NCBI RefSeq assembly: GCF_000377625.1
Contig: NZ_KB898325.1
Span: forward strand, 1 to 64,000
Source: Prevotella veroralis DSM 19559 = JCM 6290
Lineage (GTDB): Bacteria; Bacteroidota; Bacteroidia; Bacteroidales; Bacteroidaceae
Direction of reading: 5' to 3'
Length of the DNA stretch: 64,000 nucleotides
Shown: piece by piece, positions 1-64,000 of the stretch
Layout: every line of letters begins with the position of its first letter
Numbering within the stretch: position 1 is the first letter of the stretch
Program-made: the position numbers and the translations under genes
Notes under the pieces: model-generated
What the model was told of the DNA's origin: nothing
The model's database searches: none
What the model saw: the letters and a program-made list of their open reading frames with translations, nothing else

Positions 1-90
1 TCGGGGAGATTAGACCGTAATCACTCCGTTCTCATCGGTCAGCGTTCGGAAATTAAGCAAGATTGAAAACAAAGAAAAGAGGACTTTTAT

Positions 91-522
91 ATGAACAGAT
101 ATGATAGCAGAACTGCCAAATGGCAGCAACGAGGTAAAGAAGAAGCGAGGATGAACAAGACGGAGTTCATCAAGGTAAGATGCACCTTAGAGGAAAAGCA
201 GCGCATCAAGTCAAAGGCGGAAAGCACAAGACGGAAGTTCTCAGACTACTGCCGTGAAATACTCCTTAATGGAGAAGTGGTTGCCATTCCTAAGATGACG
301 GACAATGAGAGAGAAGCCATTGCCATTCTCCAGCATACGGGCAGGTTCTATGGGCAGATTTCCAACCTTATTAAAGTCAAGGATGAGAGATGGGTACATA
401 TCACACAGAACCTTTCGCTATGTGCCAAAGAAGCATTTAAGCGATTTTACGACCCGCATTTTCGTGTGGACGACGAAATATATAAGGTCTTAAATATGTC
501 AAGAGATGATAGGAAAATGTAA
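91..522 (+). CDS. Mobilisation accessory protein (MobC-like, ribbon-helix-helix type)
   Basis: Small basic protein of 143 residues, lying directly before a relaxase gene and overlapping it by 17 bases. The segment around residues 21-60 (KVRCTLEEKQRIKSKAEST and a following helix with FSDYCREILLNG) matches the pattern of MobC/MobA-type relaxosome accessory proteins, which bind oriT and help the relaxase nick DNA. A second in-frame ATG at 151 begins MNKTEFIKVRC, where the conserved part starts; the longer start at 91 is less certain. The context makes the role fairly clear, but the exact family name is inferred. The DNA upstream (1-90) may hold oriT, which I cannot prove. Confidence 0.75.
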   Translation: MNRYDSRTAKWQQRGKEEARMNKTEFIKVRCTLEEKQRIKSKAESTRRKFSDYCREILLNGEVVAIPKMTDNEREAIAILQHTGRFYGQISNLIKVKDERWVHITQNLSLCAKEAFKRFYDPHFRVDDEIYKVLNMSRDDRKM

Positions 523-1567
523 GGCGATAGCGCATGGCAGTACGGCTTTGGATTATATTTTCAGAGAGGGAAAGCTCGGTAATCGGCTTACCTTCCACAA
601 TCTTTGCAGCAGAGAACCGAAAGCAATCTATGAGGAAATGAAAGTGGTCAGCGACTATAATAGCCGTTGCAGGAACAAGTTCCTCCGCATTGAAATCGGT
701 ATAGCACCTCAGGATGAGAAGAAACTACCCGTATCTGAACTCATGCGGATAGCCCATTTGTTTGCCAAACGAATAGGACTTGACAACCACCAATGGGTGG
801 CAGTAACGCACAAGGACACCGACAACAGACACATTCACATCATCGCCAACCGCATCAGTCTGTACGGAGAAGTCTATGATACCACCTTTGTGAGCAATAG
901 GGCAGCGAGAGTGGCGGAGGAAATAAGCAGAGAGGAAAACTTGACTATCGCAAAGGAGGTCAAAACAGACAAGAAATACCAAAAGGAAAAATCTAACCCA
1001 ACGAGAGAGCAAACAAAGAAAGAGGTGCAACAAATCTGTTATGCCCTGCTTGACAAGTACAAAGGAACAGGCATCACGGGACACTCCATGTTCCTCTATG
1101 AGCTGAATAAGAACGGCATCGCCATAGATCGCATGAAGAACAAGCAAGGTAATGTCTATGGCTTAAAGTTCTCATGCGCAGGGCAATCCTTCAAGGCTTC
1201 CGAAATTGGTAGGGAGTTCGGCTACCATTCCTTGCAGAAAAACTTTGAAACAACAAACAAGGAAGAATCAAGGAAACCACATCTAACAGTACAAGAGCCG
1301 ACAGAAAGGAAAGAACAACCTGATAAAGGTTACCAACTTGTACCTCCAAGCTGTTCCTCTATCTCACGAGCCAATGACACACCACAAGTGCAGAACTCCA
1401 TTGGTGCAGTGGCAGACACCATCGTTGGTGCAGCCGATGAACTGATGGAAGGGTTAGGCGATTTGATTACACCAACCGCACAGGGCAATGACTATGCCGA
1501 AGCTGCGTGGCAGCGCAAACTCAGAAACCAAGCGAACAGAAAGAAGAAAAGAGGAAGAGGTATATAA
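506..1567 (+). CDS. Relaxase / mobilisation nuclease (MobA/VirD2-like, MOBP-type)
   Basis: Protein of 353 residues with the relaxase three-histidine signature HKDTDNRHIHI at residues 102-112 and an N-terminal region (MIGKCKAIAHGSTALDYIF) typical of Bacteroidetes relaxases. Relaxases nick one strand at oriT and stay covalently attached while the strand is transferred. The active-site tyrosine should lie in the N-terminal part; Tyr17 is a candidate. The C-terminal third (about residues 245-353) is low-complexity and charged, ending in a run of lysine and arginine. Its start overlaps the upstream mobilisation gene, so the two are probably translationally coupled. No integrase, replication gene or coupling protein is visible, so the rest of the element lies to the left of the window or has been lost. 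Confidence 0.88.
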   Translation: MIGKCKAIAHGSTALDYIFREGKLGNRLTFHNLCSREPKAIYEEMKVVSDYNSRCRNKFLRIEIGIAPQDEKKLPVSELMRIAHLFAKRIGLDNHQWVAVTHKDTDNRHIHIIANRISLYGEVYDTTFVSNRAARVAEEISREENLTIAKEVKTDKKYQKEKSNPTREQTKKEVQQICYALLDKYKGTGITGHSMFLYELNKNGIAIDRMKNKQGNVYGLKFSCAGQSFKASEIGREFGYHSLQKNFETTNKEESRKPHLTVQEPTERKEQPDKGYQLVPPSCSSISRANDTPQVQNSIGAVADTIVGAADELMEGLGDLITPTAQGNDYAEAAWQRKLRNQANRKKKRGRGI

Positions 1568-1628
1568 CCCACAGCCAAACAGCCAGTCAAAAGTGCAGAA
1601 AGTGCAGAAACAGGAATACTTCATCAAA

Positions 1629-1683
1629 AACGCTTGTTATTCGGTAACAAAGTATTATCTTTGCAAACAGAATAACAAGCGTT
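1629..1683 (+). promoter_or_regulatory. Bacteroidetes promoter flanked by 14-bp inverted repeats
   Basis: Perfect 14-bp arms AACGCTTGTTATTC (1629-1642) and GAATAACAAGCGTT (1670-1683) enclose 27 bases that carry the -7 element TATCTTTGC (1656-1664). The -33 TTG (1634-1636) sits inside the left arm with a 19-base spacer, so this is a complete promoter. No gene begins downstream on the plus strand before the convergent carboxylesterase. It could be an operator, a remnant promoter of a lost cargo gene, or a very short invertible segment. Confidence 0.55.
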
Positions 1684-1804
1684 CTTTGTTAGGTAGAATA
1701 CAGCGACTTGAAGTAGTTCGCTCGTTTCCAAATCGTTACCTATTTACTTTTACCAACAAGGTAACTTCTTTATTTTCAATTAGATACATTTTAACAATTA
1801 TCTT

Positions 1805-1838
1805 CGTCTGTATAATTAGTTATACACGTTTGTATAAA
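1805..1838 (-). repeat. Isolated copy of the 22-bp repeat family of 50603-50712
   Basis: Read on the minus strand, these 34 bases contain TTATACAAACGTGTATAAC followed by TAATTATACAGACG, which is one full unit plus half a unit of the tandem array at 50603-50712. It lies 240 bases after the relaxase gene. Confidence 0.65.
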
Positions 1839-1906
1839 GTCCTAATGCTTATATCATAAGCATCCGACTTATAGAAGCGATTGGCTGTAGTTGTAAGTAA
1901 GGATAC

Positions 1907-1990
1907 GTTGTTCAGGAGCTTTGCAGACATGCGCAAAGGCTAATAGATTCTCATAGTAATAGGTTAATACCTTGTTTGGGTATTAAGAGT
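1907..1990 (+). repeat. 84-bp direct repeat, copy 1
   Basis: Matches 4188-4271 with two substitutions over 84 bases (begins GTTGTTCAGGAGCTTTGC, ends near TATTAAGAGT). Copy 2 runs into the stop codon of the flippase gene, so copy 2 is probably at the original place and copy 1 is the duplicate. The two copies flank the carboxylesterase gene in direct orientation, 2281 bp apart. Confidence 0.85.
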
Positions 1991-2034
1991 AATGAATCCT
2001 ATGATATAATAAGGAGAAAGAGTTTGGGAATAAG

Positions 2035-2063
2035 TTAACGTGAGTTCGACGAACTCACGTTAA
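2035..2063. terminator. Perfect hairpin downstream of the carboxylesterase
   Basis: Arms TTAACGTGAGTTCG and CGAACTCACGTTAA, 14 bp each, with a single-base loop. It lies beyond the 3' end of the minus-strand carboxylesterase. There is no T-run, so a terminator role is tentative. The short string CGTTAAATAGCAA recurs about 43 bases further on. Confidence 0.4.
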
Positions 2064-2154
2064 ATAGCAATCATCATAGTAGGATTGTCCCACCCACCTT
2101 GACGTTAAATAGCAAATAAAATGGGGCTTATCCGAACTCATGATAACAGCACAA

Positions 2155-3939
2155 CTATATATTGTTGGACTTATTTTCTTTCTTTTTTCTCATTAGTTTG
2201 CGTATATACAAACCTACCAAGACTACGAAGGCAATACCACCATTAATACCACCTACAAGCTTTCTTACAAATGGCACGTTGTATGACACAGCAACATTCC
2301 GTCCGTTAAAATGGTATTTATTGATATCATTCATCAGCTTACGCTGGTTTGCAAGCGGATCGTTCTCCATACGGCATTTGCTGCCGAGTATCATTGTCGG
2401 ATGATTAGCAGTATTGTATTCGCTCCATGTCAAACCGATGATGCTCGGATTGCCCGTCTTAGCAAAGTTCACCCACATCTGCTGAACCTGCTTTGACAAT
2501 TCGGGGTTAATGCTATCGCCAATATAAACAGGCTCGTTTAGATTACCAAAGACGTAGGCAAGTTCTACGGTATGGCATGCCCCGTAATGAGGTTTAGATG
2601 ATGGATACGTCCAATAATAGACAAACGTCTTTCCTCCACTATTGGCATGGCTTTCAGCCATAGCTATCATCGGTATGCGGAACATCGTTTCATTAAAAAA
2701 TTCAGTATACTTCCACGTGTCTGCCATGTCGAGACCGTCCATGAACGTCTTTACTTTTTCTTTATCCGCATCGCTCAATTTAGCAAAGTAGTTCTCGTAG
2801 ATTACAGGCATACCTATCTTGTAGGGCAAAAGACCGCCGACCTCACCAATCCAATAACGCGCCTCATCTTTGTTGCTACCCATGAGCATATCAATATCTT
2901 TTGCAGCACCGTTGGCATACGCCTCATACAAATTTTTTGGCACGTTGATACCATCGCGCTTAGGAAAATTGTTCCAAGTATTAAGGTCTTTGTTCAGTTC
3001 TTTAAGCTTAGCTGGACTTAATGCCAAAAGATCTTTCATGTTTTTGGCTCCACTTTTCTTCATCAGCATCTCAGTAAGATGCTGGCATTCATCCGTACTA
3101 TAAGTGGACGCAATAGATCCACTTTGAGCTATGACACGCTTGAACAACCCTTTTGCCACAGGCATTAAAGGGAGCAATGATACACAACCACCGCCTGCAG
3201 ATTCACCAAAAATTGTTACATTGTTAGGATCACCACCAAAATGAGAGATATTCTGTCTCACCCATTTCAATGCGGTTACCTGATCAAGCAAACCAAGATT
3301 ACCACTCTCACGGTAAGCCTCTCCTCCCTTTACCTTTGAAAAATCTATGAAACCATAAAGCCCAGTACGATAGTTAATAGTTACAAGTACCACATCAGGA
3401 TGTGCTTTGACAAGGTTATAACCATTGTACAAGGGGTCTACACTACCTCCCCAACCATACGACCCACCATGGATGAACACCATAACAGGCTTTTCTTTAT
3501 CTACCACTCTGTCGCTTGTCCACACATTAAGATAAAGACAATCCTCACTCTGTAGGTAGAAGGAAGAAAGCTCAGAATCAGCTTCTGACTGGACTGAAGA
3601 CTTTCCGAAATAATATGCCTCATAAATTCCACTATCTGCTGGAGCTAACTGTGAAGGCTTCCACCTTCCAGATTTAGAAGGCTGAATAGAATATGGTATA
3701 CCCTTAAATGACTTGACGTCATTACTATCAAGACCAACAAACGTACCATTTGAACATCTTACTGACGGCTTAGAATCTGGCAACGAAGTAAGTTTCTTGT
3801 TCTCACCATACATTTTCAGCATACGCTCCTTAGCCGCTTCACTATTATCACTTGAACATGATGCAATTAGGACAATTACCGCCAAGAGTAACATGGCGGT
3901 CGTAATCATTGATATAATACGATGTAATGTTTTACCCAT
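2155..3939 (-). CDS. Type B carboxylesterase, lipoprotein
   Basis: Serine hydrolase of the type B carboxylesterase family (alpha/beta fold), predicted to hydrolyse ester substrates at the cell envelope. I chose the start at 3939 (MGKTLHRIISM), giving 594 residues, because it places a lipoprotein signal directly at the N-terminus with the lipobox ending in Cys28; the frame stays open to 4131 but that extension has no signal. Visible catalytic parts: oxyanion HGGS at 157-160, nucleophile Ser247 in GESAGG, acid Glu359 in GSNKDEAR, and His456 in GACHTVEL. A hydrophobic segment near residues 567-580 followed by KLMRKKK suggests a second membrane anchor at the C-terminus. The gene is flanked by the 84-bp direct repeats, which suggests acquisition or mobility. 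The substrate is unknown. Confidence 0.85.
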   Translation of the reverse strand: MGKTLHRIISMITTAMLLLAVIVLIASCSSDNSEAAKERMLKMYGENKKLTSLPDSKPSVRCSNGTFVGLDSNDVKSFKGIPYSIQPSKSGRWKPSQLAPADSGIYEAYYFGKSSVQSEADSELSSFYLQSEDCLYLNVWTSDRVVDKEKPVMVFIHGGSYGWGGSVDPLYNGYNLVKAHPDVVLVTINYRTGLYGFIDFSKVKGGEAYRESGNLGLLDQVTALKWVRQNISHFGGDPNNVTIFGESAGGGCVSLLPLMPVAKGLFKRVIAQSGSIASTYSTDECQHLTEMLMKKSGAKNMKDLLALSPAKLKELNKDLNTWNNFPKRDGINVPKNLYEAYANGAAKDIDMLMGSNKDEARYWIGEVGGLLPYKIGMPVIYENYFAKLSDADKEKVKTFMDGLDMADTWKYTEFFNETMFRIPMIAMAESHANSGGKTFVYYWTYPSSKPHYGACHTVELAYVFGNLNEPVYIGDSINPELSKQVQQMWVNFAKTGNPSIIGLTWSEYNTANHPTMILGSKCRMENDPLANQRKLMNDINKYHFNGRNVAVSYNVPFVRKLVGGINGGIAFVVLVGLYIRKLMRKKKENKSNNI

Positions 3940-4263
3940 AACAACTAAATAAAGTTTATCAATAAAATATCTAACTTCTTTCTCACTACCATTTGTTATT
4001 TGGCTTGGTAAAGATAGTGGATTGTTTCCATTCCTGCTATCCTTTTGGGGATAAACTTTCTTCTTCCACACTCTTTTCTGTGTGCCTTGCTCGAAGTGAA
4101 CGACCTGTGGAACCTTGTATCCAATGCTCATGTGCGGTCAGCAATATTTGTGGAAGTGAATGTATCTCCATTGTCTTGAAGTCTCTTGTTGTTCAGGAGC
4201 TTTGCAGACATGCGCAAAGGCTAATAGATTCTCATAGTAATAGATTAATACCTTGTTTGGGTA
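3940..4263. other. Intergenic region upstream of the carboxylesterase
   Basis: About 320 bases between the flippase stop and the chosen carboxylesterase start. It contains copy 2 of the 84-bp repeat at its left end. An open frame continues from the esterase up to 4131 but looks like non-coding read-through. I see no clear TAnnTTTG promoter on the minus strand. Confidence 0.5.
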
Positions 4264-4271
4264 TTAGGAGT
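4188..4271 (+). repeat. 84-bp direct repeat, copy 2
   Basis: Second copy of the sequence at 1907-1990, with two differences. Its last eight bases cover the stop codon of the flippase gene, tying this copy to that locus. Confidence 0.85.
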
Positions 4272-5271
4272 TCTTTGAGTTCTTAGTTTCTAGTTTGATA
4301 AGCAACAAGCCAATAGCAGTCCATATCAACTCTCGGATGCGGACAATCAGGGCGACGAAGATACCAGCACTGGTACCAAGTCCTAAGCCAGTAACCGACA
4401 TGAGGAATCCGCCTTCGCGTCCGCCCAGTTGCAAAGGCATAAAGAAGAGCATGTTGGCAAATAACGAAGTGAAAGCTAGAATGAGGATGCAATCGAAGTA
4501 ATTGACGCTTGGCATGAGAACCAATAGAATGAAGAAGATTTCTAAGGCACTACAGATTCTGCAGGACAGCTCCAATAGAACCGCGGTAAAGAACATGCGT
4601 GGGTTTTGGTTATGGAGTGATGCAATCTGTTGGTCGATGTTATCGAGTTCTTCTTTATGTTTATTGATGAAAGGTTCTGCCCACTTCTTAATGAACGGGA
4701 TGTGTCGCACGATACTCATCACACGTACGGCAAGTCCTTTCTTATAGCCTGTCAAGAAGAACCATATTGCTGCTATACAAAAGATTCCAGTAACGCTAAG
4801 CATTGTGCCCATCAATAGATTGACGGGTTGAGTAAACAGGTAAAGGAATATTGATAGAAACCAAAACCAGAAGTGACTGAATATGTGTGTCATAGCATAT
4901 AGCACAACAGATGATGTGGCATGCTCAACTCCTATCTTCGGTGTTAGTTCCATGATACGATAAGGTTCACCTCCCATCAATCCGCCAGGCGTTGCGTAGT
5001 TAAGTGCAAAGCCAGAGACTGTCACTTTGTAAAGCCAATGAAAGGAAACACGTTGCTGTTCAGTATTTTCTTTCGTTTGGCTTTTTATGATGACATACCA
5101 TGCCGATGTATTAAACAGATATAGAACAGCCCATAGTGCAATGACGGCAAAGAACCAGTAACCAGCATGCTGTAAATTACGCCAGACATCAGCAAAGTCG
5201 AGTTGAGTAATCATAATGACTAACACGACTAAGCCGAACCCAAAGAATATATTCTGATGCTTTTTACTCAT
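4264..5271 (-). CDS. Flippase-like integral membrane protein (LPG synthase TM / UPF0104 family)
   Basis: Polytopic membrane protein of 335 residues with about eight hydrophobic segments. The conserved [11 protein letters not shown] at residues 95-105 and [10 protein letters not shown] near 280 are hallmarks of the lysylphosphatidylglycerol-synthase transmembrane domain family. Members lacking the aminoacyl-transfer domain, as here, are thought to move lipids or lipid-linked molecules across the inner membrane. It follows the pdxA-like gene by 36 bases and is probably the last gene of an rlmN-pdxA-flippase operon. The substrate is unknown. Confidence 0.8.
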
Positions 5272-5307
5272 GAGTCTATGGATGGAGTTCTATCTGTTGG
5301 ATAGATA

Positions 5308-6438
5308 TTATCCTCGCTTCTCTTCGTGTCGCTCGCTATGTGGAGTGCGGTCTTCTCGCTTATGAGGGTTTGCGAAACGCGCCTTATCACTCTCATCACG
5401 CTTCTCCTTATAGAGCTTTGGCAGCGGATGAACTTGCGCCTCGTCATACTCTGCACGATTGCGGAAGATGTCTATCGCAAGGTAGATGGCATGGCGGAAA
5501 GCCTGCTCGTTGGCAACGCCTTGCCCTGCAATCGCGAGGCTATTAGGTATCTCTGCGGATGTACGAACGAGTGACATTCCTGATGTATAGTTGATTCCTT
5601 GGAAGTCAGAGAGTGTGCGGAAGGGTGATAAACCTTGTTCGTAATACATTGCCAAAATGCCATCAAACTCTTGATAATCGCCATTACTGAAGAAGGTATC
5701 GGCAGCATACGGACCAAAGACCTGTATATCCTTTTCCACGAGTTCGTTGATAGCGGGCATGATAATCTCTTCTTCCTCCGAACCTAACAAGCCATTGTCG
5801 CCCGCCTTAGGGTTCAATCCCAATATGGCAATGCGTGGGCAAGAGATTCGGAAGTCGCGGCGCAAGCTCTGGAAGAGTGCTTCAGCCTTGTTCGCAATGC
5901 TCTCTTTTGAGATAGATTCGGGCACTTGACGGAGTGGAAGATTACGTGTTGCCAGTGCCACACGCAGTCCTTCGTTGATAAAGATAGACAATCCGTGCCC
6001 TTCAGTCTCTAAGTGATCTTCTATGTAACGGCTTTGCCCACTGAAATGGAACTTGTCGTTATTATCAATAGGAGCAGTCACTAACACGTCGAATAAGCCT
6101 TGACGATAATCCTCAAGCGCCTTATCTACAGCTTTCAATCCTGCTTCGCCCGATTCCTCGGAAGCAACACCTAACTCAATCTTTATCTCTTCATCGAAGA
6201 CAGGGAGTAAGTTCAATCGTCCTTCTTTAGCCTCACTTGCATCCTTAATAATCGTGAAGTTAGCTTCAATTCCTAATGCGTTGCGATGATAGGTAGCCAC
6301 CTTTGGCGACCCATAGATAATGGGTGTGCATAGCTCCAGCATGTCTGGTTCAGAAAAGGTCTTGAATATCAACTCATATCCAACACCGTTTGTATCTCCG
6401 TGTGTGATAGCTACGCGGACTCTTTTATTCTCGTTCAT
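5308..6438 (-). CDS. pdxA: PdxA-like protein (4-hydroxythreonine-4-phosphate dehydrogenase family), active site degenerate
   Basis: The fold clearly belongs to PdxA: N-terminus AITHGDTNGVGYE, the GLNPxAGDNGLLG region, ILAMYxxQGLSPF. PdxA oxidises 4-phosphohydroxythreonine in vitamin B6 synthesis, using a metal held by three histidines (His166, 211 and 266 in the E. coli enzyme). Here those places read Asn166 (ATRNLPL), Lys211 (NPKAG) and Tyr266 (MYYEQG). The usual GHTE is GQSR at 134-137, and the usual S-P-x-H-G-T stretch is SAEIPNS. The C-terminus has an unusual charged tail after residue 340. I chose the start at 6438 (MNENKRVRVAIT), which gives 376 residues and avoids overlap with rlmN. 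The frame is intact, so this is a conserved protein with altered or lost activity rather than a decayed gene. Confidence 0.8.
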   Translation of the reverse strand: MNENKRVRVAITHGDTNGVGYELIFKTFSEPDMLELCTPIIYGSPKVATYHRNALGIEANFTIIKDASEAKEGRLNLLPVFDEEIKIELGVASEESGEAGLKAVDKALEDYRQGLFDVLVTAPIDNNDKFHFSGQSRYIEDHLETEGHGLSIFINEGLRVALATRNLPLRQVPESISKESIANKAEALFQSLRRDFRISCPRIAILGLNPKAGDNGLLGSEEEEIIMPAINELVEKDIQVFGPYAADTFFSNGDYQEFDGILAMYYEQGLSPFRTLSDFQGINYTSGMSLVRTSAEIPNSLAIAGQGVANEQAFRHAIYLAIDIFRNRAEYDEAQVHPLPKLYKEKRDESDKARFANPHKREDRTPHSERHEEKRG

Positions 6439-6478
6439 ATATGTATATCTTGTATAGTTTTCTATTGTCTCAATCCTC

Positions 6479-7531
6479 TTATCGTCTCTCTTCAGCAATC
6501 TTCTTGGCTGTAGAAAGTAATCCACAGGCGGCAAAGATGTCTTGACCACGACTCGCACGAATGGTCGTAAAGACTCCATGTTGCGTTAGATAGTTCCTGA
6601 ATTGTTCCATCTTGTGGTCGTCAACTCCATGCAAAGGTATGTTGGGAATAGGGTGGAATCGAATCAGATTTACCCTACATTCTAGACCCCTAACGAGCTT
6701 AACAATCGCCTTAGCATGCTCTTCAGAGTCATTGACTCCCTTAAATACTATGTATTCAAAAGATAACCGACGCTGGTGCGAAAAGTCATAGTTACTTAGC
6801 AATTCAACGATACTCTCAATCGACATTCCTCGCTCGGCAGGCATCAATTCCGACCGTTGTTCATGCAGAGGAGAGTGCATACTGATTGCCACATGACAAT
6901 TACTTTCTTCCAAGAACCGCTTTAACTTCCCCTTGATTCCTACACTACTTACGGTGATTCTCTTAGGCGACCACGCATAACCAAAGTCAGCTGTCAGCAC
7001 CTCAGTAGTACGTAAAACGTTATCGAGATTGTCCATTGGTTCGCCCTGACCCATGAACACTATGTTGGTCAGTTTGTCACGTTCTGGGAGGGAATATATT
7101 TGGTTAAGGATATCAGTTGCACTCAAATTCCCCTCAAAACCCTGCTTACCTGTTTGGCAGAAGAGGCAATTCATCTTACAACCAATCTGTGAAGACACAC
7201 AGAGTGTGGCACGATCTTCTTCTGGGATATATACTGTTTCAACAAATCTCCCACTATCTGTAGGGAATAAATACTTGATTGTTCCGTCCTTAGAATGTTG
7301 AGCATCAATAGGTTCTTTACAGCCTATCTCATATTCAGCAGCAAGTTTCTCGCGGTTCGCCTTAGAGATATTTGTCATCTCATCAATGCTCTTCACCTGT
7401 TGTGAATAAAGCCATTTCGCTATCTGACCACCTGTAAATGCAGGCATCCCCAACGCCTTCGCAACCTCTTTCAGTTCGCCAAGTGTCATTCCTAACAGAT
7501 ACTTCTTTGCTGTTCCCATCCTTGTTCTCAA
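6479..7531 (-). CDS. rlmN: 23S rRNA (adenine2503-C2)-methyltransferase RlmN
   Basis: Radical SAM methyltransferase that methylates A2503 of 23S rRNA and A37 of some tRNAs. The 350-residue length is normal. The cluster cysteines lie in GCKMNCLFCQTG (Cys118, Cys122, Cys125), with the substrate-linked cysteine in ATLCVSSQ (Cys111) and the resolving cysteine in FAACGLLS near the C-terminus. SAM-binding GQGEPMDN is present. Starts at MRTRMG or, two codons from a second methionine, MGTAKK are both possible. A TATCTTTGC promoter lies 14 bases upstream (7545-7553). It is the first gene of the operon with the PdxA-like protein and the flippase. Confidence 0.95.
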   Translation of the reverse strand: MRTRMGTAKKYLLGMTLGELKEVAKALGMPAFTGGQIAKWLYSQQVKSIDEMTNISKANREKLAAEYEIGCKEPIDAQHSKDGTIKYLFPTDSGRFVETVYIPEEDRATLCVSSQIGCKMNCLFCQTGKQGFEGNLSATDILNQIYSLPERDKLTNIVFMGQGEPMDNLDNVLRTTEVLTADFGYAWSPKRITVSSVGIKGKLKRFLEESNCHVAISMHSPLHEQRSELMPAERGMSIESIVELLSNYDFSHQRRLSFEYIVFKGVNDSEEHAKAIVKLVRGLECRVNLIRFHPIPNIPLHGVDDHKMEQFRNYLTQHGVFTTIRASRGQDIFAACGLLSTAKKIAEERR

Positions 7532-7544
7532 TGTTTTATTGCCT

Positions 7545-7553
7545 GCAAAGATA
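7545..7553 (-). promoter_or_regulatory. rlmN operon promoter (-7 element)
   Basis: On the minus strand TATCTTTGC, 14 bases before the rlmN start codon. This fits the Bacteroidetes -7 consensus TAnnTTTG; I see no good -33 element. Confidence 0.6.
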
Positions 7554-7664
7554 ACGAAAAAAAGGCTAAATCCGTGTTCTTTTTGTGCATAAGTTATCTA
7601 TCTCTCTACAATCTACTTCGATTGAAAATGGTGAGATGAAGCACGAAACGGATAATGAAGTCCA

Positions 7665-7704
7665 GTGTAACGAGACACTGTTTCGTTAGCAAAAAACAAG
7701 GAAG
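7665..7704 (+). repeat. Hairpin element, copy 1 (shared with 33708-33746)
   Basis: Contains TAACGA ... TCGTTA arms with a 9-base loop, followed by GCAAAAAACAAGGAAG. The same layout, with most bases identical, is at 33708-33746. Both copies are followed within about 30-50 bases by a 22-bp tandem array. Confidence 0.6.
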
Positions 7705-7754
7705 AGCAAAGAAGAAAAGCCTATTCTCAAACGCAGAAAGACATCTACAGGATT

Positions 7755-7820
7755 TCTCCAAGTGCTTTGTAATACCTCTCCAAGTGCTTTGTAATGGTTC
7801 TCCAAGCCTTTTGTAATAAT
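7755..7820 (+). repeat. Tandem array A, three 22-bp units
   Basis: Three adjacent units of 22 bases, each built on TCTCCAAG(T/C)(G/C)(C/T)TTTGTAAT with a variable three-base tail. No spacers, so not a CRISPR array. It lies downstream of the minus-strand DUF6078 gene. Confidence 0.8.
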
Positions 7821-7879
7821 CCTGTAAATGCTGAACTGCAAGTAAACGAGTGGAGAAGTTTACGAGTAAACGACTTAAT

Positions 7880-8308
7880 CTACCAGTCAAATTCATCCTT
7901 ATAGCTATCGAAAGTGGCTCCATCTTCATAGCCAAAGTCCTTGAACACGCTGTTAATAAACGCTTGTTCGGCTGGAGGAATAGGTTTTTCTCCGTTCCTC
8001 CTAAGGTAATAGGAACCATTACCATAGTGCGAAATGAGTTGGCGACGAATACTTGCTACATCTGTGGCAAGCACTTTGTCGAATGAATATCTCATGCCAT
8101 ACGCCATGCGAACGACCTTATCTGGCTGGTAATAAGTGCAGTTGTCCGCCTTATTTACAGCAGGATTGACACACTTAATAAGCCTGTCTTTGCACACTTC
8201 GGCGTTTGCGACGAGTCGATGTAAGCAGGTTTTGCCCTTCTTACACTCGGTATTATAACATAAAAGATAGTGCTCTGGTGCCCCTTGATAATCATTCTTG
8301 TTCTTCAT
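7880..8308 (-). CDS. DUF6078-like cysteine-rich small protein (paralogue of 50020-50478)
   Basis: Protein of 142 residues with no known function. The N-terminal half has spaced cysteines (CYNTECKKGKTCLHR, CKDRLIKCVNP, CTYYQ), suggesting a metal-binding or disulphide site. The C-terminal half (MRYSFDKVLATDVASIRRQL, then a basic and acidic segment with FGYEDG) aligns by eye with the protein at 50020-50478. I associate this pattern with the Bacteroidales family DUF6078, from memory. No signal peptide, so it is probably cytoplasmic. A TATCTTTGC promoter lies about 70 bases upstream, and a 22-bp array follows its 3' end. Confidence 0.7.
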   Translation of the reverse strand: MKNKNDYQGAPEHYLLCYNTECKKGKTCLHRLVANAEVCKDRLIKCVNPAVNKADNCTYYQPDKVVRMAYGMRYSFDKVLATDVASIRRQLISHYGNGSYYLRRNGEKPIPPAEQAFINSVFKDFGYEDGATFDSYKDEFDW

Positions 8309-8378
8309 CTTATCAGTTGTTTAGAGATAAATTAATAGTTATCTATTGCTTTCTAATGAGTCATTAGACGTGCTGAAT

Positions 8379-8387
8379 GCAAAGATA
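8379..8387 (-). promoter_or_regulatory. Promoter of the DUF6078 gene (-7 element)
   Basis: Minus-strand TATCTTTGC about 70 bases before the start codon at 8308. Confidence 0.55.
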
Positions 8388-8544
8388 CGAAATTCTATTC
8401 AGCTATAACTGTATCTGTAATGATAATTTTCTCGGGTTGAGTTTATTTTGTTAAGGTGGCTTAATGAGGCTTTATTTCGATGAAGAACATGCGAAATTAT
8501 GTTAAAGATAAGCGCCAATCGCCTGCGATATAAATTATTCTTCC

Positions 8545-8553
8545 TACCTTTGC
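8545..8553 (+). promoter_or_regulatory. Promoter of the glutathione peroxidase gene (-7 element)
   Basis: TACCTTTGC, an exact Bacteroidetes -7 match. The start codon is about 205 bases further on, so the transcript would carry a long 5' leader. Confidence 0.6.
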
Positions 8554-8614
8554 AATACCAAAAGAGAGAGGTAACTCTCCTTTGTGTAGTGAATATTTGA
8601 TGATAGATAATAAC

Positions 8615-8681
8615 GTTAGAAAGGCAGAGGCATGACACCGACGATGGTGGGAGCCACAAGAGGTGACATGCCTTTTCTAAC
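8615..8681 (+). ncRNA. Candidate structured leader RNA upstream of glutathione peroxidase
   Basis: Outer stem GTTAGAAA (8615-8622) with TTTCTAAC (8674-8681); second stem GGCATG (8629-8634) with CATGCC (8667-8672). The apical part carries CACC...GGTG and GTGG-GAG-CCAC, which are mutually exclusive hairpins, as would be expected of a switch. I do not recognise a known riboswitch class. The assignment is by hand-folding only. Confidence 0.4.
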
Positions 8682-8757
8682 AACTTTCGCATTGAAAAGG
8701 AACGACACAAACATTTATTAGAGTAAACAACATTATAAACATAAAAGTAAAAGAGTT

Positions 8758-9306
8758 ATGGCAACAGTTTATGACTTCAATTTGAAAGATAAAAAAGGTA
8801 ATGAGGTTAGCCTCGAAACATATAAGGGTAAGGTTCTTCTTATCGTTAATACTGCTACTGGTTGTGGCTTCACTCCACAGTATGAAGACTTAGAAGCTAT
8901 GTATCGAAGCCTGAAGGATAAGGGTTTGGAAATCCTTGATGTTCCTTGCGATCAGTTCGGTCACCAGGCACCGGGTACTGATGAAGAGATACATGAGTTC
9001 TGCACGGCTAAGTTCGGGACTGACTTTCCACAGTTCAAGAAGAGTGATGTAAACGGAGCAAACGAACTTCCTCTTTACACATGGTTGAAGAGTCAGAAGG
9101 GTTATGATGGTGGTGCTTACGAGGAGAAGTTGGCTGCTATCATGGAAGACTTGTACAACAAGGCTAACTCGGAACCGCGTAAACAGAACGATATACAGTG
9201 GAACTTCACTAAGTTCTTGGTAAATCGTGAGGGCGAGGTAGTGGCTCGCTTCGAACCAACTGTTGATTGCAAGGAGGTTCAAAAAGCTGTTGAAGCTGAA
9301 CTCTAA
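8758..9306 (+). CDS. Glutathione peroxidase family thiol peroxidase
   Basis: Protein of 182 residues in the cysteine form of the glutathione peroxidase family, which reduces hydroperoxides, usually with thioredoxin in bacteria. Catalytic Cys36 is in NTATGCGFTPQY. The second motif reads PCDQFGHQAPGT, where most relatives have PCNQFGxQEPG, and the third is WNFTKFLV, all in the right order. No signal peptide, so cytosolic. It stands alone behind its own promoter with a long, possibly structured leader, which could mean post-transcriptional control by oxidative stress. The N-to-D change in the second motif is worth noting. Confidence 0.9.
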   Translation: MATVYDFNLKDKKGNEVSLETYKGKVLLIVNTATGCGFTPQYEDLEAMYRSLKDKGLEILDVPCDQFGHQAPGTDEEIHEFCTAKFGTDFPQFKKSDVNGANELPLYTWLKSQKGYDGGAYEEKLAAIMEDLYNKANSEPRKQNDIQWNFTKFLVNREGEVVARFEPTVDCKEVQKAVEAEL

Positions 9307-9404
9307 AGCACTGACACGTAAGTTGAATATATTGAAGGATGGTCGTGACAAGGTCTCTCTGTCGACCATCTTTCTTGTTTTTCTGATGCTAATGATGGTG
9401 AGGA

Positions 9405-9716
9405 ATGGCTGTTGATATAGCTGCATTTCGCAAAGGAGTATATGAAGTTGTAGCATCGATTCCGTCAGGAAGGGTGTTAAGCTATGGTAAGATTGCGTGG
9501 CTCTTGGGCTATCCTCGTCATGCACGATTGGTGGGAAGGATGCTACATAATGCTGGCGAAGCGGAGAAACTACCTTGTCATAGGGTGGTGAACAGTGCTG
9601 GGAGGACTGCTCCTGATTGGGCGGAACAACGGCAGTTACTCGAGTCAGAAGGTATTACCTTTCGATCAAATGGATGTGTAGATATGAAGAAATGGCAATG
9701 GAAACTATATGAATAG
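9405..9716 (+). CDS. MGMT-family DNA base-damage protein (alkyltransferase-like)
   Basis: Short protein of 103 residues that covers only the DNA-binding domain of O6-alkylguanine-DNA alkyltransferases. The winged helix (GRVLSYGKIAWLLGYPRHARLVGRML, residues 22-47) is followed by PCHRVV with Cys58. Classical alkyltransferase-like proteins have tryptophan there; this one keeps the cysteine, so it may still accept alkyl groups or may only flag lesions for repair. It follows the glutathione peroxidase gene by about 100 bases and may share its transcript. A strong terminator overlaps its 3' end. Confidence 0.85.
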   Translation: MAVDIAAFRKGVYEVVASIPSGRVLSYGKIAWLLGYPRHARLVGRMLHNAGEAEKLPCHRVVNSAGRTAPDWAEQRQLLESEGITFRSNGCVDMKKWQWKLYE

Positions 9717-9738
9717 TTCTCATTGCCATTGCTTTTTT
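9691..9738 (+). terminator. Terminator overlapping the end of the MGMT-like gene
   Basis: Arms AATGGCAATG (9691-9700) and CATTGCCATT (9721-9730) extended inward by GAAACTAT/ATAGTTC, followed by GCTTTTTTAT. Confidence 0.75.
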
Positions 9739-9758
9739 ATGGTCGACAAGTTGATGTT

Positions 9759-10709
9759 TTAGCGAGTAGGATGTGCGCTGTCGTAATCCTCTTGATAGTT
9801 GTCAGTTTCGATATAAATATAAATCTTATAGCTTGGAAAGGCTGCACGTATGGTACGCTCAATGTCGTTGACAATTTCAGGTGAGTGTACTTCACACTCG
9901 TCTTTGATATCCACCTTTGCCGTGACAAGTATGTCTGTCGGACTGAGATGGATTGTTTTTATATTGATGAGCTTACTGATGTCATCTCTATTAAAAGCCT
10001 CATTGATACGGGCAAGATCCTTTTTTGTAACGCTTTCTCCAATCAACAGACTATAAAACTCACGTGCCAATAAGAGCGCAGCAAGGCAGAGTAGCACACC
10101 GATAAGCACACCTGAGAGTGCATCATAGAATGGATTGCCTGTGAAATGACTAAGAAGTGTACCTGTCAAAGCAATCAACAAGCCCACGACAGCACACGTA
10201 TCCTCGGCAAAGATGATGAGAATTTCACTGTGACGGCTCTCTCTCAAGAAGCGATAAAGGGGCAAATTGTCTTTGTTTAGTTCGTTGATTTCCTTGAAGG
10301 CAACGCGCAGGCTGATACTTTCCACAATCAATCCGAAGACGAGAATACCCATGACTAGCCATGTGTTCTCCACACTGTGCTCTGGATGAAACAGCTTTTC
10401 CGTAGCCTCCATGATACCTAAAGCACCTCCCGCAAAGAACAACATCATCGCAACTACCATGCTATAGAAGTACTTTGCACGTGCTTGTCCAAATGGATGT
10501 TGGTCTGTTTGCTTTGCTTCCGCTTGTTTATTACCTACGAGTAAGAGTATTTCATTACCGCAATCCACAATACTGTGGATCGATTCATTAAGCATTGCGG
10601 CTGATCCGGAGACTGCAAAACCAACGAACTTAGATATCGCTACAAGTACATTTGCACCCAAAGCGGCGATAACACTCACCATTCCTCCCTTGTTATTATC
10701 CTTTTCCAT
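9759..10709 (-). CDS. Cation diffusion facilitator (CDF) family transporter
   Basis: Divalent metal exporter of 316 residues. The N-terminal half has about six membrane segments with metal-site motifs HSIVDCGN (near residues 44-51) and DQHPFGQARAKYFY, and the partner site EDTCAVVG plus FYDALSGVLIG. The C-terminal part (about 205-316) is the cytoplasmic regulatory domain. HSxxDxxN, rather than HSxxDxxD, places it nearer the ZnT9-like branch, so the metal (Zn, Mn or other) is not certain. It is convergent with the MGMT-like gene and sits alone between terminator and the next minus-strand gene. Confidence 0.88.
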   Translation of the reverse strand: MEKDNNKGGMVSVIAALGANVLVAISKFVGFAVSGSAAMLNESIHSIVDCGNEILLLVGNKQAEAKQTDQHPFGQARAKYFYSMVVAMMLFFAGGALGIMEATEKLFHPEHSVENTWLVMGILVFGLIVESISLRVAFKEINELNKDNLPLYRFLRESRHSEILIIFAEDTCAVVGLLIALTGTLLSHFTGNPFYDALSGVLIGVLLCLAALLLAREFYSLLIGESVTKKDLARINEAFNRDDISKLINIKTIHLSPTDILVTAKVDIKDECEVHSPEIVNDIERTIRAAFPSYKIYIYIETDNYQEDYDSAHPTR

Positions 10710-10744
10710 ATTTTGTATTAAGCCTTTTCTTTAGTGATGATTGC

Positions 10745-11557
10745 TTACCAAATGTATTCTATTTCAAGTTTAGAATCAACCTTTTTCTTATTCTTCTTGA
10801 TAGAAGTTGTTACCTCTGTGCTGTGAACAGGACGCCCTTTCCTGTCATAATCTGATGTTATTTGAATGGTATATGAACATCCTTGGGGATCTTTCGGGAG
10901 CTTATATCCTTCCATATCTCCCTCTGGGATCATGCCCATATAACCCAATGTGATGAAAGGTAGAGGAACTTGTCCTGTGCTGCCAAACAGGTGTAAGTAC
11001 CGAAAATCGTAGCATGTGGATTGCTTCTTAGGCTTTCGATAGGTCGTTTTAACGTTTTTGTTTGATATTTGTGTACCTTTCCATTGAAAGTCCCAACGTA
11101 CAGAACCACACTTAACGTTGGGTTCATCACGACAAATCAACCTACGTTGCTTATCGTAAGTATATCTCCAACCAGCAGGATCAGAGCTTGTCTCAATGAT
11201 TAAACCATCTTTTAAGATAAAGTAAACATCTGGATGTTCTTTCGTCTGTGGGTTCATTTCATTATAACGGATAGTATCACCAACATACGTAAATGTACAA
11301 TCGTGCAGACTATCTGTGCCCCATCTTTCTAGGACGGGTTGCCCTTTTGTATTGCAATAATAGCTTATGGTGTCTCTTGTTTTGCCTTGATTGGCTGTTG
11401 ACTCATCATAGATAACTGTTAAGTAATGGTGCAGTTGCTCACCATGAAATGTTATGTTTTCTTGGATACCATTGTGTGCAGAAGTGCATGAGAGCATTAT
11501 ACTGAAAGGAATAATGCATCCCAAAGAGTATTGGAAAGCCTTTCTTACATTCATCAT
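10745..11557 (-). CDS. Hypothetical lipoprotein with YD-like repeats
   Basis: Protein of 270 residues with a lipoprotein signal ending in SIMLSC (Cys24). The body has several short beta-strand segments of the type YTYDKQRRLICRDE and YDRKGRPVHSTE, resembling DUF4595-type or RHS/YD-like segments in Bacteroidales surface lipoproteins. I do not recognise a specific function. The C-terminus is rich in lysine followed by EIEYIW. It lies 25 bases downstream of the small coiled-coil gene and probably shares its promoter at 11886-11894. Confidence 0.65.
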   Translation of the reverse strand: MMNVRKAFQYSLGCIIPFSIMLSCTSAHNGIQENITFHGEQLHHYLTVIYDESTANQGKTRDTISYYCNTKGQPVLERWGTDSLHDCTFTYVGDTIRYNEMNPQTKEHPDVYFILKDGLIIETSSDPAGWRYTYDKQRRLICRDEPNVKCGSVRWDFQWKGTQISNKNVKTTYRKPKKQSTCYDFRYLHLFGSTGQVPLPFITLGYMGMIPEGDMEGYKLPKDPQGCSYTIQITSDYDRKGRPVHSTEVTTSIKKNKKKVDSKLEIEYIW

Positions 11558-11582
11558 GATGGTTATGTTTGTTAGTAAGTTG

Positions 11583-11852
11583 TTACTTCTTCGCAGCCTT
11601 TTGAGCCTCTTTTACCATCTTCAAACGCTCCTCGTAGTAAGGACGCCACTTGTTAATCATAGCCTGAAGATCCTTACTTCGTTGTTCAAGTGTGTGATAT
11701 TCCTCTGTGTCCGTTAGGTTGAGTTTACTCATTGTTAGCATTTGTTGCAACATAAGTCTTTGTTGTTCGTCAGCTTGATGCAGCTGATTTCCCAACTTCT
11801 CAAGCTGCTCCATGAATGCTAATGCACGATCAATATGATTCTCCTTATCCAT
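11583..11852 (-). CDS. Small coiled-coil protein, unknown function
   Basis: Protein of 89 residues, almost wholly helical with heptad-like spacing (FMEQLEKLGNQLHQADEQQ, then LEQRSKDLQAMINKW) and a lysine-rich C-terminus. No signal peptide or membrane segment. A TAACTTTGC promoter is 33 bases upstream. It precedes the lipoprotein gene at 10745-11557, likely as an operon. No family recognised. Confidence 0.65.
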   Translation of the reverse strand: MDKENHIDRALAFMEQLEKLGNQLHQADEQQRLMLQQMLTMSKLNLTDTEEYHTLEQRSKDLQAMINKWRPYYEERLKMVKEAQKAAKK

Positions 11853-11885
11853 TCTTACCTTTATTATATACCATGTTTAATGGTC

Positions 11886-11894
11886 GCAAAGTTA
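11886..11894 (-). promoter_or_regulatory. Promoter of the coiled-coil / lipoprotein pair (-7 element)
   Basis: Minus-strand TAACTTTGC upstream of the start codon at 11852. Confidence 0.5.
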
Positions 11895-11959
11895 CGTAAA
11901 AAGATGGATAATTATTGCTTTTAAAAGATTGAATATAGGTGTAATAAAGGAATTTGTAT

Positions 11960-11968
11960 TATCTTTGC
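11960..11968 (+). promoter_or_regulatory. Promoter of the fusion gene (-7 element)
   Basis: TATCTTTGC 24 bases before the ATG at 11992. An earlier in-frame ATG at 11929 lies upstream of this promoter, which is why I chose 11992. Confidence 0.65.
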
Positions 11969-11991
11969 ATACTAGAAAACAATACATTCAG

Positions 11992-14900
11992 ATGGAAAAG
12001 AACAAAAAGATAAGTTGCTTCTTAGCCTATAGTTCGAGTGAAACAATGGCTTCATTGATGGCTCAACTACCTATGGGGAAAGGAGAGATAGTTGATCAAG
12101 TGTTTTTCTTAGCGGCACAGTCTGTTGCTGTAGAAGGCATACCTGGACAGGCAAAAGTGTTGCAGGGAACAGGCTTAATAGCGTCAGACATGATGCTGTT
12201 GATGGCCAAGTCCACAGAAGCAGACTATGTTTTGTTCTATATGAAGTCAAGTCCTTTGACCTTAGGTTACCATGCTTTGGAACGCATGATACAAGCGGCT
12301 GAACAGACAGGAGCGGCTATGGTCTATGCAGATCATTACTCCGTTGAGGATGGAAAGACGCAGAAACATCCTGTAATCGACTATCAGTTGGGTAGTATTA
12401 GGGATGATTTCGACTTTGGATCAGTAGTTCTTCTAAATGGAAAGATGCTGCGGAAATATGCAGAAGAGCGTCAATCAGAACATTATAAATATGCAGGTTG
12501 GTATGACTTGCGCCTGTTCTTGAGTCGACAAGGAAGTATTTTCCACCTGAATGAATACCTATACACAGAAGAGGAAGACGATCTTCGTGCGAGTGGAGAG
12601 AAGCAGTTTGACTATGTAAACCCACGTAATCGAGAGGTACAAATTGAGATGGAGCAAGCTGCAACACGCCATCTTGCAGCCATCGGAGCCTTGGTTGACA
12701 CGCAACGTTATGCTCAACCCGACTTCACGAAAGGTGATTTCCCTGTTGAGGCTTCGGTGATTATCCCTGTTTATAATCGTGAGAAGACTGTGAAAGATGC
12801 TGTTGTTTCGGCTCTCTCACAGGTTACTGATTTCCCATTTAACGTCATTGTGGTGGATAATCATTCAACAGATAAGACTACAGAGATACTTAGTTCTTTG
12901 GCAACGGATGCCCGATTGGTACACCTCATACCCTCACGAACAGATCTCGGGATAGGTGGTTGCTGGAATTATGCTATCAATGACGAACATTGTGGACGCT
13001 TTGCCGTACAGCTGGATAGTGATGATCTCTATTCGTCAGAACGTACATTGCAAACCATAGTTAATGCCTTTCATGAGCAGAAAGCAGCAATGATTGTGGG
13101 GTCGTATCGTATGTGTGACTTTGATTTAAACACCTTACCTCCGGGCTTGATAAGCCATAGTGAGTGGACAGAAAACAATGGTTGTAACAACGCATTACGT
13201 ATCAATGGACTTGGAGCTCCGCGTGCTTTCTTTACGCCACTAGCCCGACAAGTGCAGTTTCCAAACACTAGTTATGGTGAAGATTACGCCATGGGATTGG
13301 CTTTCAGTCGCTCTTTTCGTATTGGAAGAATCTATGATGAACTTTATCTCTGCCGTCGTTGGGGGGGGAATAGTGATGCTGTTCTGAGCTTAGAGAGGCT
13401 TAATACCAACAATACATACAAGGATCAGCTGCGTACAATGGAGTTACTTGCACGCAAACAACAGAACGATAGCGTAGAGAAAGGGCTTTACGATTTTTTT
13501 CATAAGCAGCTGAACCAATGGAAAGAAGTACAGACTCGATTTGAGGAGTTGGCTAATGTGCAGACACGTGAGGTGGGTTCAGCCCTCGCGCAATACAATC
13601 CTGCACGCATGGTAAGCACTGGGGCGAAGATAGATAAGGCTTCCCTTGTGAAACGTCCTTGTTTCCTTTGTGCTAAGAACCGCCCTTCTGTACAGATAGG
13701 ATTGCCTTTTCATCATGATTTCGATATCTTAGTCAATCCTTTCCCCATCCTTCCTGTGCACTTCACAATACCTGCTTGCAAGCACCAAGCACAGTCTATA
13801 GCCACAAACTATGGTCAGGTGCATCGCTTGTTGAGCTTATATCCACATCTGATGGTGTTTTATAATGGTCCAAAGTGTGGTGCCAGTGCTCCTGATCATT
13901 TGCATTTTCAGGCAGGGACAAGCGGTATCTTACCCATACAAAAGCATTGGAAAGCATTGTGGAGGACATCTAAACCATTGTTGACATTGGATAATAGGGA
14001 TGGAATCTATGTGATAGAAGATTATATCTGTCCAGCTTTTGCTATTGTGAGCCACGATGAGGAACATGATACACAGTTGTTCCAAACAATCTATAAAGCC
14101 CTCCCTTTGAAAGAAGATGAGACCGAACCGATGATGAACATCGTGTCTTGGCGAGATGAGGAACGCTTTATCTCTGTCGTTTTCCCACGTCAGAAGCATC
14201 GTCCAGCATGCTATTCTGCAGAAGGAGAAGCCCAATACTTGGTGAGTCCCGGTAGTTTGGATATGGGTGGCTTACTCATTCTTCCACGTCAAACAGACTT
14301 TGAAAGAATGACTGCAGAACGTGCCGAAGCCATCTTGCAGGAGGTTTCTTTATCAAAAGAGGCGATGGATAAGGTTGTTAAGAACATATCATTGGCTAAT
14401 CAGAAAGCAGAACCAGAAGTTTCTGTAGGCGTTGTCAGTGCAGAAAAGATACATTTCCAATTAAATAATGAATACACTCTTGATGATCAAGAGGTGATTG
14501 GTGAACAACTTGTTGAGTATTCCCAAGGTAAGATAAGATGGAAGGGTGCCTATTACGAAGAACTCCTTTTCACTCCAAAGAGTGCCGATTCATCCTTCAC
14601 ATTGGCTGATGTTACCATTGGAGTAAACTTCCATTGGGAACGAAAAGAGGCTCAGACATTCCTCGGGCAGCTGCATCTTATCATTGACGAAGGCAAGATT
14701 GTGGCAATAAACAAGCTCCCCGTTGAGCGTTACTTAGCCAGTGTTATATCCAGTGAGATGAGTGCTACCTCCTCATTAGAGCTTTTGAAGGCACATGCAG
14801 TTATCTCCCGCAGTTGGTTGTTGGCGCAGATAGAGAAGCGGAAAGATATTGCTAACAATCGAAAGAGTGCCACTTCGGCTATGATCGAAACACCCGAAGA

Positions 14901-15726
14901 GCTGGTAAGATGGTTTGATAGAGAAGATCATAAGCTCTTTGATGTTTGTGCCGATGACCATTGTCAACGTTACCAAGGTATCACGAAAGCTACAAGTCCA
15001 CATGTGGAGGAAGCCATCAAGGCAACTCGTGGACAAGTATTGATGGCTGGTAACGAGATATGTGACGCCCGTTTCAGCAAATGTTGTGGTGGAGTAACGG
15101 AGGAGTATCAGTATTGTTGGGAGAATCTAAGTAAGTCTTATCTGCTTGCAGTTGTTGATAAAGCTCCTTTAGGGACTACTCCAAGTATAGACTTAACCAA
15201 TGAATCTCATGCTCGAGAATGGATATTGTCTTCTCCAGAGGCATTCTGTAATACGCATGATATGGCAGTTTTGAGTCAAGTACTCAATAATTACGACCAA
15301 GAGACGCATGACTTTTATCGTTGGAAGGTGAACTTCTGCCAAACAGAGCTTGCCGAGTTAATATGCAGAAAGACGGGTATTGACTTTGGAAAGATTGTTG
15401 ATTTGCAACCATTAGAGCGTGGAAAGAGTGGGAGAATCAGTCGTTTAAAGATTGTTGGAACTAAGTATAGTCGTATTATTTGTAAAGAGTTAGAAGTAAG
15501 ACGCACGTTGAGTGAAACTCATTTGTATAGTTCTGCCTTCGTTGTAGAGCGTAGCCATATAGAGAACGGAGTGCCACAACATTTCCAACTCATTGGTGCG
15601 GGCTGGGGACATGGCGTTGGGCTGTGCCAGATAGGAGCTGCCGTAATGGGGGAGAAGGGCTATAAGTATGATACGATACTCCATCATTATTACAAGAATA
15701 CAATGATAGAAACCCTATATATATAA
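11992..15726 (+). CDS. Fusion protein: glycosyltransferase-like, GT2, DUF4922 and SpoIID/LytB domains
   Basis: A 1244-residue multidomain protein. Residues about 40-230 resemble a degenerate GT2 region. Residues about 250-490 are a fuller GT2 domain ([30 protein letters not shown] near 341-347, GGCWNYA). Residues about 530-820 match DUF4922, a HIT/GalT-like nucleotidyl-transfer fold, with FLCAKNRP near 555 and the His motif [13 protein letters not shown] near 630. Residues about 825-1244 are a SpoIID/LytB domain ([13 protein letters not shown] near 911, [12 protein letters not shown] near 1203), a family that includes peptidoglycan lytic enzymes. No signal peptide is visible. An AmpG-like permease follows after 17 bases. 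Together these suggest sugar-nucleotide or cell-wall metabolism, but the reaction is unknown. Confidence 0.8.
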
Positions 15727-15743
15727 GGTGTAGAGAGTAAGAG

Positions 15744-17057
15744 ATGAGCGACGAACAGCAAATAAAAAATGGTATTCCGATTGCAAACCAATGGTACAGT
15801 CATTGGTTATGGATACCTACGCTCTATCTTACACGGGGCTTACCTTATGTCATCTTGTTAATGACCTCATTGGTTTTCTACAACCGGATGGGCTTGTCGA
15901 ATGGTGCAATAACACTTACCACATCGTGGTTCTTTCTTCCTTTCATCCTACGTCCACTATTAGGAAGGTTCGTAGTTGGATATAAAAGCAAGCGTTTCTG
16001 GATTATTCTTGCAGAATGTGTAATAGCGTTAAGTCTCGTTGGCTTAGCCCTTTCTGTGCGCCTTATGGATTGGTTCTTATGGTCGGTTGCTGCCTTTATG
16101 ATCATTGCGATAGCTGCAGCCTTGCATGATGTAGCCATTGAAAGGCTCTATAATCGGGAGGCATTATTGCTGGAACGACCTATATTCTTCGGTCTTCGAG
16201 CTGTCTCTTATCTGCTTTCTATCATCGTCGGGATGGCTATTCCCATCACATTAGCAGGTAACTTGGAGGTGATCAATCGTACTGTTCGCCCAGCCTGGGC
16301 TACTCTTTTCTGGGTATTAGCCGTTTTGATGATTGCTATGACCTTATTTCATGCCCTCATTCTGCCTAAGGCAGTTATCCGTGCGACGCTTCCTATATGG
16401 AGTGGTGTTACTCGCCAATGGTGGCATGATGTGACAGCTGCCTTCATAAGAAGACCTCATTACGTTGCAAACCTCGTCTTTCTCTTCTGTTTCTTAATAC
16501 CCGAAGGGATGTTTATAAGGGTTGCTCCACTCTTTCTCATTGACCCCGGAAGCAATGGCGGATTAGCTCTCTCGCCTCAAGAATTAGGTTTGGTGCAAGG
16601 CACAGTGGGTACTTTTGCTTTTATTGCAGGTTGTGGCTTAGGTATCAGCTTTGTCCGTCGGAATGGTTTACAACGCTGGTTATGGTTCTTTGTGATGGCT
16701 CTCACCTTACCAAAGTTCCTCTTTGTCTACCTCAGTTATTATTTTGTTTCCACCTTATCCATCATTAATATTTGTATTATTATTGATTACTTCGGGGCGG
16801 GTTTGGGCTTAACAACTTACATAGTATGGTTAGGCTTTTGTACAAAAGGTAAACATTCCACTTTCACTTATTCATTGGGAACGGCAATAACAGCCTTTTC
16901 CATGGTGATGTCAGGGTGGTTTACAGGCTTCTTACAAGAGTATGTAGGTTATCGAAAGTTCTTCCTTATGGTTGCAATATCAGGTATTATCAGTTTCATT
17001 GTGGCTTATTTTATACCGATAACAAAGGATATTGGTAAGCGTGAAAGAACCGTTTAA
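15744..17057 (+). CDS. MFS permease, AmpG-like
   Basis: Integral membrane transporter of 437 residues with about 12 hydrophobic segments. The N-terminus (LYLTRGLPYVILLMTSLVFY, then ITLTTSWFFLPFILRPLLGR) resembles AmpG-type permeases, which import anhydro-muropeptides or related sugars released by wall turnover. The motif LHDVAIERLYN in the fourth segment is also AmpG-like. It is 17 bases downstream of the GT2-DUF4922-SpoIID fusion and is surely co-transcribed, supporting a role in wall recycling or sugar uptake. Substrate not established. Confidence 0.75.
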   Translation: MSDEQQIKNGIPIANQWYSHWLWIPTLYLTRGLPYVILLMTSLVFYNRMGLSNGAITLTTSWFFLPFILRPLLGRFVVGYKSKRFWIILAECVIALSLVGLALSVRLMDWFLWSVAAFMIIAIAAALHDVAIERLYNREALLLERPIFFGLRAVSYLLSIIVGMAIPITLAGNLEVINRTVRPAWATLFWVLAVLMIAMTLFHALILPKAVIRATLPIWSGVTRQWWHDVTAAFIRRPHYVANLVFLFCFLIPEGMFIRVAPLFLIDPGSNGGLALSPQELGLVQGTVGTFAFIAGCGLGISFVRRNGLQRWLWFFVMALTLPKFLFVYLSYYFVSTLSIINICIIIDYFGAGLGLTTYIVWLGFCTKGKHSTFTYSLGTAITAFSMVMSGWFTGFLQEYVGYRKFFLMVAISGIISFIVAYFIPITKDIGKRERTV

Positions 17058-17127
17058 TCCTGTAGAAACTATTTCTTTCAAAATGAATTATCGCTTGTTA
17101 ACCTTTTTAAAAAAGGTATTTAAATCG

Positions 17128-17158
17128 TTTGATAGTAATGGAAAAAGTAGTACTTTCG
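17128..17158 (+). promoter_or_regulatory. Promoter of the M48 protease gene
   Basis: TTTG at 17128-17131, 19-base spacer, TACTTTCG at 17151-17158. Both boxes fit the Bacteroidetes vegetative promoter. Confidence 0.7.
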
Positions 17159-17192
17159 TGCTCGGAAAGTTATAAAAGGTAATTAGAAAGAT

Positions 17193-18086
17193 ATGAAAAT
17201 CAAGTATTTTTTAATGGCAGCTGTCGTTGCTTTGATGACAGCATGTGGTACTGCTTCTAAGGTGCCATTGACTGGGCGCACCCATAGACTTAGTGTTTCG
17301 GATGCCCAACTACTAAGTCTTAGCAATCAAGAGTACACTAAGTTCATGGCATCTGCAAAGCGTTCAACAGATGCAAAGAACACTGCTATGGTTCAACGCG
17401 TTGGTCGTAACCTTGCAAATGCAGTAGAGACTTACTTGCGAAACAATGGTTATGCCAATGAAGTAAAGAACTTCCAATGGGAGTTCAACCTTGTTCAAGA
17501 CAAGCAGGCAAATGCTTTCTGTATGCCTGGAGGTAAGATCGTTGTTTATGAGGGCTTGCTTCCTTATACTCAAAACGAGGCAAGTTTGGCTATTGTTTTA
17601 GGGCATGAAATAGCGCACGCAGTGGCTAAACACAGTGCAGAACAGCTTACCAAGCAGATGAATCAGCAGATGGGAACGAACATCTTAGGTACTGTTTTGA
17701 ATTCAACAGTGGGTAGTGGCGTAGGAGATGTAGCAGCTCAAGTAGCTGGCGGATACTTCTCTTTCCGTAATCTAAAGTACAGTCGCGATAACGAAAGTGA
17801 AGCCGATTACATGGGATTGATATTTGCTGCGATGGCTGGATACGACCCCGCAAATGCCGTTACATTCTGGAAACGAATGGCAGCAGGCACTAATAGCAAT
17901 ACAGCAGAGATTCTTAGCGACCACCCATCAGATGCTCGTCGTATCCAAAACATTGAGAAGTGGCTGCCGGAAGCAGAGAAGTATTATCGTCAGAGTGGCT
18001 CTTCTAATGTTCGCACAAGTACAACTTCGACTGCTGGTACATTACATATTGGATCGTCAAAGAAGGCTTCAAAGAAGCGTCGTTAA
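17193..18086 (+). CDS. M48 family zinc metalloprotease, lipoprotein (LoiP/BepA-like)
   Basis: Protein of 297 residues with a lipoprotein signal (VVALMTAC, Cys18). The zinc site is HEIAH at 138-142 with the third ligand in ESEAD at 201-205. These features define membrane-associated M48 peptidases of the YggG/LoiP and BepA group, which degrade or help assemble outer-membrane proteins. The C-terminal 30 residues are serine/threonine-rich and end in KKASKKRR. It has its own promoter (17128-17158) and is followed by 22-bp array B. Confidence 0.9.
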   Translation: MKIKYFLMAAVVALMTACGTASKVPLTGRTHRLSVSDAQLLSLSNQEYTKFMASAKRSTDAKNTAMVQRVGRNLANAVETYLRNNGYANEVKNFQWEFNLVQDKQANAFCMPGGKIVVYEGLLPYTQNEASLAIVLGHEIAHAVAKHSAEQLTKQMNQQMGTNILGTVLNSTVGSGVGDVAAQVAGGYFSFRNLKYSRDNESEADYMGLIFAAMAGYDPANAVTFWKRMAAGTNSNTAEILSDHPSDARRIQNIEKWLPEAEKYYRQSGSSNVRTSTTSTAGTLHIGSSKKASKKRR

Positions 18087-18120
18087 GCCTAGTTGAAATA
18101 GAGACAAGATACTCTTCAGA

Positions 18121-18208
18121 TTCAAGAGACGCCCTTTTCATATTAAGGAGACGCCCTCTTTGATGCAAAGAGACGCCTTTCTCAATGCGAGAAGAGCGTC
18201 TCTTCGTA
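18121..18208 (+). repeat. Tandem array B, four 22-bp units
   Basis: Four units of 22 bases built on AAGAGACGCC(C/T)TTT; the fourth unit is partly inverted (GAGCGTCTCTTC). It lies between the M48 gene and the NfeD promoter. The core resembles array D at 33772-33837. Confidence 0.75.
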
Positions 18209-18238
18209 TTTAAAAGAGCACATATTTTTACGTAAACA

Positions 18239-18271
18239 TTTGACAGATCCATTTTTTATCACTATCTTTAC
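18239..18271 (+). promoter_or_regulatory. Promoter of the NfeD-SPFH operon
   Basis: TTTG at 18239-18242, 20-base spacer, TATCTTTAC at 18263-18271, followed by the ATG at 18296. Confidence 0.65.
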
Positions 18272-18295
18272 AAACGAAATCAACCCTTTATAGCT

Positions 18296-18745
18296 ATGAT
18301 AGATTATATGATACAGAACCTTTGGTTGGCTTGGTTGCTGGCAGGGATAGTATGTCTTATCCTCGAGATGATGAACAATGATTTCTTTATCATGTGCTTC
18401 GCAATTGGTAGTTTTTGTGCTTCTGTTGCCTCACTGATGATAGATAGCATAGTTGTTCAAGTCATCGTGTTTGCCATCTTCACATTGTTAAGTATCTTCT
18501 ATGTACGTCCTATCGCCCTGAAATACCTCCATAAGGGGGAAGACCAACGGTTAAGTAATGCTGACGCTTTGATTGGGCGTGAGGGAAAAGTAACCGATAC
18601 AATAGAGACTGGAGGCTATGGTCGTGTGAAGATAGATGGTGACTCATGGAAAGCCAAGTCGATAGATGGACAGGAGATAGGCGTTGGGACTGACGTTCGA
18701 ATCCTCCGTTTGGACTCTATCATTGTGACTGTTGAGAGGTGTTGA
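18296..18745 (+). CDS. NfeD family membrane protein
   Basis: Protein of 149 residues: two or three hydrophobic segments in residues 1-75, then a soluble OB-fold (ADALIGREGKVTDTI, then YGRVKIDGDSWKAKS) that defines the NfeD C-terminal domain. NfeD proteins pair with SPFH/stomatin proteins in membrane microdomains and are usually encoded next to them, as here (SPFH gene 100 bases downstream). It has a good promoter. The truncated type without a ClpP-like protease domain is the common short form. Confidence 0.9.
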   Translation: MIDYMIQNLWLAWLLAGIVCLILEMMNNDFFIMCFAIGSFCASVASLMIDSIVVQVIVFAIFTLLSIFYVRPIALKYLHKGEDQRLSNADALIGREGKVTDTIETGGYGRVKIDGDSWKAKSIDGQEIGVGTDVRILRLDSIIVTVERC

Positions 18746-18845
18746 ACAGGTATGACAATTAAAAGAAACAATATTAAATAACCCTTCTCTTGCCTTTTTA
18801 TCATCGTCTTAACAATGGATAGTGAGCGAGAGAACCTAAAGACTT

Positions 18846-19802
18846 ATGCTTATGAATATTCTAGGTTTTGTGTTGATTGCGCTTATCATCATGGTAATTA
18901 TCTTTGCCAAGATGTCGATAGTCATTATCTCTCAGAGTGAAACAAAGGTCGTTGAACGATTGGGAAAGTACTATGCTACGCTCCGACCGGGCATTAACAT
19001 CATCATACCTTTCATTGATCGGACAAAGGAAATAGTAGCTATGAGGGCTGGCAGGTACGCTTATACCAGTTCAATTGACCTACGCGAGCAGGTGTACGAC
19101 TTTGATCGTCAGAACGTGATAACCAAAGATAACATCCAAATGCAGATTAATGCGCTGCTCTACTTTCAGATAATTGATCCGTTCAAAGCCGTTTATGAGA
19201 TCAATAACTTACCTAACGCCATTGAGAAACTGACGCAGACTACACTCCGAAACATCATCGGTGAGATGGAACTTGACCAAACGCTTACCTCGCGCGATAC
19301 GATTAATACGAAGCTAAGATCGGTTCTTGATGATGCAACTAACAAGTGGGGAATCAAGGTGAACCGCGTAGAACTACAAGATATAACGCCTCCTGCAAGT
19401 GTTTCTCAGGCTATGGAGAAGCAGATGCAGGCTGAACGTAATAAGCGTGCAACCATCCTTACGAGTGAAGGTCAGAAGCAATCGGCTATTCTCCAGTCGG
19501 AGGGTGAGAAGCAAGCAGCCATCAACCGTGCTGAAGCTGACAAGCAACAGCAGATCTTAATAGCTGAAGGTCAGGCGCAAGCACGCATTCGCAAGGCTGA
19601 AGCAGAGGCTATTGCCATTCAGAAGATAACGGAGGCTGTTGGACAAAGTACCAATCCTGCCAACTATCTCATTGCACAGAAATATATCCAGATGTTGACC
19701 GATTTAGCTCATAATAATAACCAGAAGACTGTTTATCTACCATTTGAGGCATCAAACCTTATGGGTTCTATCGGTGGTATTAAGGATATGTTTAAGGGAT
19801 AA
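18846..19802 (+). CDS. SPFH domain / band 7 (stomatin-like) protein
   Basis: Membrane-anchored protein of 318 residues: one N-terminal hydrophobic helix (about 3-25), then an SPFH domain (SETKVVERLGKYYATLRPG, DRQNVITKDNIQMQINALL), a long helical region rich in alanine, glutamate and glutamine (about 195-265), and a short tail. It resembles E. coli QmcA. Such proteins form oligomeric scaffolds in membranes and act with NfeD partners. A second ATG two codons in is equally possible. The WecB-like gene begins only six bases after its stop, so all three genes are likely one operon. Confidence 0.9.
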   Translation: MLMNILGFVLIALIIMVIIFAKMSIVIISQSETKVVERLGKYYATLRPGINIIIPFIDRTKEIVAMRAGRYAYTSSIDLREQVYDFDRQNVITKDNIQMQINALLYFQIIDPFKAVYEINNLPNAIEKLTQTTLRNIIGEMELDQTLTSRDTINTKLRSVLDDATNKWGIKVNRVELQDITPPASVSQAMEKQMQAERNKRATILTSEGQKQSAILQSEGEKQAAINRAEADKQQQILIAEGQAQARIRKAEAEAIAIQKITEAVGQSTNPANYLIAQKYIQMLTDLAHNNNQKTVYLPFEASNLMGSIGGIKDMFKG

Positions 19803-19808
19803 TAGATA

Positions 19809-20945
19809 ATGACAACACAGGACATAAATCTTTGTATTTTTTGTGGTGCGCGTCCTAACTTTATAAAGGTGGCACCAATTATTAGGGTAATAAACAAGTT
19901 GTCAGAAAGTGATAGCAGCCATAAGGTGAACTACTCACTGGTTTATGCTGGTAGTGAAGACGACCCGACGTTGGAAGATAAGCTCTTTGACGAGTTGGCT
20001 ATCCATCGTCCTGATGCATACTTGGGCGTTGAATGTGAGAATCTTAACGAACTCACGGGGCAGGTAATGTCGAAGTTTGAACAGTACCTACAGGCTAATA
20101 GCAGTGATGTCGTTATCGTTGTTGATGACTTGGCATCGACAATGGCGGCCGCAATAGTCACTAAGAAGCAAGCAATCACACTTGCGCACATTGCTGCGGG
20201 GACGCGTTCTTTTGACATAACAATGCCTAAGGAGATCAATAGATTGGTCATTGACGGACTGTCGGATATCCTCTTTACGGCTGGATTCAGCAATAATAGT
20301 ATTGCAAACAAGGAGGGTGCCGAACTCTCAAAGGTATATATGGTGGGCAACATCCTTATTGACAACATCCGTTATAATCGTGAGCGCATTGAGGGAATGA
20401 GCCTTACTGATATTGATGCGTTGGCAGGTTTACCTATAAAAGAAAGTAATTATCTTGTCTTTACACTGAATCGTAAGGCCTTACTTGCTGATCAGGACAA
20501 TCTGGAGAAGATGCTCCGTGTCTTGAGCGAGACGGCAGGCGATTTACCAATCATTGCTCCTTTGCGTGACTCTGCAGTACAGGTTATCATGTCTCTAAGC
20601 CTAAAGAAGAATATAAACTTGTATAATCTGCATATTGTTAAACCGCTTGGTTACTTAGAGTTTGCCTATCTCACTACTCATGCACTGGGTATCGTGACCG
20701 ACTCGGGGAACGTTGCTGAGGAGGCAACATTCAATAGTATTCCTTGTATAACACTCAACAGTTACACCGAACACATAGAGACTGTGAAGGTAGGAAGCAA
20801 TGTTCTTGTTGGTGAAGATGCTGAGTTGCTTCGTTCGGCACTATCGGATATGGTCGTAGGAACGTGGAAGAAGAGTGGAATACCTGATAGATGGGATGGC
20901 AGATCGGCTGAACGTATCTTACAGATATTGCTTGAACACCATTAA
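19809..20945 (+). CDS. UDP-GlcNAc 2-epimerase (WecB) family protein with altered active site
   Basis: Protein of 378 residues with the two-Rossmann GT-B-like fold of non-hydrolysing UDP-GlcNAc 2-epimerases: GARPNFIKVAP at 13-23, HIAAGTRSF at 127-135, KEINR at 141-145, and the UDP-binding TDSGNVAEEA at 297-306. Active family members use an acid pair in HVEAG and PEExxR, plus a histidine in THRxEN. Here these read HIAAG (Ala129), PKEINR (Lys141) and TLNRK (Asn221). The protein may bind a UDP-sugar without epimerising it, or act on another substrate. It is translationally close (six bases) to the SPFH gene, an unusual partner for a sugar enzyme. Confidence 0.8.
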   Translation: MTTQDINLCIFCGARPNFIKVAPIIRVINKLSESDSSHKVNYSLVYAGSEDDPTLEDKLFDELAIHRPDAYLGVECENLNELTGQVMSKFEQYLQANSSDVVIVVDDLASTMAAAIVTKKQAITLAHIAAGTRSFDITMPKEINRLVIDGLSDILFTAGFSNNSIANKEGAELSKVYMVGNILIDNIRYNRERIEGMSLTDIDALAGLPIKESNYLVFTLNRKALLADQDNLEKMLRVLSETAGDLPIIAPLRDSAVQVIMSLSLKKNINLYNLHIVKPLGYLEFAYLTTHALGIVTDSGNVAEEATFNSIPCITLNSYTEHIETVKVGSNVLVGEDAELLRSALSDMVVGTWKKSGIPDRWDGRSAERILQILLEHH

Positions 20946-20995
20946 AGGTACGTTCTTTTAGAATCGTCGAAGAACTTATATAGAAGGATAAACAC

Positions 20996-21048
20996 CCTCT
21001 TCTTGCAGTCTATTCAGTTGGATAGATAATGCAGAAGAGGCTGTTTTT
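20996..21048 (+). terminator. Terminator after the WecB-like gene
   Basis: CCTCTTCTTGCA (20996-21007) pairs with TGCAGAAGAGG (21030-21040), with one bulge, followed by CTGTTTTT. Confidence 0.7.
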
Positions 21049-21116
21049 CCTTCTTCTTTATCTATTATTACCATTTATAAATGGTGTAGATAAGAACTTA
21101 GTTTTCATTAATTTCG

Positions 21117-21125
21117 TACCTTTGC
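21117..21125 (+). promoter_or_regulatory. Promoter of the MATE transporter gene (-7 element)
   Basis: TACCTTTGC 26 bases before the ATG at 21152. Confidence 0.6.
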
Positions 21126-21151
21126 ATTGATATTTAACAGGTGATAAGATT

Positions 21152-22516
21152 ATGCACGGACATACAGACAACTACACTTTCTTGACACAAGGACCAATAC
21201 ATCGTGTCATACTAACGATGGCTGTACCCACAATTATATCTATGCTTGTGACCGGACTGTACAACATTGCAGACACATTCTTCGTTGGTAAGATCGATAC
21301 ACAAGCCACTGCAGCTGTCGGAGTGTCGTTTTCTATGATGTTCTTTGTGCAGGCGATGGGGTTCTTCTTTGGGCATGGTTCGGGCAACTACATATCTCGT
21401 GAGTTAGGAGCAAAGCGTCATGGCAATGCTATAAAGATGGCATCAACAGGCTTCTTTAGCTCTTTCTTCTTTGGACTAGTTATCCTTGTTCTGGGTGAGA
21501 TATTCCTTACTCCACTCTCATTAATGCTGGGTAGTACGCCAACTATCCTCCCTTATACAGAGGAGTACATGCGGATAATCCTCTTGGGAGCACCTTTCTT
21601 GACCTCATCCCTTACGCTGAACAATCAGATGCGATTGCAAGGTAATGCGAATTTCGCTATGTATGGCATTGTAACAGGTGCTATCTTGAATGTTGCCTTA
21701 GACCCTTTACTTATCTTTACATGTGGTATGGGGGTTAGTGGAGCAGCCCTAGCGACTGTGATAGGACAGTTCGTTTCGTTCGTAATCCTATTCTTTATGA
21801 CTCGAAGAGGGGAGAATATAGCTATTCACTTTCGACACTTTTCACCCTCATGGGCGGCTTATAAGGAGATATTCTACGGTGGTAGTCCATCATTAATGCG
21901 TCAAGGTCTGGCGTGCGTAGCCACTATGTCCCTCAATCTGGCAGCTGGTGTCTATGGTGATTCGGCTATTGCTGCGATGAGCATAGTCGGTAGAATCGCC
22001 ATGTTATCATTTGCTGCTGTGATTGGATTAGGGCAAGGCTTCCAGCCAGTTTGTGGCTTCTGCTATGGGGCGGGACTTTATACTCGATTGAAGAAAGCCT
22101 ATAATTTCACCGTAGCCCTTGGTACTGGCTTCCTCATTCTACTTGCTATTGGAGGCTGGATAGTGAGTGATTCCCTTATAGGAGTGTTCCGTGACGATCC
22201 TAAAGTAATTGAGATTGGAGTGGTTGCATTGCGTTGGCAGCTCTGTACCTTCCCTCTCAATGCCTTTATCTTAGCAAGTAATATGATGGCACAAACTTGC
22301 CGTAAGCCTTTACGAGCTAATATTCTTGCTGCTGCAAGACAAGGTTTATTCTTTATCCCACTCATCTTTATCCTTCCAGCTCACCTTGGTTTGCTAGGCG
22401 TTGAGATGTGTCAAGCGGTCAGTGATGTGTTCTCTTTTATGTTATCAGTGCCTATCGTTGTTTATACTTTCAAGGAGTTTAATAAGGAAGCAGTGGTTAG
22501 GAGGGTCGCAGAATGA
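21152..22516 (+). CDS. MATE family multidrug efflux transporter
   Basis: Membrane transporter of 454 residues with about 12 hydrophobic segments in two repeats. The beginning (LTQGPIHRVILTMAVPTIISM, then YNIADTFFVGKI) and the GLGQGFQPVCGFCYGA motif in the second half are typical of MATE proteins of the MepA type. These export drugs and other compounds using a Na+ or H+ gradient. Its last four bases overlap the start of the HMA-AraC regulator, so the two genes are co-translated and the regulator may control this transporter as well as the copper genes. Confidence 0.92.
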   Translation: MHGHTDNYTFLTQGPIHRVILTMAVPTIISMLVTGLYNIADTFFVGKIDTQATAAVGVSFSMMFFVQAMGFFFGHGSGNYISRELGAKRHGNAIKMASTGFFSSFFFGLVILVLGEIFLTPLSLMLGSTPTILPYTEEYMRIILLGAPFLTSSLTLNNQMRLQGNANFAMYGIVTGAILNVALDPLLIFTCGMGVSGAALATVIGQFVSFVILFFMTRRGENIAIHFRHFSPSWAAYKEIFYGGSPSLMRQGLACVATMSLNLAAGVYGDSAIAAMSIVGRIAMLSFAAVIGLGQGFQPVCGFCYGAGLYTRLKKAYNFTVALGTGFLILLAIGGWIVSDSLIGVFRDDPKVIEIGVVALRWQLCTFPLNAFILASNMMAQTCRKPLRANILAAARQGLFFIPLIFILPAHLGLLGVEMCQAVSDVFSFMLSVPIVVYTFKEFNKEAVVRRVAE

Positions 22517-23076
22517 GTAAGATTTATATAAAGAACATGGTTTGTGATCGTTGTAAGATGGCTGTTGAGCAGACCTTACAACGTCAGAATATACATCCTA
22601 TAAAGGTTGATTTGGGCGAAGCTATTGTCGAGGAAGAATTGACGGAAGCACAACTCTTAGCACTTCGAGCAGCTTTAAAAGATTTAGGTTTTGAACTTCT
22701 CGGAGATAGAAGACAGCAGACAATAGACCTTATAAAGTCCTCTTTGATAAAACTTGTACATTATCAAGATAACCAGTCAGCAACAACTCTAAGTGATTAT
22801 CTCGTCTCTCAACTCCATCAAGACTATAGTTCGCTTTCCAAACTCTTCTCGGAAGTAGAAGGAAAGACCATCGAACGCTATTATATAGAGCTTCGTATCG
22901 AGCGTGTGAAAGAGCTAATTCGTTATGACGAACTTACTCTTACACAAATAGCGCAGCGTATGAATTATTCTTCGGTAGCCTATCTCTCCAGTCAGTTTAA
23001 GGCTGTTACGGGAATGACTCCATCTCAATTCCGAGGGATGAAGACGAATACTCGTAAGCCTTTAGACCAGCTCTAA
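22513..23076 (+). CDS. AraC-type regulator with N-terminal heavy-metal-associated (HMA) domain
   Basis: Protein of 187 residues. Residues 1-70 form an HMA-like fold with the metal motif MVCDRC (Cys11, Cys14), as in copper chaperones. Residues about 95-180 are an AraC-type DNA-binding domain: two helix-turn-helix units, the second with LTQIAQRMNYSSVAYLSSQF and GMTPSQFRGM. The obvious reading is a one-component metal sensor, in which Cu(I) or another soft metal binds the HMA part and changes DNA binding. The copper chaperone and P1B ATPase genes lie directly downstream behind their own promoter. It overlaps the MATE gene by four bases. Confidence 0.85.
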   Translation: MSKIYIKNMVCDRCKMAVEQTLQRQNIHPIKVDLGEAIVEEELTEAQLLALRAALKDLGFELLGDRRQQTIDLIKSSLIKLVHYQDNQSATTLSDYLVSQLHQDYSSLSKLFSEVEGKTIERYYIELRIERVKELIRYDELTLTQIAQRMNYSSVAYLSSQFKAVTGMTPSQFRGMKTNTRKPLDQL

Positions 23077-23286
23077 GATCTATTCAGGCTTCTGATAAGC
23101 ATCCTTATCATACATGTCTGTCTTTCTATTCATCACCTAATACCTTTATAATAACGTATAGAAAAAGTAAGTCATTGCATTTAGAAAGAAGTATGATAAG
23201 CGTGAAATAATATGAAAGGAAGCATTTTGTAGGAATGTTATAACCTTTATCCATAATTCTGTAACAGGCTTTCCTTAATATAAGTG

Positions 23287-23295
23287 TACCTTTGC
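23287..23295 (+). promoter_or_regulatory. Promoter of the CopZ-CopA operon (-7 element)
   Basis: TACCTTTGC 53 bases before the chaperone start codon. No clear -33 box, as expected for an activator-dependent promoter; the HMA-AraC protein is the obvious candidate. Confidence 0.55.
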
Positions 23296-23348
23296 AAGCG
23301 ACAAGGAGAAAGTCTTCTTGCAAACAACTAATATATTAAAACGAAGTT

Positions 23349-23561
23349 ATGAAAAGTGATATTTTTGCAGTAAGTGGTATGAAGTGTGTACATTGTAAGG
23401 CTAACGTTGAGAATGCGCTAAAGTCTTTAAATGGTGTAAAGAGTGCAGAAGCTAATATAGAGAAAGCCAATGTAAATGTCGAATATGATGAGTCTGTTGT
23501 TACTCCAGCACAACTCAAGGAGGCAGTAGACAATAGCGGGCGCTATGAGTTGAGCCTATAA
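23349..23561 (+). CDS. Heavy-metal-associated domain protein, CopZ-like copper chaperone
   Basis: Seventy residues forming a single HMA domain with the metal motif GMKCVHC (Cys13, Cys16). Proteins of this kind carry Cu(I) in the cytosol and hand it to the ATPase. The ATPase gene begins 10 bases downstream and has its own N-terminal HMA domain, an obvious docking partner. The histidine between the cysteines (CVHC) is common in bacterial CopZ proteins. Confidence 0.9.
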   Translation: MKSDIFAVSGMKCVHCKANVENALKSLNGVKSAEANIEKANVNVEYDESVVTPAQLKEAVDNSGRYELSL

Positions 23562-23571
23562 GGAGATAAGC

Positions 23572-25491
23572 ATGAAGCAAACAATTCCTGTTATCGGCAT
23601 GGCATGTTCTGCATGTTCTGCTAATGTCGAGAAGAAACTGAACGAGCTTAAAGGCATTAATACCGCATCGGTATCATTGCCTGGTCGTTCCGCTTTGGTC
23701 GATTATGACCCCGAAACCATCTCACTGGAGCAGATGAAAGCTGCAATCAATGGGATTGGTTATGACTTAGTCATTGATAAAGAGACTTCAGTTGAGGAGA
23801 TTGAGAAGCGCGAATACACGTTATTACGTCGGAAAACCATCCTTTCTTGGATATTCTCCATTGCCGTAATGAGCGTTTCAATGGGATGGATCGACCTCCA
23901 TTCACGCACCATTGCCAATCAAGTTTCTCTATTGATTGCCTTGGCAAACATTGTTTATTGCGGTCGACAGTTCTATGTTTCAGCATGGAAACAACTACTT
24001 CATGGCACTGCAAACATGGATACCCTCGTAACCTTATCCACGGCAATATCATTCCTATTCAGTACTTTCAATACCTTCTGGGGGGATGCTGTATGGGCGA
24101 GCCGAGGTATCGTTTGGCATACATACTATGATGCGGCTGTAATGATCATTACCTTTGTCTTGACAGGACGAATGTTAGAAGAAAAGGCAAAGGACGGCAC
24201 TGCCTCCTCTATTAGGCACATGATGGGTATGGCTCCAAAGACGGCACATATTGTTGATGGTGACCGAATAGAAGAAGTGCCAATATCGACTATTGAAGTA
24301 GGAGATATTCTAGAGGTTCACCCTGGCGAGAAGGTTCCTGTCGATGGAGAAGTTATCTCTGCTGAGAGCTTTATGACCCCCGATGCCGCCTATGTTGATG
24401 AGAGTATGATCACAGGTGAGCCTACTCCTGCCGAGAAGAATAAGGGTTCAAAGGTGTTAGCAGGCACTATTCCTAGTCAAGGAGTATTCCGCATGAAGGC
24501 AAATGAGATAGGTGAGAACACGGCATTAGCGCATATTATTCGGATGGTGCAAGAGGCACAAGGCTCTAAAGCACCCGTGCAACGCATTATCGATAAGGCT
24601 GCTTTAGTGTTTGTTCCAGTCGTTACGCTCATTGCCTTGCTAACCTTTCTTCTATGGTGGCTGATAGGTGGCGAGGCTTACTTACCACAAGCGATTATCT
24701 CTGCCGTAGCCGTTTTGGTCATCGCTTGCCCATGTGCCATGGGATTGGCGACACCGACTGCCTTGATGGTAGGAATTGGTAAGGCAGCACAAAAGCAGAT
24801 ACTCATCAAGGATGCAGCAGCATTGGAGAGCTTACGTAAGGTGGATGCACTTGTAACCGATAAGACGGGAACGTTGACGATACCTAATAAGGAGGTAGAC
24901 TTCACCAAGGCTGACAATCTTCCTTTCGAGAAGCGGGAACAACTGAAGCCCAATGCTCGTGAGGCGATGGAGGAATTGCAGAAGAGTGGGATAGAGGTCT
25001 ATATGATGAGTGGTGACAAGGATGAGGCTGCACACTATTGGGCCGATAAAGTGGGTATAAAGCACTACTTTAGTAAGGCTTTACCGCAGGACAAAGAGAA
25101 CCTTGTTAAGCGTTTGCAGTCTAAAGGAAAACGCGTTGCGATGGTAGGAGATGGCATTAATGATACCCAAGCGTTAGCGTTAGCAGATGTCAGTATAGCG
25201 ATTGCCAGGGGTACTGATGTTGCAATGGATGTGGCACAAGTGACGCTCATGGGCGATGATTTAGCTACCCTTCCAGAGGCAATCCGACTAAGTAAGAACA
25301 CCGTTAGAATGATATGGGAGAATCTTTTCTGGGCGTTCATCTATAACCTTGTTTGTATTCCTTTGGCAGCTGGGCTATTATATGTCTTCGGTATTAACTG
25401 TCAGATTACACCTTCTTGGGCAAGTGCCCTAATGGCATTCTCAAGCGTTAGTGTCGTTTTGAACAGCCTTCGCCTGCGTTGGATGAAATAG
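23572..25491 (+). CDS. copA: P1B-type copper ATPase lacking the nucleotide-binding domain
   Basis: Protein of 639 residues. In order: HMA domain with MACSAC (Cys12, Cys15), two leading membrane helices, actuator domain with TGEP (about 281), metal site CPC (about 386-388), phosphorylation site DKTGTLT (Asp about 430), GDGIND (about 527), and two final helices. All eight membrane segments of a CopA are present. Only about 97 residues separate DKTGT from GDGIND, whereas family members usually have about 200 with an HP motif for ATP binding. Here DKTGTLTIPNKEVDF runs within about 30 residues into the P-domain helix LKPNAREAMEELQ. The N-domain seems cleanly missing, in frame. Whether it still pumps copper is open. 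Confidence 0.85.
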   Translation: MKQTIPVIGMACSACSANVEKKLNELKGINTASVSLPGRSALVDYDPETISLEQMKAAINGIGYDLVIDKETSVEEIEKREYTLLRRKTILSWIFSIAVMSVSMGWIDLHSRTIANQVSLLIALANIVYCGRQFYVSAWKQLLHGTANMDTLVTLSTAISFLFSTFNTFWGDAVWASRGIVWHTYYDAAVMIITFVLTGRMLEEKAKDGTASSIRHMMGMAPKTAHIVDGDRIEEVPISTIEVGDILEVHPGEKVPVDGEVISAESFMTPDAAYVDESMITGEPTPAEKNKGSKVLAGTIPSQGVFRMKANEIGENTALAHIIRMVQEAQGSKAPVQRIIDKAALVFVPVVTLIALLTFLLWWLIGGEAYLPQAIISAVAVLVIACPCAMGLATPTALMVGIGKAAQKQILIKDAAALESLRKVDALVTDKTGTLTIPNKEVDFTKADNLPFEKREQLKPNAREAMEELQKSGIEVYMMSGDKDEAAHYWADKVGIKHYFSKALPQDKENLVKRLQSKGKRVAMVGDGINDTQALALADVSIAIARGTDVAMDVAQVTLMGDDLATLPEAIRLSKNTVRMIWENLFWAFIYNLVCIPLAAGLLYVFGINCQITPSWASALMAFSSVSVVLNSLRLRWMK

Positions 25492-25725
25492 GTGAGTAAG
25501 AATAGAAAGAAGGGTGTGATACTTTTGTAATAGATTATTGCTAATTTGGATGCTTCTCATTGCGTTATTTTCGATAAAGTATGATGTTGTGTCCAAATAC
25601 GCGATTCATAGCAAAGGTATTGTGCCTTTCTTTAATTTGTTGATAACCAGTTTGTTATGAAAAACATACCTATTAATTACTTAAAATATTCTAGACTTTC
25701 CATTGAAAAATACTAGTTTTTGGGT

Positions 25726-25857
25726 AAAAACGTACCTCCGTTTCGCCAAAAACGTACCTCTATTTCACTAAAAACGTACCTCCGTTTCACTAAAAACGTA
25801 CCTCAGTTTCACCAAAAACGTACCTCCGTTTTACTAAAAACGTACCTCCGTTTTATG
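25726..25857 (+). repeat. Tandem array C, six 22-bp units
   Basis: Six adjacent 22-base units, each starting AAAAACGTACCTC and ending in a variable GTTTCACT-like part; a seventh, decayed unit follows to about 25879. Contiguous, without spacers. Confidence 0.9.
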
Positions 25858-26007
25858 AAAAAGGTATATACGAACCACTTAAAACGTATATTCCTTTCTA
25901 TTTCAATGCTAGTTCGATCATTAGTTTTGTAAAGTATATTCAGATAAAGGGAGGGGGCTCTTTGTTTTTAGTCTTGCTGTTTTAACATGTCTTTTAACTG
26001 ATCAAAG

Positions 26008-26100
26008 TAGGGACAGACGCCCTCGTCTGTCCGCATAAGAGAATGTATTTCACAAGGAGGTAAGGAGGTTCAAGCGGACAGACGAGGGCGTCTGTCCCTA
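26008..26100. repeat. REP-like inverted repeat
   Basis: Perfect 27-base arms at 26008-26034 and 26074-26100, 39 bases apart. Each arm itself contains a hairpin, GGACAGACG ... CGTCTGTCC, so the element is a pair of opposed palindromes, as in bacterial BIME/REP elements. Confidence 0.8.
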
Positions 26101-26190
26101 CATTAAATCGTGAATTTCAAATAAGGGAAATAGTTCTTGTATTCAAAGAGAGTCTCTCTTCCTATCGAAGAAGGCGTTGCGTAACATAGA

Positions 26191-26236
26191 AATAGGACTT
26201 ATCATAGCTTGAAGATTGCTGATGATAAGTCCTATT
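26191..26236. terminator. Bidirectional terminator candidate
   Basis: Perfect 15-bp arms AATAGGACTTATCAT and ATGATAAGTCCTATT with a 16-base loop, 50 bases beyond the 3' end of the minus-strand gene ending at 26286. Confidence 0.65.
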
Positions 26237-26285
26237 GATGCTTATTTACGTGAGTGAAACGTACCTCGATGATAGGAGAAGAACC

Positions 26286-27134
26286 CTATCTCACAGGGTA
26301 ATCGAATCTGTTCGTGTTGTAGAAGTTCGTCTGCTGTGATGGAACATGATCGAATTCTACGTTGATAGAAATAGCGTTTTGATTGTGAGAACCCCATTGA
26401 TAGGTTATGCCACCACCAATTCTATCCATGAATCGACTAGCCATTGCGCCATAACCGAAGCCCATTGCACCATAACCGTAACCAAAGGGACTATAGCCCA
26501 ACATGCCATATCCGCCCCAAGCAGGGTACCCATAACCTGCGTAACCGAAAGCATTTCCGACGTTATTAGAGGTGAATGCCTTCTGAACAAAGGCGTAAGC
26601 ACTCCAATGCTCATCGAATTGATAGCCGAGAACAGCATTGACTCCGCCAACGAAGTAGTTGTTTCCTTGATAAGTCAGATGGTTTACATAGCCACCAACA
26701 GCTAGGGTCGCCTTCTTTGAAAGGTTGGTTACATACATCAGTGACACATCTTGCGAGAATCCTGCGCCATGGTTATATCCATGTCCAAGGTTGGCAAATG
26801 CCGATGCACTAAGGTTTATGTTCAATCCTTTATGCAGTCTCCATGGACCTAAGCCATAGCCCCACTCGGGGTAATAGAAACTATTGGGAGTAACAGTCTG
26901 ACCGCTTTCTGTTATGACAGGGAGGTTATTGTCTATTTGAGATTGCTGTTCACGATCCTCTGCCATACGCCTAGCATATTCTTTCTCAGCCTCAGTTGCT
27001 TCCCTTGGTCCTTTCAAGCGCGATGACTCGATAGGCTTCACAACCGATGTATCAACGTTGTGCTGCCCCGCTATTGTTTGCGCCTGCAATGGCAAGCACA
27101 AGATAGCTGTTATTATGAAAGCATATTTCTTCAT
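26286..27134 (-). CDS. Secreted glycine/tyrosine-rich outer-membrane protein, unknown function
   Basis: Protein of 282 residues with a signal peptide (about 1-19, cut after LQA). The middle and C-terminal parts alternate hydrophobic and polar residues like a beta-barrel (LNINLSASAFANLG, ATLAVGGYVNHLTYQG), and residues about 195-235 form a tract of repeated GYG, GYA and FGYG, which may be a surface loop. No family recognised. A TATATTTGC promoter is immediately upstream. The tract looks extensible, but the DNA does not show a simple tandem repeat. Confidence 0.7.
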   Translation of the reverse strand: MKKYAFIITAILCLPLQAQTIAGQHNVDTSVVKPIESSRLKGPREATEAEKEYARRMAEDREQQSQIDNNLPVITESGQTVTPNSFYYPEWGYGLGPWRLHKGLNINLSASAFANLGHGYNHGAGFSQDVSLMYVTNLSKKATLAVGGYVNHLTYQGNNYFVGGVNAVLGYQFDEHWSAYAFVQKAFTSNNVGNAFGYAGYGYPAWGGYGMLGYSPFGYGYGAMGFGYGAMASRFMDRIGGGITYQWGSHNQNAISINVEFDHVPSQQTNFYNTNRFDYPVR

Positions 27135-27140
27135 TTGCTT

Positions 27141-27149
27141 GCAAATATA
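27141..27149 (-). promoter_or_regulatory. Promoter of the Gly/Tyr-rich protein gene
   Basis: Minus-strand TATATTTGC just upstream of the start at 27134, with TTGG about 19 bases further upstream. The start is very near the promoter, so the leader is minimal. Confidence 0.55.
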
Positions 27150-27212
27150 AATAATCGTCTATCAACAGCCAAGTATTTTAAAAGTTATTAGTGTTTTTTC
27201 AAGTTGTTGGTA

Positions 27213-28163
27213 CTACTTAGTTTTCATGATGAGCGGTGGATCTGTTGTAAAGAGAAATACGGTTGCACCATGGAAAACCTGTCCTGGCTGTAAGCTATTG
27301 TCTACTTTTTCCATACCACTATTGTATCCAGCATGCAAGGGTTGTAGTGTTATGCCGCTACTTTGTGCCCCATGCGTATTGATGAGTAGGGTGGGTTCAC
27401 TAGAGTAGATGGTCATTGCGCGCCCACTTTGTGCATCGAAAAGGATAGCGGCAGGCTTTTGCATATTGTCAGGATGTCGCAGTTGGAAAGCATGATAATA
27501 GCCATTGATCGTTGCTTTTATTCGCTCTCCAATCTCTCTTGGTTGGGTAAAGTCGAATGGAGTAAGGCGTGTTTTCTGTAGTTCATTAGTGGGTAATTGC
27601 TCCTTATCCAACTTATTTGTATAGTGCGTATCTAGCCACAGATGTTGTTTAAGGATAGATCGGTGCATGTCACCAGATAGATTGAAACAAATTCCATTGG
27701 TTACTTGCAATGTTGTAGGAGCAGTCGTCGTGATACGATAATCAATGTCGAGTGCATTCTGATCGGATAGCGTATAGGTAACAGTTGCATTCAGTTTACC
27801 ATCGAGATTGTTCTCTCCCTCAGTCGTAATATAGCGTAGGGAGACCGATTGGTTATCAGAGCTAACAACCTCCCAAACCTTTGATGAGAGCGTTTCTGTA
27901 TGATCCTTACCGAAATAGATAAGCGTTGCTCCTAATGTAGAGTCTTGCTTGTAGTCTTCCAGCTGATTGTACTCTTTGACCACAGGCTCTAGTCGTCCAT
28001 TCCAATTATGGGCTGTCAACGAAACAAGCCGCGCTCCGTAATTACTCACAATAGCCTCCATACCATTGCTGTTAGTGAGCTTGACGAGTCTTGCTTCCTG
28101 TGCATTTATGTTCATAACAAGGCTCAATAAAGCCATTGTTATTAGTGCATGTATCTGCTTCAT
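27213..28163 (-). CDS. Secreted aldose 1-epimerase (GalM)-like protein, active site altered
   Basis: Protein of 316 residues with a signal peptide ending in MNINA. The fold matches galactose mutarotases (NYGARLVSL, TNGICFNLSG, GITLQPLHAG). In active GalM the equivalent of TNGICFNL is TNHxYFNL with a catalytic histidine, and the glutamate base lies in G-x-x-L-E-T. Here these read Gly157 and Gln274, and the usual RYANRI stretch after the leading glycine is absent (GATLIYFGKDH). It is therefore probably not a working mutarotase and may be a periplasmic sugar-binding relative. It stands alone behind a TAACTTTGC promoter. Confidence 0.75.
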   Translation of the reverse strand: MKQIHALITMALLSLVMNINAQEARLVKLTNSNGMEAIVSNYGARLVSLTAHNWNGRLEPVVKEYNQLEDYKQDSTLGATLIYFGKDHTETLSSKVWEVVSSDNQSVSLRYITTEGENNLDGKLNATVTYTLSDQNALDIDYRITTTAPTTLQVTNGICFNLSGDMHRSILKQHLWLDTHYTNKLDKEQLPTNELQKTRLTPFDFTQPREIGERIKATINGYYHAFQLRHPDNMQKPAAILFDAQSGRAMTIYSSEPTLLINTHGAQSSGITLQPLHAGYNSGMEKVDNSLQPGQVFHGATVFLFTTDPPLIMKTK

Positions 28164-28184
28164 AATGTATCCTTTCTGTATATT

Positions 28185-28193
28185 GCAAAGTTA
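28185..28193 (-). promoter_or_regulatory. Promoter of the GalM-like gene (-7 element)
   Basis: Minus-strand TAACTTTGC 22 bases before the start at 28163. Confidence 0.55.
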
Positions 28194-28213
28194 GTAAAAA
28201 ACTTTAGAAATGC

Positions 28214-28244
28214 TTGTGTGGTAGAAATAAATGTTATACTTTCG
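28214..28244 (+). promoter_or_regulatory. Promoter upstream of the DAHP synthase gene
   Basis: TTG at 28214-28216, 20-base spacer, TACTTTCG at 28237-28244. The start codon is about 140 bases downstream. Confidence 0.5.
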
Positions 28245-28383
28245 TATCCAAATACAACTATTTGAGAATAAAAGAAGAAGTCTTCTCTCTCTTTCCGTTG
28301 CTTTTGTCTTCTACAGCCTATGCGAGTTTATAAGATAAAAGAATGTCAGGAAAGAGCAAAGAGATAGCAAAAGATACAGGATT

Positions 28384-29451
28384 ATGGAGTTAGAATTAGA
28401 ACCCTTATGCCTTCCTTGTGATAAGAAACGCCCCATTGTCATAGCAGGACCCTGCTCCGCCGAAACCGAAGAGCAGGTGATGAGTACGGCACGCATGTTG
28501 GCAGATAAAGGATGTCACATCTTTCGTGCAGGCGTATGGAAGCCACGTACCAAGCCTGGAGGATTCGAAGGAAATGGAGAGAAAGCCTTACCATGGTTGA
28601 AAGAAGTCAAGGAAGAGACTGGGATGATGATTTCTACAGAGGTGGCAACCCCCGATCATGTCGAGTTAGCAATGCGGTATGATATGGACGTACTATGGGT
28701 TGGTGCACGTACATCGGCTAATCCTTTTGCAATGCAGGCATTGGCAGATTCGATGCAAGGACTTCAAATACCAGTATTGGTGAAGAACCCAGTCAATCCT
28801 GATTTAGAACTATGGATTGGTGGCTTACAACGGTTGAATCAAGCAGGGATAAAGCGTCTAGGTGTAATCCATCGGGGCTTCTCTAGCTATGATAAGAAGA
28901 TATATCGCAACCTACCGATGTGGCAAATCCCTATTGAATTGCGCCGTCGTATTCCTGGATTACCCATTATTTGTGACCCTAGTCATATTGGCGGACGCCG
29001 TGACTTGATTGCTCCTCTCTGTCAGCAAGCAATGGATTTAGGCTTTGATGGACTCATCGTAGAGAGCCATTGCAACCCAAAAGAAGCATGGAGTGACGCC
29101 AAGCAGCAGGTAACTCCTGATATTCTGGATTATATTCTGTCGTTACTTGTGATACGTGATGACACCTTCACGACTGAAGATATCCGTTCGTTACGTGCGC
29201 AGATAGATGAGTTAGACAACTCATTGATGGAACTCCTTGCGAAGCGTTTCCGCTTATGTAGGGAGATTGGAACCTTTAAGAAGGAACATAACATGACTAT
29301 CTTACAGACGAGGAGATATAATGAGATACTTGAGAAACGTGGTACACAAGCAGGCTTATGTGGTATGAATCCAAAGTTTGCAGCACATATCTTCGAGCTT
29401 ATCCATGAGGAGAGTGTACGACAGCAGTTGGCTATCGTCAATCAATCATAG
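28384..29451 (+). CDS. Bifunctional 3-deoxy-7-phosphoheptulonate synthase / chorismate mutase (type II)
   Basis: Protein of 355 residues. Residues about 1-260 are a KDO8P/DAHP synthase domain (IAGPCSAE near 20, KPRTKPGGF near 58, PCxxxDPSHIGGRR near 200), which joins phosphoenolpyruvate to erythrose-4-phosphate at the start of aromatic synthesis. Residues about 265-350 are an AroQ-type chorismate mutase (LRAQIDELDNSLMELLAKR, ILQTRRYNEILEKR). The fusion links the first step with the branch to prephenate and probably allows feedback control. The cytosolic enzyme is followed, 26 bases on, by a secreted nuclease-fold protein. Confidence 0.93.
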   Translation: MELELEPLCLPCDKKRPIVIAGPCSAETEEQVMSTARMLADKGCHIFRAGVWKPRTKPGGFEGNGEKALPWLKEVKEETGMMISTEVATPDHVELAMRYDMDVLWVGARTSANPFAMQALADSMQGLQIPVLVKNPVNPDLELWIGGLQRLNQAGIKRLGVIHRGFSSYDKKIYRNLPMWQIPIELRRRIPGLPIICDPSHIGGRRDLIAPLCQQAMDLGFDGLIVESHCNPKEAWSDAKQQVTPDILDYILSLLVIRDDTFTTEDIRSLRAQIDELDNSLMELLAKRFRLCREIGTFKKEHNMTILQTRRYNEILEKRGTQAGLCGMNPKFAAHIFELIHEESVRQQLAIVNQS

Positions 29452-29477
29452 GTCTGTTTGTACTTAAAATTACTGAT

Positions 29478-30458
29478 ATGTTGCGTTTGTTGTTAACCTT
29501 TCTTTTGGGTGTAATAACCCTATACTCTGAAGCACAGAGTAGGTTTACTATCGTAGAACTAAACACTGAGAACCTCTTTGATGCACGGCATGATACACTG
29601 AAGAATGACTATGAGTTCTTACCCAATTCACCACGTCACTGGACACGAGCGAAGTATTGGAAGAAGTTGAATAGGACGGGGCAGACCATCATAGCCTGCG
29701 GTGAGGATAGTTGTGGATGGCGGTTACCTGACCTCGTCGGATTGTGCGAGGTAGAGAATGATAGCGTACTCTTCGATCTTACGAAACGCTCTTTATTGCG
29801 CAAGGCACGCTATGAATACGTTATGACGTCATCGCTTGATACACGTGGTATAGACGTGGCTTTGCTCTATTCTCCCTTCTCTTTTCGCTTGTTGAAAGCC
29901 GATACTATCAGGGTTAGCTTGATAGCCAACATGCAACCAACTCGTGATATTCTCTATGTCAAGGGGGCTATTATTAATGGTGACACCTTACATGTTCTAT
30001 TGCTTCATGCACCGAGTAGAAGGGGTGGAGAAATGCAGTCGCAACCTTTCCGAAAGCACGTGATGATGCAAGTGAGTAACGTGGTTGACTCTATCCAGAG
30101 ACGCCACTCTGATGCGAAGGTAATCGTGATGGGCGACTTCAATGACTATGCTGATAGTCCTTCATTAAAGCCTTTGTACGAACGTAACTTATTGAATGTC
30201 TCGGCACAAGCAAAGGGTAAGAATGGGGCGAAAGGAACGTATCGCTATCATGGAGAGTGGGGTAGTTTGGATCAGATACTCATTAGTGAGAACCTCCGTT
30301 CCTATGTACTTTCATGCCACATCAATGACGCTCCATTCCTATTGGAGGAAGATATAAAGTATGGTGGAGTAAAGCCTCACCGTGACTATAACGGGATGCG
30401 TTATAACAATGGCTTTAGCGATCATTTGCCCTTGGTGTTACAAATGGCTATCCCTTAA
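29478..30458 (+). CDS. Secreted endonuclease/exonuclease/phosphatase family protein
   Basis: Protein of 326 residues with a signal peptide (about 1-20, ending SEAQS). Motifs of the EEP fold are visible: NTENLFD near 27, LVGLCEVEN near 80, GDFNDY near 215, and SDHLPLV at the C-terminus. Members hydrolyse phosphodiester or phosphate bonds in DNA, lipids or proteins; this export to the periplasm or surface suggests nucleic-acid scavenging or phosphate release. It follows the DAHP synthase gene by 26 bases. A perfect terminator overlaps its stop codon. Confidence 0.88.
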   Translation: MLRLLLTFLLGVITLYSEAQSRFTIVELNTENLFDARHDTLKNDYEFLPNSPRHWTRAKYWKKLNRTGQTIIACGEDSCGWRLPDLVGLCEVENDSVLFDLTKRSLLRKARYEYVMTSSLDTRGIDVALLYSPFSFRLLKADTIRVSLIANMQPTRDILYVKGAIINGDTLHVLLLHAPSRRGGEMQSQPFRKHVMMQVSNVVDSIQRRHSDAKVIVMGDFNDYADSPSLKPLYERNLLNVSAQAKGKNGAKGTYRYHGEWGSLDQILISENLRSYVLSCHINDAPFLLEEDIKYGGVKPHRDYNGMRYNNGFSDHLPLVLQMAIP

Positions 30459-30480
30459 AGAAGGGCTCTTTAAGGGATAG
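30448..30480. terminator. Bidirectional terminator between convergent genes
   Basis: Perfect 13-bp arms CTATCCCTTAAAG and CTTTAAGGGATAG with a 7-base loop, overlapping the last codons of the nuclease-fold gene. Confidence 0.8.
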
Positions 30481-30487
30481 CGAATAT

Positions 30488-31270
30488 TTAGAAGTTAATG
30501 TTGAGACCTGCTTCTACCGCAGTGTAAGACTTTCTTATAGGTACGATAGGTGCCGTATCGTAGATGAGACGATAAGAACCATTGATGCCAATAGCTGGTG
30601 TTATCTTATATAAAAGGTCTACCGCACCCCCGAATCTGGCTTTCTTGAAATAACTATCAGGCTTTCCTTGGTGAATGGCAGTAGCTGTTAAGTCCCAATG
30701 ATCACTGATGTGATGCTTGAAACTCAAGGACAGATGCGTCTTGATACTACGGCTACAAGCGTAGAGCGTGGGCGCAGATGAGGTTGGATCTTTCCATTTC
30801 TCGAACTCATAGAACACACCTGCTGCAGCGAACATAAGGAACTTCTCTTTGTTTACAAGTCGATAACGTGATTGCAAACCAGTAGATACCTTAAACTCTA
30901 AGCCTCTACTTCCTGCCCATTCCGACTCGGCATAGGGATAGACTTCAAAGGCTCGGCTCAATAAGTAACGATACTCCGTGTGAACGTATCCACCACTTAC
31001 TGTCACCTTCTTACCGTATGTTGAGAACTCCAGTTTATTGATGAGATTGATAACACGGCGGTGCTTTATCAATACGTTGAGATTAGCAGTGTTCTTAACA
31101 GTGAGTATATTCTCTTGTTCTGTCTTAAAGTCTAATACTGGCATGAGAGATCCTTGTATGGTCTTCGCACTATCAATGCTTAGGGTGAGATTCTCCGAGA
31201 ATAACATCTGAGAATACGACGGGATAGAGAGTAATAAAGCAAATAATGCAATCGAAAGTCTTTTCTTCAT
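30488..31270 (-). CDS. Predicted outer-membrane beta-barrel (DUF481-like)
   Basis: Protein of 260 residues with a signal peptide (about 1-20, ending SYSQ). Alternating strands and a C-terminal aromatic residue (AGLNINF) fit an outer-membrane barrel. The pattern resembles the YdiY/DUF481 salt-induced outer-membrane group, but I hold this loosely. Convergent with the nuclease-fold gene, with a shared terminator. Confidence 0.65.
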   Translation of the reverse strand: MKKRLSIALFALLLSIPSYSQMLFSENLTLSIDSAKTIQGSLMPVLDFKTEQENILTVKNTANLNVLIKHRRVINLINKLEFSTYGKKVTVSGGYVHTEYRYLLSRAFEVYPYAESEWAGSRGLEFKVSTGLQSRYRLVNKEKFLMFAAAGVFYEFEKWKDPTSSAPTLYACSRSIKTHLSLSFKHHISDHWDLTATAIHQGKPDSYFKKARFGGAVDLLYKITPAIGINGSYRLIYDTAPIVPIRKSYTAVEAGLNINF

Positions 31271-31354
31271 GTGCGTTGATAAGTTCTAAATGTGATAGAG
31301 GGGATAAAAAATAGGGGCGTACAAATGTTAGTGTGCGTCCCTGTTTATTAGTTG

Positions 31355-31774
31355 CTATTGCTTATCAAAAATCTTAAGTTTCTTATTCAACTTGTCAATT
31401 TTGGACTGAAGTTTAGCTATCTTCTTACCCATCTTATCCAATTTTTTCTTACTCTTAGCCAACTTCTTATTTATGGCTTTTGCCTCTTTCAATTTCTTGA
31501 TAGTGTCCTTTGCATCCTTTACCGTGCTAGAAGGGCTTGTTGCAGTGAAGTCGGTTGTTGCCATGTTAGCGTCAGCGTTAACATTAGCAGCCTTCTCCGT
31601 TAACTCATTATAGTCGACTTTCTCTTTCTCATAATCAAGCTGTGTCTTATTCAACTTAGCAGTTAGGTCGAGTACTTCCTGCCGTTCCTTTAGGTTCTTG
31701 ATAGCCGTTGTGTTTGGTGTAGAACCACATGATGTCATTAGTGCTATAGCACCAATTAAGAATAATCTTTTCAT
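31355..31774 (-). CDS. Coiled-coil lipoprotein, unknown function
   Basis: Protein of 139 residues with a lipobox (ALMTSC, Cys16). The rest is helical and highly charged, with lysine-rich heptads in the last 60 residues (LKEAKAINKKLAKSKKKLD and following). It may be an anchored spacer or envelope-stabilising protein like Lpp, but no family is recognised. No neighbours on the same strand within 80 bases, and no clear TAnnTTTG promoter. Confidence 0.7.
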   Translation of the reverse strand: MKRLFLIGAIALMTSCGSTPNTTAIKNLKERQEVLDLTAKLNKTQLDYEKEKVDYNELTEKAANVNADANMATTDFTATSPSSTVKDAKDTIKKLKEAKAINKKLAKSKKKLDKMGKKIAKLQSKIDKLNKKLKIFDKQ

Positions 31775-31870
31775 ACTTTTCTTTACTTTCTTAGTGTTAT
31801 AATAATTAAATACGATACTTTTTTACTTTTGTGTTAGCCTTAGTCCGTAGGCTTACTCTTATATGTTATG

Positions 31871-32737
31871 TTAGAAAATGGAGTCTGTCGACTGTTCTAT
31901 TTGCTTGTGAATATCAGCCTTGCTCTTGCTTAATCCAATTTCATCTAATAGACCACCTATCGCCCCGTCAACCACCTCTTCAATCGTAGATGTAGCTGGT
32001 TTGACAATCTTTTCTTGTATCATTTTCTGCGCCTTCTGCCTTATCTGATCCTTAAGATTTACCTCCGAGTTCTTGTAGTATTGCCTTGCTGCTTCCTGCA
32101 AGTCGTCCTCGTCAACCGTAAAGATATGTCCTAAGAGTCCCAGAGATACGATATGATCCTGTCCAGCATAGTTTACCTTGCCAGTAGAATATATAATGTG
32201 ATTGTCCACCGTAACGAGATTGTCCACTGCAGATCGTATCACATTCCCTGCAAAAGCATTACTGATAGAGCGGAAAGCATTGTCGAAGAGTGCGTTACCC
32301 GTTGTGTTGGTCGTGTCGTTAACAGCGTCATTCACCGTCTTAGTGATTACACCCGACAGCACTTCCTTATGCTGTTCTGGTTTCGGACAAGTGAGGATTA
32401 AGACGATAGCGAAAGCCACTAAGGTAATCAATATACCCAAGAGACAACCCATGTGACTCTTCTTTTGCGTCACTTGTTGCTGTGGAATTGCTTCAGGTTG
32501 AGCAGCTTGTTCAATGGGAGTAGCCTCTACGTAAGGCATATCCTGCTCCTGCGTCTCGGTATCAATAGGGTCATTTCCTACTAATATCGTACGTAATTCT
32601 TCTATTTGCCAAGCTGGAATCCATTGCTGTGTATCGGTAGGCATGACCAATGTTGTAGCCTGAATCTTACGTTCGGCAAGCTCGTTAAGACTGTATGGTC
32701 CCCTCTTTTCGTTATCAATATTAATGAAATATTCCAT
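31871..32737 (-). CDS. GYF_2 domain membrane protein
   Basis: Protein of 288 residues. Residues 1-50 form a GYF_2/DUF4339 domain (YFINIDNEKRGPYSLNELAE, WIPAWQIEE), thought to bind proline-rich peptides. A membrane helix (GCLLGILITLVAFAIVLILTC) lies around residues 97-117. The C-terminal 150 residues are of unknown fold, mostly helical. A TACCTTTGC promoter lies about 85 bases upstream. Such proteins are common in Bacteroidales but poorly characterised. Confidence 0.8.
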   Translation of the reverse strand: MEYFINIDNEKRGPYSLNELAERKIQATTLVMPTDTQQWIPAWQIEELRTILVGNDPIDTETQEQDMPYVEATPIEQAAQPEAIPQQQVTQKKSHMGCLLGILITLVAFAIVLILTCPKPEQHKEVLSGVITKTVNDAVNDTTNTTGNALFDNAFRSISNAFAGNVIRSAVDNLVTVDNHIIYSTGKVNYAGQDHIVSLGLLGHIFTVDEDDLQEAARQYYKNSEVNLKDQIRQKAQKMIQEKIVKPATSTIEEVVDGAIGGLLDEIGLSKSKADIHKQIEQSTDSIF

Positions 32738-32822
32738 AATTTAATCCTTAGCTATTTTGTGGGATACGTGATATAACGTTCTTAGATGTTATCAAACACT
32801 CCCTTACCTATTTCTATTCGGT

Positions 32823-32831
32823 GCAAAGGTA
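32823..32831 (-). promoter_or_regulatory. Promoter of the GYF_2 gene (-7 element)
   Basis: Minus-strand TACCTTTGC, about 85 bases before the start at 32737. Confidence 0.55.
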
Positions 32832-32934
32832 AGTATTAATTCCCAATAGACAAAGAATTACAATCTTTTTATCTATAAGTTGTTACTATTTGAAGATTTA
32901 TGCTTCTTAGCATGTGTAATCAGTGAGAAAGCGG

Positions 32935-32943
32935 TATATTTGC
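32935..32943 (+). promoter_or_regulatory. Promoter of the DUF421 gene (-7 element)
   Basis: TATATTTGC, 43 bases before the start at 32987. Confidence 0.55.
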
Positions 32944-32986
32944 ACGTCAATAAGATCGTACGATAATTCTTAATCAGATAATAATA

Positions 32987-33697
32987 ATGGTAGATTTAAT
33001 CCAGCCTTATGGCGCAATAGCAATGAAGCTAATTGTGGGCATGATTGGTATTTTAGCCTTCTTACGCATTACGGGTAAAGCGCAAATGGGACAGTTGACG
33101 CCTCTTGACACCGTTAGTGCATTCGTGATAGGTGCGTTAGTCGGTGGTGTTTTGTACAACCCAGATATGACTACCTGGCATCTCATCTTCGCTTTGGCTG
33201 TCTGGACAGCCTTTAATATGCTTGTCCGCTTCGCTATGCGTTCCGCTTATCTGCGTCATCTCATTAAGGGCGAGAGCGTCTTTCTGGTGAAAGATGGCGT
33301 TCTAAACTTTAGAAACTTTAAGCGCAACAGTCTTGAGATGGAGCAGTTTAGATTAATGCTAAGGCAGAAAGGCATCTTTTCTATGTTCGATGTAGACGAC
33401 GTTCTATTTGAGGCTAATGGTGCCGTGACGGTTCTTTCGCCCGGTCAAACTGCTTATTCCGTATTGTTGGTGAATAACGGAGAGATTGTAGAAAGCAGTC
33501 TTGCACAATTTAATCACACGCAGGAATGGGTGCAGAAGGCCATCAAACGCAATGGATTCCGCAGCCCCTCTGAACTCTTCTGTATGGAGTGGACACCTCG
33601 AAAAGGGTTCTATTTTGTAACGTTCGAAGGTGATGTGAAGCGTGGTAAAGAGGAGTTCGACTCTGAAGATATAGACCCAGATAACGCACAAGTATAG
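32987..33697 (+). CDS. DUF421 / YetF-like membrane protein
   Basis: Protein of 236 residues: three hydrophobic segments in residues 1-85 (KLIVGMIGILAFLRITGKAQ, VSAFVIGALVGGVLY), then a soluble domain with LRQKGIFSMFDVDDVLFE and an acidic C-terminal tail. The FLRITGKxQMGQLTPLD motif is typical of the YetF/DUF421 family, of unknown function but often linked to membrane stress. It is flanked by arrays D and E on its 3' side. Confidence 0.88.
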   Translation: MVDLIQPYGAIAMKLIVGMIGILAFLRITGKAQMGQLTPLDTVSAFVIGALVGGVLYNPDMTTWHLIFALAVWTAFNMLVRFAMRSAYLRHLIKGESVFLVKDGVLNFRNFKRNSLEMEQFRLMLRQKGIFSMFDVDDVLFEANGAVTVLSPGQTAYSVLLVNNGEIVESSLAQFNHTQEWVQKAIKRNGFRSPSELFCMEWTPRKGFYFVTFEGDVKRGKEEFDSEDIDPDNAQV

Positions 33698-33707
33698 GTT
33701 GGTTGAT

Positions 33708-33746
33708 GTGTAACGATGCGCTGCCTCGTTAGCAGTAAACAAGAAG
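33708..33746 (+). repeat. Hairpin element, copy 2 (shared with 7665-7704)
   Basis: TAACGA/TCGTTA arms with a 9-base loop, followed by GCAGTAAACAAGAAG. Same layout and orientation relative to a 22-bp array as copy 1. Confidence 0.6.
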
Positions 33747-33771
33747 CAATACAGAAGGAAACGCTCTTCTT

Positions 33772-33837
33772 CATTTGAAGAGGGCGTTTCTTTGATGTGA
33801 AGAGAGGCTCTTTTCGATGTGAAGAGAGGCTCTCTTT
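33772..33837 (+). repeat. Tandem array D, three 22-bp units
   Basis: Three 22-base units built on GATGTGAAGAGAGGCTC; the first unit is divergent. The core is related to array B. Confidence 0.75.
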
Positions 33838-33869
33838 TATTATTAGGTAAGATTCTTCTTTCTCCAAAG

Positions 33870-33957
33870 AATATTCCAGTATCACGCTGATGATATTCCA
33901 GTATCACGCACATGATATTCCAGTATCACCCTGATGATATTCCAGTATCACGCACAT
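33870..33957 (+). repeat. Tandem array E, four 22-bp units
   Basis: Four 22-base units starting (G/A)ATATTCCAGTATCAC, with alternating ends GCTGAT/GCACAT/CCTGAT/GCACAT. Alternate units are nearly identical, which suggests duplication of a 44-base pair of units. Confidence 0.9.
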
Positions 33958-34173
33958 GATACTCTATAGAGGCTATAGGCGCTGACTTCTTTTATCATAC
34001 TTTACGAAAGACACGGGGTATAGGAATGCTTGAAGTATCAGCTAACATCGTCTACCTTAATTGTAGTCATATTTCTGCACAAAGCATATTTATATGCGCA
34101 TGAATAGCTAATAAGTGTTTTAAAATACATTAAAATACTACTAACTGGCTTGTTGGTTTATTTCTCTTTTTGC

Positions 34174-34181
34174 TATCTTTG
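34174..34181 (+). promoter_or_regulatory. ffh promoter (-7 element)
   Basis: TATCTTTG with TTG near 34150-34155 upstream, about 37 bases before the ffh start. Confidence 0.6.
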
Positions 34182-34217
34182 TATATCAGAAAAGAATTAT
34201 AAGTATACTATAAAGCA

Positions 34218-35573
34218 ATGTTTGAGAATTTAAGTGATCGTCTAGAACGCTCCTTTAAGATCCTTAAAGGTGAGGGAAAGATAACGGAGATCAATGTAGC
34301 AGAGACCTTGAAAGATGTTCGTAGAGCATTACTCGATGCCGACGTTAACTATAAAGTAGCCAAGTCTTTTACCGATACAGTAAAGCAGAAGGCTCTCGGT
34401 ATGAACGTACTTACAGCCGTGAAGCCTGGTCAGTTGATGGTAAAGATAGTGCATGATGAGTTAGCAGCGTTGATGGGTGGCGAAGCAGTAGGTCTAAATC
34501 TTACAAGCCGTCCAGCCATTATCTTGATGAGTGGTTTGCAGGGTTCGGGTAAGACCACATTCTCTGGTAAGTTAGCAAACATGCTGAAGACAAAGGAACA
34601 TAAGAACCCTTTGTTGGTTGCTTGTGACGTATATCGCCCTGCAGCTATCGACCAGTTGAAGGTTGTTGGCGAACAGGTGGGCGTTCCCGTATATTCTGAA
34701 CCAGAGAACAAGAACGTTAATGAGATAGCTGATCACGCCCTCGCAGAGGCAAAGGCGAAAGGTTGTGATGTGGTAATCATCGATACCGCAGGTCGACTGG
34801 CAGTTGATGAGGAGATGATGAATGAGATTGAGAGTCTCAAGAATCATGTTAATCCAGATGAAACGCTGTTCGTTGTAGACTCCATGACAGGTCAGGATGC
34901 TGTTAACACTGCTAAGGAGTTCAATGATAGATTGGATTTCAACGGCGTTGTCCTAACGAAACTTGATGGTGATACACGCGGTGGTGCTGCTTTGTCGATT
35001 CGCACAGTTGTAACCAAGCCTATCAAATTCATCGGTACTGGTGAGAAGATGGAAGCTATTGATGTGTTCCATCCAGGACGTATGGCAGATCGTATCTTAG
35101 GTATGGGTGACGTAGTCTCTTTGGTGGAACGAGCACAAGAGCAGTTCGATGAGGAAGAGGCGAAACGCTTGCAGAAGAAGATACAGAAGAACCAATTCGA
35201 CTTCAATGATTTCTACAACCAGATACAACAAATAAAGAAGATGGGTAATCTGAAAGACCTCGCTTCGATGATTCCTGGTGTGGGTAAAGCTATCCGCGAT
35301 GTAGATATAGACGATAATGCCTTCAAGGGTATTGAGGCTATCATACAGAGTATGACACCAAAGGAACGTACGAATCCAGAGGTATTGAATAACTCACGTC
35401 GCCAGAGAATAGCGAAGGGTTCAGGTACTAGCTTGCAGGAAGTAAACCGACTCATTAAGCAGTTTGATCAAACGCGTAAGATGATGAAGATGGTTACAGG
35501 TTCTAAGATGGCTGGTATGATGAGCAAGATGAAAGGTATGCCTGGTATGCCCTCTATGCCTAAGGGCTTGTGA
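34218..35573 (+). CDS. ffh: Signal recognition particle protein Ffh
   Basis: GTPase of 451 residues that binds signal sequences and SRP RNA and delivers nascent membrane proteins to FtsY. N-domain first, then G-domain motifs GLQGSGKTT (near 105), DTAGR (near 192) and TKLDG (near 250), then the methionine-rich M-domain ending MKGMPGMPSMPKGL. Length and motifs are normal. Followed by folD after 34 bases. Confidence 0.97.
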   Translation: MFENLSDRLERSFKILKGEGKITEINVAETLKDVRRALLDADVNYKVAKSFTDTVKQKALGMNVLTAVKPGQLMVKIVHDELAALMGGEAVGLNLTSRPAIILMSGLQGSGKTTFSGKLANMLKTKEHKNPLLVACDVYRPAAIDQLKVVGEQVGVPVYSEPENKNVNEIADHALAEAKAKGCDVVIIDTAGRLAVDEEMMNEIESLKNHVNPDETLFVVDSMTGQDAVNTAKEFNDRLDFNGVVLTKLDGDTRGGAALSIRTVVTKPIKFIGTGEKMEAIDVFHPGRMADRILGMGDVVSLVERAQEQFDEEEAKRLQKKIQKNQFDFNDFYNQIQQIKKMGNLKDLASMIPGVGKAIRDVDIDDNAFKGIEAIIQSMTPKERTNPEVLNNSRRQRIAKGSGTSLQEVNRLIKQFDQTRKMMKMVTGSKMAGMMSKMKGMPGMPSMPKGL

Positions 35574-35607
35574 GAAGAATCATCAACAAACAATAATAAT
35601 ATAAGCT

Positions 35608-36492
35608 ATGGAATATCAGTTAATCGATGGTAAAGCAACCGCAACAGCTATCAAACAGCAGATTGCGCAGGAAGTAAAGGCTATTACAAAGGCAGGTGGA
35701 AAACAACCACATTTGGTTGCTATATTAGTAGGGCACGATGGGGGAAGTGAGACTTACGTAAAGAACAAGGTTATTGCTTGTGAGCAGTGTGGCTTTAAGT
35801 CTACGCTTATCCGTTACGAAGCTGATGTTACCGAGGAGGAGTTGTTGGCTTGTGTAGACAAGTTAAATAAGGATGATGACGTTGATGGATTCATCGTGCA
35901 ACTCCCATTACCAAAGCATATTGATGAACAGAAGATCATCATGGCTATTGATTATCGCAAAGACGTGGATGGCTTCCATCCAGTCAATGTGGGGCGAATG
36001 GCGATCGGTTTACCATGCTTTATATCGGCAACACCATTAGGAATCCTAACTCTGTTGCAGCATTACCATATTCCAACTTCTGGTAAGAAGTGCGTTATCT
36101 TAGGTAGAAGTAACATCGTTGGGAAGCCTATGGCACAGCTCATGATGCAGAAGCAATATGGAGATGCAACCGTAACAGTTTGCCACTCGCATTCAGCGAC
36201 ATTGAAGAAAGAATGTCAGGAAGCTGATATTATTATTGCAGCTATTGGGCGTCCCGATTTCTTAACAGCTGATATGGTTAAACCAGGTGCTGTAGTTATC
36301 GACGTTGGTACGACGCGTGTACCCGATGCGACACGTAAGAGTGGCTATCGCTTGAATGGTGACGTGAAGTTTGATGAGGTGGCTCCGTTATGCTCATTCA
36401 TTACTCCAGTACCAGGAGGCGTTGGTCCGATGACGATTTGTTCTTTGATGAAGAATACACTTGCAGCAGGCAAGAAAGAATATTATAAGTGA
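35608..36492 (+). CDS. folD: Methylenetetrahydrofolate dehydrogenase / cyclohydrolase FolD
   Basis: Bifunctional enzyme of 294 residues that interconverts 5,10-methylene-THF and 10-formyl-THF. Signature motifs GSETYVKNK (catalytic lysine near 53), QLPLPKHI (near 100) and DVDGFHPVN (near 120) are all intact, as is [10 protein letters not shown] near the C-terminus. Cytosolic. Its TGA stop overlaps the start of a small TPR gene. Confidence 0.97.
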
Positions 36493-36671
36493 TGACAGCA
36501 GAAGAATATCTACAACTCGGCAATGAGTGTCGGCAACGAGGAGACTGGCAGAATGCCTTAGCCAATTATATGGAGGCTATCGAACTGGATCCTAATTCGC
36601 CAGCAGTAGTTGCAAAAGAGATGCTGGAGAATATTCTAAACTTCTATAACAAGGATGCGTATAATCCTTAA
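36492..36671 (+). CDS. Small TPR protein
   Basis: Protein of 59 residues holding one TPR unit plus a helix (EEYLQLGNECRQRGDWQNAL, then NYMEAIELDPNSP). I take the ATG at 36492, which overlaps the last base of the folD stop, rather than the GTG at 36489. It is the link between folD and the oxidoreductase genes. TPR folds bind other proteins; this one may be an assembly helper for the downstream complex, which is inference. Confidence 0.75.
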   Translation: MTAEEYLQLGNECRQRGDWQNALANYMEAIELDPNSPAVVAKEMLENILNFYNKDAYNP

Positions 36672-36683
36672 AATACAAAAACT

Positions 36684-36917
36684 ATGAGCAAGATGAAAGG
36701 TGCCATCGTAGTGAACACTGATCGCTGCAAAGGATGCCAGTTGTGTATCGTTGCATGCCCGAAAGATGTGATTGCCTTGGCTCAGAAACAAGTAAATGTC
36801 CACGGATATCCGTTTGTTGAGTCTGCTAAACCAGATGATTGTATCGGTTGTGCAGCTTGTGCAACAGTGTGTCCTGATGGCTGTATTACAGTCTATCGTA
36901 AAAAAGTGGAGGGGTAA
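36684..36917 (+). CDS. 4Fe-4S ferredoxin subunit of 2-oxoacid:ferredoxin oxidoreductase (delta)
   Basis: Seventy-seven residues with two 4Fe-4S motifs, CKGCQLCIVACP and CIGCAACATVCP. This is the electron-carrying subunit of a four-subunit 2-oxoacid:ferredoxin oxidoreductase. The next gene starts three bases after its stop. Confidence 0.93.
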   Translation: MSKMKGAIVVNTDRCKGCQLCIVACPKDVIALAQKQVNVHGYPFVESAKPDDCIGCAACATVCPDGCITVYRKKVEG

Positions 36918-36920
36918 TTT

Positions 36921-38006
36921 ATGGCAGAACAAGAAGTAAAATTGATGAAAGGTAACGAGGCTATCGCCCATGCTGCAATTCGTTGTGGTGCGGACGGATA
37001 CTTCGGTTATCCTATCACTCCACAGAGTGAAATAATAGAGACGCTGGCTCTCTTGAAGCCATGGGAGACCACGGGAATGGTTGTCTTGCAGGCTGAAAGT
37101 GAGGTGGCATCCATTAATATGATTTATGGTGGTGCTGGTGCTGGTAAACGTGTGCTGACAAGTTCTTCTTCACCAGGCGTCGCCTTGATGCAAGAGGGTA
37201 TCAGTTATATGGCAGGTGCAGAGCTCCCAGGTGTGTTTGTAAATGTACAACGTGGTGGTCCTGGGCTTGGAACGATACAGCCAAGTCAGAGTGATTACTT
37301 CCAAGCGACACGTGGTGGCGGTAATGGTGATTATAATGTTATCGTATTAGCACCTAACTCTGTTCAGGAGATGGCCGACTTTGTAGACCTTGCTTTTGAA
37401 TTGGCATTTAAGTATCGCAACCCTGCGATGATTCTGTCTGATGGTGTGATTGGTCAGATGATGGAGAAGGTTGTTCTCCCACCAATGAAACCTCGTCGTA
37501 CAGAAGAGCAGATTCGTAAAGAGTGCCCGTGGGCTTCTATGGGGCGCACAGCTGGTCGTAAGCCTAATATCATCACCTCTCTGGAGTTAATGCCAGAGGT
37601 AATGGAACAAAGAAACTTACATTTGCAGGAGAAGTATCGTCAGATACGTGAGAATGAAGTGCGCTTCGAGACACAGCAATGTGAGGATGCAGATTATGTA
37701 ATCGTAAGTTTTGGTAGTGCCGCACGTATCGGTGAGAAGGCTGTTGAGTTAGCTCGTGAACAAGGCTTGAAGGTTGGACTCTTTCGTCCTATCACACTCT
37801 GGCCTTTCCCAAGTAAGCAGCTTGCAGATCTTTGCAAAGGTAAGAAAGGCATCTTGGTTAGTGAGATTAACGCTGGTCAGATGGTACAGGATGTTCGTCT
37901 TGCGATTGATGGTGCTTTACCTGTAGAACATTTTGGACGTTTGGGTGGTATCGTTCCTGATCCAGAAGAGATAGTGAATGCACTCAAAGAAAAGTTAGTA
38001 AAGTAA
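36921..38006 (+). CDS. 2-oxoacid:ferredoxin oxidoreductase alpha subunit (VorB/KorA-like)
   Basis: Protein of 361 residues, pyruvate-ferredoxin-oxidoreductase alpha fold: GNEAIAHAAIRCGADGYFGYPITPQSEI at the start, ending with the C-terminal sub-domain around VGLFRPITLWPFP. It forms the thiamine-enzyme complex with the next gene product. The specific substrate (2-oxoisovalerate, 2-oxoglutarate or another) cannot be told from motifs alone. In anaerobes this complex oxidises keto acids to acyl-CoA and reduces ferredoxin, or runs in reverse. Confidence 0.92.
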   Translation: MAEQEVKLMKGNEAIAHAAIRCGADGYFGYPITPQSEIIETLALLKPWETTGMVVLQAESEVASINMIYGGAGAGKRVLTSSSSPGVALMQEGISYMAGAELPGVFVNVQRGGPGLGTIQPSQSDYFQATRGGGNGDYNVIVLAPNSVQEMADFVDLAFELAFKYRNPAMILSDGVIGQMMEKVVLPPMKPRRTEEQIRKECPWASMGRTAGRKPNIITSLELMPEVMEQRNLHLQEKYRQIRENEVRFETQQCEDADYVIVSFGSAARIGEKAVELAREQGLKVGLFRPITLWPFPSKQLADLCKGKKGILVSEINAGQMVQDVRLAIDGALPVEHFGRLGGIVPDPEEIVNALKEKLVK

Positions 38007-38026
38007 GAGAGGAGGGCGTATATATT

Positions 38027-38794
38027 ATGGCAAATGATATAATTTCACCTGAGAATTTGGTGTATAAGAAGCCGACCTTGATGAATGATACGACAATGCA
38101 TTATTGTCCTGGATGTTCACATGGTGTGGTTCATAAATTAGTTGCAGAGGTAATCGAAGAGATGGGTATGACCGATAAGGCTATTGGTGTATGTCCTGTT
38201 GGTTGCGCTGTATTTGCTTATCGCTATCTTGATATTGATTGGCAGGAAGCGCCTCATGGTCGTGCTCCAGCTGTAGCAACTGGTATCAAGCGTGTATGGT
38301 CTGATCGTCTTGTGTTCACTTATCAGGGTGATGGTGACTTGGCATGTATTGGCACTGCTGAGACAATTCATGCCTTGAATCGTGGTGAGAATATTCCAAT
38401 CATCTTCATCAATAATGCTATCTATGGTATGACTGGTGGTCAGATGGCACCAACAACACTGATGGGGCAGAAAACTGCGACTTGTCCTTATGGTCGTGAA
38501 CCAGAACTGCATGGTTACAACTTAAATATTACAGAACTTGCTAGTCACTTAAAGGGTACTTGCTATGTAACTCGTCAGAGTGTAGATACAGTTGCCTCTA
38601 TTAACAAGGCAAAGCGTGCTATTCGCAAGGCTTTTGAGGCAAGTATGCAAGGGAAAGGTAGTTCCTTGATAGAGATTGTTGCGACATGTAATAGTGGTTG
38701 GAAGCTCTCTCCTGTAAAGGCAAATGAGTGGATGCGTGAGAATATGTTCCCTGAATATGAGAAAGGAGATTTGAAAGATACAACCAATCTTTAG
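38027..38794 (+). CDS. 2-oxoacid:ferredoxin oxidoreductase beta subunit (thiamine-binding)
   Basis: Protein of 255 residues with the thiamine-diphosphate motif GDGDLACIGTAETIHALNRG (about 103-122) ending in INNAIYGMTGGQ, and an N-terminal YCPGCSHG motif. Works with the alpha, gamma and delta subunits. It follows the alpha gene by 20 bases. Confidence 0.93.
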   Translation: MANDIISPENLVYKKPTLMNDTTMHYCPGCSHGVVHKLVAEVIEEMGMTDKAIGVCPVGCAVFAYRYLDIDWQEAPHGRAPAVATGIKRVWSDRLVFTYQGDGDLACIGTAETIHALNRGENIPIIFINNAIYGMTGGQMAPTTLMGQKTATCPYGREPELHGYNLNITELASHLKGTCYVTRQSVDTVASINKAKRAIRKAFEASMQGKGSSLIEIVATCNSGWKLSPVKANEWMRENMFPEYEKGDLKDTTNL

Positions 38795-38823
38795 TCCGTC
38801 TCTATATATAAATAAGGTGTAAT

Positions 38824-39366
38824 ATGAAAAAAGAGATAATTATTAGTGGCTTTGGTGGGCAAGGCGTACTCTCTATGGGTAAGATCCTTGCATACTCAGG
38901 ACTAATGGAAGATAAGGAGATAACATGGATGCCCGCTTATGGTCCAGAGCAGCGTGGTGGTACGGCAAATGTAACTGTTATCATCAGTGATGAGCGCATC
39001 TCTTCACCTATCCTCAGTAAGTATGATGTTGCAATTGTCCTCAATCAGCCATCGTTAGATAAGTTCGAACCAAAGGTGAAGTCGGGTGGTATTCTCATTT
39101 ATGATGGTTATGGAGTGATGAATCCTCCTACACGTAAGGACATCACTGTCTATCGTGTCAATGCGATGGACAAGGCTGCTGAAATGAAGAATGCCAAAGT
39201 TTTCAACATGATAGTCTTAGGTGGATTACTTAAGGTTTGTCCTGTTGTAAGTACTGACGGTTTGAAGAAAGCACTCTATAAGAGTTTGCCAGAACGTCAT
39301 CATAACTTGATTCCATTGAATATGCAAGCAGTGGAAGAAGGTATGAAGATCATCGTTCAGCAGTAA
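38824..39366 (+). CDS. 2-oxoacid:ferredoxin oxidoreductase gamma subunit
   Basis: Protein of 180 residues: ISGFGGQGVLSMGKILAYSG at the start, a glycine-rich nucleotide-type turn, and AYGPEQRGGTANVTVI. This is the pyruvate-ferredoxin-oxidoreductase gamma domain, which helps bind CoA. Last gene of the operon; a terminator follows (39411-39450). Confidence 0.92.
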   Translation: MKKEIIISGFGGQGVLSMGKILAYSGLMEDKEITWMPAYGPEQRGGTANVTVIISDERISSPILSKYDVAIVLNQPSLDKFEPKVKSGGILIYDGYGVMNPPTRKDITVYRVNAMDKAAEMKNAKVFNMIVLGGLLKVCPVVSTDGLKKALYKSLPERHHNLIPLNMQAVEEGMKIIVQQ

Positions 39367-39410
39367 TGATATACAAAGAAACCTGATTTTTTATAACTCT
39401 CTAATTTGTT

Positions 39411-39450
39411 TAAGGGATCTCAGCAGTGATGCTATGGATCCCTTATTTCA
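39411..39450 (+). terminator. Terminator of the oxidoreductase operon
   Basis: TAAGGGATC (39411-39419) pairs with GATCCCTTA (39437-39445), followed by TTTCAATTT. Confidence 0.7.
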
Positions 39451-39582
39451 ATTTATGAGAGACTGAACTTATTAAAGGTGAACTTTCCCAAGCAATTGTG
39501 TATTAGATTGTTCTATTATTCCAATAATATAGTTTGATTTGTTCATAGTACCCCTTTATACGCAAACTTTTTGTGGAAAAGA

Positions 39583-39615
39583 TTTGGCGGTTTCATTATT
39601 TTTTTATTACTTTGC
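39583..39615 (+). promoter_or_regulatory. Promoter of the OmpA-family gene
   Basis: TTTG at 39583-39586, 20-base spacer, TTACTTTGC at 39607-39615. Near-consensus, as expected for a highly expressed gene. Confidence 0.65.
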
Positions 39616-39673
39616 AGCCAGTTAAAGCATTGATACTATATAATTTATAAATATTAATTAATTCAGAGAGACA

Positions 39674-40804
39674 ATGAAAAAGTTAGTTTTGATGTTAGCA
39701 GCTGCTTCTATGGCAGCTTCTGTTTCTGCTCAAACTGTAGCAGAAAGCAAGGCATTTGACAACGTTTATGTTGGTATTAATGGTGGTGTTGCTACGAAGA
39801 CTACTGGTCACAAGTGGTTGAGCGACCTTGATCCAAACGCTGGTATCCGCGTTGGTCGTTACTTCACCCCAGTATTCGGTTTAGCTGTTGAGGGTAATGC
39901 TTACTTCTCAAACAAGCCTTGGCACTCAACAGGTACAGCAGTTCGCGCTACAAATGTTAGTTTACTCGGTACAGTAAACTTGAGCAACCTCTTCGGTGGT
40001 TACAAGGGTGAGCCTCGTGCATTTGAGGTTAGCGCACTTTATGGTCTTGGTTGGGCACACGTATTCACAAACAACAAGACTACAAAAGAGCTTACTTCTG
40101 GTCAGCGTAACCGCATGACTTCTAAGGCTGCTTTAGACTTCGCTTACAACTTCGGTTCTCAGAAGCAGTGGCAGGTTTATGTTGAGCCTTCTATCAACTT
40201 CGCTTTCTTAGGTAAGGATCGTTCTAAAGTTCTTACAGCTGCTGGTATAGTAAATTATGATGTAAACTATAACTACAAGGCAGTTGCACAGGATGGTCAG
40301 CCAGCTTACAACATTAACAACTCATTTGTTCAGTTGAACGCTGGTGTTGTTTACAAATTCAAGAACTCTAACGGTACACACAACTTCACAATCGTCGTTC
40401 CACGTGATCAGGCAGAGATTGATGCATTGAACGCACAGATCAATGAGCTTCGCAACCGTAAGCCAGAGGTTATCACTAAGGAGGTTGTTAAGGAAGTTCC
40501 TGCAGTTAAAGTTAAGGAATTCACAGTATCTGACCTTGTATTCGTAACCTTCGCACAGGGTAAGTCTGCTCTTACAAACGACGCTAAGGCTGCTCTTAAC
40601 AACGTTAAGGAGGGTGTTCACGTTCAGGTTGTTGGTACAGCTTCTCCAGAGGGTTCTAAGGAACTTAACGATCGTCTCTCACAGGCTCGTGCTGACGTAG
40701 TTGCTAACTACCTCAAGGGTCGTGGTGTTATCGTTGACGAGGCAACTGGTAAGGGTGTACAGGGTGTAACTTCTAATCGTTTGGCTGTTGTTTACGTAAA
40801 GTAA
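39674..40804 (+). CDS. Major outer-membrane protein, OmpA family
   Basis: Protein of 376 residues: signal peptide (about 1-20, ending SAQ), N-terminal beta-barrel (about 25-240), a linker with repeated lysine/valine (EVVKEVPAVKVKEF), and a C-terminal OmpA peptidoglycan-binding domain (LVFVTFAQGKSALTNDAKA, VVGTASPEGSKELNDRLSQARAD). It anchors the outer membrane to the wall. Codon choice is strongly biased (GGT, GTT, AAC, TTC, CGT), which marks a very highly expressed gene. Isolated between its own promoter and terminator. Confidence 0.93.
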   Translation: MKKLVLMLAAASMAASVSAQTVAESKAFDNVYVGINGGVATKTTGHKWLSDLDPNAGIRVGRYFTPVFGLAVEGNAYFSNKPWHSTGTAVRATNVSLLGTVNLSNLFGGYKGEPRAFEVSALYGLGWAHVFTNNKTTKELTSGQRNRMTSKAALDFAYNFGSQKQWQVYVEPSINFAFLGKDRSKVLTAAGIVNYDVNYNYKAVAQDGQPAYNINNSFVQLNAGVVYKFKNSNGTHNFTIVVPRDQAEIDALNAQINELRNRKPEVITKEVVKEVPAVKVKEFTVSDLVFVTFAQGKSALTNDAKAALNNVKEGVHVQVVGTASPEGSKELNDRLSQARADVVANYLKGRGVIVDEATGKGVQGVTSNRLAVVYVK

Positions 40805-40848
40805 TCAATCTTACGGACTAAGAAGTTAAAACTTCTATAAAACAATTT

Positions 40849-40880
40849 GGGATGCATCTCTTGAGGTGCATCCCTTTTTA
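40849..40880 (+). terminator. Terminator of the OmpA-family gene
   Basis: GGGATGCA (40849-40856) pairs with TGCATCCC (40867-40874), followed by TTTTTA. Confidence 0.8.
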
Positions 40881-41090
40881 GTTGTCCTTGATTAATGGAT
40901 TTATTCTCTATTGGATGAACCGTAGAATATTATTCATGAAATTAAGTTTACTGTCATTCCTCTCATCTTCTCAGCATATATAACATTCTAGAAACTAGGT
41001 TGTTTACTGCAAATGTTAAATATGACGGCAAATGAAATAAAGAATAAAAGTGCACTTCAGTATGGGTATAATAACTGTAGTGAGTCGTGA

Positions 41091-41098
41091 TATCTTTG
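41091..41098 (+). promoter_or_regulatory. Promoter of the thioesterase gene (-7 element)
   Basis: TATCTTTG about 100 bases before the start at 41196; no clear -33 box. Confidence 0.45.
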
Positions 41099-41195
41099 TT
41101 ATTTATAGTTGTAGAGAAGTAATAAAGCAATATCGCAAGCCGTTATATAATTGTCTGATAGATTGAGATGATATTATTTATTAAATAATGAAGAA

Positions 41196-41960
41196 ATGGA
41201 TAAGTTACCAAAGATAGGAAGATATGAGTTTATGGCGGAGCCTTTTCATTGCGATTTCTCTAATCATCTATTCATGGGACATTTAGGTAATCACATGCTT
41301 AATGCTGCTGATTTTCATAGTAATGAACGTGGTTATGGCATGAATTATCTTAATACTATCAACAAGACATGGGTGTTGAGTCGTCTCGCTATTGAAATGG
41401 AGGATATGCCTAAAGCATACGACAAGTTTTATGTTGAGACATGGGTTGATAATGCTATGAAGTATTTTACAAGCCGCAACTTTAAGGTCGTTAGTGAGTC
41501 GGGACACATTTATGGATATGGTAAGAGCGTCTGGGCACTCATCGACACGGGTACTCGTGAGCCTTCAGATATCTTTGCTGTCCGTGAGGGGCTTATTAAT
41601 GAATACATAGAGAAAGACTATATTTGTCCGATTGGCAAGTCTTCTCGTGTGAAGATAACAGATAATGTATCACTTATCCGTTCTATTGATACCTATTATA
41701 GTGATGTGGATGTGAATGGGCACATCAACTCCGTTAAGTATATTGAACATATATTTGACTTGTGGGATTTAGATTGGTATCGTCAGCATACAATTAAGCG
41801 TCTTGAGATTGCATACGTAGCTGAGTCTCATCAAGGCGATTGCTTACATTTCTATCGTGAGCATCGTGATTCAGACTTAGACTTTAATGTGAGAATAACA
41901 AAGAGCAATGAGCTTTGTGAGGAAACAGAGGCCTGTAGGTGCAGGGTGTTATTTGGCTGA
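41196..41960 (+). CDS. Acyl-ACP thioesterase
   Basis: Protein of 254 residues with two hot-dog domains. The central WVLSRLAIEMEDMPKAYDKF and the second-half DVNGHINSVKYIEHIFD, with the catalytic Asn-His pair in NGHIN, match the plant FatA/bacterial acyl-ACP thioesterase family, which releases fatty acids from acyl carrier protein. Its last 12 bases overlap the end of recQ on the opposite strand. Confidence 0.9.
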   Translation: MDKLPKIGRYEFMAEPFHCDFSNHLFMGHLGNHMLNAADFHSNERGYGMNYLNTINKTWVLSRLAIEMEDMPKAYDKFYVETWVDNAMKYFTSRNFKVVSESGHIYGYGKSVWALIDTGTREPSDIFAVREGLINEYIEKDYICPIGKSSRVKITDNVSLIRSIDTYYSDVDVNGHINSVKYIEHIFDLWDLDWYRQHTIKRLEIAYVAESHQGDCLHFYREHRDSDLDFNVRITKSNELCEETEACRCRVLFG

Positions 41961-43847
41961 TAGAATAAGGTAACTCCCATCCATTAATAATTGTTCCTCG
42001 TCCATTAGTTCTTTCATAACCTTGGTGACCATATCCCAATCCTCATCAAGCTGTCTAACCTCTGTCACATGATGTCTCTCACCATCAGCTACCATTGCGA
42101 GGATCTTTTCTTTTATCTCCTCTTGTTGGTTGTGATCATCGTGATGAGAATGAGAGAGACATACATCACACTGTTCACAATCTACTGATTTCTTCTCTCC
42201 GAAATAATAGAGCAGCTGTCTACTCCTACAAACCCTATCGTTCTGTGCATAGTTAATAACAGAATTAATGCTCTTCTGGAATTGCTCCTTCCGCTCTTCG
42301 TAAACACTTTTATCCAGTATGACGTCGCTACCATCAACACGATCTCTCTTATAGCTAATGAGCGGAATACTCTTACGAGGAATGAAATCTATGATGCGTT
42401 TCTTACTTAGATTTACAAGCACCATATAAGTTTGATTGCGGTCAAGACCAGCCTCTTGCGCTATGTAACTCTCATCGACATAACCATAGTCAGTGAATAA
42501 TCCACCATAGTTCCTAAGTAGAGATATGACGACATCATTCTCTTTCTCGTTTAATGAATCAAGGCGATAAAGGTCATCACGTCTTAACAAGAACCGCACA
42601 CGTGCATTATTATCTGGGTTTGGTTCGTAGTCAATATATCCAGCTCGTTGTAATAGAATCAACGCAGCGTTGGCTCGGATAGGGAAGTGTTTAAATGTTG
42701 CACAGAACTTATCAATAGGGAACTCGAACGTACAGCCTTCACCGCTATTCACGCCTATTTGATAGAAATAAGCTAAGTGCTCGTAAACCTGTTGTACATA
42801 TTCTTTAGGGGGGAACGTGTCTTCGATTCTCTTTTGTAGCGTTCGGTTGTCATGCCCATTATAGAGTAAAACCGCATAAGCCTTCTGCCCATCACGCCCT
42901 GCGCGTCCTGCTTCTTGGAAATAAGCCTCGAGCGAACTAGGGCAATCCATGTGTATCACCACGCACACGTCGGCTTTGTCAATTCCCATACCAAAGGCAT
43001 TCGTCGCAACTATAACACGCACCTTGTCATGTTGCCATTCACTTTGACGTTGATCCTTCACGGCTGGCTCCAATCCTGCATGATACCATGTTGCAGATAT
43101 ACCATACTGCATAAGCAGTTGAGCAATCTCTTTCGTTCTCTTCCTACTACGACAGTAAACAATAGCCGTCTTTGGTATTGATTGAAGGATATGAACCATC
43201 TCCGCCTCTTTATCTTCCGCCTGTCTGACAACATACACAAGATTCTTTCGCTCGAAGCTCATACGGAAGACATTCTTCTCTGTGAAACCGAGTCGTTCCT
43301 GTATATCGTCAATAACGTCAGGTGTGGCAGTGGCGGTTAATGCAAGGATAGGTACGTTGGGTACGAGCTTTCGTATTACCGCTATCTGCAAATAGGATGG
43401 GCGGAAGTCGTAACCCCATTGACTAATGCAATGAGCCTCATCTACCGTGATGAAACTCACTTTTATATGTTTTAGTTTGATTTGGAAGATATCAGAACTA
43501 ATGCGCTCGGGCGAGATGTACAATAACTTAACGCCACCAAAGATACAATTCTCTAATGTTGTCACAATCGCATCTCTACTCATCCCAGAGTAGATAGCTG
43601 CTGCGGTTATTCCTTTGTGTCGAAGGTGCTCCACTTGGTCTTTCATTAATGCGATAAGCGGAGTAATAACAATACACACACCCTCTTGGGCTAATGCTGG
43701 TACTTGGAAGGTTAGTGATTTACCTCCTCCTGTTGGCATTAGTCCTAAGGTATCCTTCCCCACACCGATACTTTCGATAATTTCTCTTTGAATACCACGA
43801 AAGTCGGGATACCCCCAATACTTATGAAGAATGTCAAGATAGGACAT
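41949..43847 (-). CDS. recQ: ATP-dependent DNA helicase RecQ
   Basis: Superfamily-2 helicase of 632 residues: Walker A PTGGGKSLTFQVPAL near 40, DEAHCISQWG near 135, motif IV-VI through QEAGRAGRDG near 320, then RecQ-C zinc-binding and winged-helix parts. Length normal for short RecQ without an HRDC repeat at the very end. Sixteen bases downstream of recJ, so the two are probably one operon for recombination repair. Confidence 0.95.
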   Translation of the reverse strand: MSYLDILHKYWGYPDFRGIQREIIESIGVGKDTLGLMPTGGGKSLTFQVPALAQEGVCIVITPLIALMKDQVEHLRHKGITAAAIYSGMSRDAIVTTLENCIFGGVKLLYISPERISSDIFQIKLKHIKVSFITVDEAHCISQWGYDFRPSYLQIAVIRKLVPNVPILALTATATPDVIDDIQERLGFTEKNVFRMSFERKNLVYVVRQAEDKEAEMVHILQSIPKTAIVYCRSRKRTKEIAQLLMQYGISATWYHAGLEPAVKDQRQSEWQHDKVRVIVATNAFGMGIDKADVCVVIHMDCPSSLEAYFQEAGRAGRDGQKAYAVLLYNGHDNRTLQKRIEDTFPPKEYVQQVYEHLAYFYQIGVNSGEGCTFEFPIDKFCATFKHFPIRANAALILLQRAGYIDYEPNPDNNARVRFLLRRDDLYRLDSLNEKENDVVISLLRNYGGLFTDYGYVDESYIAQEAGLDRNQTYMVLVNLSKKRIIDFIPRKSIPLISYKRDRVDGSDVILDKSVYEERKEQFQKSINSVINYAQNDRVCRSRQLLYYFGEKKSVDCEQCDVCLSHSHHDDHNQQEEIKEKILAMVADGERHHVTEVRQLDEDWDMVTKVMKELMDEEQLLMDGSYLILSAK

Positions 43848-43863
43848 TGTTTGTCAGCGATTA

Positions 43864-45585
43864 TCACTCCTCAGTAGGTCTTATATCCTCAATCTGCAGC
43901 TGCACAGCTCCACGTTTGAAGACATTGTCCTCGATGGTATACGCAATATCAAACGAACGCTTGGATTTGATGTACCGTGCCGACGCACTCTGTCCGAAAG
44001 CAATACCATTCATAACATTGTTTGATTTCGAATCAACGAGTTCCAGCTTGATATGCTCTTGCTCACGTCCAACGACTTTACTTGTTCCGAAATCGTACAC
44101 ATCCAACGTACAGAAGATAGGTTTAGGATTTGCAGGCCCGAAAGGTGCGAATCGCTTCAAGTCACTATGCAGTTTCTTCGTAATATCTTTGAAGTCTATG
44201 ACGGCATCAATGTCTAGTATGGCTTCTCGCTGTTCTGGTTCGATATGCTCCTCTACGTATGCTTGGAACCGCTTACGGAACTCCTTAACATCCGACCACT
44301 TCATCGTTAAGCCAGCCGCATAAGTATGTCCACCGAAGTTTAGAAGTAAATCACGGCAACTCTTGATAGCCGCATAGACATCAAAACCAGCTACACTACG
44401 GGCAGAACCAGTTGCAAGATTCTCGTCACGGGTCAGTACAACTGTCGGGCGGAAATATATTTCAGTGAGGCGGGAGGCAACGATACCGATGACACCTTTC
44501 TTCCAGTGTTCGTCATACAGTACGATACTGGATTGGTGCTTCTGACTCTCTAGGCGTGCCACAATCTGGTTCGCCTCTTCCGTCATCTGCCTATCGACGT
44601 CCTTGCGTTGTTCGTTATATTCATCAATGTGTTTTGCCTGATTGAGTGCTAAGCTATATTCGCGTTCAACTAATAAATCCACACTCTTCTTACCATTCTC
44701 CATTCTTCCGCTGGCGTTAATGCGCGGTCCTATCTTGAAGATAATATCACTCATGGATAGTTCCCGCCCATTCAGCCCACAGATGTCAATAATCGCTTTA
44801 AGTCCTAAGCTGGGATTCTGGTTGAGCTGTTTCAATCCGTGGAAGGCAAGAATACGATTCTCGTCAATCACTGGCACAAGGTCGGCAGCTATACTAACGG
44901 CACAGAAGTCGAGTAGGGGAACGAGACGTGAGAACGGAATATTATTATTCTTAGCAAAGGCTTGCATGAACTTGAAGCCCACACCACAGCCACATAAGCT
45001 CTTAAAAGGATAAGAGTCATCTGGTCTTTTGGGGTTCAATATCGCCACTGCGGGCGGCATAGTCTCGTCGGGCACATGATGATCACAGATAATGAAATCA
45101 ATTCCTAGCTGCTTAGCATAGGTAATCTCTTCTATGGCTTTAATACCGCAATCAAGGATGATAATAAGTTTTACACCCGTTTCAGCGGCATAATCAATTC
45201 CCTTCTTACTCACCCCGTAACCCTCATCATATCGGTCGGGGATATAATAATCAATGTTGGAATAGAACTGTCGTAAGAATTTATAGACCAGCGCAACAGC
45301 CGTGCACCCATCTACGTCGTAATCTCCGTAAACAAGGATACGCTCCTTATGCCCCATTGCGTCGTTCAACCTGTCAACGGCGGCATCCATATCTTTCATT
45401 AAGAAGGGGTTGATGAGGTCGGCCAGCTGTGGTCGGAAGAATCTCTTCGCAGCACTCTCCGTCGTTATCCCGCGGCGTATAAGCAGAGATGCAAGTGTAG
45501 GGCTCATGCCTAACTTATCACCTAATTCCTTAGCAGCATTACTCTGTTCGGTTGTCGGTGGTGTATAGTTCCATTTAAAATGCAT
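43864..45585 (-). CDS. recJ: Single-stranded-DNA exonuclease RecJ
   Basis: Protein of 573 residues with the DHH motif DYDVDGCTAVAL near 80, DCGIK near 140, CDHHVPDE near 160, and the DHHA1 part with GGHTYAAG near 425. RecJ degrades single-stranded DNA 5' to 3' during recombination and mismatch repair, often together with RecQ, whose gene follows. A TACCTTTAC promoter element lies upstream (45610-45618). Confidence 0.95.
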   Translation of the reverse strand: MHFKWNYTPPTTEQSNAAKELGDKLGMSPTLASLLIRRGITTESAAKRFFRPQLADLINPFLMKDMDAAVDRLNDAMGHKERILVYGDYDVDGCTAVALVYKFLRQFYSNIDYYIPDRYDEGYGVSKKGIDYAAETGVKLIIILDCGIKAIEEITYAKQLGIDFIICDHHVPDETMPPAVAILNPKRPDDSYPFKSLCGCGVGFKFMQAFAKNNNIPFSRLVPLLDFCAVSIAADLVPVIDENRILAFHGLKQLNQNPSLGLKAIIDICGLNGRELSMSDIIFKIGPRINASGRMENGKKSVDLLVEREYSLALNQAKHIDEYNEQRKDVDRQMTEEANQIVARLESQKHQSSIVLYDEHWKKGVIGIVASRLTEIYFRPTVVLTRDENLATGSARSVAGFDVYAAIKSCRDLLLNFGGHTYAAGLTMKWSDVKEFRKRFQAYVEEHIEPEQREAILDIDAVIDFKDITKKLHSDLKRFAPFGPANPKPIFCTLDVYDFGTSKVVGREQEHIKLELVDSKSNNVMNGIAFGQSASARYIKSKRSFDIAYTIEDNVFKRGAVQLQIEDIRPTEE

Positions 45586-45609
45586 CTTAATTTATTTTTA
45601 TTTCTGCCC

Positions 45610-45618
45610 GTAAAGGTA
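45610..45618 (-). promoter_or_regulatory. recJ promoter candidate (-7 element)
   Basis: Minus-strand TACCTTTAC, one base off consensus, 25 bases upstream of recJ. Confidence 0.4.
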
Positions 45619-45885
45619 CAAAAAAAAAGCCAACCGCCGTGATGGCTAAGATGAATATTTGTATTAGATAGGATATGTTTCCGATTCGTTTCTGTTGCTA
45701 TTTGTATGATTTTATGATGGGTATTTGCAGGTGAAAGGGTAGGGGAATGGCATATTCAGAAACGGCTAAGAATCTTTTTAGTAGCCTTATGTACTACGCT
45801 CACCTGCGGTTTCCGTGTTTGTTTTATACGCTTCCTGTATTATCTCCGTACTTATTCTGTCTTTGCGGAATGCGTATGTTTTTAT

Positions 45886-45969
45886 ATTATCTAAGTCTGA
45901 TAATTAATTATCTAAGCGTGATAATTAATTATCAGACTTAGATAATACTTTATCACGCTTAGATAATAC
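45886..45969. repeat. Tandem array F, four 21-bp palindromic units
   Basis: Four 21-base units on the theme TTATC(T/A)(A/G)A..GATAAT. Units 1-2 and units 3-4 are in opposite orientation, so the whole block is also an inverted repeat. Each unit is itself a partial palindrome (ATTATC ... GATAAT). Confidence 0.85.
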
Positions 45970-46176
45970 AATTATATACGTATCAAAACAATGCGGAACG
46001 CTTGAGAAAAGAAAGCGAATACGGGGAGAATGAAATGCAATACGTATGTTTTTCTTCTTTTATGCTTATGTCTTACGGGGGATTATGGGTGGTTTATCTA
46101 TTGTATAGGGGGGCGCACAATGTGTTGTTGATGTGTGAAAGTGTGGGTAGACTGGTTTGTTTCGAGGCTTAGGGCA

Positions 46177-46209
46177 TAAAAAATCCCGCTCCATAGCTAT
46201 GGAACGGGA
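46177..46209 (-). terminator. Terminator of the C1 peptidase gene
   Basis: TCCCG ... TCCATAG/CTATGGA ... CGGGA palindrome with a run of A on the plus strand (T on the transcript) beyond it. Confidence 0.8.
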
Positions 46210-46238
46210 AGAGTTATTTGTGATTGGAATCTAAGTGA

Positions 46239-47441
46239 TTAGAGTCCCATTTTTTTGCGAATATCCTTAGGAATTGCATTCTTGTTAATCATGTAGTCCA
46301 TGGTGTTAGCAGCAATGAAGTCCTTTGTCATGTACCAGATACCCTTGTAGTCACCAGTCTCACCCCAAGAGTTCTTTACCATGTAGTACTCCTTACCATT
46401 CTGATCCTTTGCGATACCAAATATGAGCATACCATGGTCATCGGTTAGCTCCCAGTTGTCGAAACGCTCTTGACGCTGCTTCTGTGTAGGGGTAATCTCT
46501 GGTACGTTTACGCCGAGAGAGTCGATCAGGTCCTTCTTCTTCGCAGTAGATAGACCTAGCCAGTGAGCCATGTCACTGCCCTTCATGCTCTCAACTTTCT
46601 TGCCATCAACCATGTAAGCGAGTCCCTTGCGTGAGAAACCAGGCTCACTAACATCGCCACCCCAGGCAACGGTGTAACCATTCATTACGGCATTGTCGAT
46701 GACGCGCATCATCTCATCCATCGGAAGGTTATAAGATAGTGGGTTACGCCAGTTGTCCTGTACTTCTACAGCGAATGTGGTGTAGAATGGATGGTGTGTG
46801 TAAGAGGTAATGGTTACGTAATCATCCCAATTCACACCGAGGCTTGCAGCGAAAGTCTCTGGAGTGTATTGCTTGCCTTCGTATGTGAATTTATCTGGGC
46901 ACTTGCCGAGGTAGGCGTCGAGAATACCTTGCAATCCTACCTTCCACTGACCTGAAATCTTGTTAGTCTTGTTGCGTGCAACTGCGTTTACGTATGGTTC
47001 CATCAATGAGAAGAACTCGTTGAAGTTATTCAATGAGTCGCCATAGAGTGAACCTGGGAAAGGCATTGCGCTCTCTGGTACGATACCATGGTGCTGAATG
47101 GTGTAAAGTACGTCGTATGCTGAACCGCCTTGTGCAAACTGGCAATCGCCATGCAGACGAACAACTTGAACGGCACGATCCATGTAGGTCTTGTTAGCAA
47201 CGAAGCTCTCGCAGAGGTCGTAAGTCTTACCAGTCTTTTTGAGAATCTCCGCCTCGAAGTAGCTAAGTGTGGAGTAATCCCAGCACGTACCTGAGCGGTT
47301 CTGGTCTTTAATACTTGTAATTGGGTTCTGCTTTACTACTGTAAAGACAGGCTTGTTAGAAGCAGATGCTTCTTTCTTGTCTGCAGCGTTAGCGCCTATC
47401 GCTACCAAAGCGAGCAGTGCTACTACTAATGTTTTCTTCAT
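46239..47441 (-). CDS. C1 family cysteine peptidase (bleomycin hydrolase / aminopeptidase C-like), secreted
   Basis: Protein of 400 residues with a signal peptide (about 1-19, ending GANA). Papain-like triad visible: Cys53 in RSGTCWDYSTL, His in TDDHGMLIFG near 337, Asn in VKNSWG near 359. The layout matches the PepC/bleomycin-hydrolase branch, which acts as an aminopeptidase; relatives in oral Bacteroidales work in the periplasm on peptides. Normal length. A terminator follows, and a hairpin with the upstream peptidase gene separates the two. Confidence 0.88.
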   Translation of the reverse strand: MKKTLVVALLALVAIGANAADKKEASASNKPVFTVVKQNPITSIKDQNRSGTCWDYSTLSYFEAEILKKTGKTYDLCESFVANKTYMDRAVQVVRLHGDCQFAQGGSAYDVLYTIQHHGIVPESAMPFPGSLYGDSLNNFNEFFSLMEPYVNAVARNKTNKISGQWKVGLQGILDAYLGKCPDKFTYEGKQYTPETFAASLGVNWDDYVTITSYTHHPFYTTFAVEVQDNWRNPLSYNLPMDEMMRVIDNAVMNGYTVAWGGDVSEPGFSRKGLAYMVDGKKVESMKGSDMAHWLGLSTAKKKDLIDSLGVNVPEITPTQKQRQERFDNWELTDDHGMLIFGIAKDQNGKEYYMVKNSWGETGDYKGIWYMTKDFIAANTMDYMINKNAIPKDIRKKMGL

Positions 47442-47460
47442 AAAGTTGTAAATAAAAGTA

Positions 47461-47496
47461 GGCTGCCATTGTTAGCTTTTGCATTGAGTGGCAGCC
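47461..47496 (-). terminator. Terminator candidate of the aminopeptidase P-like gene
   Basis: GGCTGCCA (47461-47468) pairs with TGGCAGCC (47489-47496); a short T-rich stretch follows on the transcript. Confidence 0.5.
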
Positions 47497-47527
47497 TTGG
47501 ATGAAATTATTAATTATATGTTATCAA

Positions 47528-48934
47528 TTACTTTCTGTTGGCTGCGATAAACTCTTCAACATCCTTTGGATGGTAAGGAATGAGGTCTTTACCAATAAAG
47601 CGACATCCCTCCTTGGTGATGAGGATATCGTCCTCAAGACGTATTCCACCGAAGTCTTTATACTCGTCGAGCTTATCGAAGTTCAAGAAGTCAGCGCAGT
47701 GTTTCTTTGCTCTCCATTCGTCAATGAGAGCAGGGATGAAATAGATACCGGGCTCATCAGTTACCACGAATCCTTCTTCCAGACGGCGACCCATACGCAA
47801 GCAGTTCGTTCCGAATTGCTCTAGGTTAGGGCGTGTCTCCTCATCGAATCCTACGTTAATCTGGTCGAATGATTCCATATCATGAACGTCCATACCCATC
47901 ATGTGACCTAATCCGTGAGGCAGGAACATTGCGTGTGCGCCAGCAGCAACAGCAGCGTCTGTATCGCCCTTTGCTAAGCCTAATTCTTTCATGCGATCGA
48001 AGAGAATACGGCAAATAGCAAAGTGAACATCGGCATACTTGACTCCTGGTTTCGCATACTTCAAAGCAGCGTCATGACATTCCTCAACAACTTTGTATAT
48101 CTCTAATTGTCTCTGCGTAAACTTGCCATTTACTGGGAAAGTACGTGTGTTATCCGAGCAATAGTGGTTGATGGTCTCAGCACCAGCATCACATAATGCA
48201 AGTCGACCTGATTCCAATACTGCCATTGATGGGATACCGTGCATAATCTCACCATGCTGTGAGAAGATGGTTGGGAAAGAAACCATTGCACCGTAAGAAC
48301 TAGCGATACCGCTAACCTGTCCACCAACGTACTTCTCCGTTACGCCAGGTTTAGCAATAATCATAGCCGTTGTGTGCATCTTATAACCAATAACGGCAGC
48401 ACGCTCCAGTTCTTCGATTTCTTCTTGCGTCTTCACAGAACGCATCTTTACGACGGCACGGATGAGATCCATGCTTGCTGATTCTTTCTGCTGGTTAGGA
48501 TGAATACCGAAGAGATCAAAGATTTGAATCTTTATATCGGCACGATAAGGAGGAAGGAAATGGACTTTACGGTGCTCACGCAATGCGTTGTTGCAAATCG
48601 TCTTGAGTCCTTTCATGTCTACTGTGTTAGCCACGCCAACGGCATTGGCCATGTCTCTAACAGAATCAACACTTCCATACCAAACAATGTCATCAATGTC
48701 GATGTCGTCACCAACGAGTGTCTCAGTGTCGTTATCAACATCAATCACACCAACAAGCCCATCACGCTTCATACCGAAGTAATAGAGGAAAGACGAGTCT
48801 TGGCGGAACGGATAATAACCATTTGCAGGGAAGTTTGCAGGTGATTCGTTATTGCCAAAGAGAATGATGATACCACTCTTTACGAGCTTCTTTAGCTCTG
48901 CTCGGCGGTTTACATAAGTTTCTTTGCTAAACAT
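47528..48934 (-). CDS. M24B aminopeptidase P / Xaa-Pro aminopeptidase-like
   Basis: Protein of 468 residues: an N-terminal creatinase-like domain (YPFRQDSSFLYYFGM) and a C-terminal pita-bread metalloenzyme domain with the metal ligands in LCDAGAETINHYCSDNTRTFPV (two Asp), HGLGHMMGMDVHD (His), the glutamate in TDEPGIYF and the last glutamate near the C-terminus. It removes N-terminal residues from X-Pro peptides, fitting a peptide-fermenting anaerobe and its neighbour, the C1 peptidase. A divergent promoter pair with the patatin gene lies upstream. Confidence 0.93.
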   Translation of the reverse strand: MFSKETYVNRRAELKKLVKSGIIILFGNNESPANFPANGYYPFRQDSSFLYYFGMKRDGLVGVIDVDNDTETLVGDDIDIDDIVWYGSVDSVRDMANAVGVANTVDMKGLKTICNNALREHRKVHFLPPYRADIKIQIFDLFGIHPNQQKESASMDLIRAVVKMRSVKTQEEIEELERAAVIGYKMHTTAMIIAKPGVTEKYVGGQVSGIASSYGAMVSFPTIFSQHGEIMHGIPSMAVLESGRLALCDAGAETINHYCSDNTRTFPVNGKFTQRQLEIYKVVEECHDAALKYAKPGVKYADVHFAICRILFDRMKELGLAKGDTDAAVAAGAHAMFLPHGLGHMMGMDVHDMESFDQINVGFDEETRPNLEQFGTNCLRMGRRLEEGFVVTDEPGIYFIPALIDEWRAKKHCADFLNFDKLDEYKDFGGIRLEDDILITKEGCRFIGKDLIPYHPKDVEEFIAANRK

Positions 48935-48960
48935 ATTTCAATAAATTAGATGGTTTGATT

Positions 48961-48969
48961 GCAAAGATA
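48961..48969 (-). promoter_or_regulatory. Promoter of the aminopeptidase P-like gene (-7 element)
   Basis: Minus-strand TATCTTTGC 27 bases before the start at 48934. Confidence 0.6.
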
Positions 48970-48991
48970 GTTATTTTTGCTTGAAAGTTAT

Positions 48992-49000
48992 TAACTTTGC
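48992..49000 (+). promoter_or_regulatory. Promoter of the patatin gene (-7 element)
   Basis: TAACTTTGC 22 bases before the start at 49023. Within 25 bases of the divergent promoter, so the two may share regulation. Confidence 0.6.
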
Positions 49001-49022
49001 AGTTGTTTTTTAACGAGTTTTT

Positions 49023-49880
49023 ATGCAAATTGATAGGAATACGGGCTTAGTATTAGAAGGAGGTGGCATGCGAGGAGTATTTACCTCGGGTGTATTGGAT
49101 GCTTTTATGAAGTATAATCTTCGTTTTAAGTATGTCGTAGCTGTATCGGCAGGTGCCTGTAACGGCTTGTCATATATGAGCAGACAGCCCCGCCGTGCAC
49201 GTATTTCTAACATAGATATGCTTGCCAAGTATGATTATATAGGCTTGCGCCATTTGGTAACACAGGGCTGCATTTTTAATCCTGAGTTGTTGTATAAGCA
49301 GTTTCCATTTGAGCTTGTTCCCTTCGATTATGATGAGTACTTCCGTCAAAGTAAGTTAGGCGAAGTCTATGAGATGGTTGTAACGAATTGTGAGACTGGG
49401 TTAGCTGAATATCTTACCGAAACTGAGGGCAATGCGAAGAGATTAAATGAGTTAGCACGGGCATCCTCCAGTTTGCCTTATGTAAGTAAGATTGTCACCA
49501 TAGATGGCAAACCTTTGTTGGATGGTGGTATCGTTGATTCCATTCCTGTTCAACACTCTATAGAGACTGGACACGAAACAAACGTAGTGATTTGCACACG
49601 TAATAAAGGATGGCGAGATAAGGGTAAAGACTATAAGCAACCTAAGTTTATCTATCGTAATTACCCCCGCCTACGCGTCGCATTAAGTCATCGTATAGAG
49701 GTGTATAATCGTCAGTTAGATTTGATTGACGAGTTAGAAGAACAAGGAAAGATACTCGTCATTCGTCCAGAGAAGCCCGTTGTTGTCGGTAGAATGGAGA
49801 AGGATGTCAACAAGCTCGAAGATCTTTATGAAGAAGGATTCCGCTTAGGCGAAGACTTTATAAAGGAGCATGTCGGGTAG
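49023..49880 (+). CDS. Patatin-like phospholipase (YjjU type)
   Basis: Protein of 285 residues. Oxyanion GGGMRGVFTSGVLDAF at 14-29, nucleophile serine in AVSAGACNG (AxSxG form) near 42, and the DGG/D motif in LLDGGIVDSIPV near 167. Intracellular patatins of this type cleave acyl chains of phospholipids. No signal peptide. Isolated, with its own promoter. The substrate is not known. Confidence 0.9.
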   Translation: MQIDRNTGLVLEGGGMRGVFTSGVLDAFMKYNLRFKYVVAVSAGACNGLSYMSRQPRRARISNIDMLAKYDYIGLRHLVTQGCIFNPELLYKQFPFELVPFDYDEYFRQSKLGEVYEMVVTNCETGLAEYLTETEGNAKRLNELARASSSLPYVSKIVTIDGKPLLDGGIVDSIPVQHSIETGHETNVVICTRNKGWRDKGKDYKQPKFIYRNYPRLRVALSHRIEVYNRQLDLIDELEEQGKILVIRPEKPVVVGRMEKDVNKLEDLYEEGFRLGEDFIKEHVG

Positions 49881-49942
49881 TGGGAGTAGTTTCGTTGAAC
49901 AACTATAGGAAGCTCTTCACATCAAATTATCAGTCCGAATTA

Positions 49943-49976
49943 TTTGCCATTATGTAAGAAATTATCATTACCTTTG
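49943..49976 (+). promoter_or_regulatory. Promoter of the second DUF6078 gene
   Basis: TTTG at 49943-49946, a long 22-base spacer, TACCTTTG at 49969-49976. The gene starts 43 bases later. Confidence 0.5.
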
Positions 49977-50019
49977 TATCTGTTAAGAACTAACCATTAC
50001 AATTTAAAATAATAGTATT

Positions 50020-50478
50020 ATGACACAAGAGGAATATAACCTTTTAGACATTGATTTTGCTCATTGCCCTGGCTCTCATTGTGGAAAAGCAAATGAATGT
50101 TTCCGCTACGTAGCCTATCAGATGCTTGCAAATTGCACACGAGATCGTTATATGGTAACCAATCCGAACGTGATAACGGGCAAGCCTAATTGTCCGCTCT
50201 TTATATCTAACCGCAAGGAACGCTATGCTTGGGGAATCTCACACATCTTTGACAACGTGCGTACCTCTGATTTGCGTGGCGTCCGACTGAGCGTTATGCA
50301 ATGCTTCGGTGCAGCTACCTATTATCATGTTAAGGAACAACTCCGTGCCATCACCGAAGAAGAACAACAGGACGTCCGTGATGCCTTTACCGAGAATGGT
50401 TATGACGGGCAGAGCATTGAGTTCGATCGCTATGAAGAGCATTATCCCGTGCTTATGCGCATGAAACGTTATAAGTAA
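50020..50478 (+). CDS. DUF6078-like cysteine-rich protein (paralogue of 7880-8308)
   Basis: Protein of 152 residues. N-terminal cysteines (DFAHCPGSHCGKANECFRY, CPLFISN) and the C-terminal HIFDNVRTSDLRGVRLSVMQ and a following FTENGYDG align by eye with the protein at 7880-8308. Unknown function, no signal peptide. Both paralogues stand alone, each with a 22-bp array on its 3' side. Confidence 0.7.
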   Translation: MTQEEYNLLDIDFAHCPGSHCGKANECFRYVAYQMLANCTRDRYMVTNPNVITGKPNCPLFISNRKERYAWGISHIFDNVRTSDLRGVRLSVMQCFGAATYYHVKEQLRAITEEEQQDVRDAFTENGYDGQSIEFDRYEEHYPVLMRMKRYK

Positions 50479-50516
50479 GCACAGTCTTCGCCTTTCAGTT
50501 ATAAGTTCTTTTCTGC

Positions 50517-50562
50517 TTATATAAGTAATACGATAATACTTATATAAGCAGTACAATAGTAT
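50517..50562 (+). repeat. Two adjacent 23-bp repeat units
   Basis: Two copies of CTTATATAAG followed by a variable AATACGATAATA / AGTACAATAGTA part. They precede array G. Confidence 0.6.
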
Positions 50563-50580
50563 TCCTATAAGACCTATCGA

Positions 50581-50712
50581 GTTCTACACGTTTGTATAGC
50601 GAATTATACAGGCGTGTATAACTAATTATACAAACGTGTATAATTGATTATACAGACGTGTATAACTGATTATACAGACGTGTATAACTCGTTATACAAA
50701 CTTGTATAATTC
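50581..50712 (+). repeat. Tandem array G, six 22-bp palindromic units
   Basis: Six 22-base units, most reading ATTATACAxxCGTGTATAA with a two- or three-base tail. The unit is an imperfect palindrome (TTATACA ... TGTATAA). A solitary copy of the same family occurs at 1805-1838. Confidence 0.9.
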
Positions 50713-50864
50713 GGTTGATAAAGGCTAAGGAGGATGCGATGTCAAGTATAAGTGCTATCGTACATTAACTTACAGGTGCCTCGCATGGGTATTAGGAGTA
50801 AGATTGTAGTCTAATTGAATGGCGGAAGATAACGCTATCTTCTCTGTCTATATGGGTAAAAATA

Positions 50865-50902
50865 AAGGATTCCTCACAGGTATATTGCTGTGAGGAATCC
50901 TT
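50865..50902. terminator. Bidirectional terminator between convergent genes
   Basis: Perfect 14-bp arms AAGGATTCCTCACA and TGTGAGGAATCCTT with a 10-base loop. Confidence 0.8.
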
Positions 50903-50955
50903 ATAAAGTGAATTGAGTATATAATTTCAAAGAGGTATATCTCCCTTCGTGATAG

Positions 50956-51486
50956 TTAGTCGGTTATATTCTGGGTTACATACTTCGGAGATTCACCATA
51001 TTTATTAGCTTCTCTTTGACTATCCATTGTTGTAAATGCAAATATGATAAAGCTGAAAGCGAGACTAACAAACCAGATTAGCATACCGAAGATGGCAATT
51101 CCACCGCCCATAGCTGTTTTGATTAAAGGTATCATAGTGTCTATATCGCCGAAGAGAGCGTCAATGTTCGTTGTCCCTATTCCCAGAAGCATGAGAGATA
51201 TGCCAATAGCTTCAATGATGATAGTCGTTAAGAGCCACCATCCACTTTTGCCTATGTCGTGCAGACGACGAATAGTCATAGAGCAGTTCAGGAGTATTAA
51301 AACGATGTTAAGATAACGACCTATGACTGGGATAAAATCGCATAAATAGCTGACAATGAGGAGAAACAACGCCCCCCACCAAAATTCAGAGCGACGACTA
51401 CGAGTGTTTAGTTTCAAAGCTCTCGTGAAGATTCTTTTAACAGCTTCTATAAATCCTACTTTGGGTAATTCTTTAATTTGTTCCAT
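50956..51486 (-). CDS. DUF805 family membrane protein
   Basis: Protein of 176 residues with the DUF805 pattern: KLNTRSRRSEFWWGALFL, several hydrophobic segments, then RRLHDIGKSGWW. A small inner-membrane protein of unknown function, common across bacteria. It lies 31 bases downstream of trmD on the same strand. Confidence 0.88.
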   Translation of the reverse strand: MEQIKELPKVGFIEAVKRIFTRALKLNTRSRRSEFWWGALFLLIVSYLCDFIPVIGRYLNIVLILLNCSMTIRRLHDIGKSGWWLLTTIIIEAIGISLMLLGIGTTNIDALFGDIDTMIPLIKTAMGGGIAIFGMLIWFVSLAFSFIIFAFTTMDSQREANKYGESPKYVTQNITD

Positions 51487-51517
51487 AATATTGCTTTTAC
51501 TTTGAGTTGTATTGATT

Positions 51518-52195
51518 CTATTCCTTTAGTAAGTCGGGACGTAACCGCTTTGTTCGCTCCATAGCTTGATCGAATTCCCATTGCTTGATCTTAGCTTCAT
51601 TACCGCTTAGCAATATCTCTGGTACATCCCATCCTTTATAACTGCGTGGGCGTGTATAGATTGGAGCGGAAAGCATATCGTCCATAAAACAATCAGAGAG
51701 CGCACTTTGGTCGTCACTGATAACACCTGGAACGAGTCGAACCACAGCGTCGGCAATGATGGCAGCAGGTAGTTCGCCACCCGTAAGCACGAAGTCGCCT
51801 ATAGAAATTTCACGTGTAATGAGATGGTCACGTACTCGCTGATCAATCCCCTTATAGTGACCTGCAAGAATGATGATGTTACCCCCCATTGATAAGTCAT
51901 TGGCTATCTTTTGATTGAATTGTTCGCCATCGGGAGAGGTGAAGATAACGTCGTCATAATCTCTCTCTTCCTTTAAAACACTAATACAATTATCAATAGG
52001 TTCAATCTGCATAACCATTCCAGCCTGTCCGCCGAATGGGTAATCGTCCACTCTGCGCCACTTATCCTTTGTATAATCACGAAGGTTATGAAGCCTAATC
52101 TCTGCAAGTCCTTTCTTTTCGGCTCTGGCAAGGATGCTCTCATGCACGAATCCTTCCAGCATTTCTGGTAAAACGGTGATAATATCTATTCTCAT
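51518..52195 (-). CDS. trmD: tRNA (guanine37-N1)-methyltransferase TrmD
   Basis: Trefoil-knot methyltransferase of 225 residues that adds a methyl to G37 of tRNAs, preventing frameshifts. SAM-binding knot motifs [12 protein letters not shown] and [11 protein letters not shown] are intact, and the C-terminal [21 protein letters not shown] matches. I chose the start at 52195 ([13 protein letters not shown]), the standard N-terminus, over the longer frame to 52240. A minus-strand TTAACTTTG box lies just upstream. Confidence 0.95.
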
Positions 52196-52201
52196 AAGTG
52201 T

Positions 52202-52210
52202 TACAAAGTT
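52202..52210 (-). promoter_or_regulatory. trmD promoter candidate (-7 element)
   Basis: Minus-strand TTAACTTTG just upstream of the trmD start; this gives a near-leaderless transcript. Confidence 0.4.
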
Positions 52211-52231
52211 AAGTATTATTTTACTATTGCG

Positions 52232-52262
52232 TTGAGACATTAAGTTTTTTTTGTAACTTTGC
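52232..52262 (+). promoter_or_regulatory. Promoter of the DUF5020 gene
   Basis: TTG at 52232-52234, 19-base spacer, TAACTTTGC at 52254-52262, with the ATG at 52294. Confidence 0.6.
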
Positions 52263-52293
52263 AGCAGTTTTCTAATAATAACTTAAGAACAAT

Positions 52294-53043
52294 ATGAAAA
52301 GATTCTTTTCCCTCGCCATCCTCTTGATGGCAGCTTTTAGTGGTGCTATGGCACAAAACGTTCAAGTTCATTATGACTTAGGACACAGTTTTTACAAAGA
52401 TCTCTCTTCGCGCATGTCGGTAACGACTACTGTTGAGATGTTTAAACCTGATACCTGGGGTTCTACTTTCATGTTTACCGATATCGACTATAAACGCGAT
52501 GGTGCTATTGGTGCTTATTGGGAGATCGCTCGTGAGTTTAATCTTTCAAAGAACAAGCAGTGGGCAGCCCATGTAGAGTATAATGGTGGTGCTGGAACTA
52601 ACTTGAAAGATGGTAATTATGTAGGTAATCGTTATCAGCATGCAGTTCTCCTGGGTGGTGCTTGGAACTGGGCTTCAAAGGATTTCTCAAAGACATTCAG
52701 CGTTCAGTTAATGTATAAGTATTATTTCAAGAACGCTAATAAAGGTTGGCATCCCTTTAGTGGTTTTCAGTTGACTGAAGTTTGGAGTACCACCTTTGCA
52801 AAGGGTCTTTGCACATTTGATGGCTTCTGCGATGTCTGGTATGATCCGAATGTAAAGGGCAAGTTAATCATGATTTCAGAGCCACAGTTCTGGTTTAACC
52901 TTAACACACTAAAGGGAATGAAGAATGTAAATCTGTCCTTAGGTTCAGAGGTTGAGCTTAGCAACAACTTCGTTTATAACGATAAGGGTAAGAATAACCG
53001 CTTCTACGCTATCCCAACTATTGCTGCTAAGTGGACGTTCTAA
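52294..53043 (+). CDS. DUF5020 family outer-membrane channel-like protein
   Basis: Protein of 249 residues with a signal peptide (about 1-20, ending AMAQ). The pattern of strands (VHYDLGHSFYKDLSSRMSVT, FTDIDYKRDGAIGAYWEIAR, VQLMYKYYF) and the C-terminal aromatic residue (AAKWTF) fit an outer-membrane barrel of the DUF5020 group, which is related to Tsx nucleoside channels. The substrate is unproven. It is 45 bases before the next gene. Confidence 0.82.
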   Translation: MKRFFSLAILLMAAFSGAMAQNVQVHYDLGHSFYKDLSSRMSVTTTVEMFKPDTWGSTFMFTDIDYKRDGAIGAYWEIAREFNLSKNKQWAAHVEYNGGAGTNLKDGNYVGNRYQHAVLLGGAWNWASKDFSKTFSVQLMYKYYFKNANKGWHPFSGFQLTEVWSTTFAKGLCTFDGFCDVWYDPNVKGKLIMISEPQFWFNLNTLKGMKNVNLSLGSEVELSNNFVYNDKGKNNRFYAIPTIAAKWTF

Positions 53044-53088
53044 AAATATCTTCAATAATAAGATTTATTCATTGATATAATTTTACGA

Positions 53089-53841
53089 ATGAAAAACTTA
53101 AGGATTCTCATATTATTGGTAGCTTTGTTGGCAACTATGTCTCTTAATGCTCAAAGTTCTAAAAATTTTATTAAGCCTTTAGTGAAAGATGGATTTTATG
53201 TTGATTCTATATTGAGTCTAAAAGGAAATACCATAATTTATATGAGGGCTGGAACAGAGTTTGATATAGAGAAGGCAAGGGTTGCCTATGTAGAGCATTC
53301 TATTCTTGGGCGAATAGATATTACAGACGAAAAAACTGCCAATCAGAATTCTACTAGTCTTATATTTCCTGAACCAGAGTTTAATGGTGATGCCTTTATA
53401 TGTAATTTAGAAGATAAAACATATATAAAAATGGAAAGAGCTATTGGTCAAGTTAAGATAAAAGACCAGTTGTGGGGACCAGAAAGTAAACTATATGTAA
53501 AGCCAGAAGCTTCTCCTGTAAGGATTCCTAAAGGGAAAGTAGTTATTCTCATAAGAGTTCCAGATGTAAATGAAGATCCAAAATCTTTTGTTAAGGTTTC
53601 ACAGTTTTCTGTAAGTAAAACTCGTAAGTTGTCTTTAGCAAGGCAAAATGAATTAACAGGTAAAATAACTTATGGTGGTTATAATAGACAAGAAAAGGAT
53701 TTTACATATAAACGATATGGTAATAGTTCTTTGTTGCTTACAGTCGATATAGACGATTCAGGAGAATATTGTGTTAGTATTAGTAATCCTAACAGAGTAG
53801 ATAGTAAGCTTTCTGTGTCTTGCTTTGGAGTTGACGAATAA
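53089..53841 (+). CDS. Secreted protein of unknown function
   Basis: Protein of 250 residues with a signal peptide (about 1-21, ending LNAQ). No recognisable family. The strand-rich core (VKDGFYVDSILSLKGNTII, KVVILIRVPDV) and codon choice that is more AT-rich than the neighbours suggest a less conserved or acquired gene. It may be co-transcribed with the DUF5020 gene upstream. Confidence 0.6.
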   Translation: MKNLRILILLVALLATMSLNAQSSKNFIKPLVKDGFYVDSILSLKGNTIIYMRAGTEFDIEKARVAYVEHSILGRIDITDEKTANQNSTSLIFPEPEFNGDAFICNLEDKTYIKMERAIGQVKIKDQLWGPESKLYVKPEASPVRIPKGKVVILIRVPDVNEDPKSFVKVSQFSVSKTRKLSLARQNELTGKITYGGYNRQEKDFTYKRYGNSSLLLTVDIDDSGEYCVSISNPNRVDSKLSVSCFGVDE

Positions 53842-53865
53842 ACAAGTTCTTTGAATAGTAAACTT

Positions 53866-53906
53866 AAAAGGGCTCACAAGAATGGTTGTGAACCCTTTTG
53901 TTTTTA
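53866..53906. terminator. Bidirectional terminator between convergent genes
   Basis: AAAAGGGCTCACAA pairs with TTGTGAACCCTTTT (one mismatch pair), followed by GTTTTTAG. Confidence 0.8.
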
Positions 53907-53907
53907 G

Positions 53908-54984
53908 TTAGTTGTTCTTTCTGCGTAATCTTATTCGGCGTTCCCACAGAGCCGTTCCAAATTTGATAGTGCTAGTTATATTGTATTCAGCTGCAAATCC
54001 ATCGGGGGTGATATGTATCTTTATCTTATTATAGAGTGGATGAAAATCTTCGGTTAGCGAATCACAATCATTGTCAATTTCAGCAGTATCTATGACAACA
54101 GAGTCTGTGTCATCATCCACTACTTCTGCTATGGCTGTATCACAAACCGCTTCATATTCTGTACTATCATCTGATATAGAGTCGACTTCTATGGAATCAA
54201 TCTCTCCTTCTGAATTTCCATTGAAATAATCAAACATATAATCGCTGACATATTCTTCACTCTTTATGTCCCTGTAGAAATTCTCGTCTGAAACCTTATC
54301 GGTTGTGTTGCAGTAGTTCATTGTCCGACTACTCCCATCTAATGGGTGCCCGGTGATAGTTACCTTGTCTTGCCAAGGAATACTCTGTGCCATAATAGCA
54401 AGTTTTAATCCTGGGCAAATAACATTAATCAAGTATTTAAGAATCTCAAAAGACCTTGTATTGTTGTTTTTGACTAGTATGTCAGAGAATGAGTCATGCT
54501 CCTTATCTAAGATCCTGTATGAAATCCCAGACTTTGGAAGTTTAGAGAATGATGGATAAAGCTCATGTGAGTTACAAATGATGTATTGATCTAATGATGA
54601 ATTATAGGCTAGGATAATGTCATGTTGTGTTATGAATTGGATGACAGAGTCAAGAGAGGCATATTGATTGTCTAGTGGATAACACGGTTGATTGATATGC
54701 AAGCGGAAGACAGTCCCATAAGCGGAAGAACTGAGAGCTGTTAATGTGAAACTGGAGTAGACACTATCAGGGGTTGATTCATAGAGTGAAGTATAAGGAA
54801 GGAGTAAATTATTCTCACCTGTAGGCTTGAATAATTGTTCTCCATAGTCTGTTTCGTCCCCTTTGGCAGAGTATGACCATGAGTTAGTAAACTCATAGCT
54901 AATTTCATCACCTATTTCTATTGCGTTTTGGGCTGAAACTGATAGTGAAATAAAAGTAAGACAAAGCCAAATCCAGAAACTCAT
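53908..54984 (-). CDS. Secreted protein, member of a tandem paralogue pair
   Basis: Protein of 358 residues; start at 54984 (MSFWIWLCLTFISLSVSAQN) gives a clear signal peptide, unlike the longer frame to 55041. Similarities in order with the next gene product: a strand followed by a hydrophobic helix (VIQFITQHDIILAYNSSLDQY), a middle segment with a conserved proline-glycine (NVICPGLKLAI) and a C-terminal EG/DG segment with EYN (PDGFAAEYNITST). A strongly acidic stretch (about 265-325) is a likely linker. Function unknown. Confidence 0.65.
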   Translation of the reverse strand: MSFWIWLCLTFISLSVSAQNAIEIGDEISYEFTNSWSYSAKGDETDYGEQLFKPTGENNLLLPYTSLYESTPDSVYSSFTLTALSSSAYGTVFRLHINQPCYPLDNQYASLDSVIQFITQHDIILAYNSSLDQYIICNSHELYPSFSKLPKSGISYRILDKEHDSFSDILVKNNNTRSFEILKYLINVICPGLKLAIMAQSIPWQDKVTITGHPLDGSSRTMNYCNTTDKVSDENFYRDIKSEEYVSDYMFDYFNGNSEGEIDSIEVDSISDDSTEYEAVCDTAIAEVVDDDTDSVVIDTAEIDNDCDSLTEDFHPLYNKIKIHITPDGFAAEYNITSTIKFGTALWERRIRLRRKNN

Positions 54985-55090
54985 GTATGATTTGTGCTCT
55001 GAGTGTAATGTTGTATGGGAGGAATATTGTGATGTACTCATACCTTATTGATTAATATTTAGTGAGAATCGTGTTGGGGCATTTGCCTTT

Positions 55091-56044
55091 TTATTCTCTA
55101 ACAAGTGATTCGTGTGAAATTATCAGTGATTGGGGTTGTCTAGAAGTAACATCCCTCGTATATTCTGTTAAACAGCCTTCTGGGTTGAAAGAGATAGTTT
55201 CTTTTATGTTGAGAGGATTAGATTTGTTCTTTAGCTTGGATTGTGACGATTGCCCCCTTGAACTTGTGAGAGTAAATATAGCTTTCGTGTTACCAGTTTC
55301 ATCTTTTGTTATGTTACTAGTGGTGTTTTGCAGTCTTTGATTATCTTCAAGTTCATTATGATGTATTCCTGACTTGTATTCACGTGCGTAGATGTTGGGT
55401 ATTATACTAAGACCTGGAGTTGAGAGGTTTATAATTAGTGAAATAAAGGGGTTTATGTTCTCAAGGGTACTAATATCTTTCTTTACTTCTTCTTTTGAAA
55501 CGTCTGCAAACATGTCTGTAGTAAGCTGATTCTCTCCTTTATGTGCATAGACGTAATCTATAAAATCGCTTATTAAGTCTTTAGGATTAGTAAGCATGTA
55601 ATTAGTCATGTCTGCATTAAAGGTGATTAGTAGCCCATGTTCCTTTAGGAACTCCTTAGCAAACTGAGCAAAGACTACATCCGACTTGTCATGGTCTTTA
55701 TCTCTATAAGGACTTTGCTGAACCAGCAACCTCATGGTATAAGTCTGAGGAGTTACATTCCTTACTATTAATGTGAACCTTGATTCGTAGGAATCTTTTA
55801 TTTCATTTAAGAGGTAGTAGGACCATACAGAACTACAAGCTAGATTTTCATAGATGTCATCAGGAAAGTCTATGGGCTTCCCTGTAGTTGGATTTGTCGT
55901 TTTTACTGAAAGCTTATAGACATATTGAATAGAATCTCCACGTTTGAAATGAGTAGAGATATACTCTCCTTTGGTTTGTGCAGAGAGTATTGTACAAATG
56001 AGCGAAGCCATCAATAAGACTATTTTTCGTCGGTCAATCTTCAT
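55091..56044 (-). CDS. Secreted protein, member of a tandem paralogue pair
   Basis: Protein of 317 residues; start at 56044 (MKIDRRKIVLLMASLIC) gives a signal peptide ending SAQ. Its middle and end (EHGLLITFNADMTNYMLTNP, INLSTPGLSIIPN, FNPEGCLTEYTRD) align by eye with the neighbour at 53908-54984, suggesting duplication. Both probably face the periplasm or surface. Function unknown. It follows ligA on the same strand after about 65 bases. Confidence 0.65.
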   Translation of the reverse strand: MKIDRRKIVLLMASLICTILSAQTKGEYISTHFKRGDSIQYVYKLSVKTTNPTTGKPIDFPDDIYENLACSSVWSYYLLNEIKDSYESRFTLIVRNVTPQTYTMRLLVQQSPYRDKDHDKSDVVFAQFAKEFLKEHGLLITFNADMTNYMLTNPKDLISDFIDYVYAHKGENQLTTDMFADVSKEEVKKDISTLENINPFISLIINLSTPGLSIIPNIYAREYKSGIHHNELEDNQRLQNTTSNITKDETGNTKAIFTLTSSRGQSSQSKLKNKSNPLNIKETISFNPEGCLTEYTRDVTSRQPQSLIISHESLVRE

Positions 56045-56109
56045 GCTGGTAAGGTTGTAAGAAGTTATTAAATTGTTATGTAATAGAATCATATCAAAAA
56101 GAAGATGTT

Positions 56110-58140
56110 TTAGAATAGTGATCCTTCGGTGATTGGAGAGGATTCTAAGGCGAGTTTATTCTCGTCCATCTGCACGAATCGAGCAATGAATTCTTCCTCA
56201 GAGATAATTGGAATAGAGAGCTCCTTTGCCTTTTTATTTTTGCCAGAAGAACTTTCTACGTCGTTGTTAATAAGGAAGCTGGTTGATTTAGAGACAGAAC
56301 CTGTTACTTTGCCCCCTTGACTCTCAATGTAAGCCTTCAGTTCATTACGATTCTTATGATGATGCACATCGCCAGTGATAACAAACGTTAGTCCTTCGCA
56401 ACTATTACCAGTTGGCGCAGATGAAGACTGACTAATATTGAGTTCTACTAATAGCTGTTGCAGCATTGAATAGTTATCTTTATCCTTCATCCATCTAACA
56501 AAGCTAGCACTCTTTTCTGGACCAATGCCTGCAATAGTAGCGAAGACATCTTCGGTAGTAGCTTCAGTAGCTGTATGGAATAGGTCTGCTATTTGATAAG
56601 CCGATAACAAACGATTGCAAACATCACGCCCGATAAGTGGTATATTTAATGCAAAGAGTAAGCGATGCGCTTCCACGTTACGAGCTTTCTCAATGGCTGT
56701 AAGTAACTTGCTAACGCTCTTGTCTCCAAATCCCTCCATTGTTCGTAGTTCTGAAGCATGGTTGTTGAGATGGAATAAGTCTGCATATTCACGTACCCAA
56801 CCAAGATTGATAAACTTCTGTATTGTCTGTTCGGATAGTCCATCAATATTGATTCCTTCTTTTGAAACAAAGCGTCCGAACTTCTTGAGTTGCTTTGCAG
56901 GACAATGCGTGTTGGTGCAATGCAACGTCTTTGTTCCACTATTCTCACTCTCTATTACCTCTGTTGCTGATTGGCATACAGGGCAAACTTCAGGTATATG
57001 AAATACGCCCAATCGCTCAACAACATTGATTACCTTTGGGATAATCTTATTTGCTTTGATAACAGCTATCTTTGTTCCCTTATCGCCAATCCCCAATCGC
57101 TCACATTCGGAGATATTACAGAGCGAAGCACGCTTTACAGTTGTTCCTTCTAGTTCAACGGGCTTGAATACGGCAACGGGAGATATGGTTGAGGCTGCAC
57201 AAGACCATTCTATATATTCTAATTCTGTTTCCGCACTCTCATCCTGCCATTTGAAAGCATAACCAGCACGTGTCGCATGATGCCCTGTCACCGAACCTGT
57301 TGCAGCGTAGACAGCATCGTCGTATGTGATGACTAAGCCATCAACAGGATAGGGGAAAGGCGATGAACTCTTGCCTGTTACCCGTTCTGTCCAACGATCG
57401 ATGACTACTTGGATATTTACCTCTGTGGGCTGCTCAATGAGTTCTCTGTCTACTGGCTTAAAGCCTTGTTGTTCTAGCCATGCCATACGATTGCCCCATG
57501 AGATAATCTCTTCTTCTTCATAGACAAGGGTAAACGGAATCCAACGGATATGACGTTCTTTCACTTCATTGATGTTCTTCAACGTCAATGAACCTGATGC
57601 AAGGTTGCGTGGGTTGGCATATTCTTCCTCTGCTTCCATGTTAAACTGTTCAAAATCAGGATAACTGATGACAGCTTCACCACGAATCACAAGATGTCCT
57701 TTATAGGGTATTGCCTGTAGGATTCCGTCAATAGCCTTAGATAGATGGGTAATATTTGTTCCAATGTGACCATTACCACGTGTGACAACCTTTGTTAGTT
57801 TCCCATTATCGTATGTAACAACTAGTGTCAAACCATCTAACTTCCATGAGAGCCAAATAGGTCTATTCTCTGCCCATCTTGCAAGTTCTGCCACCTTCTT
57901 TGTCTTTGCAAGTGAGAGAGCAGGGAACTCATGTTCTTCTTTCTGACCAGTAAGATTATCAGCAGATACATTTTGTGTAGGGGAATCTGGTAAGATAATT
58001 CCCGTTTCCTCTTCTAACTTCTTTAATCGGTCAAAGGCTGCATCCCACTCATAGTTGGTCATGATTTCTTCTCTGCCATTATAATAAGCATCAGATGCAG
58101 CGTTGAGTTGTTCAACAAGGGATTGTATTTCGTCGTTCAT
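56110..58140 (-). CDS. ligA: NAD-dependent DNA ligase, LigA family, divergent
   Basis: Protein of 676 residues; I take MNDEIQSLVEQL at 58140 as the start. The adenylation lysine is in WKLDG (Lys100). The zinc finger is intact (Cys386, Cys389, Cys408, Cys413), and the helix-hairpin-helix and C-terminal BRCT domain are present. Several motifs that are nearly invariant in LigA differ: RGDGxxGEDVT reads RGNGHIGTNIT (121-131), the VGRTG segment reads SCAAS (313-317), and the VIK motif of the nucleotidyl-transferase reads VITYDD. The order of domains is normal. It may be a second ligase beside a standard one elsewhere, or a diverged sole ligase; I cannot tell from one window. Confidence 0.82.
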   Translation of the reverse strand: MNDEIQSLVEQLNAASDAYYNGREEIMTNYEWDAAFDRLKKLEEETGIILPDSPTQNVSADNLTGQKEEHEFPALSLAKTKKVAELARWAENRPIWLSWKLDGLTLVVTYDNGKLTKVVTRGNGHIGTNITHLSKAIDGILQAIPYKGHLVIRGEAVISYPDFEQFNMEAEEEYANPRNLASGSLTLKNINEVKERHIRWIPFTLVYEEEEIISWGNRMAWLEQQGFKPVDRELIEQPTEVNIQVVIDRWTERVTGKSSSPFPYPVDGLVITYDDAVYAATGSVTGHHATRAGYAFKWQDESAETELEYIEWSCAASTISPVAVFKPVELEGTTVKRASLCNISECERLGIGDKGTKIAVIKANKIIPKVINVVERLGVFHIPEVCPVCQSATEVIESENSGTKTLHCTNTHCPAKQLKKFGRFVSKEGINIDGLSEQTIQKFINLGWVREYADLFHLNNHASELRTMEGFGDKSVSKLLTAIEKARNVEAHRLLFALNIPLIGRDVCNRLLSAYQIADLFHTATEATTEDVFATIAGIGPEKSASFVRWMKDKDNYSMLQQLLVELNISQSSSAPTGNSCEGLTFVITGDVHHHKNRNELKAYIESQGGKVTGSVSKSTSFLINNDVESSSGKNKKAKELSIPIISEEEFIARFVQMDENKLALESSPITEGSLF

Positions 58141-58226
58141 TCGTGTTGAGTGTTTGAATATTGGCAAAGATACTACAATTTGATGAATCTGACATTCATT
58201 CGCTGAATTAATTTGAATAGTTTATG

Positions 58227-58257
58227 TTGCCAACTCACTTCTTTTGCTTACCTTTGC
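58227..58257 (+). promoter_or_regulatory. nhaD promoter
   Basis: TTG at 58227-58229, 19-base spacer, TACCTTTGC at 58249-58257. This places the nhaD start at 58287 rather than the ATG at 58224, which would lie upstream of the promoter. Confidence 0.7.
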
Positions 58258-58286
58258 GCCAAAGAATAATCGAATCAATTTTATTT

Positions 58287-59672
58287 ATGTCTACACTAAC
58301 GATTTCTATTATCGTCGCCTTCGTCTTGGGGTATGCACTCATAGCGATGGAAAGTCTGACGAAAATCAACAAAGCTGCAGTTGCTTTGTTGATGTTTGTT
58401 TTCTGTTGGGTTCTTTATATGGTCGACCCTTCACCATTTGTGCAACTGATGCACCCAGAGTTTAAGGGTATGGGCGATCAGTTAGTTACATTTGCCAACA
58501 AGTTGATAACGGAGCATCTTGGAGACACGGCAACTACGCTCTTCTTCCTTATGGGAGCTATGACAATCGTTGAGATTGTTGATCAGAACGGCGGTTTCAA
58601 CTGGGTAAAGAACGTGATGCGCTCTAAGTCAAAGCGTAGTCTATTATGGAAGATAGCCTTCATGACTTTCTTCCTTTCAGCTATCTTGGACAACTTGACA
58701 ACAAGTATTGTGATGATTATGATTCTCCGCAAGCTCGTTCAAGACCATAAGGACCGTATGATTTATGCGTCATTGGTTATCATTGCCGCCAACTCGGGTG
58801 GTGCTTTCTCCCCAATCGGTGATGTGACAACCATCATGTTGTGGAATGCGGGAATGATAACAGCTGGTGGCGTGATAAGCGAGATTTTCATTCCATCTCT
58901 TATATCAATGATTATCCCTGCCTTTGTTCTTCAGTTCTTATTAAAGGGCAAGTTAGGTGGTGATATGTTAGAGACTGATCACTCTGGTGATACAGAACTA
59001 TTAGAGTTCAATGGCTCACAACGCAAGATAATCTTTGCTATTGGTGTGGGTGGACTCTGCTTCGTACCAGTATTCCATTATTTCACAGACCTCCCTCCGT
59101 TCGTTGGAATCCTCCTTGTATTAGGTATTCTTTGGACGATTACAGAGATATTTTATCGCAATCTACATCGTGCTAAGGGCGATAGCGAAGACTTCTCAAA
59201 GCGTGTCACCAATCTGTTGAGCCGTATTGATATGTCAACAATCCTCTTCTTCCTTGGTATTTTGATGGCTGTTGCCTGTCTTGAAGAAGTGGGTATATTA
59301 CACGAACTCGGTGGAGGATTAAACAGTTTCTTCCAAGGTAATCATTATGCAGTGACGGGTATCATAGGAGTATTATCGTCTATTGTTGACAACGTCCCAC
59401 TTGTTGCAGGTAGTATGGGTATGTATCCTGTTCAGGCAACAGGCGACATGGCCGTTGATGGTATCTTCTGGCAGCTCTTGGCTTATTGTGCTGGAGTAGG
59501 TGGTTCTATCCTTATCATTGGTTCTGCAGCAGGTGTTGTCGTAATGGGATTGGAGAAGATAACCTTTGGTTGGTACATGAAGAAGATTTCGTGGATAGCT
59601 TTCTTGGGCTATATCTGTGGTATTCTCTCTTATTGGGTTATCCGTACGTTTATCTTCACAACTCCGTTGTAA
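58287..59672 (+). CDS. nhaD: Sodium/proton antiporter NhaD
   Basis: Membrane transporter of 461 residues with about ten hydrophobic segments. Motifs ESLTKINKAAVALLMFVFCW near the start, NLTTSIVMIMILRKLV, NSGGAFSPIGDVTTIMLW and SSIVDNVPLVAGSMGMYPV match the NhaD family, which exports Na+ or Li+ in exchange for protons and supports growth at alkaline pH. Signature residues in these half-helices appear intact. Its promoter fits the consensus well. Confidence 0.92.
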   Translation: MSTLTISIIVAFVLGYALIAMESLTKINKAAVALLMFVFCWVLYMVDPSPFVQLMHPEFKGMGDQLVTFANKLITEHLGDTATTLFFLMGAMTIVEIVDQNGGFNWVKNVMRSKSKRSLLWKIAFMTFFLSAILDNLTTSIVMIMILRKLVQDHKDRMIYASLVIIAANSGGAFSPIGDVTTIMLWNAGMITAGGVISEIFIPSLISMIIPAFVLQFLLKGKLGGDMLETDHSGDTELLEFNGSQRKIIFAIGVGGLCFVPVFHYFTDLPPFVGILLVLGILWTITEIFYRNLHRAKGDSEDFSKRVTNLLSRIDMSTILFFLGILMAVACLEEVGILHELGGGLNSFFQGNHYAVTGIIGVLSSIVDNVPLVAGSMGMYPVQATGDMAVDGIFWQLLAYCAGVGGSILIIGSAAGVVVMGLEKITFGWYMKKISWIAFLGYICGILSYWVIRTFIFTTPL

Positions 59673-59728
59673 GAGTTGTAAATTAGGAATAGGGAAAGAC
59701 AACTCTCGCTCTAACCCTTTTTATCAAA

Positions 59729-59780
59729 TAAGAATTGGAGGATGTGTTCAGCCTTAATTGAACACATCCTCCAATTCTTA
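59729..59780. terminator. Strong hairpin after nhaD
   Basis: Perfect 22-bp arms (start TAAGAATTGGAGG, end CCTCCAATTCTTA) with an 8-base loop, about 55 bases downstream of the nhaD stop. One of the longest perfect stems in the window. Confidence 0.7.
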
Positions 59781-59973
59781 TATGCCATTCACTCGTTTCA
59801 AAGCAAGTAAATCAGTTCCTATAATCTTTTGTATTCCGTTCCTCTACTCTGTCTTCAAAACTTATGTCATTAAATAATATGTCTCTCTGTCCTTCTGTCT
59901 AAAAACTCTGTTACTAACGTCTTGTATTCATCTGTTACTCTGTCTTCAAAGCCCATGTTCTTCTGTCTCACAC

Positions 59974-60281
59974 AAAAGCCTCACCCCGTTAGGCGCCCCC
60001 TCTCTGTAGGAGAGGGGCTGGCGGTGGGGCCGTACCACGGAAGCGAGAGAACCAAATTAATACACTAGTTTTGAAAGACATTAATTTCACAATTAATATA
60101 ATCGAGTTGTCTTATTACAGAACGATTGATACCCTGAATCAATCTAAAAAATGCTCCCGTGGTAAAAGCCTCCTCAAGCCCCTTCGAAGGAGGGGATGTC
60201 CATAACCCTACTTACATACTTTCATCGTTTCAAACTGTATGCAATAAGGACATCCCCTCCTTTGGAGGGGCTTGGGGAGGC
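59974..60281. repeat. REP-like composite of inverted repeats
   Basis: Three nested parts: a GC-rich hairpin near 59974-60030 (GCCTCACCCC ... GGTGGGGC), an outer TACCACGG/CCGTGGTA pair (60033-60040 and 60157-60164), and a 34-base inverted repeat with three mismatches (60168-60201 and 60248-60281, starting GCCTCCTCAAGCCCC). The first part shares GCCTCACCCC and CCCTCTC strings with 63330-63370. Confidence 0.65.
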
Positions 60282-60289
60282 CTTCTTTC

Positions 60290-60778
60290 CTAACCTGCTA
60301 CTGGTTCATTCTCTTCTTTATTCTCCTTTTCTTTCGGTTCGGGGGTGAGGCTTTTCTTTTTTCCTTTCTCTTCTCCCTTCCATTCTTCCCACTCAATATC
60401 CACATCTGACAAACCACGAGTGGAAATACGCCCTTTACCAGCACCACGATAACGGGTTTCAGGAATAAAGCGGACACGCACACCACGAATCAGGGTTGCG
60501 TTTACATCTTCTGGTTTGTCTACGCCATTCTTACTTGTTACTGCTGTAAAATAGAACGAGCCTACGCCATCAAGCTTCACCGAGCGACCCTGCGACATGT
60601 AATCGCCCATTACACCGCCCAGTGCTGTCAACACAGCGCGCACATCGGCAGGGCTAACCGTTGATTCAGCGGCTATACGTTTTGCAACCTGCTCGGTTGA
60701 AACTGGACTCATCACTAGAACGGACTTTGCATACCATTTTCCGTTCACATTCATTTTGGTTTTCTTGTAAAATCCCAT
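60290..60778 (-). CDS. HU-like DNA-binding protein (Bacteroidetes HU family)
   Basis: Protein of 162 residues. Residues about 1-125 match the Bacteroidetes HU-like family (VNGKWYAKSVLVMSPVSTEQ, VLTALGGVMGDYMSQGRSVK, LDGVGSFYFTA), a two-stranded DNA-bending fold. The C-terminal 35 residues are highly charged (WKGEEKGKKKSLTPEPKEK) and vary between homologues. Nucleoid-associated role likely; many such genes neighbour mobile or fimbrial loci, as here. Confidence 0.8.
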   Translation of the reverse strand: MGFYKKTKMNVNGKWYAKSVLVMSPVSTEQVAKRIAAESTVSPADVRAVLTALGGVMGDYMSQGRSVKLDGVGSFYFTAVTSKNGVDKPEDVNATLIRGVRVRFIPETRYRGAGKGRISTRGLSDVDIEWEEWKGEEKGKKKSLTPEPKEKENKEENEPVAG

Positions 60779-60836
60779 AAGTAAAAGATTGTTAAGCAGA
60801 GGAGCGTAATTGTTAACATCGACGAAATGTACTTTC

Positions 60837-60883
60837 GTGGGGCACGGAAGTACAATCTGTGCCCCACGGGTCCGATACCCGTG
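60837..60883. repeat. Cluster of short GC-rich stem-loops
   Basis: GTGGGGCAC (60837-60845) pairs with GTGCCCCAC (60859-60867), and CACGGG/CCCGTG pairs at 60865-60883. A small REP-like element between the HU-like gene and the broken fimbrillin gene. Confidence 0.5.
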
Positions 60884-61057
60884 CCCTACAAGTCCTACTT
60901 CCGTAGCCTTCAGAATTACGACTACTTTGGCACGGACTTTGTAATGCTCTGCTTCCTATTCCGCTCCTCAGCATGTTAATAATTATTGTTTATTAGTAGG
61001 CGGTCAAAGCTGACCGCCTGTAGTTTTATAGATTATCTGTACTCAAATAGATAAATG

Positions 61058-62728
61058 CTAATAATAGATAAAAGGACGAACCTTTTTTGAATCCCATTTG
61101 TCAGATTTCCAAATACTGACCTTGTTATTATCTAAGAACATAGCAACACCATAATATTGCGGGGCACCACTACTTGTGTCCTCATATTCACGTCCCGTCC
61201 AATACATACCTGTAGGTGCTGTTCCGCCGACAGAAGTAAAGAGCGAAGCTATTGAGGAAGATGAATAATCAAATTCGTCAGTCCATGACCGGAAGTAATA
61301 TCCTAATATTTTTTTACCATAATGCTGCAAAAGTTGCCTCCAACTATAAACTGTAGGCAAAAACCAATGGTTAATATTTGTCCCAGTTACAGGGACACCA
61401 GGAGTGAAGTGAGCTGCTGCATAAAAAGCTGGGAAATTTGTCTAATTAGCCTTAACCTCACTTGTAGAAGGGGTCATAAATCCTTGATATGATATGGCAT
61501 AATCCCCAGGATCACTATTAATAGAGGGTTCCGTTAACAAGGAATATACATCATCAGGATGTTCACTAGAGTTTTTTTCATCATTGTTATTAATAGCACC
61601 AATAAGAGAATTCCACTGATAAGTAGTTCCTGCATCAACATCTTTTAATGCCATTGCAAGATGCATGGGTCTATAAACCACTAATCCAATAGGAGTTTTT
61701 CCAGGATGCTTAGCAATAAGACCTGCCGTTCCATCGCTGAAAAGATAATAGGGCTTCGTAAATATCTTAAATTTAACAACATACGATCCGTTCATCTTCA
61801 TAACCTTTGAAGTTGGGACTTTGATAGATTTACCAGTAAACTCTGTCTCCCAAATCTGCCCAGAATTAAAATTAAGAGTAAAATTAGAACTATTTGTTGA
61901 TGGCAACATATACACTTCACCAGAAGCCCCGATACAACCGTTCACATTATTATAACCTTCTTGAGTTTTATTATATACACCAAGCGGTATCCCCGTTATT
62001 GTACCAGAACTATAAGATACATTTGTAGCAAAAGCATTCATCGTTACAGTTGTTGGCACACTACCAATATCAGAGGAAACGGAAGCTTTTACATCTTCTG
62101 ACTGATATATTTCTAATGCTGGTATGTAATATTGAAATCTAACTTTACATCCTGCATGTTTCATTACGAAAGGAATCTTCTGCTTCTTTCCACTGACAAC
62201 AACATTCTCGGCTCTACCTATTCTTGCCGTCTCTGCATCTGCAATAGCTACAGTCAAATCATTTCCATTGCGTGTGACCTTATCATTATAGCAAACAAAG
62301 GTGTAAGTACCTGGTGTCAACTGGATATTCTCTGGTTTTCCTGAAGCGGGAGTGAAAATACTTCCAGACACAGAACCTTCCAATACTCCTTTCAAATTAC
62401 CACTCATGTCATAAGCCAACATCGTATAATGACCATTACTAATAGCACGTGTTTTGGGTGATTTCGTTACAGCTGTATCAGGTTCAACTGTTACTTCCGC
62501 TGTCAGTCCATCTCCTAAACTTACAGTGTCTTTAACTGTCTCCTTTAGGCTACGTGTACTAGCATTATCAACTTCTGGCTGAAAGTCTGCATCTGTTAAT
62601 GAGAACTCTATTTGGGACAAATCAACTTTATTTGTCCTCTCTTCAAGAACATCGTTGTTACATGAGATAGCCGTTATTGAGCAGACTGCTACTAACAGGT
62701 TAAATATAGTTTTACTTCTTTTTTTTAT
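61058..62728 (-). pseudogene. Fimbrillin-like lipoprotein, interrupted by an in-frame TAG and lacking a start ATG
   Basis: Read on the minus strand from 62728, one continuous frame gives a lipoprotein with signal KKRSKTIFNLLVAVC and lipobox Cys, then a fimbrillin-like body (YTMLAYDMSGNLKGVLEGSV, a KIPFVMKHAGCKVRFQ segment, WETEFTGKSIKVPTSKV). Two lesions stand out: the natural start codon reads ATA (62726-62728), and codon 429 is TAG (61442-61444) with the frame continuing for another 128 codons of fimbrillin-like sequence (HWFLPTVYSWRQLL, YWTGREYEDTS) to 61058. The coding part up to the TAG (61442 onwards) would be about 428 codons. This looks like a recently inactivated gene; recoding of TAG is a less likely alternative. 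Confidence 0.75.
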
Positions 62729-62747
62729 TGTCTTCTAATTTAAATGA

Positions 62748-62915
62748 TTAAATGTCCAATTCTCCTCCATCAATCTCCTCCTCGGCATCCCACCAATCTT
62801 TACTAGAATTGGGCGCATCAAGCGTAACTGATGTACAGATAAATGTTTCTGTCTCCATTTCATGGACGACACACTCGGGGCGTTCATAATCTTTCTTTTC
62901 TTGCTTTTTTCTCAT
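62748..62915 (-). CDS. Small acidic protein, 55 residues
   Basis: Below the usual ORF length cut-off but with clear protein features: an N-terminal lysine-rich segment (MRKKQEKKDYERPEC), a middle VHEMETETFICTSVTLD, and an acidic, aromatic end with WWDAEEEIDGGELDI. I associate this layout (a two-cysteine core ending in an aromatic-acidic tail) with small proteins encoded next to fimbrillin genes in Bacteroidales, from memory. It stops 19 bases before the lost fimbrillin start and is probably in one operon with it. No signal peptide seen. Confidence 0.65.
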   Translation of the reverse strand: MRKKQEKKDYERPECVVHEMETETFICTSVTLDAPNSSKDWWDAEEEIDGGELDI

Positions 62916-63079
62916 TGCTTTAATTGATTAAAATATTTGTTATTTCGTGCTTAACTTTTCTATATTTCGGTTTAGGTACGGACACAAAAAAAGAACAAAG
63001 GAAACTCCTAGAAGTCCTTTGTTTACAGGGTTTACGGCACGCTTCGCGCGCGCGTACGCGAGAAGAAAAAATGTGTTAT

Positions 63080-63253
63080 TTACGTCTGCTCTACTAGAGA
63101 GAGTATACAAATATTTGGAACTACCAAATAATTTGCTATCTTTTTCTCGTTCTGAGATGTTAAAGAATCCAAAGCAATAGCACGTGCATTTACACCTTTA
63201 TTACATAAGGCGCAAACGTTAGCTTGATTGAAATTCGTTGTTTGTAACATCAT
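63080..63253 (-). CDS. Possible small upstream ORF of 57 residues
   Basis: From the ATG at 63253 the frame gives MMLQTTNFNQANVCALCNKG ... SQNEKKIANYLVVPN. It lies just behind the TACCTTTGC promoter and before the 55-residue gene. It has a C-x-x-C pair but no family I recognise. Translation is uncertain; it may be a leader peptide. Confidence 0.4.
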   Translation of the reverse strand: MMLQTTNFNQANVCALCNKGVNARAIALDSLTSQNEKKIANYLVVPNICILSLVEQT

Positions 63254-63283
63254 TATTAATAAGTTAATTCTCACTCAACGGGC

Positions 63284-63292
63284 GCAAAGGTA
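63284..63292 (-). promoter_or_regulatory. Promoter of the fimbrillin-like operon (-7 element)
   Basis: Minus-strand TACCTTTGC, about 30 bases upstream of the 57-residue ORF. Confidence 0.55.
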
Positions 63293-63329
63293 ATAAGATA
63301 AAATGGAATGGGCAAGGAAAAGAAGAAAA

Positions 63330-63370
63330 AAAGCCTCACCCCCGCCCCCCTCTCCGACTGGAGAGGGGGG
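63330..63370 (+). repeat. REP-like element
   Basis: AAGCCTCACCCCCGCCCCC, then the palindrome CTCTCC...GGAGAG. It shares the GCCTCACCCC motif with the composite at 59974-60030, suggesting one dispersed family. Confidence 0.55.
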
Positions 63371-63428
63371 TAAATAGTACTGTTTGCAGGGGATGAGAAA
63401 AGGATTTGCTAAGAAAGTGTAGGGTCGT

Positions 63429-64000
63429 TTAATTAGCAAATTTAATCTTGTGTGCGTCATATCCTACAAGGATAGGACCTTGAATCAGCTTACCTTCAGG
63501 GCTATAATAGAACACTCTGCTGGGTTCTGAATACTTAGGAGTGTCAATAACGTAGATGTAGCCTTTACTGTCTACGCTAACCTGTGACGGTGAGATGAGC
63601 CTTTCTAAGTCTAATTCTTTCTGCTCTTTTGTGGCAATGTCATAAGTAAAAGCCTTGTTTACCACAAAACGTTTAAGTGTGTAGTCGTATTGGGTAGAGA
63701 AGCAGATCAATCTGTTCTTGGTCTTATCATAACCAAAGATGTTGGCTTTGCATAGCGTTGTGACTTGGTCAGTCTTGGCATCTATGACTTGCACAGCAGC
63801 ATCCTCCCCATGGAATGAAGAGGCGAAGTAAACCTTATCATCAACAGAATAGCTTTGGTCGTAAGGATTCAAAGCAACTTGAAGTTCCTTTATCTTCTTA
63901 AAGGTATTGAGGTCGACTACTGATACTGACTTTCCTGTTCCATCATAGTTATAGTCACTCATATTGACATAAAGCTTGCCATTAGCCACAGAGAGAGCCT
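63429..64000 (-). CDS. Surface beta-propeller protein (YncE / DUF5074-like), truncated at the window edge
   Basis: The 190 visible C-terminal codons (63429 to the window edge at 64000) show repeated blade-like units (VSVVDLNTFKKIKELQVALN, VQVIDAKTDQV, VSVDSKGYIYVIDTP), as in secreted YncE/DUF5074-type beta-propellers often found in outer-surface lipoproteins with iron or fimbrial loci. The start lies beyond the window. The codon at 63989 could be mistaken for a start but is internal. Function undetermined. Confidence 0.6.
   Translation of the reverse strand, partial: ALSVANGKLYVNMSDYNYDGTGKSVSVVDLNTFKKIKELQVALNPYDQSYSVDDKVYFASSFHGEDAAVQVIDAKTDQVTTLCKANIFGYDKTKNRLICFSTQYDYTLKRFVVNKAFTYDIATKEQKELDLERLISPSQVSVDSKGYIYVIDTPKYSEPSRVFYYSPEGKLIQGPILVGYDAHKIKFAN

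Follow-up and report, generated by a model that had tools for sequence, protein, structure and literature searches.

Canonical P1B-1 copper pumps of the CopA type, such as LpCopA (3rfu, 4bbj) and AfCopA (7r0g, 3a1c), contain A, P and M domains, the membrane motifs CPC, YN and MxxSS, the (T/S)GE, DKTGT and GDGxND motifs, and a nucleotide-binding (N) domain that carries an HP motif. PMC9433437 gives A, P and N domains as the expected P1B architecture, and the N domain counts among the core parts of P-type ATPases. A literature search that covered subscription papers thinly, and is weak evidence of absence, found neither a description of a P-type ATPase without an N domain nor a report of activity for such a pump. 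CopA presence has been scored in endodontic bacteria including Prevotella, in a study whose main text does not contain the word "domain" (PMC13207848), and a Prevotella-type copper export system of the kind described here would be masked by a plain CopA annotation. A widespread, selected pump lacking the N domain, together with a second origin of the same loss, would show which parts of these pumps are truly needed, and such a pump permits a clean test of whether a P-type pump can work without nucleotide binding and on which donor.

A CopA-like pump lacking the nucleotide-binding domain

We analyzed a window of 64,000 nucleotides from Prevotella veroralis and found that a single open frame on the forward strand (23572..25491, +) encodes a compact CopA-like P1B-1 pump of 639 aa without an N domain, a reading that draws on Pfam, TIGR01511, motif spacing, an AlphaFold2 model and structure alignment. 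An N-terminal heavy-metal-binding (HMA) domain, as in P1B-1 pumps, spans residues 4–65 (23581..23766, +; PF00403, E 4e-14) and includes GMACSAC, a GMxCxxC motif at residues 9–15. The actuator-domain dephosphorylation motif ITGEP lies at residues 280–284 (24409..24423, +), and the membrane Cu+-binding motif CPC at 386–388 (24727..24735, +) is joined by two further membrane Cu+-site motifs, YNLVCIP with YN at 591–592 (25342..25362, +) and the MxxSS motif MAFSS at 621–625 (25432..25446, +), all three identified by motif and alignment. Motif and alignment likewise place DKTGT at residues 430–434 (24859..24873, +), with Asp430 as the residue phosphorylated in P-type pumps, and GDGIND, the Mg2+/phosphate site, at 526–531 (25147..25164, +). 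Between them lie a short linker at 436–460 (TIPNKEVDFTKADNLPFEKREQLKP; 24877..24951, +), at the point where canonical CopA carries the N-domain insertion, the HAD motif II MMSGD at 478–482 (25003..25017, +), in which Ser replaces the usual Thr, and LPQDK at 504–508 (25081..25095, +), which supplies the phosphate-site Lys508.

What this protein lacks is the N domain. The start of GDGIND follows that of DKTGT by 96 residues, and there is no HP motif, in agreement with an earlier note on this DNA that had described a copper P1B ATPase without a nucleotide-binding domain, a gap of about 97 residues and no HP motif. Across 109 compact sequences, one of them a near-duplicate, the spacing is 83–115 and the HP motif occurs in none (0/109), whereas all 59 N-domain-bearing P1B relatives, which are mostly CopA-like and include a 632-aa pump of the same genome, have a spacing of 181–220 and the HP motif. 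Pfam recognized HMA, E1-E2_ATPase and a partial Hydrolase domain, the last aligning only from position 95 of the 191-position profile onward, compared with positions 1–191 in an N-domain-bearing relative, and TIGR01511 (copper-translocating P-type ATPase) scored 508 bits, but split into two stretches. Structure prediction agreed: the P+N fragment of AfCopA (3a1c, 267 residues) aligned with the model over 156 residues at 2.3 Å. Confidence in the two models is moderate (pLDDT 73 and 71), and by our reading the helices of the former fit the eight membrane segments that the note had counted.

Foldseek aligned the compact pump with LpCopA 4bbj at 36% identity. Relative to canonical CopA, roughly 100 residues that make up the N domain and include the HP motif are absent, Ser replaces Thr in motif II and Glu456 replaces Asp. 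The A, P and M domains are present in the known fold, which places the protein in the P-type ATPase superfamily. Because its membrane and phosphorylation parts are CopA-like but one defining feature, the N domain, is missing, we class it as a CopA-derived variant without an N domain and not as a canonical P1B ATPase. The same genome encodes three P-type ATPases, namely the compact pump, the 632-aa P1B pump, which has an N domain (SSHP), and one of 944 aa.

Distribution and origins of the compact form

In a protein search, all 8000 candidates scored were matches, and the 120 listed were all 639 aa long and 99–100% identical. A scan of genome contigs located 120 places encoding a relative, and the best 80 were retained; by title they belong to Prevotella, Segatella, Hallella, Hoylesella, Leyella or Marseilla, or to Prevotellaceae, Bacteroidaceae or Bacteroidales records. 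All 80 lack the N domain and none has an HP motif; the spacing is 96 in 77 of them and 83, 89 and 109 in one each. The motifs [TS]GE, CPC, GDGxND, YN and MxxSS are present in 80/80.

We also searched 298 genomes of the same family (E ≤ 1e-70, with the best four candidates per genome scored), of which 190 matched. The compact form was found in 46 of the 47 same-genus genomes with a match, counting that of the window, and 44 of the 47 gave one unbroken full-length match. Among the compact copies, that of G281 (L165) has a spacing of 115, and that of G183 has the usual 96 with an insertion near residue 230. The one genome of the genus with a match and no compact copA (G283; L220/L222) encodes an 879-aa CopA with an N domain, either a horizontal replacement or a retained ancestor. 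At least 20 same-genus genomes had no match in this search, as did 11 of 24 in a separate scan, seven of those 11 being under 90% complete; either many genomes of the genus lack compact copA or the gene was missed. Judging by the genomes without a match, members of the group can do without the pump. In one genome (G017; L017, L025) compact copA is divided between two overlapping frames (541 and 166 aa), through either breakage of the gene or an error of assembly, and in another (G102; L171) the match was reported with one internal TAG codon.

Elsewhere in the family, five more compact forms (G040, G062, G061, G084 and G102), all with a spacing of 96, were found in other genera, in addition to that of G159, discussed below. 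The remaining family matches listed either break at about residue 437 or enter an N domain, in frames of at least 734 aa, with the exception of G269, whose frame is interrupted by TGA yet contains the start of an N domain (SEHP). When genomes of the phylum were searched with the P-domain piece, 230 of 392 matched, and among the matches listed only G000 and G043 cover that piece from its first residue. The shortest non-compact frames among these listed matches (G513, 503 aa; G554, 598; G591, 633; G360, 701) were rejected as compact forms, having spacings of 190–199 and the HP motif; three of the four are truncated by a contig or locus end.

The recurrence of the same deletion at 80/80 loci and in 46/47 same-genus genomes rules out a sequencing artefact or a recent deletion and marks the compact pump as a stable form. 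Nor is it the general form of CopA in Bacteroidota or, as the note had considered, in Bacteroidales, because the N domain is present in most of the other genera sampled. The CopAs of three genera of the same family (g19, possibly Bacteroides, g22 and g27) are among the nearest canonical sequences to the compact clade in our tree, and the best matches are mostly 50–55% identical over about the first 437 residues, but these CopAs retain the N domain (spacing 198–199 in L166–L169 and L172) and have TGD.

A second N-less lineage was found in another genus of the family, g29, in 2 of 16 genomes with a match (58 searched). Its two proteins, L164 (G159) and L199 (G759), also have no N domain and no HP motif, with a spacing of 91, but differ from the compact pump in bearing an extra C-terminal HMA domain. 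We built a tree of 66 sequences from the 632 alignment columns with an occupancy of at least 70%, a filter that excluded the N domain. In it, the 30 Prevotella-type sequences formed a single clade (support 100) adjoining CopAs with an N domain from several genera of the family, and L164 and L199 were grouped with CopAs that contain an N domain as well as a C-terminal HMA domain (support 97), the latter a feature they share with these neighbours; a more careful tree of 34 of the 66 sequences gave the same placement (99/94), although L199 is a long branch and its exact position is less sure. A single origin for both N-less groups was rejected by the AU test (p 2.3e-5 with 66 sequences, 7.2e-4 with 34). 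We infer from these trees that the second loss arose independently. The L164-type lineage looks rare, given that the 120 relatives listed for L164 included a single near-identical cluster (706 aa, 99%), the others being 817–1065 aa long and about 50% identical.

Selection and clade-specific changes

We aligned the window protein with those of 59 of the 80 loci. The residues that catalyse phosphorylation and dephosphorylation are invariant in all 60 sequences, including Gly282 and Glu283 of the actuator motif and Lys508 (our motif pattern for this Lys did not match at 4 of the 80 loci, the Lys itself being invariant in the alignment), as are CPC, YN and MxxSS. In 14 chosen pairs with the window gene, for which synonymous sites are mostly saturated, pN/pS was 0.10–0.24 for the whole gene, 0.12–0.30 for the linker and 0.10–0.22 for the P domain after the linker (residues 459–575). 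By these measures the compact pump is under purifying selection. Since the entire phosphorylation site is kept under selection, the protein is likely a working phosphoenzyme pump despite the loss of the N domain.

The P domain has also changed. Eleven substitutions are nearly fixed, occurring in at least 90% of the 109 compact sequences and at most 10% of the 59 N-domain-bearing ones: P438 (for G), N439, D443, F444, T445, E456 (for D), A462, M479, S480 (for T), Y489 and W490. Glu456 is present in 109/109 compact sequences and Asp in 59/59 of the others, at what we take to be the hinge Asp of P-type pumps. Ser480 is likewise found in 109/109 (and SGD in 80/80 loci), compared with Thr in 55 of the 59; HAD motif II accepts Ser and Thr alike. 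The linker residues P438, N439, D443, F444 and T445 are each at least 90% conserved in the 60-sequence alignment. Changes around the former hinge (P438, E456, S480, Y489 and W490) could mark a new nucleotide site.

Several compact pumps (L165, L101, L104, L105 and L015) have degenerate or low-complexity linkers, Gly-rich or with ESGERKV repeats, and the spacings of this Prevotella subclade include 83, 89, 109 and 115; one of them, L104, also lacks the Y489/W490 pair. The L164-type proteins retain G438 and D456 and show, of the 11 changes, only Ser480 in one of the two, indicating that the two N-less lineages adapted differently.

Phosphate donor and genomic context

Our preferred explanation, in which our confidence is a little below even, is that this predicted Cu+ pump still runs an aspartyl-phosphate cycle with the help of a small phosphate donor, most likely acetyl phosphate. 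A CopZ-like chaperone would pass Cu+ to the pump, and Asp430 would take phosphate straight from a small donor able to react without an N domain, presumably aided by Lys508, Ser480 and Mg2+ held by GDGIND; the TGE loop would then take the phosphate off as Cu+ leaves. Acetyl phosphate is the first candidate because a P-type pump with a blocked N-domain ATP site still hydrolyses it: H+,K+-ATPase whose ATP site on the N domain was blocked by FITC continued to hydrolyse acetyl phosphate and p-nitrophenyl phosphate (PMC4215238), and Ca2+ transport by SERCA is driven by acetyl phosphate (PMC7961605), while PMC12687438 did not help with the donor. These precedents make an N-less pump fed by acetyl phosphate chemically reasonable. 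The blocked H+,K+-ATPase resembles the proposed pump in using small donors without nucleotide on the N domain but keeps that domain in a chemically blocked state, whereas in the compact pump it is gone from the gene. Tentatively, we favour a small molecule, acetyl phosphate or a similar compound, over ATP as the main donor. A broader account, in which the pump no longer uses ATP after at least two separate losses of the N domain and runs on acetyl phosphate or a different non-nucleotide donor, is possible, though rather less than probable. Acetate kinase is encoded in the genome of the window and in 9 of 14 control genomes; an enzyme so common is permissive only and does not single out acetyl phosphate. 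If the proposal is true, copper export would be tied to the fermentation state of the cell.

The main rival is weak direct use of ATP, in which the P domain alone (Asp430, Ser480, Lys508, GDGIND and perhaps Y489/W490 with the linker) would bind Mg-ATP weakly, yet well enough at millimolar cellular ATP. The retained phosphate and Mg2+ residues of the P domain, the conserved linker positions and the 11 nearly fixed changes, several of them beside the old hinge, are all consistent with it, but the degenerate linkers of one subclade and the L104 protein are not easily accommodated, and with Ser480 alone shared, by one of two members, the second N-less lineage gives no sign of a common replacement site. 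We consider this explanation unlikely, although not negligible, and the linker is correspondingly weakened as a universal mini ATP site, the "very reduced site" of the note. The note's other suggestion, that ATP binding would need another protein, fared worse. A profile built from 29 P1B-type N domains and run on the genome of the window found no free N domain of this type: its only matches were the N domain present in the 632-aa pump (E 4e-23) and a chance match (E 0.12, C18:5433) in a 391-aa frame that by our reading resembles a tyrosine-type integrase. Among the eight commonest neighbour families at these loci (HMA proteins together with the pump in 80 of 80, an unknown protein in 36, an HMA-AraC family in 26), none is N-domain-like in length and start, so that no conserved candidate stands beside the gene, the commonest family beyond HMA proteins and the pump reaching only 36/80. 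An N domain or nucleotide-binding partner in trans is formally possible, and a highly divergent domain could evade the profile, which also overlooks the N domain of the 944-aa P-type ATPase; we nevertheless regard it as improbable.

Cap-less (C0) HAD phosphatases often act on large substrates, and a phosphoprotein might similarly phosphorylate the pump, since the active site should become more accessible once a cap-like N domain is gone; the commonest neighbour families include no widely shared phosphocarrier-like gene, and we give this explanation little weight. It is equally doubtful that the protein does not pump at all and is a Cu+ chaperone, a sensor, a passive route or a decaying gene. 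A standard P-type pump without its N domain would be expected to fail, and the split gene of G017 and the TAG codon reported in G102 are compatible with decay, but the invariance of the catalytic residues (60/60), the low pN/pS and the fact that compact copA occupies the position of canonical CopA in relatives all argue for a functioning pump.

With respect to genomic context, the gene for the CopZ-like copper chaperone (70 aa; 23349..23561, +; PF00403, E 7e-18) lies 10 bp upstream of the pump gene, and a separate chaperone copy precedes the pump in 53 of the 80 loci. Farther upstream is a gene for a fusion of a CxxC HMA domain with an AraC-type HTH (22513..23076, +; PF12833, E 3e-17; PF00403, E 3e-4, below the Pfam cut-off), the HMA-AraC family counted above, which is likely the copper-responsive sensor-regulator of the cluster. 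Its start is overlapped by 4 bases by the 3' end of a MATE efflux gene (21152–22516, +), a homologue of which is found near compact copA in only 13 of the 80 loci. Directly downstream of the pump gene is a tandem repeat of a 22-bp unit (25725–25853; 5.9 copies, 88% match).
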